Assembly: GCA_913051705.1 (NCBI GenBank)
Contig: CAJXCW010000017.1
Location: forward strand, 1 to 36,442
Length of the DNA stretch: 36,442 nt
Direction: 5' to 3'
Source of the DNA: an uncultured bacterium
GTDB taxonomy: Bacteria > JAAXHH01
Under the pieces are notes generated by a model. The model was given only the letters and a program-made list of their open reading frames with translations. It ran no database searches and had not been told where the DNA came from. A program made the position numbers and the translations under genes. Shown here one piece after another: positions 1 through 36,442 of this stretch (positions are counted from its first letter, which is position 1; each line of letters starts with the position of its first letter).

Positions 1-62
1 TCATCGATGGTCGCGCCCATACGGCCGCAGCCGATCAGCGCCGCGGTATAAATGGGCGGCAT
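1..62 (-). CDS. Gfo/Idh/MocA-family oxidoreductase, N-terminal fragment
   Basis: Only the first 20 codons lie in the window; the gene continues past the left edge. The start ATG is at 60-62 on the minus strand, preceded by an AAGGA-like ribosome site. The visible protein begins MPPIYTAALIGCGRMGATID. The hydrophobic strand followed by GCGRMG is the dinucleotide-binding start typical of Gfo/Idh/MocA dehydrogenases, which oxidise or reduce sugars and cyclitols with NAD(P). It lies about 110 bp downstream of the PhyH gene on the same strand, with a repeat-rich gap between. Gfo/Idh and PhyH genes are often neighbours in Poribacteria-like genomes. The family call rests on the nucleotide-binding motif alone, so substrate and length are unknown. 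Confidence 0.6.
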   Translation of the reverse strand, partial: MPPIYTAALIGCGRMGATID

Positions 63-81
63 AGGAAAGGTCCTTTGGGGA

Positions 82-102
82 GAGTTGGTGAGTTGGTGAG
101 TT
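82..102. repeat. Octamer tandem repeat GAGTTGGT, 2.6 copies
   Basis: GAGTTGGT occurs twice in full and once in part. It lies in the gap between the PhyH and Gfo/Idh genes and is roughly complementary (shared GGTGA core) to the CAATCACC array at 152-184, so the two can form an imperfect inverted repeat. Confidence 0.7.
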
Positions 103-151
103 AAATGATCATTCAAATTATTGCCTGACTTATTTACTGTTTTTGATTTTT

Positions 152-184
152 CAATCACCCAATCACCCAATCACCCAATCAACC
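152..184. repeat. Octamer tandem repeat CAATCACC, four copies
   Basis: Three exact copies of CAATCACC and a fourth degenerate one (CAATCAACC). The array runs into the 3' end of the PhyH gene: its stop codon (171-173) and last two codons lie inside the repeat. Confidence 0.85.
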
Positions 185-1040
185 TCCCCGGAGCAAACCG
201 CGGCGGAATCGGTTGGATAATACCACGTTGCCCCTCATCCATGTCGGCCAGCAGTTCTTTGCTCGGGACGTAGTGAAAGCGGCTGCGCAGAAAGCGGGGA
301 GAATAGCGGTAGAGGATCATCCGCCGATAGCCGTCGTTCGTTCTGGCGGCGGAGCCATGGGTCATGGCATCGGTAAATAGCACCGTATCGCCGGCCTCCA
401 GATGCATTTCTTTCATACCGACCTGATCGCCGGCGGCCTCATCGCTGCGGTATACCTGCCCGGATAATTTGGGATGTCTCATCGCCGACTTATGACTGCC
501 CGGAATGAGCGTTGGCGCGCCGTCACCCGGCCCGATGTCGTTCAGGGCGCTGATGACGTTGATCTGGCCGACCATCCATTCCCCGGTGTTTTCCTGACGG
601 AAGGTGAGATAACAAAGTGGTATAGCACCACCGCCGTGGATGCCGATGTACCCGCTTTTGCCTCGAACGTTGAGCAGGTTTTCATGGATGGACAGGCCAT
701 TGGTGGGATTGACCCATCGCCGACAGTGATCTATCCAGGCCGGATAGTTGATCAGCCTGCGGAAGACGGGACCACCTTCGATGATATTCTGGAAATTGCA
801 TCCGTCGGGACCGCTGTACGTATGCGTTTCCACATGCCCGATCCAGGCCCCGGCATCCCGGTCGTTATCGCGCCGCTTGCCTTCGACATATTCCCGGTGG
901 TCATCGACCCACTTATTCATCTCGTCGAGGTCTTCCTGTTTGATCGCGTTTTTTAAGATGATATACCCATGCAGATCGAACAGATAGTCGATCAGATATT
1001 CATCTTTCTCACCGGCATTAACCCAATCCTGCGACATCAT
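171..1040 (-). CDS. Phytanoyl-CoA dioxygenase (PhyH) family protein with HxG in place of HxD
   Basis: A 289-aa protein with the double-stranded beta-helix pattern of PhyH enzymes, which normally use Fe(II), 2-oxoglutarate and O2 to hydroxylate small molecules. Visible marks are the INVISALNDIGPGDG...PGSHK block (about 160-184), a distal iron-ligand histidine in THGSAA (H228) and a likely 2-oxoglutarate arginine at 239/240. At the usual HxD position the sequence is H135-G136-G137, so the carboxylate ligand is missing. This resembles the HxG/HxA of 2-oxoglutarate halogenases, but also fits an uncharacterised PhyH subgroup or an inactive protein. The gene starts 10 bp after the RND pump stop, so it is probably cotranscribed. 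Two tandem ATGs follow GGGAGAGGA; the second (1037) has better spacing. The stop codon lies in a tandem repeat. Confidence 0.85.
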   Translation of the reverse strand: MMSQDWVNAGEKDEYLIDYLFDLHGYIILKNAIKQEDLDEMNKWVDDHREYVEGKRRDNDRDAGAWIGHVETHTYSGPDGCNFQNIIEGGPVFRRLINYPAWIDHCRRWVNPTNGLSIHENLLNVRGKSGYIGIHGGGAIPLCYLTFRQENTGEWMVGQINVISALNDIGPGDGAPTLIPGSHKSAMRHPKLSGQVYRSDEAAGDQVGMKEMHLEAGDTVLFTDAMTHGSAARTNDGYRRMILYRYSPRFLRSRFHYVPSKELLADMDEGQRGIIQPIPPRFAPGRLIG

Positions 1041-1050
1041 TCCTCTCCCA

Positions 1051-4000
1051 TTATATGCTGCCTTCTGAATTTCTATTTCGCCGTTGTTCCATCCAGTTAT
1101 ACAATGTGGGCAGCACCAGCAGCGTCAGTAGCGTCGATGTAATCAACCCACCGATTACGACGCTGGCGAGTGGCCTCTGCACTTCCGAGCCCGGGCCGGT
1201 GTTGAATGCCATGGGGATAAAACCCAGGCTGGCAACCAGGGCGGTCATGAGTACCGGACGCAAGCGGTCGCCTGCCCCGTTAATTACCGCATCGCGCAGG
1301 GAAAAACCGCTCTGACGCAGGGCGTTGATATGTGCCACCAGGACGATCCCGTTTAACACCGCGACACCGAACAGGGCCACAAACCCGATACTGGCGGAGA
1401 TGGACAGGTACAGATCACGCATCCAGAGGAAGAAAATCCCCCCCGACAAAGCGAACGGCAGATTGATGAAAATCAATAGCGCATACCGCATCCGGCCGAA
1501 CATCATATACAGCAGACCGATAATGATAAAAAGCGTGAGCGGCACGACGATGAGCAGATGCTGCATCGCCCGCTGTTGATTCTCGAAAGACCCGCCGTAT
1601 TCGAGAAAATATCCGGGCGGTACGTCCACGTCGGACTCGATCGCTGCCTGCAGATTGGACACATAGGTGCCGATATCGATATCGGTCAGATTAATACCCA
1701 CGATGACCCGACGCCAGCCGTTCTCCCGTGCGATTTCCCGTGGACCTTCCTGCGCAGAGATATGAGCGACGCGTTTGAGTGGAATGACGCCGCCGGTGGA
1801 CAGGGGCACGGGAATTTCCATCATGGTTTCAAAGCTGTTACGGATCGCTTCCTCAAAACGGATCATAATGTCGAACCGGCGCTGGCCTTCAAATACCTGG
1901 CCGGCCGTCTGACCGCCGATGCCGAATTCAATCACACGTTGTACCTCATCAACATTCAATCCGTATGAAGCGACGGCCTCGCGGTCGATCTCGATGGTCA
2001 GGTACGGCTGACCGGTGATATGTTCCATATAAAAATTGGCGGTGCCGGGCAGGGTCTGAACCGCCCCGATGATATCTGTTCCGATTTGTTCCAGCCTGTC
2101 CAGGTCTTCGCCGTAGATCTTAACCGCGACATCCGATTTGACGCCGCTGGTCAGCTCATCCACCCGCATGGCAATGGGTTGTGTAAAGTTATAGGCCATC
2201 CCCGGCTCGGCTTCGAGGTAGGGCCGGATCAGTTCGTTGATCTTTTCTTTGGTTATGCCCGGCCGCCAGGTATCCGGTGGTGTGAGAATGACCCACACAT
2301 CGGTTTGATGTACGCCCATCCAGTCGTTTGCCAGATCAGAGCGTCCTGTCTTGGGTACGACAGTCTGAATTTCAGGAATGCTGCGTTTCAATATGGTGGC
2401 CAGCCAGTTGGCATTGCGGACAGATTCCTCCAGGGTAACGCTTGGCATCCGAATCTGCTCTACGAGAATGGAGCCTTCGTCGAGTTCCGGAAGAAATTCG
2501 GTGCCTAAGAAGGGCACCAGCGCAATGGAGACAAGGAAAACCAGAGCGGCTATCGGCAGGACGATCCGTTTACGATCCAGCGTACGGTCGAGAAACCGTT
2601 GATAACGAGGTCCCAGCCAGCTGATCAGATAGTTGCGGCGGGTCCGTACGCCTTTTCGAAACACCAGGGCGGCAATTGCCGGCACATACACCAGCGTCAG
2701 GAGCAACGAACCGAATACGGCGGTGGCCACGGTGATCGCCATCGGCCGGTACAGGATACCTTCCATCCCGCTGAAGGTGACAATCGGGACATAGACCATC
2801 AGGATAATAAGCACACCGAAGAAGATCGGGCGGGCGACTTCATGGGCAGCCTCCCTGATGACATCCGTTTTCGGGCGATCCGGATTCGTCTGTAATTTAT
2901 GGACCATATTCTCGATCATCACCACCGACCCGTCGACCACCATCCCGAAGTCGATGGCGCCAAGGCTCATCAGGTTGGCTGCCAGCCCGAACTCCCGCAT
3001 ACCGATAAACGCGAACAGCATCGAAAAAGGGATCACCAGAGCGACGATCAAAGCGCCTCTAATCTCGCCCAGAAGGAGCAGAAGGACGGCGATTACGAAA
3101 AACCCGCCTTCTATCAGATTGGTAGAAATGGTATTCGTGGTGCGTGCGACCAGATCGGCCTGATCGTAAAATTTCTCGATGCGCACGCCGTCGGGCAGAC
3201 TCTTATTCACCTGATCCAGTTTCTCCTCGACCGCCTGAATCACCTCACGCCCGTTGCCGCCGCGCAGCATCATCACGATGCCGGTCACCACCTCGCCCTG
3301 ACCGTCCTGTGTCACCGCCCCCTGCCGCAACTGTTCTCCCACACTCACCCGAGCCACATCCCGGATAAAAATCGGCCGGGTATCGAGCGTGGTGACGATG
3401 ATATTTTCGATGTCCGCCTGGCTGCGGATCTGACCGAATCCTCGCACGATATACTGCTCACGGTTGTGTTCCAGGAAATTTCCACCGGAGACGCTGTTGT
3501 TGTTCTCGATGGCCTCAATGACTTCCTTCAGCCCGATGCCGTAGGTGCGTAGAATCCGGGGGTTCACCGTCACATCATACTGCTTGACGAATCCGCCGAA
3601 TGAAGTGACTTCCGTGACTCCGTTGATCGTTTTGAGTTGCGGTATAACCAGCCAGTCCTGCATGGTCCGCAGTTCCGTCAGAGAATAGCCGTTGCCGATG
3701 ACGGTATACTGATAGATTTCTCCCAGGGCCGTGGAAATCGGTCCCAGCTGAGGTGAGGAGATGTCGGCGGGCAGCGCATCTACGATACCCTGCAGACGCT
3801 GGCTGACCATCTGGCGAGCGAAATAGATATCCGTGTCTTCCTCGAATTCGACCGTGACGGCCGACAGGCCGAATTGGGAAACAGATCGCACCTCGACGAT
3901 AGCGGGCAGGCCGTTCATGGTCGTTTCAATCGGGTAACTCACGAGCTTTTCGACATCATAAGGCGAATAGCGCCCGGCCTTGGTGATGACCAGCACCTGC

Positions 4001-4137
4001 ACCGGCGTCACATCCGGCAGAGAATTGATGGGGATGTTCTGCAATGCTGAAAAGCCGGCAAACGCCATCAGGATGACCAGAGACAACGCGACCGCTTTTT
4101 GCCGTAAACTGAAATTGATGATGGCTTCCAGAATCAT
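1051..4137 (-). CDS. Heavy-metal efflux RND transporter, CusA/CzcA type
   Basis: A 1028-aa inner-membrane proton-driven pump of full family length. It has an N-terminal transmembrane helix, a periplasmic loop starting PINSLPDVTPVQV, a bundle of helices around 340-500, a second periplasmic domain and C-terminal helices. The fourth-helix signature GAIDFGMVVDG...MIEN carries the proton-relay acids D396, D402 and E409 that mark the heavy-metal RND class. The segments KTGRSDLANDWMG and FTQPIAMRVDEL are closer to CzcA-type (Co/Zn/Cd) than to CusA copper pumps, but the substrate metal cannot be settled by reading. Its start overlaps the adaptor stop by four bases (ATGA), implying coupled translation. 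No outer-membrane factor gene lies in the window, so it must share a TolC-like partner or one encoded elsewhere. Confidence 0.93.
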   Translation of the reverse strand: MILEAIINFSLRQKAVALSLVILMAFAGFSALQNIPINSLPDVTPVQVLVITKAGRYSPYDVEKLVSYPIETTMNGLPAIVEVRSVSQFGLSAVTVEFEEDTDIYFARQMVSQRLQGIVDALPADISSPQLGPISTALGEIYQYTVIGNGYSLTELRTMQDWLVIPQLKTINGVTEVTSFGGFVKQYDVTVNPRILRTYGIGLKEVIEAIENNNSVSGGNFLEHNREQYIVRGFGQIRSQADIENIIVTTLDTRPIFIRDVARVSVGEQLRQGAVTQDGQGEVVTGIVMMLRGGNGREVIQAVEEKLDQVNKSLPDGVRIEKFYDQADLVARTTNTISTNLIEGGFFVIAVLLLLLGEIRGALIVALVIPFSMLFAFIGMREFGLAANLMSLGAIDFGMVVDGSVVMIENMVHKLQTNPDRPKTDVIREAAHEVARPIFFGVLIILMVYVPIVTFSGMEGILYRPMAITVATAVFGSLLLTLVYVPAIAALVFRKGVRTRRNYLISWLGPRYQRFLDRTLDRKRIVLPIAALVFLVSIALVPFLGTEFLPELDEGSILVEQIRMPSVTLEESVRNANWLATILKRSIPEIQTVVPKTGRSDLANDWMGVHQTDVWVILTPPDTWRPGITKEKINELIRPYLEAEPGMAYNFTQPIAMRVDELTSGVKSDVAVKIYGEDLDRLEQIGTDIIGAVQTLPGTANFYMEHITGQPYLTIEIDREAVASYGLNVDEVQRVIEFGIGGQTAGQVFEGQRRFDIMIRFEEAIRNSFETMMEIPVPLSTGGVIPLKRVAHISAQEGPREIARENGWRRVIVGINLTDIDIGTYVSNLQAAIESDVDVPPGYFLEYGGSFENQQRAMQHLLIVVPLTLFIIIGLLYMMFGRMRYALLIFINLPFALSGGIFFLWMRDLYLSISASIGFVALFGVAVLNGIVLVAHINALRQSGFSLRDAVINGAGDRLRPVLMTALVASLGFIPMAFNTGPGSEVQRPLASVVIGGLITSTLLTLLVLPTLYNWMEQRRNRNSEGSI

Positions 4138-5375
4138 TCTTCTTCGCCTTCGCCCATTTGACTGAGGGCCTTCAACGTGAATATTTGGCTGACTGCTATT
4201 TCCTCACCGTCCTTTAATCCGGACTCGACAATGGCATCGAGGCTGCTCACGCGCCGTGTGGAAATGACCTGTTTACGGTAGGTGTATTCATCCACTTTAA
4301 GGAACACCAGCGCCTGGGCGCCTTCATAGGTCAGCGCGGACAACGGCACGGTAATGACCGGATCGGGTGTTTGAACCTGAATCTCCATTCTGACATTGAT
4401 CCCCGGCATCGGCCATGCATTCTGTGTGTTGATGATGGCATTGACGGTAACGGATCTATTGATGGGGTCCAGAGCCGGGTTGATGGTGGATATTCGTCCC
4501 TCGACTATTCGATTCGGAAAGTCTTTCAATAAAATCGTCAGAGCGTCCCCCGGTTTGAGCAGGCCGGCCTCATCCGGCGAGACATACCCCTGAACCAGCA
4601 CTTTATCCAGATTGATGATCGTCGCCATATGTTCGTAGGCTTCAACCGACTGGCCCCGATCGATCAGATGTTCACTGATCACGCCATTGATGGGGGCATA
4701 CATTTCGAGCCGAGCATTCAGTTCCCGGGTGGGTTCCTCCAACTGCTCGATGCGTGATGCACTCATCCCGACAGCCAGCAGGCGGGCTTGCGCAGCCCTT
4801 GCGATGGCCGTCGACCGGATAAAGTCAACCTGGAATTCTTCAAGGTCGCGTATCGGACTGAGTTCCTTCTCCACCAGGACGGTGAGGCGTTGTTTCCGGC
4901 TTTCTTGATACGTCACTTCCGCCCGGGCCTGTATGTATTCTGCTACGAGATTGGCAAATTCCAGACTTTCAAGTTCCAGAACCGGCTGGCCCTTTTTGAC
5001 CGGTTCGCCTTCATGGGCATACAGGTCAGTGATGCGGGCATTAAACGGGGCGCTGAGTTTGAAAATATAATCGGGCGCCGGAAACACCGTACCCGGAACC
5101 TTGAGCCGATATGAAAACCGAGCCGGCTGTATAATCGTTGTTTCGATCGGCACTTCAGCAGCCTGTTCGGGCGTCAGATGAACCAGCTGGTCATCCGGTA
5201 TGCGTCCGGACGGGGGTAGGGATATGGTTTCAACAGGCTCTTGAAAGATCTCTTCACGTCCACACGACATGGATATCAAAGTAGCCAGAATAAAAGTCGT
5301 GATTACGAGGGTTCTGCATGGTCTAATCGAAGGTTTCAACGGTGCACCTGTCCTATCAAACGATGAGATGATCAT
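4134..5375 (-). CDS. RND efflux periplasmic adaptor (membrane fusion protein, CusB/CzcB-like)
   Basis: A 413-aa HlyD-family adaptor that would bridge the RND pump to an outer-membrane channel. The N-terminus has a hydrophobic signal ending ISMSC-GRE (about residues 28-39), a possible but imperfect lipobox. A lipoyl-like half-motif (NARITDLYAHEGEPVKKGQP, about 112-131) is followed by a short helical hairpin, a second lipoyl half (YAPINGVISEHLIDRGQSV), a beta-barrel and a C-terminal proximal domain. No His- or Met-rich metal-binding N-terminus is visible. The start ATG has no ribosome site of its own; it overlaps the stop codon of a 20-codon upstream ORF (TAATG), suggesting coupled translation. 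The stop overlaps the pump start. Confidence 0.9.
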   Translation of the reverse strand: MIISSFDRTGAPLKPSIRPCRTLVITTFILATLISMSCGREEIFQEPVETISLPPSGRIPDDQLVHLTPEQAAEVPIETTIIQPARFSYRLKVPGTVFPAPDYIFKLSAPFNARITDLYAHEGEPVKKGQPVLELESLEFANLVAEYIQARAEVTYQESRKQRLTVLVEKELSPIRDLEEFQVDFIRSTAIARAAQARLLAVGMSASRIEQLEEPTRELNARLEMYAPINGVISEHLIDRGQSVEAYEHMATIINLDKVLVQGYVSPDEAGLLKPGDALTILLKDFPNRIVEGRISTINPALDPINRSVTVNAIINTQNAWPMPGINVRMEIQVQTPDPVITVPLSALTYEGAQALVFLKVDEYTYRKQVISTRRVSSLDAIVESGLKDGEEIAVSQIFTLKALSQMGEGEEE

Positions 5376-5437
5376 TAGGTTTGTATCCGCCGTGCCCTGC
5401 CCTGGACACCGACAAGCATCGCAGCTGTTTGGCCCAT
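5375..5437 (-). CDS. Putative 20-codon leader ORF coupled to the efflux adaptor
   Basis: ATG at 5435-5437 follows a strong ribosome site (TGAGGAGA, five-base spacer). The frame encodes MGQTAAMLVGVQGRARRIQT and ends in TAA overlapping the adaptor ATG as TAATG. It fills the 79-bp gap between the pirin stop (5455) and the adaptor. The adaptor lacks its own Shine-Dalgarno, so ribosomes finishing this ORF could re-initiate there. The peptide resembles no family I recognise. It could be a coupling or regulatory leader, or simply an efficient ribosome entry site. Confidence 0.5.
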   Translation of the reverse strand: MGQTAAMLVGVQGRARRIQT

Positions 5438-5454
5438 GATATTCTCCTCAAGGT

Positions 5455-6357
5455 TTATTTTTTGATAAACGTGCCGTTTCTGTACTCCTGGAATGCTTGC
5501 TCTAACTCTTCGCGGGTATTCATCACGATAGGCCCACGCCAGGCGACGGGCTCCTGGATCGGTTTACCAGACACAAGCAAAAACCGGATACCGGACTCAC
5601 CGGCCTGCACCGTGACCTCGTCACCGTTGTCGAAAAGCACCAGTGATCTGTTACCTGCGTCGTCGATCATCGTATCCTTGGGCAGGCCTTCCCATTCTGT
5701 TTTTACTGCCTGGGGCCGTGAAGTGTCCCGAAACGTTCCGGCACCCTCGAATACGTACGCAAACACATGTCGGGAAGTTTCTACAGGCAGGGTTTTGCGT
5801 GTGCCCGGCGGTACCCATATATCCAGGTACTGCGGATCAGCGGCAATGCCGTCCACGGGGCCGGTTTTCCCCCAGAAAGAACCGCAGACGACCCGCACAT
5901 GCGTTCCGTCGTTGTCGGTGACTTCCGGGATCTCTGCGGATACGACATCCTGATAGCGTGGGGCGGTCATTTTGAGTGAGGACGGCAGATTCGCCCACAA
6001 TTGGAAGCCATGCATCCGGCCCTTCAGATCGCCCTTGGGCATTTCCTGATGAAGGATACCGCTACCGGCCGTCATCCACTGAACGTCGCCCGCCCCGAGT
6101 GTGCCGCTGTTACCGAGGTTGTCCCCGTGATCCACCGTGCCTGAAAGGACATAGGTGATGGTTTCAATGCCCCGATGTGGATGCCAGGGGAACCCCGCGA
6201 TATAATCCTCCGGGCGTTCGTTACGGAAATCGTCGAACAGGAGGAATGGATCGTAGTCTTCCGTTTCACCGAATCCAAACGCCCGACGCAAATGTACCCC
6301 CGCCCCTTCGAGAGCAGGCCTGGCTTGTATGGTCCGCTTTATTGGCCGCAAGGACAT
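5455..6357 (-). CDS. Pirin family protein (bicupin, quercetinase-like)
   Basis: A 300-aa bicupin. The metal site of the N-terminal cupin is intact: H59 and H61 in FPWHPHRGIET and H103 and E105 in GSGILHQEMP match the His-His-His-Glu iron ligands of human pirin. Bacterial pirins act as redox-sensitive iron proteins, some with quercetin 2,3-dioxygenase activity, and are usually cytoplasmic. The chosen start is ATG at 6355-6357 behind AAGGA with a six-base spacer; an upstream in-frame TTG at 6375 would put the ribosome site inside the gene. It is the first gene after a promoter at 6383-6411 and is followed at 17 bp by the leader ORF and the RND genes, so it probably heads that operon. Confidence 0.92.
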   Translation of the reverse strand: MSLRPIKRTIQARPALEGAGVHLRRAFGFGETEDYDPFLLFDDFRNERPEDYIAGFPWHPHRGIETITYVLSGTVDHGDNLGNSGTLGAGDVQWMTAGSGILHQEMPKGDLKGRMHGFQLWANLPSSLKMTAPRYQDVVSAEIPEVTDNDGTHVRVVCGSFWGKTGPVDGIAADPQYLDIWVPPGTRKTLPVETSRHVFAYVFEGAGTFRDTSRPQAVKTEWEGLPKDTMIDDAGNRSLVLFDNGDEVTVQAGESGIRFLLVSGKPIQEPVAWRGPIVMNTREELEQAFQEYRNGTFIKK

Positions 6358-6382
6358 GTTTTTTCCTTGTATCAAGAGCAGA

Positions 6383-6411
6383 ATAATAATAAATTATGTA
6401 TATCTGACCAA
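6383..6411 (-). promoter_or_regulatory. Sigma70-like promoter for pirin and the downstream RND cluster
   Basis: On the minus strand TTGGTC (6406-6411) and TATTAT (6383-6388) are separated by exactly 17 bp, about 26 bp upstream of the pirin start. The -35 matches consensus at four of six positions. Confidence 0.5.
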
Positions 6412-6540
6412 CGTTGAGCATCCGATTAACAAAGTACGTGCCCAGGTCTTTGCGTACCATCAGTTATTTTAACATCGGTTCCTGAAAATGTCCAATTATA
6501 ATTTGAATTGAACCATATTTAAAGAGCAGGCCTACTATTT

Positions 6541-7209
6541 ATGTCAACAGGATCATCTAATGGCCATACAGCACCGCTGACCACTTTACTGGCGCTGTAC
6601 ACCCACACTGATTCGGCAGCACTTGAACAGGCCGTTCTGGAGGCCTATTCTAAAGAGCAGTTACTTTCTCTGGTCCTTGAAGACGCGGATTTTGAAACAC
6701 GCAAAGCGGCCACCTATGCCCTCAGTGTGGTGGGAGACCTTTCTTACGCCGAACCGCTCGCGGCCGCCTTGCACACGGATCTGCCGGGTGTTCATCAGAC
6801 CGTTGAGCAGGCGCTCTGGTGTTTATGGTTCAAATCCGGCAGGGTGGATGTGGATGCCCTGATGCAGGAAGGGGTGCGATTGCTCGAATCGCAGCGTTTT
6901 GATGACGCAAGCGCTCTATTCGATCGCGTCATTGCCCTGGCGCCCGACTTTGCAGAAGGCTACAATCAACGGGCGGTCGTTTACTATTTGCAAGAAGACT
7001 GGACACAGGCTATTCAGGACTGTCAGACCGCCGTCTCTCTCAATCCGGTTCACTTCGGCGCCCTGGCCGGTATGGGACATTGTTATCTACAATGCCAGGA
7101 ATTACAGGCCGCCCTGACGGCCTATGAAAAGGCATTGGCCGTTAACCCTCATATGCCGGCCATTCAGTCAAATATTGATCGAATACGTAAGTTTATGGAT
7201 GAGGCATGA
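6541..7209 (+). CDS. HEAT-like/TPR repeat protein
   Basis: A 222-aa protein made only of helical repeats. Residues about 35-100 (KEQLLSLVLEDADFETRKAATYALSVVGD and the following PLAAAL helix) look like HEAT repeats. Residues about 105-215 form three TPR units, recognisable from A..LF..VIALAP, AIQDCQTAVSLNP and ALTAYEKALAVNP. There is no signal peptide or catalytic motif, so it is probably a cytoplasmic scaffold. It ends 9 bp before tlyA on the same strand, so the two are likely cotranscribed; whether it works with ribosome methylation is unknown. The ATG follows a weak purine stretch (AAAGAGCAGG). Confidence 0.75.
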   Translation: MSTGSSNGHTAPLTTLLALYTHTDSAALEQAVLEAYSKEQLLSLVLEDADFETRKAATYALSVVGDLSYAEPLAAALHTDLPGVHQTVEQALWCLWFKSGRVDVDALMQEGVRLLESQRFDDASALFDRVIALAPDFAEGYNQRAVVYYLQEDWTQAIQDCQTAVSLNPVHFGALAGMGHCYLQCQELQAALTAYEKALAVNPHMPAIQSNIDRIRKFMDEA

Positions 7210-7218
7210 AGGTGCATT

Positions 7219-7950
7219 GTGGCTAAACGCCGTCTGATTGATCTGGTGCTTGACCGGGATTTAAGCATCGACCGGGATCAGGCTCGCCGATTGATCCTGA
7301 CAGGTTCTGTGCAGGTCAACGGCCATACAATGGTTCAACCGGCCGCGTATGTCGGTGTTGATGTGGAAGTCAGGTTGAAAAATTCGGAGACCAGCGTTAG
7401 TAGAGCAGGTCAGAAGTTGTCCTTTGCCTTGTCACAATGGAATATACCGGTCGAGGAAAAAATTACAGCTGATGTCGGTGCGGCTGCCGGTGGTTTTACC
7501 GAAGGCCTGCTTCGCCACGGCGCCCGCCGAGTCTATGCGATTGAAACAGGCAAAGGGCAATTGGCCTGGAAAATTCGTCAGGATAAACGGGTGGTCGTTA
7601 TGGAAGAGACGAATATCCTGCAACTACACACGTTGCCGGACCCTATAGATCTGGCGACCATCGACGTGTCCTGGACGCCGTTGCGCCAGGCTCTGCCGGC
7701 ATTGGCGCCCTTACTCGGCGAACCCAGTACGGTCATCGCTCTTCTCAAACCGAATTACGAACTTCAGAACCCCGGACAGTTGGTCAACGGGGTGCTGGTA
7801 GATCCTCAGATCAGGACGCAGGTCATACAAAATTTCATGTCGTGGGCAGAAAATCACGATTGGCAGGTCCTGGATGAAACCAGATCGCCCGTGACCGGGG
7901 ATCGGGGCAATGTCGAGTGGTTATTCCATCTCCGGTATAATGTGAAATAG
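7219..7950 (+). CDS. tlyA: TlyA-family rRNA (cytidine-2'-O)-methyltransferase
   Basis: A 243-aa protein with an N-terminal S4 RNA-binding domain (residues 3-60, RLIDLVLDRDLSIDRDQARRL) fused to an FtsJ-type Rossmann methyltransferase. The SAM-binding loop is D85VGAAAGG, and the likely catalytic tetrad is K66 (SRAGQKL), D149 (IDVSW), K177 (LLKPNYE) and E233 (NVEWLF), matching K-D-K-E of mycobacterial TlyA. TlyA methylates cytidines in 16S and/or 23S rRNA and in mycobacteria governs capreomycin sensitivity. The start is GTG at 7219 behind AAGGTG. A segment usually reading VDVGYGQL is IETGKGQL here, a modest divergence beside the cofactor pocket. Confidence 0.9.
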   Translation: MAKRRLIDLVLDRDLSIDRDQARRLILTGSVQVNGHTMVQPAAYVGVDVEVRLKNSETSVSRAGQKLSFALSQWNIPVEEKITADVGAAAGGFTEGLLRHGARRVYAIETGKGQLAWKIRQDKRVVVMEETNILQLHTLPDPIDLATIDVSWTPLRQALPALAPLLGEPSTVIALLKPNYELQNPGQLVNGVLVDPQIRTQVIQNFMSWAENHDWQVLDETRSPVTGDRGNVEWLFHLRYNVK

Positions 7951-7999
7951 GAAATTATCCACCATCCGACCGGTCATGCAGCGATGTTATTAAAGACTC

Positions 8000-9031
8000 A
8001 TGGATTATTCTTTTAAACATAGTCAGTATGTGATGCATAAGGAAACCGGTGTCGTTGTTCCCGTGTACATACCGTCCGGGGTTGATGCCGATCTGAGCGA
8101 ATCGTTACTGCACGACAACATAGAGGCCTTGCTCCCCTGTGTCGATAATCCGGCGGCCATCTGGCTTAGCGTAGACGGGGAAAGCAACGGGGCTGATATC
8201 GCACAACGCCTGTCCGGGAAGACGGGGATAAGTATTACGGTTGCGCCGACAAACAGAGGCAAATTACAGAGTATCATGCATGGGGTCTATCATCTGACCC
8301 AGCAGCAGTCCTATCGATATCTGGCGGTCATCGATCAGGACGGCGATCATTTTGGTAATGAGATGTTGAACTTTATCCGGACCGGGGAATATATTACGGA
8401 AAAACGCGGTGATCCGCGGGTAATCGTGTTGGGGCACCGACGCTCTCTACACCGGCCCATGGGGTTGTTACGCGGGGAATTAGAGGAATTGGCAGACCGT
8501 GTTCTTCTGGATATGCTGATGTATCATGCCGGGGTTATCGATAGGCCATTGCCGTTGGAATACGTCCTGACCCTTGGTGAGGTGCCGGATTTCCATTCGG
8601 GTTACAAGCTATTCGATCGGGAGACGGCTCAAGCTGTTTTTCTCTCACCGACCAATCAGTCGGGCGTTTCGGATCGCTGTTACTATCACCATGCCGTGGA
8701 GGCGGTCGTTGTCGTCGAGGCTTTAGAATCGGGCGCCTACCTCGGCGCTGTCACCAGAAGCACCGTAAATGAGCAGCCGATCTCTACCTTCGGCCTCTAT
8801 AACCGCATTCAGCTTGTAGCGGATAAAATCATCTGGCCTGCCCGGCGGCTTGCCATACCTCCCCCTTTTATCGCCCAATGGCTGGCGAATCATATCCCGC
8901 CCTTATTATTAAATACGCTTGTTCCGGAAGGCAAAGATGAATTGGAACAAATAAGAAAAACCGTCCTGGACACCTTAAACGGCGAACAGGACGGCCAATA
9001 TGATGAAGTCTTACATCCCTTGTTTGTCTGA
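8000..9031 (+). CDS. Putative GT-A-fold glycosyltransferase, uncharacterised
   Basis: A 343-aa soluble protein with the outline of a GT-A (family 2-like) transferase: an opening strand VVVPVYIPSG, a nucleotide-region strand WLSVDGESNG (about 55-64), NRGKLQSIMHGV (about 85-96), and an acidic metal motif VIDQDGDHFG with D112, D114 and D116. A later segment, PDFHSGYKLFDRETA, could help bind acceptor. No transmembrane helix is obvious. Neither sugar donor nor acceptor can be inferred. It stands alone on the plus strand about 50 bp after tlyA. What lies beyond its stop is a hairpin and a decayed gene on the other strand. Confidence 0.55.
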   Translation: MDYSFKHSQYVMHKETGVVVPVYIPSGVDADLSESLLHDNIEALLPCVDNPAAIWLSVDGESNGADIAQRLSGKTGISITVAPTNRGKLQSIMHGVYHLTQQQSYRYLAVIDQDGDHFGNEMLNFIRTGEYITEKRGDPRVIVLGHRRSLHRPMGLLRGELEELADRVLLDMLMYHAGVIDRPLPLEYVLTLGEVPDFHSGYKLFDRETAQAVFLSPTNQSGVSDRCYYHHAVEAVVVVEALESGAYLGAVTRSTVNEQPISTFGLYNRIQLVADKIIWPARRLAIPPPFIAQWLANHIPPLLLNTLVPEGKDELEQIRKTVLDTLNGEQDGQYDEVLHPLFV

Positions 9032-9043
9032 TGCAATGCATCG

Positions 9044-9064
9044 TATGGCAATGGTATTGCCGTG
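9044..9064 (+). terminator. Candidate terminator hairpin after the glycosyltransferase
   Basis: GGCAAT-GGT-ATTGCC (9047-9061) is a perfect six-pair stem, extended to nine pairs with G-U wobbles, 12 bp after the stop codon. The following TTGTCT is only weakly U-rich. A second palindrome, GATGCA-A-TGCATC, sits just before it at 9030-9042. Confidence 0.4.
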
Positions 9065-9068
9065 TTGT

Positions 9069-9383
9069 CTAAGGGTTTGTACCGGTGGTCAGACCATCAT
9101 CTGTGACCAAAGTTACATTACCTGTGACCTTGGCGAGGGTACCGTTACGAAAGATCCGATAACCCTGAACACCCCCTATACCAGTGGTATTATCCGTGGC
9201 GGCCGACCAGGTCAGGTTGACTGTGGTAGTCGTAGCACCTGTAGCCGATAAGCCACCCGGTGCGCTCGGATTCGAATTGTCGGATCTATTGAAGCTTTTG
9301 TCATCGCCGCAGCTCATGGCGAGCATGCCAATTACTAAAAATACACCGGCGAAAGTTGCCGGAAAAAACCGAAAGCGGTTTAT
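9069..9383 (-). pseudogene. Decayed FN3-domain lipoprotein gene (start lost, 3' truncated)
   Basis: The minus-strand frame reads a signal peptide (INRFRFFPATFAGVFLVIG, then MLAMSC) with a lipoprotein-type cysteine, a Ser/Asn linker, and the first strands of a fibronectin type III domain (PGGLSATGATTTTVNLTWSA...VQGYRIFRNGT). It stops after GLTTGTNP, where the usual Y.Y.V.A.D strands of FN3 are missing. A good ribosome site (AAAGGAAAAGG) sits six bases before an ATA at 9381-9383 where the signal peptide should begin, as if ATG had mutated to ATA. Only internal ATGs within the hydrophobic core remain. It is most simply a remnant of a secreted FN3 protein; use of the rare AUA start cannot be excluded. 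Confidence 0.6.
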
Positions 9384-9743
9384 TTTATACCTTTTCCTTT
9401 CCTTTGGAGTGAAGATTACAGGACCTGGGGTCTACAGGGTATACTCTTTCTCTCATTTACCGCACCGAACGCATACATTCTGTTTCGGATACAGCCGGAT
9501 TTCAATGGTGCTGAAACTTTCACCTCCTTTCAGGCCGGACTTCTCTTCCAGGCCTTCCCTGTTCCCACCGCTTCCCTTAATACATTACGCCATCCATGTT
9601 TCAAGGGACTGGGGTTCTCTTACTTCACTTCAACAACCCCTCATGTTTACAGTTCTATTATGCGGCGTGTAATCTACAGACTAAATGGTCAAAAACTAGT
9701 GAAGGATTATTTTACTTTAGTCCTTTATTTTTAGTTGATTACC
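9384..9743. other. Gene-free 360-bp stretch with several hairpins
   Basis: No convincing coding region. Between 9423 and 9555 three hairpins follow one another: CCTG/CAGG at 9424-9438, CCGAA/TTCGG at 9465-9488, and AGGCCGGA/TCC-A-GGCCT at 9532-9555. On the minus strand AAAGGAGGTG (centred near 9525) looks like a strong ribosome site, but only short frames follow. This may be the 5' leader of the decayed FN3 gene, or an independent structured RNA. It matches no riboswitch consensus I can recognise. Confidence 0.4.
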
Positions 9744-10253
9744 CTAAAGACGGTATCTGCATTTCCACTTCGTATCCGATTGATAAAGCGGATCATTCTG
9801 AGGTATCGGTACGACTTCTGTGAGAGTCGCTCCAAGGATTTCGCATGTTCTCCTTGATGGGGTATTATCGGGGTTACAGGTGATCCATAGAGGGTCAATC
9901 CCATGTCCTCTGGCCAGAGGAAGCACAAGATGACAACTACGGGCTGCATAGTGATGCCCGCGATAGGCTGGTTCTACGGTATAGCCGATATGCCCGGCAT
10001 ACATTTCAATGTGCTCCGTGTGCCCGATTCGAAGGGATAACCGCCCCATTACAATCTGCGGCCGTCCGACCGGCGTCATATGAAAGATATATACCGGCAC
10101 ATACCTCTGGCTCGGATCACCGGAATGCGTATCGGTCAGCACCAGTTCCAGATCATCGTCTACCAGTGGCCCCGGATCTCTAAAACGAAATCGTGACGAT
10201 TTTGTCTCCTGCCTGTCACGAATGTTGAAAACGAAATTTTTGATTTGTTTCAT
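9744..10253 (-). CDS. GNAT-family N-acetyltransferase
   Basis: A 169-aa protein with a GNAT fold: a central strand pair around MGRLSLRIGHTEHIEMYAGHIGYTVEP, the acetyl-CoA loop YRGHHYAARSC, and the late segment CNPDNTPSRRTCEILGATL, where the N-x2-S-x3-x-C/LG pattern closes the cofactor site. It resembles RimJ/RimL-like enzymes that acetylate an amine of a small molecule or protein N-terminus; the substrate is unknown. The reading frame stays open upstream to 10349, but that region overlaps the ahcY terminator, so ATG at 10251-10253 is preferred although it lacks a clear ribosome site. It lies downstream of ahcY on the same strand, separated by the terminator. Confidence 0.75.
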   Translation of the reverse strand: MKQIKNFVFNIRDRQETKSSRFRFRDPGPLVDDDLELVLTDTHSGDPSQRYVPVYIFHMTPVGRPQIVMGRLSLRIGHTEHIEMYAGHIGYTVEPAYRGHHYAARSCHLVLPLARGHGIDPLWITCNPDNTPSRRTCEILGATLTEVVPIPQNDPLYQSDTKWKCRYRL

Positions 10254-10330
10254 GAGCAAATGAGTAGATGAGCAGTTCCGACGAGCAGTCCGAAGACAAA
10301 ATAATCGTAAGGCTGATATCTCCGCAAGAA

Positions 10331-10364
10331 TAAAAAGCCCGGCGGACAAATTGTCTACCGGGCT
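10331..10364 (-). terminator. Rho-independent terminator of ahcY
   Basis: On the minus strand AGCCCGG and CCGGGCT arms (10358-10364 with 10336-10342) enclose a second stem (AGACAA/TTGTCC), followed directly by TTTTT (10332-10336). It begins about 35 bp after the ahcY stop: strong stem plus U-tract. Confidence 0.9.
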
Positions 10365-10399
10365 ATATCTAACGTTCTAAAGCTTTACGACCTGTAACT

Positions 10400-11842
10400 T
10401 TAATATCTGTAATGATCCGGCTTGAACGGGCCTTCTACCGATACACCGATGTAATCGGCCTGGTTTTTGGTAAGCTGCGTGAGCTTTACCCCCAGTTTAT
10501 GTAGATGCAGGCGCGCTACTTCCTCATCAAGATGTTTCGGCAGGGTCGTTACGCCGATCTCATGATCATTCTGCAAGAGATCAATCTGCGCCAGCACCTG
10601 ATTGGTGAACGAGTTGGACATCACGAAAGAGGGATGGCCGGTTGCGCATCCCAGGTTCACCAGACGCCCTTCGGCGAGAACGAAGATCGATTGGCCGGCC
10701 GGGAAGGTGTATCTGTCCACCTGCGGCTTGATATTCTGTTTTACGATACCTGGAAAATCATTCAGGGCATCGATCTGTATTTCGTTATCGAAATGACCAA
10801 TATTGCTCACAATCGCCTGATCCCGCATCTTTTCCATGTGCTCGATACGAATGATATCGCGATTGCCTGTAGTCGTCACGTAGATATTGCCTTCGGACAG
10901 AGCATCTTCAATCGTGGTAACTTCAAACCCTTCCATAGCCGCTTGAAGTGCGCAGATGGGATCTATTTCGGTGATGATTACCCGGGCGCCGAACCCGCGC
11001 ATCGACTGCGCACACCCTTTGCCGACATCGCCATAGCCGCAGACCACCACCGTCTTGCCGGCCACCATGACATCAAGCGCCCGTTTTAGGCCATCGGCCA
11101 GGGATTCGCGGCAACCATATAGATTATCGAATTTAGATTTGGTGACCGAATCATTTACATTGATCGCCGGAAACAGCAGTTTGCCTTCTTCCATCATCTG
11201 ATACAACCGATGAACACCGGTTGTGGTTTCTTCCGATACGCCCTGTATATTGGCGCTCATATCGTGCCAAAAACGCGGGTTTCTCTCCAGTTGGCGCTTC
11301 AATACCGTATTGATGATCTGTAATTCCCTGCTGTCGGTCGGGTCGTCCAATATCGAGGCATCGTCTTCAGCCTCAACGCCGCGGTGAATTAATAAGGTCG
11401 CATCACCACCGTCGTCTACAATCAGGGAGGGGCCTGTTGCATCAGGAAAACTTAACGCCTGCACGGTACAATCCCAATATTCTTCCAGTGTTTCGCCCTT
11501 CCACGCGAAAACAGGCGTGCCGCCATCTGCGATCGCCGCCGCCGCATGGTCCTGTGTGGAAAATATATTACAGGACGCCCAACGGACGTCTGCCCCCAGT
11601 GCTTCAAGCGTCTGGATCAATACGGCGGTTTGGACCGTCATATGCAGTGAACCGGTAATTTGCGTGCCTTTGAACGGTTGTTCTTTCGTATATTTTTCAC
11701 AGATCGCCATCAAGCCCGGCATTTCCTGTTCAGCGATGGTTATTTCCTTGTGGCCGAATTCCGCCTCGGATATATCTGCTACTTTATAGGGCATACCGGA
11801 ATAATCCGGAAGCTCGATGTCCTGTATCACATCCTGTGACAT
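10400..11842 (-). CDS. ahcY: S-adenosylhomocysteinase
   Basis: A 480-aa cytosolic NAD-dependent enzyme that splits S-adenosylhomocysteine to adenosine and homocysteine, clearing the product of SAM-dependent methylations. Family marks are the NAD motif CGYGDVGKG, active-site segments [21 protein letters not shown] and [11 protein letters not shown] (lysine and aspartate), [16 protein letters not shown], and the conserved C-terminus KPDHYRY that closes over NAD. The start is ATG at 11840-11842 behind AAGGAG with an eight-base spacer; the frame stays open 24 codons further upstream but without a ribosome site. It has its own near-consensus promoter at 11935-11963 and a strong terminator. The roughly 90-nt leader contains a 9-bp perfect inverted repeat. 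Confidence 0.97.
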
Positions 11843-11864
11843 TAAAAAACTCCTTATAGTGTAG

Positions 11865-11907
11865 ATTACAAATTGCAAATGATCATGGAGATCTGGATAT
11901 TTGTAAT
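11865..11907 (-). promoter_or_regulatory. Inverted repeat in the ahcY leader
   Basis: ATTACAAAT (11865-11873) and ATTTGTAAT (11899-11907) are perfect nine-base inverted copies within the predicted ahcY 5' leader, ending about 22 nt before the start codon. One arm overlaps two TTTGCAA/TTTGTAA-type heptads (11866-11879) also found before recA. This may fold in the mRNA or bind a regulator; no known SAH or SAM riboswitch pattern is seen. Confidence 0.4.
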
Positions 11908-11934
11908 AGATCAAATGTCATCTGATCGAATCAA

Positions 11935-11963
11935 ATTATAGCTTTAAATTAATAGAGGGTCAA
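11935..11963 (-). promoter_or_regulatory. Near-consensus sigma70 promoter of ahcY
   Basis: On the minus strand TTGACC (11958-11963), a 17-bp spacer, and a perfect TATAAT (11935-11940). Transcription would start near 11928, giving a leader of about 86 nt. Confidence 0.8.
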
Positions 11964-12101
11964 TAAAGAGGTTGTTGATTTCAATCAAGATTGCGTTGAT
12001 CCATCCCTATTAGAACCGCACGCCCACCTTTATCATCGACAGCCGCTCCGTTAGAAAAATACTACCCCTTTAGTGTACAAATAACGAAGAGATTAAAATG
12101 T

Positions 12102-12130
12102 TTGATTGACTCATATGAAGAATTTATATT
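12102..12130 (+). promoter_or_regulatory. Sigma70-like promoter of the desaturase gene
   Basis: TTGATT (12102-12107), exactly 17 bp, then TATATT (12125-12130). It overlaps the upstream part of the open frame, arguing that translation starts downstream, at 12267 or later. Confidence 0.6.
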
Positions 12131-12266
12131 GCCTAAATCCTATTTCATATTATTTTATAGGCTGGATGAAGTATTGCAAGCGACTACCAATTTATTAACC
12201 CTGAACATTATTGAGGTCGTTATTCCGATTCAATGCGTAACGGACTCAGGAAGAAATCATCAATAT

Positions 12267-13319
12267 ATGTCCAGAAAAAATGCGTTTTCTCGTTCGCAAT
12301 CTGCCCATTTCCCGTCAGAGGAGAAATTACCGGGGCAGAGCATGGCCACCAAATATTTCCATTCAAATTCACTTCGGAGTATCTGGCAGATCGCCAACTC
12401 TCTGCCACCCTATCTTTTTATCTGGTATCTGATGTATCTGAGCCTGGACATCTCCTACTGGCTTACATTGGGCCTGGCCTTCCTGGCCTCCGGCTTTCTT
12501 ATCCGCGTGTTTATCATCTGTCACGATTGTGTTCATGGTTCGTTTTTGAAATCGCGAAAACTTACTAATATCCTGGGGGCTATCACCGCCTATTTCCTGT
12601 TTTTGCCGTATAAATACTGGGGCATATCGCATATTAGACATCATGCGACAGCGAATGACCTGGACCACCGTAAAGATGGGGACATCAGTATCCTTACCGT
12701 TCAGGAATATATAGATGCCCCTTTCTGGAACCGTGTAAGGTATCGCGTATATCGTAATCCCGTTATGTTGTTTATGGTCGGCCCGGTCTTATTTTTTCTT
12801 TTTAGATTTCGCATACCGTTTTTTGACAAGAGAGCCAATCAGCGCAATAGTGTCTATTTAACGAATGTGGCCATTGCCGGCACACTCATTGTGATGTCCT
12901 TGCTTATCGGTTTCAAAACCTACGTCTTAATCCAGGGTCCTATCATTATCATTACGACGATGGTAGGGGTCTGGCTCTTCTACGTACAGCATCAATATGA
13001 GGGCGCTTCATGGGAGCGTCGTGACCAGTGGAACTACACCGACGCAGCGCTTCGAGGCAGTTCTTTTTATAAACTGCCTAAACTATTCCAATGGTTTACG
13101 GGTAATATCGGCTTTCATCATATCCATCACCTCTTCCCTCGCATTCCCAATTATTATCTGGAAAAATGCCAGAAGGAGCATAGCAAGCAATGGCCGGTGA
13201 AACCGTTGACACTCGGCAGCAGTTTGAAGGCCTTCAACTACAGGTTATGGGACGAAGAAAAAGGGGACTTCGTGGGATTCGCTCAGGTTAAAAAAAGGCG
13301 ACATGCACAGGTCGCGTAA
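12267..13319 (+). CDS. Membrane fatty-acid desaturase (DesA/acyl-lipid type)
   Basis: A 350-aa di-iron membrane desaturase that would place a double bond in membrane fatty acids. All three histidine boxes are present: H86DCVH90, H122IRHH126 and H284HIHH288. The FYVQHQYEGASW segment (about 239-250) is typical of DesA-like omega-6/Delta-12 enzymes. Four to six hydrophobic helices lie around the boxes (about 47-82, 103-116, 165-180, 198-240). The start is uncertain: ATG 12267 (AGGAAG about 15 nt upstream) keeps a family-like N-terminus ending in SIWQIANSLPPY; ATG 12342 is an alternative. The frame is open back to 12102 but overlaps the promoter. It is transcribed divergently from ahcY. Regiospecificity cannot be assigned. 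Confidence 0.85.
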   Translation: MSRKNAFSRSQSAHFPSEEKLPGQSMATKYFHSNSLRSIWQIANSLPPYLFIWYLMYLSLDISYWLTLGLAFLASGFLIRVFIICHDCVHGSFLKSRKLTNILGAITAYFLFLPYKYWGISHIRHHATANDLDHRKDGDISILTVQEYIDAPFWNRVRYRVYRNPVMLFMVGPVLFFLFRFRIPFFDKRANQRNSVYLTNVAIAGTLIVMSLLIGFKTYVLIQGPIIIITTMVGVWLFYVQHQYEGASWERRDQWNYTDAALRGSSFYKLPKLFQWFTGNIGFHHIHHLFPRIPNYYLEKCQKEHSKQWPVKPLTLGSSLKAFNYRLWDEEKGDFVGFAQVKKRRHAQVA

Positions 13320-13337
13320 CTGATTTGGTGATAACGG

Positions 13338-14111
13338 TCAATCAATCAATAATAATTCTTCCAGCGTGTTTATTTCTACATCCGGTGTAATGCCTTCAGG
13401 ACACGTTGCCCCGAATCGGTTGAGCCATACGCCTTTAATACCGCATTGTTGCGCGCCCTGGACATCATTGACCGGGTTATCCCCGATCATCATGGCGGTT
13501 TCCGGTTCTATCTTCATCTGATTAAGCGTATAAGTGAAAATATCTCGGGCCGGTTTACTGATCCCGATCTGTCCGGACACCACAACCGGATTAAAGAATC
13601 GTTCCAGACCAGGCATATTGAGTTTTTCAAGCTGCACATCGGGCGCGCCGTTGGTGATCATGGCAAGCCGGTAAATGCGGTGTAAATCTTTTAGTACGGA
13701 TTCTGTTTCCGGAAAGACGATATGCCGTTTACGACGTTCCCGGACAAAAATCTTCGCGAGTTCCCTTCCGAAATCTTCATCATCAATGCCCAGTTTTTCG
13801 AGGGCCTGCGTCCACGATGTCCAACGAAAATCCGGAACCCAATCATGAAGCGCCTTAAGATTCGGATCATCCCCTTTAAATGTTCCGGCTAAGCCTTCCG
13901 GGGAACTGATACATACAGCAAGGCAGTAATCATGGACAGGACCCTTTCTCCATAATGCGCGGGATGTTGACCTGATAGTGCCTTTCATCACCTCCGGATC
14001 AATGCCATATCGCCTTTGCACATGGGCGCATGTCGTTTCAAATGTCGCCTCCACGGATGCTTCTTCATACAGCAACGTTTCGTCCAGATCAAATATCAGA
14101 GTTGTAATCAT
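13338..14111 (-). CDS. HAD-superfamily phosphatase (YjjG/PGP-like)
   Basis: A 257-aa HAD hydrolase with all four motifs: I FDLDETL (nucleophile and acid-base aspartates), II ITNGAPD, III lysine in GISKPARDIF, and IV GDNPVND. The helical cap between motifs I and II is the C1 type of subfamily IA. The arrangement is closest to YjjG/pyrimidine-nucleotidase or phosphoglycolate-phosphatase-like enzymes, so it probably dephosphorylates a small metabolite. The ATG at 14109-14111 puts the nucleophile motif right at the N-terminus, as usual; an upstream in-frame start would add 13 residues. It is the last gene of a minus-strand group with the unknown 281-aa gene and the TPR lipoprotein. Its stop (TTGATTGATTGA) faces the desaturase stop 18 bp away. 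Confidence 0.85.
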   Translation of the reverse strand: MITTLIFDLDETLLYEEASVEATFETTCAHVQRRYGIDPEVMKGTIRSTSRALWRKGPVHDYCLAVCISSPEGLAGTFKGDDPNLKALHDWVPDFRWTSWTQALEKLGIDDEDFGRELAKIFVRERRKRHIVFPETESVLKDLHRIYRLAMITNGAPDVQLEKLNMPGLERFFNPVVVSGQIGISKPARDIFTYTLNQMKIEPETAMMIGDNPVNDVQGAQQCGIKGVWLNRFGATCPEGITPDVEINTLEELLLID

Positions 14112-14165
14112 GGGAATCTGCCTACCGCCCTCCACTGCCACCGTGCCCAATTTGGTGATTGAAAT

Positions 14166-14214
14166 GCCTATCGCCTACTGCTTGCTGCCTACCGGGTACT
14201 GCTTTCTGCCTACT
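14166..14214. repeat. Seven degenerate heptads of the GCCTACT family
   Basis: Read from 14166 in steps of seven: GCCTATC, GCCTACT, GCTTGCT, GCCTACC, GGGTACT, GCTTTCT, GCCTACT. It fills most of the gap between the HAD gene and the unknown gene upstream and overlaps the latter's stop codon (14210-14212). GGTGATTG, the core of the repeat at 152-184, occurs just beside it near 14153. Confidence 0.8.
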
Positions 14215-15055
14215 TTCTTTTTATTTCCCACAACTCCACCACCATCTCCGACGGGTAACCAATCGGATCAAAATCGTCCGTTTCACGGGCGTCATATCCT
14301 ACGGCTTCGAACAGATCTTCGATGGTTCGGGATGAATGGTGCTGCGCCTCGCCTATGGTGTGGTAAAGGTATACAGCCGACGGCAATATTATCGGGTAGC
14401 CCATTTCATAGAGCGCGTATGCCGTACCACCTTCCTTCAGGTTATTCACCACCTCCCCAAAGGCCTGGGTTATGTGGCGTCCCTGATGATTGATGTTCAC
14501 ATCAAATCGAAAGGCAAAATGGCTGCGTAGATACCCTTGTTCGTACAGGAACGCCCCCACCCTGTCAATACAGGACGACACCTGTTTCACCTGCTCTGCC
14601 GAAACCAGATCGTCAGGCAAGTCCAGATTCAGGTGTTCATAGACGCGAGCAAAGAAATTTTTGCCTACGCGTTTGGTAAATAAGCGCCATTCCCGTTCAT
14701 GATCCTGGTCGTATTGATCCGAATGTTGTTCGATCAGTTCGAAGGCCGAGCGATAGAAGGCATAGGACAGCGCGTCGAACTCTCCGGACTGAAGCGGTTC
14801 TGAAAAGGTCCGGGCCACAAAATCTCCGACCAGCCCGGCCCGACCGGTCGGACCGTAGACCACGTTGAGGTATTCTTCGACATACCGACGAACATTGCTC
14901 ATATCGCCGCTATTTTCGTGGAGAGAGATCCATTCGGTGACCACTGCTTCGGACATGAAGTCAGAAAAATAATTACCCACCGGCCACCAAGCCGCATATT
15001 CGGGAAAAGGACGCTCCTGTACTACCTGACTGAGGGATTTTACGGGCATAGACAT
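14210..15055 (-). CDS. Conserved-looking protein of unknown function
   Basis: I do not recognise this 281-aa protein. It is soluble and acidic, with no signal peptide or membrane helix, and is mostly predicted helix. Distinct stretches are RPFPEYAAWWPVGNYFSDFM near the N-terminus, HFAFRFDVNINHQGRH in the middle, and HTIGEAQHHSSRTIEDLF then DFDPIGYPSEMVVELWE near the end. The clustered His/Asp/Glu could bind metal, but no known catalytic motif is complete. A ribosome site (AGGAG) precedes two close ATGs; the second (15049) is better spaced. It lies 39 bp after the TPR lipoprotein gene and is probably cotranscribed with it and the HAD gene. The stop codon lies in a heptad repeat. Confidence 0.7.
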   Translation of the reverse strand: MSMPVKSLSQVVQERPFPEYAAWWPVGNYFSDFMSEAVVTEWISLHENSGDMSNVRRYVEEYLNVVYGPTGRAGLVGDFVARTFSEPLQSGEFDALSYAFYRSAFELIEQHSDQYDQDHEREWRLFTKRVGKNFFARVYEHLNLDLPDDLVSAEQVKQVSSCIDRVGAFLYEQGYLRSHFAFRFDVNINHQGRHITQAFGEVVNNLKEGGTAYALYEMGYPIILPSAVYLYHTIGEAQHHSSRTIEDLFEAVGYDARETDDFDPIGYPSEMVVELWEIKRK

Positions 15056-15094
15056 GGCTCCTGTTCCTGGTTATGAATACACAAACCCTGATTC

Positions 15095-17341
15095 CTAATT
15101 CATCCTTTTCAAGAACGTCTCAATCTGTGGCAGCAGCATGGGGTCCGTGACCAGTTGGATATATTGTTTAATAGCCTGTTGCGCATCCCGGGTGCGTCCG
15201 ATACGATGATAGGCGATACCCAGGCGAAAATGCCCGATGGCCGTGTCGGGGGAGAGTTCCACCACTTTTTCGTAGGATGATATCGCCATGTTATACCGGT
15301 GCAGTTGGTCATTCAGGATGCCGAGGTTGAAATAGGCTTTCGTAAATCCGGGCCGTAATTCAACGGCTTTTTCGAGGGCGGTAAGGGCCTTGTCCGCCGC
15401 TTTTTCGCGTGTTCGCATGGTTTCCAGGGCTGCTCGGGCCGCTTTTTTTTCTGTCCCTTCAGCCCGTTTGACGGTCTGTTCCCAAGTCTCTACCGCCCGA
15501 TTATACGCCCCATTCATGGCCAGTCCGATGGCCAGGGAAGCATGACCCAGAGGGTCTGAGGGATTTGTTTCTACCGTCTGCTGCAACGCAGAGACCGCGT
15601 CTGCCCATCGTTCCTGTGCCAGCAGGACGGAGCCGCTCGCCAGTTGGGCGGCGTGCCACCCCGGTTTTGCCTGTAAGGCCGATTGAAAACTGCGATGGGC
15701 TTCGTTGAGCAATCCTTTGAAAGCCAGGCTGGCCCCTTCGCGGTAGGCCTCACGCGCTGCACCGCCTACCTCCGATGATTGCGCCGGAACACGCCGCAAC
15801 AACAACCAGTCCTCCTTTTTGGGGTTTGCCTGACCATCCGTCAACTCCCTGCCTGTCCAACCGCTGGCGATCGTACGCCAGGTGTCGATTACATCCTCCA
15901 GATACACACGGAGACCGTACGCCAGCCCCAGATTATTATAGGCTTCCGGAAAATCACGATGCAGTTTAATGGCTTTTTTACTCTGTACAAGCGCCTCTTC
16001 GAAATGCCCCTGTTGTAAATAAATCATGCTAAGATTGTTATGTGCTTCAGCAATACCCACATCCGCTTTGATCACCTTTAAATATTCAGCGATGGCATCA
16101 TCGAACCGACCAGATTCCGCATATAACAGCCCCAGATTGGTCCGGGCTTCATAAAATCGTTCATTCAAAGAAAGCGCCTCCTGATACGATGTCATGGCTT
16201 CTTCAACCCGGCCTGATTCCGCATAGATGCTGCCCATATTGTTATACGCCTCTGCAAATGCCGGGTTGGTCTGTACCGCCTCCTGATACGACGATATGGC
16301 CTCCTCGGTACGCCCCTGTCGGACGTGGGCATTGCCGATGTAGAAATAGGCCTCTGCCAGGGAGGGGTCTTCAGACAGGGCACGTTGGAATGCATCTATA
16401 GCCGCCGCATCGTCCCCCTGTTCGTAGTAGGTTATCCCGAGGGCGTACGTATAAGGGGGCGGCTTCCTTTCCACCGTGGCTTTCGGCGCTTTCGGTCCTC
16501 CCATTTTGCCCAGTTTCGAGCGGAAAGCTTCAATTCGGTTTACACGGCTTCTGTCCACGGTATTCAGTGAACTGCCCTCTATGGCGCCACCTAATTGATC
16601 CGGCAGATCCGGCGTTTCCGAAAACAGGGTGACAGCCTCATCATATCGGCCTGTCTTGGCATATACCAGCCCCATATTATAGCGCGACATCGTATGAGTC
16701 GGATCAATATCCAGCGCCTGCCGGTACATCTCTTCCGCCCGGTCGTACTGCGCCTGCCGAAAATAAATATTTCCGACACCAGCCAGAAGTTCTACATCCT
16801 CAGGAGAAAAAACCAGCGCCTCCCGATAGGCATCCAGCGCTTGAGGAAACTGTTGTGCCAGTTCACACGCCCGTCCCAGCCCGATCAGCGCACTGCGTAA
16901 TAGCATCCGGTTTTCATCCCGAAGCCGCCTGGCCAGATCAACAGCGCCTTCATAGGCTTTCATCGCCCGGTCATGGTTCTCTTTTTTTGAATACGCGGCC
17001 CCGAGATTAAACCGCCAGTTGAGTTCGGTCGGCGCCATCACAATGGCCTGTTGGGCTTCTCGTATAGCTTCATCCTGTCGTCCCAGGTAATAATAGGCCA
17101 CACTCAGATTGCCATGGGCTTCCGCTGCGGTAATATCCATGGCCAGCGCCCGGTTATACTGACGGATAGCCGATTCGTAATCCGCCTCGGTAACGAGCGC
17201 ATTGCCGGCATCAATCAGTTGCTCGACGGTGACCGGAGCGGAGGTCCTCGATGGCGTTGAGATCGTGGCGCAGCCGCTCCATACAGCGACCAGGCAGACG
17301 AATACCCCTATCCCCAGGCTTCTCTCATGGATCCGAAACAT
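15095..17341 (-). CDS. Large TPR-repeat lipoprotein
   Basis: A 748-aa exported protein. The first 25 residues form a signal peptide (RSLGIGVFVCLVAVWSGC) with a likely lipobox cysteine, although -3 is Trp rather than Leu. The rest is about fourteen TPR units in three blocks: about 45-240, a Pro/Lys-rich linker near 255-290, a very regular block about 292-490 (repeated AYNNMGSIYAESGR-like units), a linker with REDWLLL-like sequence, and a last block about 545-740. TPR lipoproteins scaffold envelope complexes or polysaccharide secretion, but no partner is encoded nearby. The ribosome site AGGAGA is eight bases before the ATG. A promoter lies at 17408-17436, divergent from recA. Confidence 0.88.
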   Translation of the reverse strand: MFRIHERSLGIGVFVCLVAVWSGCATISTPSRTSAPVTVEQLIDAGNALVTEADYESAIRQYNRALAMDITAAEAHGNLSVAYYYLGRQDEAIREAQQAIVMAPTELNWRFNLGAAYSKKENHDRAMKAYEGAVDLARRLRDENRMLLRSALIGLGRACELAQQFPQALDAYREALVFSPEDVELLAGVGNIYFRQAQYDRAEEMYRQALDIDPTHTMSRYNMGLVYAKTGRYDEAVTLFSETPDLPDQLGGAIEGSSLNTVDRSRVNRIEAFRSKLGKMGGPKAPKATVERKPPPYTYALGITYYEQGDDAAAIDAFQRALSEDPSLAEAYFYIGNAHVRQGRTEEAISSYQEAVQTNPAFAEAYNNMGSIYAESGRVEEAMTSYQEALSLNERFYEARTNLGLLYAESGRFDDAIAEYLKVIKADVGIAEAHNNLSMIYLQQGHFEEALVQSKKAIKLHRDFPEAYNNLGLAYGLRVYLEDVIDTWRTIASGWTGRELTDGQANPKKEDWLLLRRVPAQSSEVGGAAREAYREGASLAFKGLLNEAHRSFQSALQAKPGWHAAQLASGSVLLAQERWADAVSALQQTVETNPSDPLGHASLAIGLAMNGAYNRAVETWEQTVKRAEGTEKKAARAALETMRTREKAADKALTALEKAVELRPGFTKAYFNLGILNDQLHRYNMAISSYEKVVELSPDTAIGHFRLGIAYHRIGRTRDAQQAIKQYIQLVTDPMLLPQIETFLKRMN

Positions 17342-17407
17342 AGGTCGTCTCCTGTGTTATCAGGGTTTCTATTTTATGAGCATAATGCATACTTTAATGT
17401 ACGCTTT

Positions 17408-17436
17408 ATTTTAGAAATGCCCTATTATTTTTTCAA
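17408..17436 (-). promoter_or_regulatory. Sigma70-like promoter of the TPR lipoprotein operon
   Basis: On the minus strand TTGAAA (17431-17436), 17 bp, TAAAAT (17408-17413), about 65 bp before the TPR gene start. It points away from the recA promoter. Confidence 0.55.
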
Positions 17437-17601
17437 ATCACCCACCTGAAGGGCTCGCATTGTGTATGCAGGGCATATGTCATCACCAATTCTCCATTAA
17501 AAATGCTTTACATTCCATCCCCTATCACATATTTTTTTCGAGATTCCTCAATCTATTCCGACTATGTATAACAGCCGGCTGCATCAAATCAAAAAAACGA
17601 C

Positions 17602-17630
17602 TTGCTATCTAAACAAAGGTTTAGTATATT
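17602..17630 (+). promoter_or_regulatory. recA promoter with an operator-like palindrome in its spacer
   Basis: TTGCTA (17602-17607), 17-bp spacer, TATATT (17625-17630). The spacer holds the perfect palindrome CTAAAC-AAAG-GTTTAG (17609-17624), whose AAC-N4-GTT core resembles the Gram-positive-type LexA box (GAAC-N4-GTTC). A second palindrome, ATATTGT-ACGAA-ACAATAT (17626-17644), covers the -10 and the likely start site. Confidence 0.7.
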
Positions 17631-17655
17631 GTACGAAACAATATGAATCTGGCCT

Positions 17656-17676
17656 TTTGCAATTTGTAATTTGCAA
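17656..17676. repeat. Three heptads TTTGCAA/TTTGTAA/TTTGCAA before recA
   Basis: Exact seven-base spacing. Two copies of the same heptad family, in inverse orientation, occur in the ahcY leader at 11866-11879. Confidence 0.75.
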
Positions 17677-17699
17677 TGACCCTACGAAGGAGGCAGACA

Positions 17700-18791
17700 G
17701 TGGCTGCAAACGGTAAGGTGGATGCAGAACGTGAAAAAGCACTGAGTGCTGCGATTATGCAGATAGAACGGCAATTCGGCAAAGGCTCTATCATGCGGAT
17801 GGGGGATAATCATCCCCTGATGTCTGTAGAATCTATCCCGACAGGTTCCCTGACGCTCGATCTCGCCCTGGGAATCGGCGGGGTGCCCCGCGGTCGTGTG
17901 GTTGAAATCTATGGAAATGAGTCCTCCGGTAAAACGACGCTCGCCCTGCATATTGTCGCAGAAGCCCAGAAAATGGGCGGCATAGCCGCTTTCATCGATG
18001 CGGAACATGCGATAGATGCCCGGTATACCAAGGCACTTGGTGTTGATCTGGACAGCCTTTTAATTCATCAGCCGGATACCGGTGAACAAGCGCTGGAGGT
18101 GGCGGAAACGCTGGTGCGTAGCGGTGCGGTAGACGTCATCGTGATCGATTCTGTCGCCGCGCTGGTGCCGAAAGCCGAAATTGAAGGCGATATGGGCGAT
18201 TCCCATGTGGGATTACAGGCGCGTCTTATGTCTCAAGCCCTCCGTAAATTAACCTCTGCGATCAATCGGTCACGTACCTGTATCATCTTCATCAATCAGA
18301 TTCGTCAGAAAATCGGGGTCATGTACGGCAATCCGGAAACGACGACCGGCGGGTTGGCCCTGAAATTTTACGCCTCTATTCGTATTGAGGTGCGCCGGAT
18401 CGGTTCCATAAAGGGTGACGGAGATTCTTCAGGCATCCAGGTTAAGGGGACGGTTAAAAAGAACAAAGTGGCGGCCCCGTTTCGGGAAGGCCTGTTCGAT
18501 ATTATCTATGGCGAAGGGATCTCGAAAGAAAGCGATCTGATCGAACTCGGTGTCAACAACGGTATCATCGACAAAAGCGGAACCTGGTTTTCCTATAATG
18601 GGGAGCGATTGGGGCAGGGGAGAGAAAATGTCCGTCAGTTGCTGAAAGAGCGGAAAGACCTGAGTGAAGAAATAGAACAAAAAGTCCGCGCACTCTTTAT
18701 GCCTTCAGACAAGAGCGAGGCAGAAGAGGCAAACGGCGCCGTAGAAGAACCTGTGGCAGAATTAGAAACGGCGGACAGTAAGAAGAAGTGA
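17700..18791 (+). CDS. recA: Recombinase RecA
   Basis: A 363-aa RecA: the cytosolic ATP-dependent strand-exchange protein that also triggers LexA self-cleavage. Walker A is G72NESSGKTT, Walker B lies in [12 protein letters not shown], and the family block [43 protein letters not shown] contains the L1/L2-region signatures. The C-terminal tail is acidic ([17 protein letters not shown]) as usual. The start is GTG at 17700, placed by AAGGAGG about seven bases upstream; an ATG at 17676 lies before that ribosome site and would add eight residues. The promoter at 17602-17630 contains an operator-like palindrome, consistent with SOS control. Downstream the gene faces cystathionine gamma-synthase across an inverted-repeat gap. 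Confidence 0.98.
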
Positions 18792-18797
18792 GAACCT

Positions 18798-18885
18798 GGA
18801 TGGAAGGATGGTGGCGTGGAAGGGTGGAAGTAGATCGGTCGTGCATATCATCATCTACCTCCATTCCCCCATCCTTCCGCCCATC
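18798..18885. terminator. Inverted octamer arrays between convergent recA and metB
   Basis: Octamers of the GGATGGAA type (18798-18830) face their complement (18857-18885). The longest perfect stem is GGAAGGATGG (18802-18811) with CCATCCTTCC (18869-18878), enclosing 57 nt. It fills the gap between two converging genes and could end transcription from both sides, although no T-run follows. Confidence 0.5.
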
Positions 18886-18886
18886 T

Positions 18887-20068
18887 TTATATCTTTCCCA
18901 GCGCCTGATCCAGATCGGCGATGAGATCCTCTGCATTTTCAATCCCTACCGAAAATCTCACCAGTTCATCCTTAATACCGATTTCCAGACGTTCTTCCTT
19001 CGTCATCTCGTAAAACGACATAATGGCCGGCTGCTCGATCAAACTCTCTACCCCGCCAAGACTGGGGGCAATGTATGGAATTTTGACCTGATCGATAAAA
19101 CGGATCGTGGCCTCCATATCTCCATCCACCTCGAAGCTGACGACGCCGCCGAACCCGCTCATCTGTCGCCTGGCAATGTCATGGTTACGGTGGCTTTCCA
19201 GACCGGGATAATAGACCTGTTTAATCCGGGGATGCTTTTCGAGATAGTGTGCAATTTCCATTCCGTTGTGATTGTGCTGAGCCATACGCAGGGCAAAGGT
19301 TTTCATGCCCCTGATGAGTAAATAGGCACAATGAGGATCGACGATGCCGCCGGTGATATCGCGGAACTCTCGAAGGGCGGAAATCAACATCTTATTGCCG
19401 ACAACAGCACCGGCAAGTAAATCGTTATGCCCCCCTAAATATTTGGTCGCGCTATGGAGAACCAGATCAATACCGAAATCGAGAGGCCGCTGATTGTAGG
19501 GGGTTGCAAAGGTCCCATCTATCAGCACCTTCACCCGGTGTTGTTTGGCAATATCGGTTATCCGCTCCATATCAATTACATTCAAATAGGGGTTGGTAGG
19601 TGATTCTGAGATGATCAGCCGGGTCTTTTTCGTGATTGTCTGTTCCAATTGCTCATAATTGTTCGTTTCCACAAAACTGACATCAATCCCATAACGAGGT
19701 AATATCTGCCTGCAAAATTGTCTGCTACGACGATAGCACTCATCCATGACAATGACATGGGCGCCTGAAGAGAGCATAGCCAGCAGAACAGACGTAAAGG
19801 CGTTCATCCCCGAGGAAAATAAGGCTGCTTCTTCACCGCCTTCCAACTCGGCGATTTTCCGCTCGGCCACCGCCATGGTAGGGTTACCATATCGGCCATA
19901 CTCCTCCCGATCCTCAGGGGCGCTTTCATAGTCAATCCGCTCCTGGCTATCACGGAATACATAGGTTGCCGTTTGCACAACCGGATTGGTCACGGCATGA
20001 AACGGTTTTTGGCGGGATTCGCCGCCGTGGACCGCTCTGGTGGAAAGACCCTTAGATGGACGTGCCAT
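18887..20068 (-). CDS. metB: Cystathionine gamma-synthase-like PLP enzyme
   Basis: A 393-aa Cys/Met-metabolism PLP enzyme. The cofactor lysine is K209 in HSATKYLGGHND. Other pocket marks are Y60 in GRYGNPT, S86-G87-M88, Y112 and D184 in IDGTFATP. The stretches DECYRRSRQF, SESPTNPYLNVID and IDGTFATPYNQRPLDFGIDLVLHSATKY most resemble plant-type cystathionine gamma-synthases, which join an activated homoserine ester to cysteine on the way to methionine. Methionine gamma-lyase or O-acetylhomoserine sulfhydrylase activity cannot be excluded by reading. The ribosome site GAGGA is about eleven bases before the ATG. It follows the damaged mutase gene by about 50 bp on the same strand and may share its promoter. 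Confidence 0.88.
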   Translation of the reverse strand: MARPSKGLSTRAVHGGESRQKPFHAVTNPVVQTATYVFRDSQERIDYESAPEDREEYGRYGNPTMAVAERKIAELEGGEEAALFSSGMNAFTSVLLAMLSSGAHVIVMDECYRRSRQFCRQILPRYGIDVSFVETNNYEQLEQTITKKTRLIISESPTNPYLNVIDMERITDIAKQHRVKVLIDGTFATPYNQRPLDFGIDLVLHSATKYLGGHNDLLAGAVVGNKMLISALREFRDITGGIVDPHCAYLLIRGMKTFALRMAQHNHNGMEIAHYLEKHPRIKQVYYPGLESHRNHDIARRQMSGFGGVVSFEVDGDMEATIRFIDQVKIPYIAPSLGGVESLIEQPAIMSFYEMTKEERLEIGIKDELVRFSVGIENAEDLIADLDQALGKI

Positions 20069-20117
20069 GTAAATAATATCCTCTCATCATAGATCACCTG
20101 TAATCCATAATTTCAAA

Positions 20118-21290
20118 TCAGCTAAAATACCGCTGGTTCATCATATAAAACGTACACTTCCTGTAATACAGCCACGATCTCCCCTCTAAGGTGGCATATG
20201 CCTTGACCGCTTCCAACAGGGGTGGCATGATATTTCGTCCGGCCTGTATCGTCTTTTTGAGGTGGTCAAGCGTTCTGATTACTTCACGACTATTGCGACG
20301 AGATCGAATTGATTGAAGACGTATTTTCTGCCTGGTCTCGATACGGGGGTCAATATGAAGGGTTTCGATGTCAGGCTCGTTCGGATCGACATAATCGTTG
20401 ACGCCGACAATGATCTTCTGTCCGTTTTCCAATGCCTCCTGATACCTGGCTTCCGCCGTCATAATCTCACGTTGGGGATAACCGGCCTCAATAGCTTCAA
20501 CCATCCCGCCATACGCATGGATTTGCTCAAAATAGGCTTCGGCGCCAGACTCCAACCGGTCTGTAAGCGACTCGATATAATAGGGTCCTCCAAGTGGATC
20601 AACCGTATTGGTGATGCCTGTCTCGTGGGCAATGATCTGCTGTGTGCGAACGGCTATTTTAGCGGCTTGCTCCGAAGGTAAAGCATAGGCTTCATCGAGG
20701 GCATTTGTATGGAGAGACTGGGTGCCGCCGAGCACGCCGGCAAGCGCTTCTATGGTGGTACGGACGATATTATTCTCCGGTTGCTGAGCAGTTAAGCTAC
20801 ACCCGGCGGTTTGAGTATGAAACCGTAATATCCAGGACCGTTCATTTGTGGCGCCGTATTGTTCTCGTAGTGGACAGATCCACTCCTTCTGAGCAATATA
20901 TTCTTTGAGGATGTCGTTCTGTATGGTCCCCCTTAACGAATCCCAGGCTATGCCCTGCTTTTCAGCCAGGACAAGGTACATGGCAAAAATAACGGCGGCC
21001 AGCGCATTGATCGTCATGGACGTACTGATGGTATTGAGCGAAATCCCCTCGAAAAGTTGCTCCATATCTTCAAGCGAATCAACCGCCACACCGCAGACGC
21101 CCACCTCACCTTCCGATAGAGAATGATCGGAATCGTATCCCATCAGGGTAGGGACGTCAAAGGCAACAGATAATCCTGGCTGACCCTGGGCGAGTATATA
21201 TTTAAACCGCTGATTCGTATCCGTCGCCGTACCGAACCCGGAAAATTGCCTGATGGTCCATGGTCGCCCACTATGATTTTTACCGGCCAT
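20118..21290 (-). pseudogene. Damaged methylmalonyl-CoA mutase catalytic-subunit gene
   Basis: The 390-aa frame is unmistakably the acyl-CoA mutase TIM barrel (GRPWTIRQFSGFGTA, AFDVPTLMGYDSDH, GTIQNDILKEYIAQKEWICP, RFHTQTAGCSLTAQQP, GGTQSLHTNALDEA). It carries three lesions. The usual 50 or so N-terminal residues are absent. About 100 residues, including the substrate-binding SGYH segment, are cleanly missing between P140 and L141 (near 20870). A frameshift near 20184-20186 replaces the C-terminus: the other frame continues the family ending as GEIVAVLQEVYVLYDEPAVF and stops at 20122. Yet a near-perfect promoter (21327-21355) and GGAG six bases before the ATG at 21290 remain. No B12-binding domain is present. 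Catalysis is very unlikely. Confidence 0.85.
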
Positions 21291-21326
21291 AGTCTGCTCC
21301 AACGCTATACTATATAACAATCGACT

Positions 21327-21355
21327 AATATAGGAAAGCGGGCTCGAAACGTCAA
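21327..21355 (-). promoter_or_regulatory. Sigma70-like promoter of the mutase-metB unit
   Basis: On the minus strand TTGACG (21350-21355), exactly 17 bp, TATATT (21327-21332). Transcription would begin about 30 nt before the ATG at 21290, excluding the longer upstream start. Confidence 0.7.
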
Positions 21356-21401
21356 GTCGCAACATGGAAGGCACGGCCCTGAAAGCACGTGGTTTTTTCC
21401 A

Positions 21402-21431
21402 TTGACAGGGTCATGATCTTCGAGTTATGAT
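21402..21431 (+). promoter_or_regulatory. Sigma70-like promoter of the LON-domain gene
   Basis: TTGACA (21402-21407), 18 bp, TATGAT (21426-21431). The -10 overlaps the first possible ATG (21427), so translation must start further down. Confidence 0.7.
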
Positions 21432-21486
21432 ACGAATAGATTATGACATAATGACCTCATATTATGCTATGGAGCTTGCAACCCTC

Positions 21487-22116
21487 ATGAAACCCATTGA
21501 AATTCCTTTGTTCCCATTGAATATCGTTCTCTTTCCGGGCATGAATCTGCCTCTGCACATTTTTGAACCTCGTTATAAGGATATGATACACTACTGTTTA
21601 CAGAATGAAAGCGATTTTGGCATCCTGTTATCTAACGAAAAAGATTTATGTCAGGTGGGATGCACCGCGAAAATATCGCATATTATAAGACAGTATGAAG
21701 ATGGTAGATTGGATATTGTAACGGAAGGTCAACAACGATTTCATGTCCTTGAATTTCTCCAGGCCAATACATATATGGAAGGCGTCATTGAATTTTTCGA
21801 TGATGACAGCAGTGAAGATCTTCCGGATGAATTACTTGACAATGTATTAAACGCCTACCAAAAAATGATCCACTTACAAACCAGAGGGGTAGGGGAGGTC
21901 AAAGGGATTTTTGATCCGGTGCATTTCTCGTTTATCATTGCCTCCACACTGGCACTCGATCCCCCTGAAAAACAGACGCTCTTGGAACTGACCTCTACCA
22001 CAGAACGCATCCGGAAATTGGATACCGCCCTTATGCATATGTTGTCTCAATTGGAAAAACAGGCCGCGTTGGAACGCCGGGCCGGGACGAATGGTCATGG
22101 GAAACACGATGAATAA
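21487..22116 (+). CDS. LON substrate-binding (LonN) domain protein
   Basis: A 209-aa protein made of the N-terminal domain of Lon protease without ATPase or protease parts. The hallmark IPLFPLNIVLFPGMNLPLHIFEPRYKDMI (residues 5-33) is followed by GCTAKISHIIRQYEDGRLDIVTEGQQRFHV and a helical bundle with SFIIASTLALDPPEKQTLLEL. Stand-alone LonN proteins are widespread and are thought to bind proteins; their role is poorly defined. The start is uncertain because the promoter -10 excludes ATG 21427: ATG 21469 and 21487 are both possible, and 21487 places the domain at the N-terminus as usual. The ThiT gene begins 6 bp after its stop. Confidence 0.85.
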   Translation: MKPIEIPLFPLNIVLFPGMNLPLHIFEPRYKDMIHYCLQNESDFGILLSNEKDLCQVGCTAKISHIIRQYEDGRLDIVTEGQQRFHVLEFLQANTYMEGVIEFFDDDSSEDLPDELLDNVLNAYQKMIHLQTRGVGEVKGIFDPVHFSFIIASTLALDPPEKQTLLELTSTTERIRKLDTALMHMLSQLEKQAALERRAGTNGHGKHDE

Positions 22117-22122
22117 ACGTCC

Positions 22123-22713
22123 ATGAATTCGCATGAGAACATTCGCCGTACCCGTCTTATCACCGAAACAGCCGTCTCGGTAGCCCTTGCGACTTTTCTT
22201 GGTTTTATACGTCTGTATCGCCTTCCCTGGGGCGGCGCCCTCTCACTAAAATTATTACCGCTGATCTATCTCGCTTTTAAACATGGGCCCAAGGCGGGTA
22301 TGGCAGGCGGATTGCTTACCGGACTTATCACGCTCATCCTCGACCCGGTTATACTCCATCCTATCCAGGTGCTGCTTGATTATGGATTCCCATATATCGC
22401 CCTGGGCATTTTGGGATGGTTTCCTGCATGGCCCAGGTTGGGCATTGCCGTCACCAGCGTCATCCGTCTCTTGTCTCATGTTCTGTCCGGGGTCATTTAT
22501 TTTTCTGCGTATGCCCCCCCACAGATGAATGATCAGGTCTATCATTTTTATTCCGATTCTTTCGGTCTGACGTTCCCTTTCCTGCTGAATGATTGGACCA
22601 CCCCCTGGCTATATTCCATTCTGTATAACAGCAGTGTTATTATCCCCGAAGCCCTTTTAATGATCCTAATCGTCCCGCCCATATTACGTCGTCTAAATCG
22701 GATGCCAATTTAG
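22123..22713 (+). CDS. thiT: Thiamine transporter S-component, ThiT/YuaJ-like
   Basis: A 196-aa membrane protein with about six helices and the ThiT pattern: a GG-SLKLLPLIYLAFKHGPKAGMAGGLL segment, HPIQVLLDYGFPYIALGILG, LLSHVLSGVIYFSAYAP, and WLYSILYNSSVIIPEAL containing the YS-x2-YN signature of the thiamine pocket. S-components capture the vitamin and need the shared ECF energising module (two ATPases and EcfT), which is not in this window. Compared with the usual protein there are about 25 extra residues between YAP and PWLYS. It starts 6 bp after the LON gene without a clear ribosome site, so translation is probably coupled. The next genes encode a thiamine-diphosphate enzyme. I see no TPP riboswitch. 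Confidence 0.75.
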   Translation: MNSHENIRRTRLITETAVSVALATFLGFIRLYRLPWGGALSLKLLPLIYLAFKHGPKAGMAGGLLTGLITLILDPVILHPIQVLLDYGFPYIALGILGWFPAWPRLGIAVTSVIRLLSHVLSGVIYFSAYAPPQMNDQVYHFYSDSFGLTFPFLLNDWTTPWLYSILYNSSVIIPEALLMILIVPPILRRLNRMPI

Positions 22714-22887
22714 ACGACCAAAGCTAAGTCATGTGTCATATTTTTTCCAACGCCTTAGCACCGTATAGCCAGAACTGTATTTTCCTCTTGCCCCTGCATG
22801 AACGAGATACTAACTTATGGCTGCTCTATGCGACACCCGTAAATTAAAACGTTCCTACTTCAGGAATAATCAAGGAGCTAACACGAC

Positions 22888-23907
22888 ATGTCGGATTCGT
22901 TGGAATTAATCCAAATTTCCAGTGACGAGAATACGCTCTCCTTGCCGCCGGAGCTTTGTCACAAGATGTATGAAAAAATGGTGACCATACGGCGATATGA
23001 GGAAGCGGTATTGGAGGTATACACGCAGGGCCTGATGCGCGGTCTTGCCCATCTGTACATCGGCCAGGAGGCCTCTGCCGTCGGCATCTGTTCCGCATTA
23101 AATGATGATGATTACCTGACAAGTACGCACCGTGGTCATGGTCATTTGATTGCCAAAGGCGGTAAAGTAGATCGGATGATGGCGGAGATGATGGGCAAGG
23201 TAGACGGCTACAATCGAGGTAAAGGCGGGACCATGCATATCGCCGATATGAGTCTGGGCATACTGGGAGCCAACGGTATTGTCGCCGGCGGTATGGGTAT
23301 GGCGACCGGTGCAGGGCTCTCAGCCAAGATGCGGGGAACGCAACAGGTGGCCGTATGCTTTTTCGGCGATGGGGCTATGAATCAGGGTGCCTTTCTAGAA
23401 TCAGCCAACATAGCATCCATCTGGGATTTACCCGTGCTTTTTGTGTGTGAGAACAATCACTACGGTGAATATACCTCAGCAAAAGCGATAACGGCCGTTA
23501 AGGAACATCTTGCTGAACGGGCCGCCGGATTCGATATGCCTGCTATGGTGGTCGATGGAAATGATACCGTGGCCGTCTATGAAACCGCCAAAAAAATGGT
23601 CGACCGGGCCCGATCCGGTGAAGGTCCATGTTTCATAGAAAATAAAACGTATCGGTATCACGGTCACCATGTCGGTGATGGGGACCCGGAAAAAACATAT
23701 CGGACCCAGGAGGAAACCGATATGTGGAAGGCCAAAGATCCAATTCCGAGGTTCTCCCGACGTATGCTCAAAGCCGGTATGGCCTCTGAAGAAGAATTAA
23801 AAAAAATCGATGAACAAATCAAACAACAGGTACAAGATGCGGTTGAATTTGCGAAACAATCGCCCTATCCGGCAGCTGACGAGGTAACCGATCATGTCTA
23901 TGTCTAG
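22888..23907 (+). CDS. pdhA: Pyruvate/acetoin dehydrogenase E1 component, alpha subunit
   Basis: A 339-aa E1-alpha subunit that binds thiamine diphosphate and decarboxylates a 2-oxoacid (pyruvate or acetoin). The cofactor motif runs from FFGDGAMNQGAFLES to VCENNHYGEY (GDG...NN). LYIGQEASAVGICSAL, TSTHRGHGHLIAKGG and GGTMHIAD are the usual substrate-channel and phosphorylation-loop regions. YRYHGHHVGDGDPEKTYRT is nearer to the acetoin/pyruvate type than to branched-chain enzymes. The ribosome site CAAGGAG precedes the ATG. The 3' end overlaps the beta-subunit start by 14 bp. No E2 or E3 gene follows, so these must come from elsewhere. A weak promoter candidate (TTGCCC, 17 bp, TAACTT) lies in the gap before it. 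Confidence 0.92.
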   Translation: MSDSLELIQISSDENTLSLPPELCHKMYEKMVTIRRYEEAVLEVYTQGLMRGLAHLYIGQEASAVGICSALNDDDYLTSTHRGHGHLIAKGGKVDRMMAEMMGKVDGYNRGKGGTMHIADMSLGILGANGIVAGGMGMATGAGLSAKMRGTQQVAVCFFGDGAMNQGAFLESANIASIWDLPVLFVCENNHYGEYTSAKAITAVKEHLAERAAGFDMPAMVVDGNDTVAVYETAKKMVDRARSGEGPCFIENKTYRYHGHHVGDGDPEKTYRTQEETDMWKAKDPIPRFSRRMLKAGMASEEELKKIDEQIKQQVQDAVEFAKQSPYPAADEVTDHVYV

Positions 23908-24889
23908 TCGTGAAATCACGTATGGCGAAGCCGTTCGCGAAGCGATTGCTGAAGAAATGAGGTTGGATGATAGCGTCTTTTTCATGGGCGAAGATGTGGC
24001 TGTTGCCGGCGGTGTATTTAAAGTAACCGTTGGCTTGCTCGATGAATTCGGTCCAGGCCGGGTTCTCGATACGCCCATATCTGAAGCCGGTATCATGGGT
24101 ACCGGCGTTGGCGCCGCCCTCACCGGTATGCGTCCCATCGTTGAGATCATGTTTGGTGACTTCATCCCTATTGCCATGGATCAGATCGTTAATCAGGCCG
24201 CCAAAATGTGTTATATGACCGGTGGTCAGGCGAAGGTTCCCCTGACGATACGAACCACCATCGGCGCCGGGCGCTCATCGGCCGCACAGCACTCACAGAG
24301 TCTGCACGCCTGGCTGTCGCATATTCCCGGCATAAAAGTGGCGATCCCCTCTACGCCGGCTGATTTAAAGGGTTTGCTCAAAACGGCTATTCGGGATGAC
24401 AATCCCACGGTGATATATGAAGATAAAATGATGTACAGTCTCAAAGGAGATGTGCCGGAAGGTGACGACTTTACCATTCCCTTTGGTGTGGCAGATATAA
24501 AACGGGTAGGAACGGATGTATCCCTTGTGGCGACGTCCAGTATGGTCCATACCGCTCTGAATGCCGCGAAAATCCTGGAGAAAGAGGGCATCAGTGTCGA
24601 AGTGGTGGACCCACGTTCTTTATCACCGCTGGACAAGGATACGATTATTCAATCCGTGATAAAAACCAGCCGGGCTGTCGTCATCGACGAGGCGTATCAG
24701 AGCTACGGTATCACAGGCGAATTGGCGTCTATCATCCATGATGAAGCCTTTGACTATCTTGACGCCCCCGTCAAACGAATCGGGGCGATGGATGTCCCGG
24801 TCCCGTTCAGCCCAGGTTTAGAGCCGTCGACCATCCCGGATGAAGAAAAAATAGTAAAAACGGTGCAGAGTCTTTTCCGGGATGTGTAA
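23894..24889 (+). CDS. pdhB: Pyruvate/acetoin dehydrogenase E1 component, beta subunit
   Basis: A 331-aa E1-beta subunit (transketolase-like) that completes the alpha2-beta2 E1. Typical segments are REITYGEAVREAIAEEM, FFMGEDVAVAGGVFKVT (the ThDP-activating glutamate lies in GED), DTPISEAGIMGTGVGAALTGMRPIVEIMFGDF, the cation site near MCYMTGGQAKVPL, and QSLHAWLSHIPGIKVAIPSTPADLKGLL. The C-terminal domain has VEVVDPRSLSPLD and DVPVPFSPGLE. It starts inside the end of the alpha gene (ATG 23894; a second ATG two codons later), a standard coupled arrangement. After it come a GGGTGTC/GACACCC hairpin and a symporter gene rather than E2. Confidence 0.93.
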   Translation: MSMSSREITYGEAVREAIAEEMRLDDSVFFMGEDVAVAGGVFKVTVGLLDEFGPGRVLDTPISEAGIMGTGVGAALTGMRPIVEIMFGDFIPIAMDQIVNQAAKMCYMTGGQAKVPLTIRTTIGAGRSSAAQHSQSLHAWLSHIPGIKVAIPSTPADLKGLLKTAIRDDNPTVIYEDKMMYSLKGDVPEGDDFTIPFGVADIKRVGTDVSLVATSSMVHTALNAAKILEKEGISVEVVDPRSLSPLDKDTIIQSVIKTSRAVVIDEAYQSYGITGELASIIHDEAFDYLDAPVKRIGAMDVPVPFSPGLEPSTIPDEEKIVKTVQSLFRDV

Positions 24890-24906
24890 ATGAGCCATTA
24901 TAACAT

Positions 24907-24927
24907 GGGGTGTCGTGCTGACACCCT
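24907..24927 (+). terminator. Hairpin after pdhB
   Basis: GGGTGTC (24908-24914), loop GTGCT, GACACCC (24920-24926): a perfect seven-pair stem 18 bp after the pdhB stop. No U-run follows, so it may be an RNA-stabilising hairpin or a partial terminator before the symporter gene. Confidence 0.45.
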
Positions 24928-24962
24928 GATCATTCTCAAACACCAATTCGGAGTGTAATCAT

Positions 24963-26273
24963 ATGCTTAAACTGCCATTACACTGGCAGATCGTCATCGG
25001 ACTTATTCTGGGTGTTTTTTATGGTATCCTATCCGCCTCCATGGGGTGGAGCCAATTCACGGTCGATTGGATCGTACCCATAGGCGATATCTTCCTTAAC
25101 CTGCTTAAGTTGATCGCCGTACCACTCGTCCTTGGTTCCTTGATCATGGGGATTGCTTCTCTGTCCGATGTTAAAAAGCTATCCCGCATTGGCGGCAAAA
25201 CCATCTGTATTTATATTGTCACCACAGCGATTGCCGTTACGCTCGGATTAGTTCTTGTCAATGCACTCGAACCGGGCAAGAATGTCCCGCAGGATCTCCA
25301 GCAAAAATTACAGGAGACCTATCAGGCTGATGCCCAGGTGGGTATGGATCGGGCAGCGAGTGCAAAAGAACGTGGGCCATTACAGGTATTCGTGGATATG
25401 GTACCGGACAACATATTCAGTGCGGTCGGCAATAACCGCAATATGCTGCAGGTGGTCTTCTTTGCCATCCTCTTCGGCATCGCCCTTGTATTGATTCCAC
25501 AGGAAAAGGGAAAACCGATCGTTGATCTATTTGATGGGTTGACCTTTGCTATTATCAAAATTGTGAATCTCGTCATGATCATCGCGCCGATCGGTGTATT
25601 TGCTTTGATTACCAAGACGATCGATCAAGTGGCTAAAGATGATCTCAGTGCCGTGGGTGAACTCCTTGGTGCTCTGGGATTCTATTGCGTGGTGGTGATC
25701 CTGGGGCTGGTTATTCATGGCCTGGTGGTCTATCCCATCCTTCTTAAAATTTTTACCTCTATGCCGCTTACCAGATTTTACCGTGGTATCGCCCCGGCAC
25801 AACTGCTTGCTTTCTCCTCCAGTTCGAGCGGGGCCACCCTGCCGGTAACCATGGAAATGTGTGAGAAAAATCTCGGCGTATCTGAGGAAGTCTCGTCCTT
25901 TGTTTTACCGTTGGGCGCTACCATTAATATGGACGGCACTGCTCTTTATCAGGCCGTCGCCGCAGTTTTTATCGCCCAGGCGCTCGGCCTCGAGCTCGAT
26001 CTGACCGCCCAGCTTCAGATTATCCTTACGGCTGTTCTGGCTTCGATCGGCACGGCTGCCGTGCCGGGCGCCGGTATTATCATGCTGGTGATCATTCTGG
26101 AAACTGTGGGCGTACCCACCGCCGGCATCGCCCTTATTCTGGGCGTTGATCGCATATTAGACATGTGCCGCACCGCCCTCAACGTCACCGGCGATGCCGC
26201 CGTAGCCACCTCGGTCGCTTCGATGGAAGGTCAGTTGAATCTCGAGTTGGAAGAACCTGCGGTTGACGTGTAA
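24963..26273 (+). CDS. Dicarboxylate/amino acid:cation symporter (DAACS, GltP-like)
   Basis: A 436-aa inner-membrane symporter of the glutamate/aspartate/C4-dicarboxylate family that uses a Na+ or H+ gradient. The re-entrant loop HP1 has the serine-rich SSSSGATLPVT, helix 7 carries the cation-site motif GATINMDGTALYQ, HP2 has AAVPGAGI, and helix 8 reads DRILDMCRTALNVTGDAAVAT with the substrate-binding Asp and Asn. Length and helix pattern are normal. The Arg after the DMC motif favours an acidic amino acid or dicarboxylate, but the exact substrate cannot be read. It starts about 70 bp after pdhB behind GGAGTG; a hairpin separates the two, so coexpression is uncertain. Confidence 0.92.
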   Translation: MLKLPLHWQIVIGLILGVFYGILSASMGWSQFTVDWIVPIGDIFLNLLKLIAVPLVLGSLIMGIASLSDVKKLSRIGGKTICIYIVTTAIAVTLGLVLVNALEPGKNVPQDLQQKLQETYQADAQVGMDRAASAKERGPLQVFVDMVPDNIFSAVGNNRNMLQVVFFAILFGIALVLIPQEKGKPIVDLFDGLTFAIIKIVNLVMIIAPIGVFALITKTIDQVAKDDLSAVGELLGALGFYCVVVILGLVIHGLVVYPILLKIFTSMPLTRFYRGIAPAQLLAFSSSSSGATLPVTMEMCEKNLGVSEEVSSFVLPLGATINMDGTALYQAVAAVFIAQALGLELDLTAQLQIILTAVLASIGTAAVPGAGIIMLVIILETVGVPTAGIALILGVDRILDMCRTALNVTGDAAVATSVASMEGQLNLELEEPAVDV

Positions 26274-26300
26274 GCGGCTATCGCCCGTCCCTTATTTCGC

Positions 26301-26329
26301 TTGACAAAACGTGTTTTTTTCAATAATAT
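26301..26329 (+). promoter_or_regulatory. Near-consensus sigma70 promoter of the ABC exporter pair
   Basis: TTGACA (26301-26306), exactly 17 bp, TAATAT (26324-26329): perfect -35 and five of six at -10, about 65 bp before the first ABC gene. Confidence 0.8.
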
Positions 26330-26395
26330 AAGGGCGTTTTAATGGTTCTGGATAGATAGTTTCTGCACGCGCAACGCCCCTCCGAAGAAGGATGT

Positions 26396-28168
26396 ATGCA
26401 AAGCGACTGGCGACGCCTCCTCGCCTACATTAGACCGTATCGGTCCAGAGTTATCTTCGGTACCTGCTTCACTTTATTGCTTTCCTTAAGTAACCTGCCG
26501 CTTCCCCTCATCATGCAGTACTTTATCGATGAGGTCCTCATTGCCGGGCAGTGGGCGCAACTCAATCTCATCCTGATGATGATCCTCGGCCTGCACGTCG
26601 TCCGCGGGCTTTTTTCGTTTTTTCAGACCTATACGATTACCTACCTGGGTCAGCGCCTTGTCCTCGATTTACGCCACCTTTTGTTTGACCATCTTCAGAA
26701 ATTATCCCTGAGCTACTATGATAAAAAGCAGACAGGGAAAATCATGTCCCGGGTTATGGATGATGTGACGAGTATTCAAAGTATGTTATCCAGTCAGGTC
26801 ATTCGGGCCTTTACAGATTTTGTGACTCTATTTGTTGTCGTTGGCTTGCTCTTTTATAAAAATTGGGCGCTGGCGTTGATGAGTATTTCCGTCGTACCGT
26901 TTTATATTGCCAATCGTCAATATTTCAAACCCAAAATAAGATCGATATCTCGAGACATTCGAGAAAGCTGGGATCATATCTTCGGTAGTGTCCAGGAAAC
27001 GATGGCCGGCGTTTATGTGGTAAAAGCGTTCTCCCAGGAAGAAAGGGAAACACACGAATTTGAATTGTCTACATGGGATAACACAGAACTTTCCATGGGC
27101 CGTCAGTTCATGGCCGTCAAATTTTCTGCTATAGCAGGCATCATCAGCGGGTTGGGGACGTCACTTGTGCTCTGGTACGGTGGATATACGGCTGTCCAGG
27201 GTACCATGACGATAGGTGAATTGATGGCCTTTTACGGATTGGTGGGGTTTCTGTATGGTCCGGCCGTTAGACTGGCGACCCTGAGCGCCAACATCCAGGA
27301 GAGCCTGGTCTCTGTAGAGCGGGTGTTCGAAATTCTGGATACGAAACCCGATGTAGAGGACGATGGCATAAGTCGATTACCGCGGATCAAGGGTCATGTG
27401 GAATTTCGTGACGTCTGCTTCGGGTACAGCCCGGATCAGTTTGTTCTGGATACCATCAACCTGGATGTGAAACCAGGCATGACCGTGGCTCTTGTAGGCC
27501 ATACGGGTTGTGGCAAGACCACGCTGGTTAATATTATCCCCAGGTTTTACGACCCGATACTCGGCTCTGTATTTATTGATGATTATGATACCCGGGATGT
27601 GCGTATCGAATCTCTTCGTGAGCAGATAGGGATCGTATTGCAGGAATCCGTCTTATTCGATGAAACAATACGAAATAATATAGCCTATGGAAAAATGGAT
27701 GCCTCGGATGGTGAAGTGGAACATGCGGCGCAGGTCGCCAATATTCATGATTATATCATCTCCCTGCCGGATGGATATGACACCCGTCTCGGAGATGAAG
27801 GCATGATCCTCTCCGGCGGTCAGAAGCAACGCATTGCCATCGCCCGGGCGATTGTGGCGGATCCCCGTATATTGATTATGGATGAAGCGACCTCCGCGCT
27901 TGATTCCGAATCGGAAAGCTTGATTCAAGAGGCGTTGAAAAACGTAAGAAAAAACCGAACCAGCTTTGTCATCGCACACCGGTTTTCTACCATCCTGGAT
28001 GCCGATCTGATCGTCGTCATGGATCAAGGTAAAATAATAGAGACGGGAACCCATGAAACTCTGCTGCAACGGAACGGTTTGTACGCCATACTGTATGAAG
28101 AGCAATTTAAAAAATCCTTGAACGGCAGCGCGTCTGATAAATCACAGGTTTTGGAAACCAATGCTTAA
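26396..28168 (+). CDS. ABC exporter half-transporter, first of a pair (catalytic Glu intact)
   Basis: A 590-aa MsbA/LmrA-type half-transporter. The N-terminal six-helix domain (about 1-310) includes YYDKKQTGKIMSRVMDDV. It is followed by a nucleotide-binding domain with Walker A GHTGCGKTT, Q-loop VLQES, signature LSGGQKQR, Walker B ILIMDEATSALD (catalytic E497) and switch histidine in IAHRFST. These proteins export lipids, peptides or drugs; the substrate is unknown. The next gene encodes a similar half with a changed Walker B, suggesting the two form a heterodimer with this one supplying the competent glutamate. The ATG follows GAAGAAGGATGT. A strong promoter precedes it. Confidence 0.93.
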   Translation: MQSDWRRLLAYIRPYRSRVIFGTCFTLLLSLSNLPLPLIMQYFIDEVLIAGQWAQLNLILMMILGLHVVRGLFSFFQTYTITYLGQRLVLDLRHLLFDHLQKLSLSYYDKKQTGKIMSRVMDDVTSIQSMLSSQVIRAFTDFVTLFVVVGLLFYKNWALALMSISVVPFYIANRQYFKPKIRSISRDIRESWDHIFGSVQETMAGVYVVKAFSQEERETHEFELSTWDNTELSMGRQFMAVKFSAIAGIISGLGTSLVLWYGGYTAVQGTMTIGELMAFYGLVGFLYGPAVRLATLSANIQESLVSVERVFEILDTKPDVEDDGISRLPRIKGHVEFRDVCFGYSPDQFVLDTINLDVKPGMTVALVGHTGCGKTTLVNIIPRFYDPILGSVFIDDYDTRDVRIESLREQIGIVLQESVLFDETIRNNIAYGKMDASDGEVEHAAQVANIHDYIISLPDGYDTRLGDEGMILSGGQKQRIAIARAIVADPRILIMDEATSALDSESESLIQEALKNVRKNRTSFVIAHRFSTILDADLIVVMDQGKIIETGTHETLLQRNGLYAILYEEQFKKSLNGSASDKSQVLETNA

Positions 28169-28182
28169 TTATTGATCCTGAG

Positions 28183-28204
28183 GGTCCACGGCGTGCCGTG
28201 GACC
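28183..28204. repeat. Perfect hairpin between the two ABC genes
   Basis: GGTCCACGG (28183-28191), loop CGTG, CCGTGGACC (28196-28204): nine pairs. It lies in the 62-bp gap of the ABC gene pair with no T-run after it. It may adjust the ratio of the two subunits by stabilising or attenuating mRNA, or be a dispersed palindromic element. Confidence 0.75.
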
Positions 28205-28205
28205 T

Positions 28206-28222
28206 ACTCGGAACTCGGAACT
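28206..28222. repeat. Heptad repeat, 17 bp ACTCGGA type
   Basis: ACTCGGAACTCGGAACT, period seven, directly after the hairpin. The identical 17-mer is at 31166-31182, and degenerate inverse copies are at 29976-29992 and 30013-30029. Confidence 0.85.
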
Positions 28223-28230
28223 ACTTAACC

Positions 28231-29976
28231 ATGCCCAATAACTTTATTCGTCTCTTAAACACCTTCGTAAAACCGTTCTGGCCGTGGCTGATTTTATCTG
28301 CTTTTTTAACCCTCTTGACTACGATTTCCACGCTCCCTTTGCCCTGGATTATCCAATATTTAATTGACGATGTGATCGGCAATAAAACCGGGGATCTGAT
28401 GTATGTATTGTTTCTGACCCTTGCCGTAACCATTGGAAGTCGCGGTATTATGATGGCGCACCAGTACGTGGTCACTTTTCTGGGGCAATGCGTTAAATTT
28501 CATATCCGGCATGCGCTGGTTGCCCATTTACATCGCCTGTCCATGAGCTATTTTGATCAGACGCAAACCGGTAAACTGATGTCCCGGATCATCAGTGATG
28601 GTTATGCGATACAACAAATGCTCAGCAGCGGCATGGTCAATATTTTTACTGATTTTCTGACGCTGATCGTCATCATTACCGTGTTGTTTTATATTCATAT
28701 CAAACTGGCGCTGATCACGATCCTGGTGTTGCCGTGCTACGCGATAACGCATAAAGCGTTTGCCGGGCGGATGCGCAAAACCAGCAAAAAGGTACGACGA
28801 AAAACAGACGAGGTGATGGCCAACCTTGAGGGGTCTATTTCCGGGGTACGGGTGGTAAAATCTTTCGTCAAGGAGCGATACGAATCTGATCAATTCAAGA
28901 AAAAAGTAACGCAGCATTTCAAGCTGAATATGACTCAGAACGTTCAGGGTACGCTCTGGAATGCTATTGCTGCGCTGGTCAGCGGCGTAGGCGGGGCATT
29001 CGTTCTCTGGTATGGCGGTTATCTGATACAGGCGGAGGAATTAACGATAGGCGTCCTGCTTGCATTTTATGCCTACACGGCCTATGTGTTTGATCCCATA
29101 GTGAACCTTATTTCGATCAATGTAACCATTCAAAGGGCTAATGCCGCTATCGACCGATTATTTGAAACCCTCGATACGGAACCTTTGATCCGTGATGAAC
29201 CCGGAGCCATTGCTCTGCCGGCCGGCGGCGGCCATGTACAGTTCGAAGAGGTGACCTTCGGCTACAGCCATCTGGCGCCGATCTTACATCAGATCTCGAT
29301 GGATGTGGGGCCGGGTATGAAGGTGGGGATTGTAGGGCCCAGCGGGGCGGGTAAATCTACGCTGGTTAAACTGATCCCTCGGTTATATGATGTCGATGCC
29401 GGGGGGATATCTATCGATGGACGGGATATCCGCCATCTTCAGCTGTCGTCCATACGAAGTCGTATTGGTATGGTACCGCAGGAAAGCACCTTGTTCTCTG
29501 CAACCCTGGCGGATAATATTCGTTACGGCCGGTTAGATGCTTCAGATGAGGAAGTGGAAGACGTGGCCAGAGCCGCCAACATTCATGATTTCATCATGAC
29601 GCTTCCTGACGGATACAACACGCGCCTTGGAGAGCAGGGTGTCAAACTATCCGGCGGCCAGAAACAACGGGTGGCCATTGCACGAGCTTTATTGACCGAC
29701 CCGCAAATTCTGATTCTCGACGACTGTACCTCTTCCCTCGATTCCCAGACAGAAGCCAAAATACAGACGACCCTTCACCATGTCCTGAAAGACCGAACGG
29801 GATTTATTGTGGCCCATCGACTATCGAGTGTGGCGCTCTGCGATCGGATTTATGTCCTGGAGGCAGGCAGAATCGTCGAGCAAGGTTCCCATGATGAACT
29901 GCTCCGCACGGGGCAGATATACAGTCGTATGCATGAACAGCAATATCGCGGAGACATGGAAATGGTTCATGGGTAA
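28231..29976 (+). CDS. ABC exporter half-transporter, second of a pair (Walker B Glu replaced by Asp)
   Basis: A 581-aa half-transporter homologous to the preceding one, with six membrane helices (about 1-310, including SMSYFDQTQTGKLMSRI) and a nucleotide-binding domain: Walker A GPSGAGKST, Q-loop VPQES, signature LSGGQKQR, switch histidine VAHRLSS. Walker B reads ILILDDCTSSLD, so the catalytic glutamate is aspartate (D498). This is the mark of the degenerate site in heterodimeric exporters such as TM287/288. Translation probably starts at ATG 28231; the frame is open to GTG 28198, but that stretch is hairpin and heptad repeat. No strong ribosome site is visible. The stop codon touches another copy of the heptad repeat. 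Confidence 0.92.
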   Translation: MPNNFIRLLNTFVKPFWPWLILSAFLTLLTTISTLPLPWIIQYLIDDVIGNKTGDLMYVLFLTLAVTIGSRGIMMAHQYVVTFLGQCVKFHIRHALVAHLHRLSMSYFDQTQTGKLMSRIISDGYAIQQMLSSGMVNIFTDFLTLIVIITVLFYIHIKLALITILVLPCYAITHKAFAGRMRKTSKKVRRKTDEVMANLEGSISGVRVVKSFVKERYESDQFKKKVTQHFKLNMTQNVQGTLWNAIAALVSGVGGAFVLWYGGYLIQAEELTIGVLLAFYAYTAYVFDPIVNLISINVTIQRANAAIDRLFETLDTEPLIRDEPGAIALPAGGGHVQFEEVTFGYSHLAPILHQISMDVGPGMKVGIVGPSGAGKSTLVKLIPRLYDVDAGGISIDGRDIRHLQLSSIRSRIGMVPQESTLFSATLADNIRYGRLDASDEEVEDVARAANIHDFIMTLPDGYNTRLGEQGVKLSGGQKQRVAIARALLTDPQILILDDCTSSLDSQTEAKIQTTLHHVLKDRTGFIVAHRLSSVALCDRIYVLEAGRIVEQGSHDELLRTGQIYSRMHEQQYRGDMEMVHG

Positions 29977-30029
29977 GTTCTGAGTTCTGAGTATGATTTA
30001 GAATTTCAATTGCTCTGAACTCGGAACTT
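29975..30029. terminator. Heptad-built inverted repeat between convergent genes
   Basis: AAGTTCTGAGTTCTGAG (29975-29991) and CTCTGAACTCGGAACTT (30013-30029) pair at 15 of 17 positions plus one wobble around a 21-nt loop. It begins at the ABC stop codon and ends 3 bp before the end of the facing dehydratase gene, so it could terminate both transcripts. Each arm is a pair of seven-base repeats. Confidence 0.65.
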
Positions 30030-30031
30030 GA

Positions 30032-31105
30032 TTATCTAGCCCAATCCAATCCTAATTCCGCGGCCCGGTCATCATACCGGTCTAAGAGACGCATATTGAG
30101 TTCATCCAAGTCTTCTTCGCGCCATCCCCGATACCATTCCATCGTATCCTGTAAGGTTTCATCAAGCGTATAAACCGGGGACCAGTTGAGTACACTTTCG
30201 GCCTTTTCCCATGAGAGGGTCTGTTTGGGTATTTCAGGGAAAGGTTCAACTGGCGGCGTATGTTGCCAGGTGATGTTCTGGCCCCAGAGCGTACACAATC
30301 GGGTAGCCAGATCATCATTGCCGATATCGTGTTCGCGGGGACCGAAGTTGAACGCGCCGCCGCTGATGCGGTCCTGATCTAAAGCCGCTCCCAGCGTCAG
30401 ATAGCCACTTACTGCATCCAGGACGTAAAAATAGTCCCGCACCATATGTGGATTATGAATGTCGGGCGACCGACCATCATAAAAAGCCGCAACGCAATCT
30501 ACCACGATACGACCGGCAGACCAGTCCCCGCCACCTATAATGTTACCGCACCGCACAATACCGCCGTGGATCCCTGCCCCTTTATAATAATTGGTGATCC
30601 AGGCCTGGGTGATCAGGTCTGCTGCGCTTTTGGATACGCTGTAAATATCCTCCCCGTGCAGGCGATCCTCTTCGACATATAGGGCGCCGCCCTTGTCGCC
30701 GTACGCCTTGTCTGAGGTCGCCACCACACACCGTTCCACTGAGGGCGCATGCCGAATGGCCTCCAGGACAACCGCCGTCCCCATGATATTGGACTCAATC
30801 GTTTCAAGAGGGTTCTGGTAGGCGATTTTAACGATAGGCTGGGCTGCAAGGTGAAACACCACCTCAACCTGGTAATCTGTAAGCAGCTTCAGCATCAAGG
30901 CCGAATCACGGGTATCTCCCTGAACAAAAGTAGTCACCTGATCCAAACCCGACATGATAAAGTTCGATTTCGAGCGCCGGTCCTTATCGAGCCCGATAAC
31001 CGCTTTTGCGCCTGCTTTCAGAAGAGATATCGTCAACCAGGTCCCTTTAAATCCCGCAACGCCGGTAACAAGCACCGTCTTGCCTTCGTAATATCCGTTA
31101 TACAT
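30032..31105 (-). CDS. rfbG: CDP-glucose 4,6-dehydratase-like NDP-sugar enzyme
   Basis: A 357-aa extended short-chain dehydrogenase. The nucleotide site is TGVAGFKGTW, the family's GxTGFKGxW with T replaced by A. The catalytic pair is YSVSK preceded by VVATSDKAYGD. CGNIIGGGDWSAGRIVVD and the later NFGP..HDIG are typical of RfbG, which converts CDP-glucose to CDP-4-keto-6-deoxyglucose for 3,6-dideoxyhexoses of surface polysaccharides. HLAAQPIVKIAYQNPLETIESNIMGT also fits that group. No cytidylyltransferase (RfbF) or later pathway gene lies nearby, which is unusual because rfbFGHC normally cluster; a GDP-mannose or related dehydratase is a weaker alternative. ATG 31105 is preferred over GTG 31111. 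Confidence 0.8.
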   Translation of the reverse strand: MYNGYYEGKTVLVTGVAGFKGTWLTISLLKAGAKAVIGLDKDRRSKSNFIMSGLDQVTTFVQGDTRDSALMLKLLTDYQVEVVFHLAAQPIVKIAYQNPLETIESNIMGTAVVLEAIRHAPSVERCVVATSDKAYGDKGGALYVEEDRLHGEDIYSVSKSAADLITQAWITNYYKGAGIHGGIVRCGNIIGGGDWSAGRIVVDCVAAFYDGRSPDIHNPHMVRDYFYVLDAVSGYLTLGAALDQDRISGGAFNFGPREHDIGNDDLATRLCTLWGQNITWQHTPPVEPFPEIPKQTLSWEKAESVLNWSPVYTLDETLQDTMEWYRGWREEDLDELNMRLLDRYDDRAAELGLDWAR

Positions 31106-31146
31106 GATCACATCTTTTCTGTTATGGATGGATTGTCATGCCCTCC

Positions 31147-31199
31147 CACGCTTCACTTTCTTTCTACTCGGAACTCGGAACTTTCTTTCACGCTTCACT
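31147..31199. repeat. Composite repeat: direct copies of CACGCTTCACT around ACTCGGA heptads
   Basis: CACGCTTCACT occurs at 31147-31157 and 31189-31199, each next to ACTTTCTTTC, and encloses ACTCGGAACTCGGAACT (31166-31182). The second direct copy contains the stop codon and last two codons of the M20 peptidase gene. Confidence 0.8.
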
Positions 31200-32564
31200 A
31201 TCTTTACTGTATTCCTGATAAAACCAGGCCGCGCTTATAATTCCCCGATAAAAATTCTTCAGGTTGAACTTTTCATTGGGGGCGTGTGCATCACAATCGG
31301 GCAGGCCGAAGCCCATCAAGACCGTAGGAAGCCCCAGTCGTTCTTGAAAGGTAGCGACAACCGGGATACTGCCGCCCTCCCGAATATATACAGGAGAAAT
31401 TCCGAACCCCTGCGTGATCGCCTGATCCGCAGCTTTTACGGCCGGATGGTCTCTGGGGGTAAGGATGGGTTTACCCGTACCATGGCGCAGTATGTTAATC
31501 TTGACGGAGGAGGGCGCCAGTTTTTCAACATACACTTCAAACGCCTGAGCAATGACTTCAGGATCCTGGTTCGGGACCAGGCGCATACTGACCTTGGCCA
31601 TGCCTTTAGAGGCGATCACGGTTTTTGACCCCTCACCGGTGAATCCGCCCAACAGACCATTCACATCCAGGGTAGGCCGCGCCCAGATGCGTTCTAAGGT
31701 CGAATAGCCCTTTTCGCCCTTTAACTCAGCCACGCCCAATCGTTCCGCATACTCATCCTCACTGAAAGCCAACGCGGTAAAAGCAGCGCGCTCCGTATCT
31801 GTTAACGGCACGATGTCGTCGTAAAAACCGGGAATGGTAATACGCCCGTCCGAATCGATCATTTCGGCAATAATGTCGGATAAGATATTAAGCGGATTAG
31901 CCACTGAACCACCATATCCACCTGAATGTAAATCCTTATTCGGCCCTTCGATCTGAATCTCCATATAGACCAGGCCACGTAATCCATATCCGATGGCAGG
32001 CCGTTCATAATCGTACATGGTCGTATCGGAAATCATCACCACATCCGCCGTTAAATCCTCTTTGTGTTTCTCAATATATTCGTCAAGATGCGCACTGGCT
32101 ACTTCCTCTTCCCCTTCGATGAGCATCTTGACGTTGACCGGAAGTCGGCCGTGTTGCTCAAGATGCGCTTCAAGCGCCTTGACATGCAGCCAGACCTGGC
32201 CCTTGTCGTCGGTCGATCCGCGGGCAAAGAGATTACCGTCTCGTATCGTTGGATCAAAAGGATCGCTTTCCCACAGATCAAACGGTTCTGCCGGCTGGAC
32301 ATCATAGTGGCCGTACATCAACACGGTCGGCTGTCCGGGGGCTTCGAGCCATTCGGCATACACAATAGGATGCCCGGCCGTTGGTACGACATCTACGCGT
32401 TTCATACCGATCCGGCGGAGTTCGTTTGCCAGATATTCAGCGCAATGTAACACATCCGTCTTATGATGCGGATGCGTACTCACACTCGGTATGCGTAAAA
32501 AGTCCTTCAGGCCTTCCAGCGCCTGATCGTGGTTGGCCTCTAAATAAGATAGAACGCGGTCCAT
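31188..32564 (-). CDS. M20-family metallopeptidase (dipeptidase/ArgE-DapE-CPG2 type)
   Basis: A 458-aa di-zinc hydrolase. Metal and catalytic motifs are H86YDVQP, D119 in STDDKG (bridging aspartate), the acid-base glutamate in LIEGEEEV (about 152-154), the aspartate of VMISDT, and a final histidine in DAHAPNEKF. The insert GYGLRGLVYMEIQIEGPNKDLHSGGYGG is the dimerisation domain typical of cytosolic carnosinase-like dipeptidases, so cleavage of dipeptides is most likely, although N-acyl amino acids are possible. No signal peptide is seen. The ATG lacks a good ribosome site; a possible promoter lies at 32657-32685. The stop codon lies in a direct repeat. Confidence 0.9.
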   Translation of the reverse strand: MDRVLSYLEANHDQALEGLKDFLRIPSVSTHPHHKTDVLHCAEYLANELRRIGMKRVDVVPTAGHPIVYAEWLEAPGQPTVLMYGHYDVQPAEPFDLWESDPFDPTIRDGNLFARGSTDDKGQVWLHVKALEAHLEQHGRLPVNVKMLIEGEEEVASAHLDEYIEKHKEDLTADVVMISDTTMYDYERPAIGYGLRGLVYMEIQIEGPNKDLHSGGYGGSVANPLNILSDIIAEMIDSDGRITIPGFYDDIVPLTDTERAAFTALAFSEDEYAERLGVAELKGEKGYSTLERIWARPTLDVNGLLGGFTGEGSKTVIASKGMAKVSMRLVPNQDPEVIAQAFEVYVEKLAPSSVKINILRHGTGKPILTPRDHPAVKAADQAITQGFGISPVYIREGGSIPVVATFQERLGLPTVLMGFGLPDCDAHAPNEKFNLKNFYRGIISAAWFYQEYSKDSEA

Positions 32565-32928
32565 GAATTGTTGAATCCCTTTCGAAAAATGGCCATAGCT
32601 TGCAAGGCATGAAAAAAAATCTTCGGATCAGGTTTTTTACACCGACAGCTTCAGAGATAGTACTATGACCGACCTGGTTTTGCAAAGAAAATTGCTCAAT
32701 TTTATTGGCCTGCATGGCCACAGAGCCATTGGTTATCAGACCATTACGCATCTTCTGTTAACCACTATCTTAAATGAGTCACGCAGGTAGGAACGATATA
32801 AGCGCTTGCACCGGAAAATCAAGGGAAATAATGGATACGGGAAGAATATGGCTATGCAACAATTTTGAACCGAACTTGACACCGGCGGCCATTCAGCTTA
32901 GACTGATGATAAAAAGGATGAAGATGGG
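32565..32928. other. Gene-free 364-bp gap
   Basis: No gene is supported. On the minus strand TTGCAA (32680-32685), 17 bp, TACTAT (32657-32662) is a modest promoter candidate for the M20 peptidase. The right part may be decayed DNA upstream of the glycosidase fragment at 32929. Confidence 0.35.
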
Positions 32929-33165
32929 ATGGATGAATTTTACGAAACAGTGATCCCCGATACGTTGTCTGATGATGGTAAGTCAATCAGGCGTCAGGCG
33001 TTCGCCGGCCTGCTATGGCGTAAGCAGTTTTACCATTATGTGGTTCAGCAATGGATCGAGGGGGATGAGACCATGCCACCGCCACCGGATGAGCGGAAAA
33101 ACGGCAGGAATCATCAGTGGCCCCATCTTTTTAACCGAGTCATCAAACAGGATGGACCGGTATGA
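32929..33165 (+). pseudogene. Fragment of an MGH1-like glycoside hydrolase gene
   Basis: A 78-codon frame that reads as an internal piece of the large MGH1-like glycosidase/glucosidase family (proteins of about 880 residues): DEFYETVIPDTL, RRQAFAGLLWRKQFYHYVVQQWIEGD, PPPPDERKNGRNHQWPHLFNR. In full-length members this block continues into a NRDVISMPDKWEYPW-type sequence; here it turns into VIKQDGPV and stops. Upstream the same frame meets a TAG only nine codons before the ATG. Both ends are therefore lost. A purine-rich AAGGATGAAGATGGG before the ATG could still allow translation. It lies 35 bp before the channel gene and is most likely a relic rather than a functional small protein. Confidence 0.7.
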
Positions 33166-33200
33166 TTGCCAAGTTGTTACAACAAAGTGGAGAATAATAC

Positions 33201-34895
33201 ATGAGTACGTTTCTGTCCCGATATGTCGGCTACATCCGTGATCGGATCGGTGAGGACAATCTAAAATTTGTTTATCGGTTTTTCCTGGTAATGATGGCGC
33301 TTATCCTGACCTATACCATCCTCTTCCATCTGCTTCAGGAACGGGAAGGCCATGTGCATACCTGGTTCACCGGCCTTTACTGGACGCTGACAACCATGAC
33401 CACGCTGGGTTATGGTGATATTACCTTTCAGACGGATCTTGGACGTATTTTCACTGTTTGCGTTCTGCTCACTGGCATGATTACCCTGCTGATTATCCTG
33501 CCGTTCGCCTTCATTGAATTTGTGTATCAACCCTGGATGAAAGCCCAATCGAAATCGCGCGCGCCTGTTGAGCTGTCTGATGAAATACGGGATCATGTCG
33601 TAATCACCCATTACGATGAGGTGACCCATAATCTCATCACCAAACTACGACAATACGACTATGAATATGTTCTGGTTATAGCAGATCTGGATGAAGCCCT
33701 GCAATTACATGATCAGGGGTTTAATATTGTGCACGGCGATCTGGATAATCCGTCTACCTATCGCAAGGTCCATGTGGACCAGGCCGCCCTGGTAACGATC
33801 ACCTCGAAAGATACGGTAAATACCAGTGTCGCATTCACGGTCCGTGACATCAGTGAAAAGGTGCCGATCATCACAACGGCAAACTCACTTGCCTCTGTAA
33901 ATATTTTAGAACTGGCGGGCAGTACGCATGTCATTCAGTTGGGACAACAGATGGGCCGATTCCTTGGTCGCATGGCGACGGGGGTGGATTCCATGTCCCA
34001 TGTGATCGGAAAAGTGGAGGGTTTGATGTTCGCAGAGGCCAGCATAGATGGTACGCCTCTCGTCGATAAAACACTCAAAGAAACACGCCTGCGGGAACTC
34101 ACCGGTGTGACGGTGGTCGGCGTATGGGAACGAGGCCGATTTGAGCCGGCGACAGCCGAGACCCTCTTGCCGGAACGCATCATCCTCGTTTTGATGGGTA
34201 CGGAAGAGCAGATTATGGCTTACAATGAATTGTTTGCCATCTATCATGTCTCTGAAGCGCCGATTATTATTATCGGCGGCGGCCGGGTCGGACGAGCTGC
34301 CGGAGCGACCCTGGCGGAAAACAATGTGGATTACCGGATTATTGAACAACGACAGGATAGAAGCAAAGATAATGATAAATATATCTTCGGAGATGCTGCC
34401 GATCTGGAAATACTAAAACAGGCCGGTATCATGGAATCACCCACGGTGATCATTACCTCCCATGAGGACGATACCAATGTCTATCTGACGATCTATTGCC
34501 GACGATTACGGCCCGATATTCAAATTATCAGTCGGGCTAAATTGGAACGAAATGTGGACACGCTCCATCGGGCCGGCGCCGACTTTGTGATGTCCTATGC
34601 ATCCATGGGCGCCAATATCATTTTTAACCTGTTGAAGCGTAACGACATCGTGATGATTACGGAAGGGTTGAATCTGTTTCGTGTTAAACTGCCGGTCGAA
34701 CTGGCCGCGAAGACCATAGGAGAAACAGAAATCCAGCAAAATACAGGATGTTATATCACCGCCGTGTATGCCGGAGGGAAAATGCATGTCAATCCGGATC
34801 CTTCCATGCGCCTACCGGCAGAATCCGAGGTTATCCTCATCGGCAGCATCGAGGCGGAGAATACCTATTTGAAGATTTATGGAAAAGGGGAATAA
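33201..34895 (+). CDS. Two-TM potassium channel with two RCK (TrkA-N/C) domains
   Basis: A 564-aa membrane protein. TM1 (about 24-45) and TM2 (about 83-108) flank a pore helix and the K+ selectivity filter T67-T-L-G-Y-G72-D. Two cytoplasmic RCK modules follow, each with Rossmann and TrkA-C parts: the first near 130-330 (VVITHYDEVTH), the second from about 350 (IIIIGGGRVGRAAG) to the end. The second keeps the GxGxxG nucleotide loop; the first has lost it. This tandem, unequal arrangement recalls GsuK-type channels, gated by nucleotides and Ca2+ or other ligands. The ribosome site GTGGAG is about ten bases before the ATG. It converges with the histidine kinase gene 9 bp away. Confidence 0.92.
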   Translation: MSTFLSRYVGYIRDRIGEDNLKFVYRFFLVMMALILTYTILFHLLQEREGHVHTWFTGLYWTLTTMTTLGYGDITFQTDLGRIFTVCVLLTGMITLLIILPFAFIEFVYQPWMKAQSKSRAPVELSDEIRDHVVITHYDEVTHNLITKLRQYDYEYVLVIADLDEALQLHDQGFNIVHGDLDNPSTYRKVHVDQAALVTITSKDTVNTSVAFTVRDISEKVPIITTANSLASVNILELAGSTHVIQLGQQMGRFLGRMATGVDSMSHVIGKVEGLMFAEASIDGTPLVDKTLKETRLRELTGVTVVGVWERGRFEPATAETLLPERIILVLMGTEEQIMAYNELFAIYHVSEAPIIIIGGGRVGRAAGATLAENNVDYRIIEQRQDRSKDNDKYIFGDAADLEILKQAGIMESPTVIITSHEDDTNVYLTIYCRRLRPDIQIISRAKLERNVDTLHRAGADFVMSYASMGANIIFNLLKRNDIVMITEGLNLFRVKLPVELAAKTIGETEIQQNTGCYITAVYAGGKMHVNPDPSMRLPAESEVILIGSIEAENTYLKIYGKGE

Positions 34896-34904
34896 AAAGG
34901 GATT

Positions 34905-36442
34905 TTAATCGGTTGCCTTGCTGATCCGATTTTCAAGCGCCGGCATCAATCGCCCTATCTCGTATTCAAGATGATCCCAGGCCTCCTCCACCTCCGCAAG
35001 ATTCTTGTCCCTTCCCATAATCTCGATCCGGAACGCAGCTTCCACAGCAGGTTCGGCGGCGAAGATCCGGGCAGACCCTTTCAGCGTATGGGCGTTGCGT
35101 CGGACTTCCGGCAGGTCCTTTTCATCGATAGAGGTTCGGATCGCCTGCATGATCTTAGGCGATTCCTCCCCGAATAACTGGGCCAAATCAACAATCATAG
35201 CCTCACTGCCCCCTACCTGCTCGATGGCCTTATCCCAGTCAAATAGATCGGCATCAGGATTCTGATCAGCCCTTTCGTCCTCGATAACAGGGGGAGAGGA
35301 AAGCGATTCGTCGGATAAGGAAACTGTGTCTGTTGGATCTCCATCGACCGGAATGGCTTCTACGGCCTCATACAACAGGTCTGCCCGGATAGGTTTCGAC
35401 AGGTAGTTATCCATACCGGCTTCCAGGCATTTTTCCCGGTCTCCCTTCATGACATGTGCGGTCATGGCAATGATAGGAATATGCGCATCCTCGTCTTCTA
35501 TACTACGGATGGTCCAGGTCGCTTCCAACCCGTCCATCTCCGGCATCTGAATATCCATCAAAATCAAGTCGAACGATTCTTTCTGAAACATTTTGACGGC
35601 TTCGATACCGTTATTTGCCACGGTGACGTGGTGCCCTCGTGACTCCAACATCATTACCGCAACCCGCTGATTTACAATCCCGTCCTCGGCCAATAAAATA
35701 CGACGAGGTTGCGTGATCTTTGAAATGGATAATTGCCCACTCATCGCATCGAGGGAGGTGCCGGTTATCACATTGAATATGGTATTTAATAAATCAGATT
35801 GTTTGACCGGCTTATTAAGCATATGGGATATCCCTAACTCCTCCAGCCGTTTGAGGCCTGCCGGCTGCCCGGCTGAAGTCAGGGTAATGATAATGAGATC
35901 CTTGAATTCTGTATGCTGACGTATTTCTTCAGCCAGCATAAATCCATCCATGTCCGGCAACATAACATCTACGAGGGCTATTTTGTAATCCGGGCCATGC
36001 GCTTTAGATGCGGTTAATGCGGCCAGGGCGTCCGGGCCATCGGCGACACCGGTAGGCGCCATTTCCCAATGGTTCAACATTTCCATCAATATTAACCGGT
36101 TCGTGTCATTATCATCTACAACAAGCACCGGCATCTTATTCAGGGCACTCAGATCAGGCAGGATCTGAGCCCGAATGCTTTTTTGCTTTTCAAATTCCAC
36201 AATAAAATGGAACGTGCTCCCCTTACCTAATTCACTTTCAACCCAGATACGGCCACCCATCATCGCCGTCAATTGGGTACAGATGGCCAATCCCAAGCCC
36301 GTTCCCCCAAATCGTCGGGACATGGAACTGTCCGCCTGGCTGAATACATCGAATATCTGCTGCTGCTTGTCTTCCGGAATGCCCTCGCCGGTATCGGTTA
36401 CCCAACAATGCAATCGGACCGTCTCATCTGTTTCCGATTCAA
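34905..36442 (-). CDS. Hybrid sensor histidine kinase, C-terminal part (HATPase-REC-REC-HPt)
   Basis: The frame is open to the right edge, so the sensor and dimerisation parts are missing from the window; 511 codons are visible. In order: an ATPase domain (WVTDTGEGIP, RRFGGTGLGLAIC, GKGSTFHF), a first receiver (VLVVDDND...IALVDVMLPDMDG), a second receiver (ILLAEDGIVNQ...LILMDIQMPEMDG), and a histidine phosphotransfer domain with the phospho-acceptor His in RRNAHTLKGSARIF. Both receivers keep the phosphorylatable aspartate. The layout is that of BarA/TorS-like phosphorelay kinases. An open frame begins at TTG 36413, but the ATPase domain clearly continues upstream (ESETDETVRLHCW), so this is not the start. 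Signal and output regulator are unknown. Confidence 0.93.
   Translation of the reverse strand, partial: ESETDETVRLHCWVTDTGEGIPEDKQQQIFDVFSQADSSMSRRFGGTGLGLAICTQLTAMMGGRIWVESELGKGSTFHFIVEFEKQKSIRAQILPDLSALNKMPVLVVDDNDTNRLILMEMLNHWEMAPTGVADGPDALAALTASKAHGPDYKIALVDVMLPDMDGFMLAEEIRQHTEFKDLIIITLTSAGQPAGLKRLEELGISHMLNKPVKQSDLLNTIFNVITGTSLDAMSGQLSISKITQPRRILLAEDGIVNQRVAVMMLESRGHHVTVANNGIEAVKMFQKESFDLILMDIQMPEMDGLEATWTIRSIEDEDAHIPIIAMTAHVMKGDREKCLEAGMDNYLSKPIRADLLYEAVEAIPVDGDPTDTVSLSDESLSSPPVIEDERADQNPDADLFDWDKAIEQVGGSEAMIVDLAQLFGEESPKIMQAIRTSIDEKDLPEVRRNAHTLKGSARIFAAEPAVEAAFRIEIMGRDKNLAEVEEAWDHLEYEIGRLMPALENRISKATD

Follow-up and report, generated by a model that had tools for sequence, protein, structure and literature searches.

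A probable LexA box in the recA promoter spacer

The palindrome CTAAAC-AAAG-GTTTAG in the recA promoter P1 of an uncultured bacterium is very probably the operator of the repressor LexA. It lies in a stretch of 36,442 nucleotides (the window), and we read it as a LexA site because, in the relatives searched, the promoters of recA, lexA and uvrA all have a site of this kind in the corresponding position. A preliminary description of this DNA had reported two palindromes at the recA promoter, and both are present at the coordinates given for them (Table 1). The first, with perfect arms in a 6-4-6 arrangement, sits as described inside the 17-base spacer (17608-17624) and takes up 16 of its bases, between TTGCTA and TATATT. 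The second is a 7-5-7 palindrome, again with perfect arms, which begins at the second base of the -10 element and extends, as had been claimed, over the probable start site.

Table 1. Features of the recA promoter region, in window coordinates.
Feature	Position	Strand	Basis
Upstream recA promoter P2, TTTACA-17-TATTTT	17507..17535	+	counterpart in 16/16 genomes
P1 -35 element TTGCTA	17602..17607	+	sequence; TTG kept in 16/16 genomes
Candidate LexA operator CTAAAC-AAAG-GTTTAG (CTAAACAAAGGTTTAG)	17609..17624	.	P1 spacer; conservation across relatives and recA-free matrix
P1 -10 element TATATT	17625..17630	+	sequence; YATATT or TATAAT in relatives
Second palindrome ATATTGT-ACGAA-ACAATAT (ATATTGTACGAAACAATAT)	17626..17644	.	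over -10 and probable start
RBS AAGGAGG	17687..17693	+	sequence
recA, GTG start at 17700	17700..18791	+	PF00154 E=1.8e-132; TIGR02012 547 bits, cut-off 325

The box recurs at recA, lexA and uvrA

Conservation was followed in 16 genomes of the phylum that represent five genera: this genome (G000), G001, 12 genomes of genus g3, G014 and G015. At recA, the box is found between the -35 and -10 elements in all 16, as CTAAACATAGGTTTAG in G001, CTAAACATAAGTTTAG in G014, CTAAACATTAGTTTAG in G015 and CTA[ACT]ACANNTGTTTGG in the 12 g3 genomes; in the promoter alignment the box and the promoter elements are constant across genera while the bases downstream of the -10 element drift. The preliminary description had proposed a search for the motif at other repair promoters, and at both lexA and uvrA a related box occupies the same promoter position, in this genome as in its relatives. 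The lexA promoter of this genome reads TTGACA-C-CTAACCACATGTTATG-TACATT, a layout identical to that of recA P1, and a spacer box is present before lexA in 16/16 genomes (CTAACC[AG]NATGTTNTG in family members, CTAACCAAATGTTTGG in G014 and a diverged copy, CTATTCAGGCGTTGTG, in G015). The uvrA promoter reads TTGATTT-CTAAACAAATGTAGAG-TATAAT, with its TTG 107 bases before an open reading frame with UvrA domains, and the pattern TTG-N4-CTAAAC-N4-GTANAG is kept in position in 14/14 family genomes, namely this genome, G001 and the 12 of g3. A further, weak candidate box before lexA of this genome was dropped, its score on the LexA matrix being below zero. As a separate observation, a single open frame of about 1935 codons encodes UvrA as two complete units in most family genomes (L225, G000:C26:20032-25719).

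Since LexA is assigned to the palindrome through gene content and position, another dyad-binding regulator of DNA-repair genes could in principle own it. We consider this very improbable: the box lies within the promoter of lexA itself in 16/16 genomes, as autoregulation predicts, described LexA boxes have its AAC-N4-GTT core and its outer CT..AG, and LexA is the only candidate regulator known here.

The first palindrome is far above chance

Perfect palindromes of such sizes are common in the window, with 16 of the 6-4-6 type, five of the 7-5-7 type and 17 whose arms are 7 or longer and whose gaps are 3-8, and symmetry alone is therefore little proof. The genome (5.45 Mb, 405 contigs) contains a single exact copy of CTAAACN4GTTTAG, and the promoter-embedded pattern TTG-N4-CTAAMC-N4-GTNNDG-TA has exactly three zero-mismatch sites in it, one each before recA, lexA and uvrA; no genome site has one mismatch, and at two mismatches the counts are at background level (12+9 in all versus 32+30 for the reversed control). 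This pattern was fitted with the three sites already in view, and the independent tests are conservation in relatives and a recA-free matrix, built from lexA and uvrA sites only. When this matrix was run over the window, position 17609 ranked first with 16.4 bits, the runner-up reaching 8.9 bits, and the top maximum on 30 Markov-shuffled windows was 15.7 bits. Together, 18 distinct sites hold 21.1 bits of information, with C1, T2, A3, C6, G11, T12 and G16 invariant. The working consensus of the lineage box is CTAWAC-N4-GTTTRG. By conservation and recurrence, the first palindrome is far above chance. A fortuitous palindrome, or one shaped by the constraint of the promoter elements only, would suit the AT-rich promoter region and the 16 perfect 6-4-6 palindromes noted above, but is hardly credible when lexA and uvrA carry the same box and its position is invariant between genera in which neighbouring bases drift.

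The bare motif at two mismatches showed no excess over its reversed control in the genome scan (63 versus 220), and we dropped it as a regulon finder, most inspected sites being intragenic or before unrelated genes.

A single canonical LexA

The preliminary idea required that the genome encode LexA, and one copy of the gene was found. This single LexA (C50:15735-16343; TIGR00498 E=2.5e-68, over the family cut-off) displays LexA_DNA_bind and Peptidase_S24 domains, its closest solved relative is itself a LexA (3k2z, E=1.8e-43), and the alignment contains the self-cleavage residues, namely a VAAG site (Ala92-Gly93), Ser127 and Lys164, numbered from the sequence. With its Ala-Gly site and Ser/Lys dyad, the protein is predicted to be a canonical LexA able to cleave itself. 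The residues of its recognition helix, STRAAYDHLRAIEKKG, are identical across all five genera, in agreement with a box common to them.

The lineage box differs from the described boxes compared

The Gram-positive (Bacillus-type) LexA box has the consensus CGAACRNRYGTTCG. As noticed in the preliminary description, the recA site has the AAC-N4-GTT core in common with it, yet the full consensus is not matched, with 5 mismatches in 14 positions and flanks that read TAAAC/GTTTA here versus CGAAC/GTTCG. The box of Myxococcus xanthus, CTRHAMRYBYGTTCAG (PMC9705874), resembles the lineage box in its 16 bases, its left CT, its right G and its GTT core. The g3 uvrA sites depart from it by only 1-2 mismatches, whereas the recA site at 17609-17624 has 4 mismatches on one strand and 2 on the other, and GTTCAG in M. 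xanthus stands against GTTTRG or GTTNTG in the lineage. Furthermore, M. xanthus recA1 and uvrA are reported without LexA boxes (PMC9705874), unlike recA and uvrA of this lineage. The box of the Bacteroidetes SOS regulator, CTAA-N5-TTAG (PMC8565304), has the same CTAA and TTAG ends, but its spacing is tighter and its regulator non-canonical, while the LexA of this genome is canonical. Judged by sequence, the lineage box is nearest to that of M. xanthus, yet matches neither the M. xanthus nor the Gram-positive consensus.

Distinct LexA boxes, which differ between bacterial groups, numbered 17 in a 2021 count (PMC8565304). We identified no LexA study of this phylum-level lineage, in a literature that is not searchable by lineage name. 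While a LexA operator is a known kind of element, the lineage-specific motif appears new, and its recurrence at recA, lexA and uvrA supports the earlier suggestion that the first palindrome may define the motif of an uncultured group. What is added for this phylum-level lineage is one LexA motif, three core target genes and a repressor predicted to be autoregulated, and the motif lets the SOS regulon of lineage genomes be predicted.

In a sister genus, lexA2, an imuA-like gene, imuB and dnaE2 follow each other in a row (L322 198-6213). The promoter spacer of this LexA paralogue contains a box, as that of lexA does here, but the box is ACAGACAAATGTCTGT and the recognition helix is different, so that a single genus offers two LexA paralogues that differ in both helix and box. 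The cassette was not found in this genome.

The second palindrome and the upstream promoter P2

The preliminary description had offered both palindromes as a candidate SOS operator. The single LexA and the lexA and uvrA boxes uphold this for the first palindrome, but the second very probably lies outside the LexA operator: its right arm is not conserved in the recA promoter alignment, and G001 and G014 are without it and keep the first box intact, so that the first box is independent of it. One compound LexA operator made of both palindromes would fit their adjacency and the promoters with two LexA boxes known in Bacteroidetes (PMC8565304), but given the missing right arm in G001 and G014 and a score of -15 on the LexA matrix, versus 12 to 23 for sites, we regard it as very unlikely. 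The second palindrome was also dropped as a regulon motif, with 402 genome sites at up to three mismatches (control 256), one of them exact.

In a perfect-stem test against shuffled downstream sequence, the second palindrome alone is marginal, with p about 0.04 (0.044). Thirteen other genomes, the 12 of g3 and G015 (L005-L016, L018), have dyads of different sequence in this position, and dyads unrelated in sequence lie over the recA -10 element and start in three of the five genera. The same test gave p<=0.006 in eight g3 genomes and 0.012 in G015, with no significance in the other four g3 genomes, all g3 genomes being closely related and not independent counts for the dyad. Wobble pairs preserve the predicted RNA stem across g3, with loops of varying length, a pattern that suits a hairpin in P2 transcripts more than it does a dyad bound by protein. 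A wider reading combines the lineage's own LexA motif with a second control of recA, in which a dyad over the -10 element and start, its sequence changing from genus to genus and its place staying fixed, would act as a hairpin in P2 transcripts; we hold this to be unlikely. Rfam gave no match in 17342-17760.

A P2-like promoter, TTTAC-N-TANNTT, is present 90-102 bases before the box in 16/16 genomes and is followed by a conserved CGAGATT-like stretch, with no LexA box at P2. The natural reading is that P2 would provide basal expression and P1 the expression induced by damage. In the mechanism that we propose, a LexA dimer would bind at 17609-17624, between the -35 and -10 elements, and block RNA polymerase at P1. 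Upon DNA damage, RecA filaments would promote self-cleavage of LexA at Ala92-Gly93 by means of Ser127 and Lys164, and P1 would open. Concomitantly, lexA and uvrA, which are arranged alike, would respond together with recA, while P2, about 100 bases upstream and devoid of a box, probably supplies basal RecA.

Other candidate targets

A family B DNA polymerase gene (polB) of this genome has a weaker site, AAAAACATACGTTTAG, a short distance upstream; no polB boxes were found in relatives, and the dinB promoters of relatives displayed no convincing box. An IMS (Y-family) polymerase was not detected in this genome, while 13/13 family relatives have one or two. A two-mismatch promoter-embedded box, TTGTATGCCCAACATATGTTTTGTATAAT, stands 122 bases before a GNAT-like gene (L324 346-370, G000:C168), which is possibly a further LexA target.

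Further boxes were seen in genus g3. In its genome G013 a box precedes a probable dnaN, an identification made by eye from the sequence, and in G007 one precedes a DUF5131 gene. LexA-type boxes that overlap the -10 element also stand before a repeated g3 gene family whose N-terminus resembles MPFFSSASHP, often near contig ends (L107, L108, L109, L110, L117, L118, L119). The gene mraZ is usually the first of the cell-division cluster, and six g3 genomes carry a LexA-type box 80 bases before it (L106 2487-2504; L091, L093, L100, L102, L103), a possible link of the SOS response to division.
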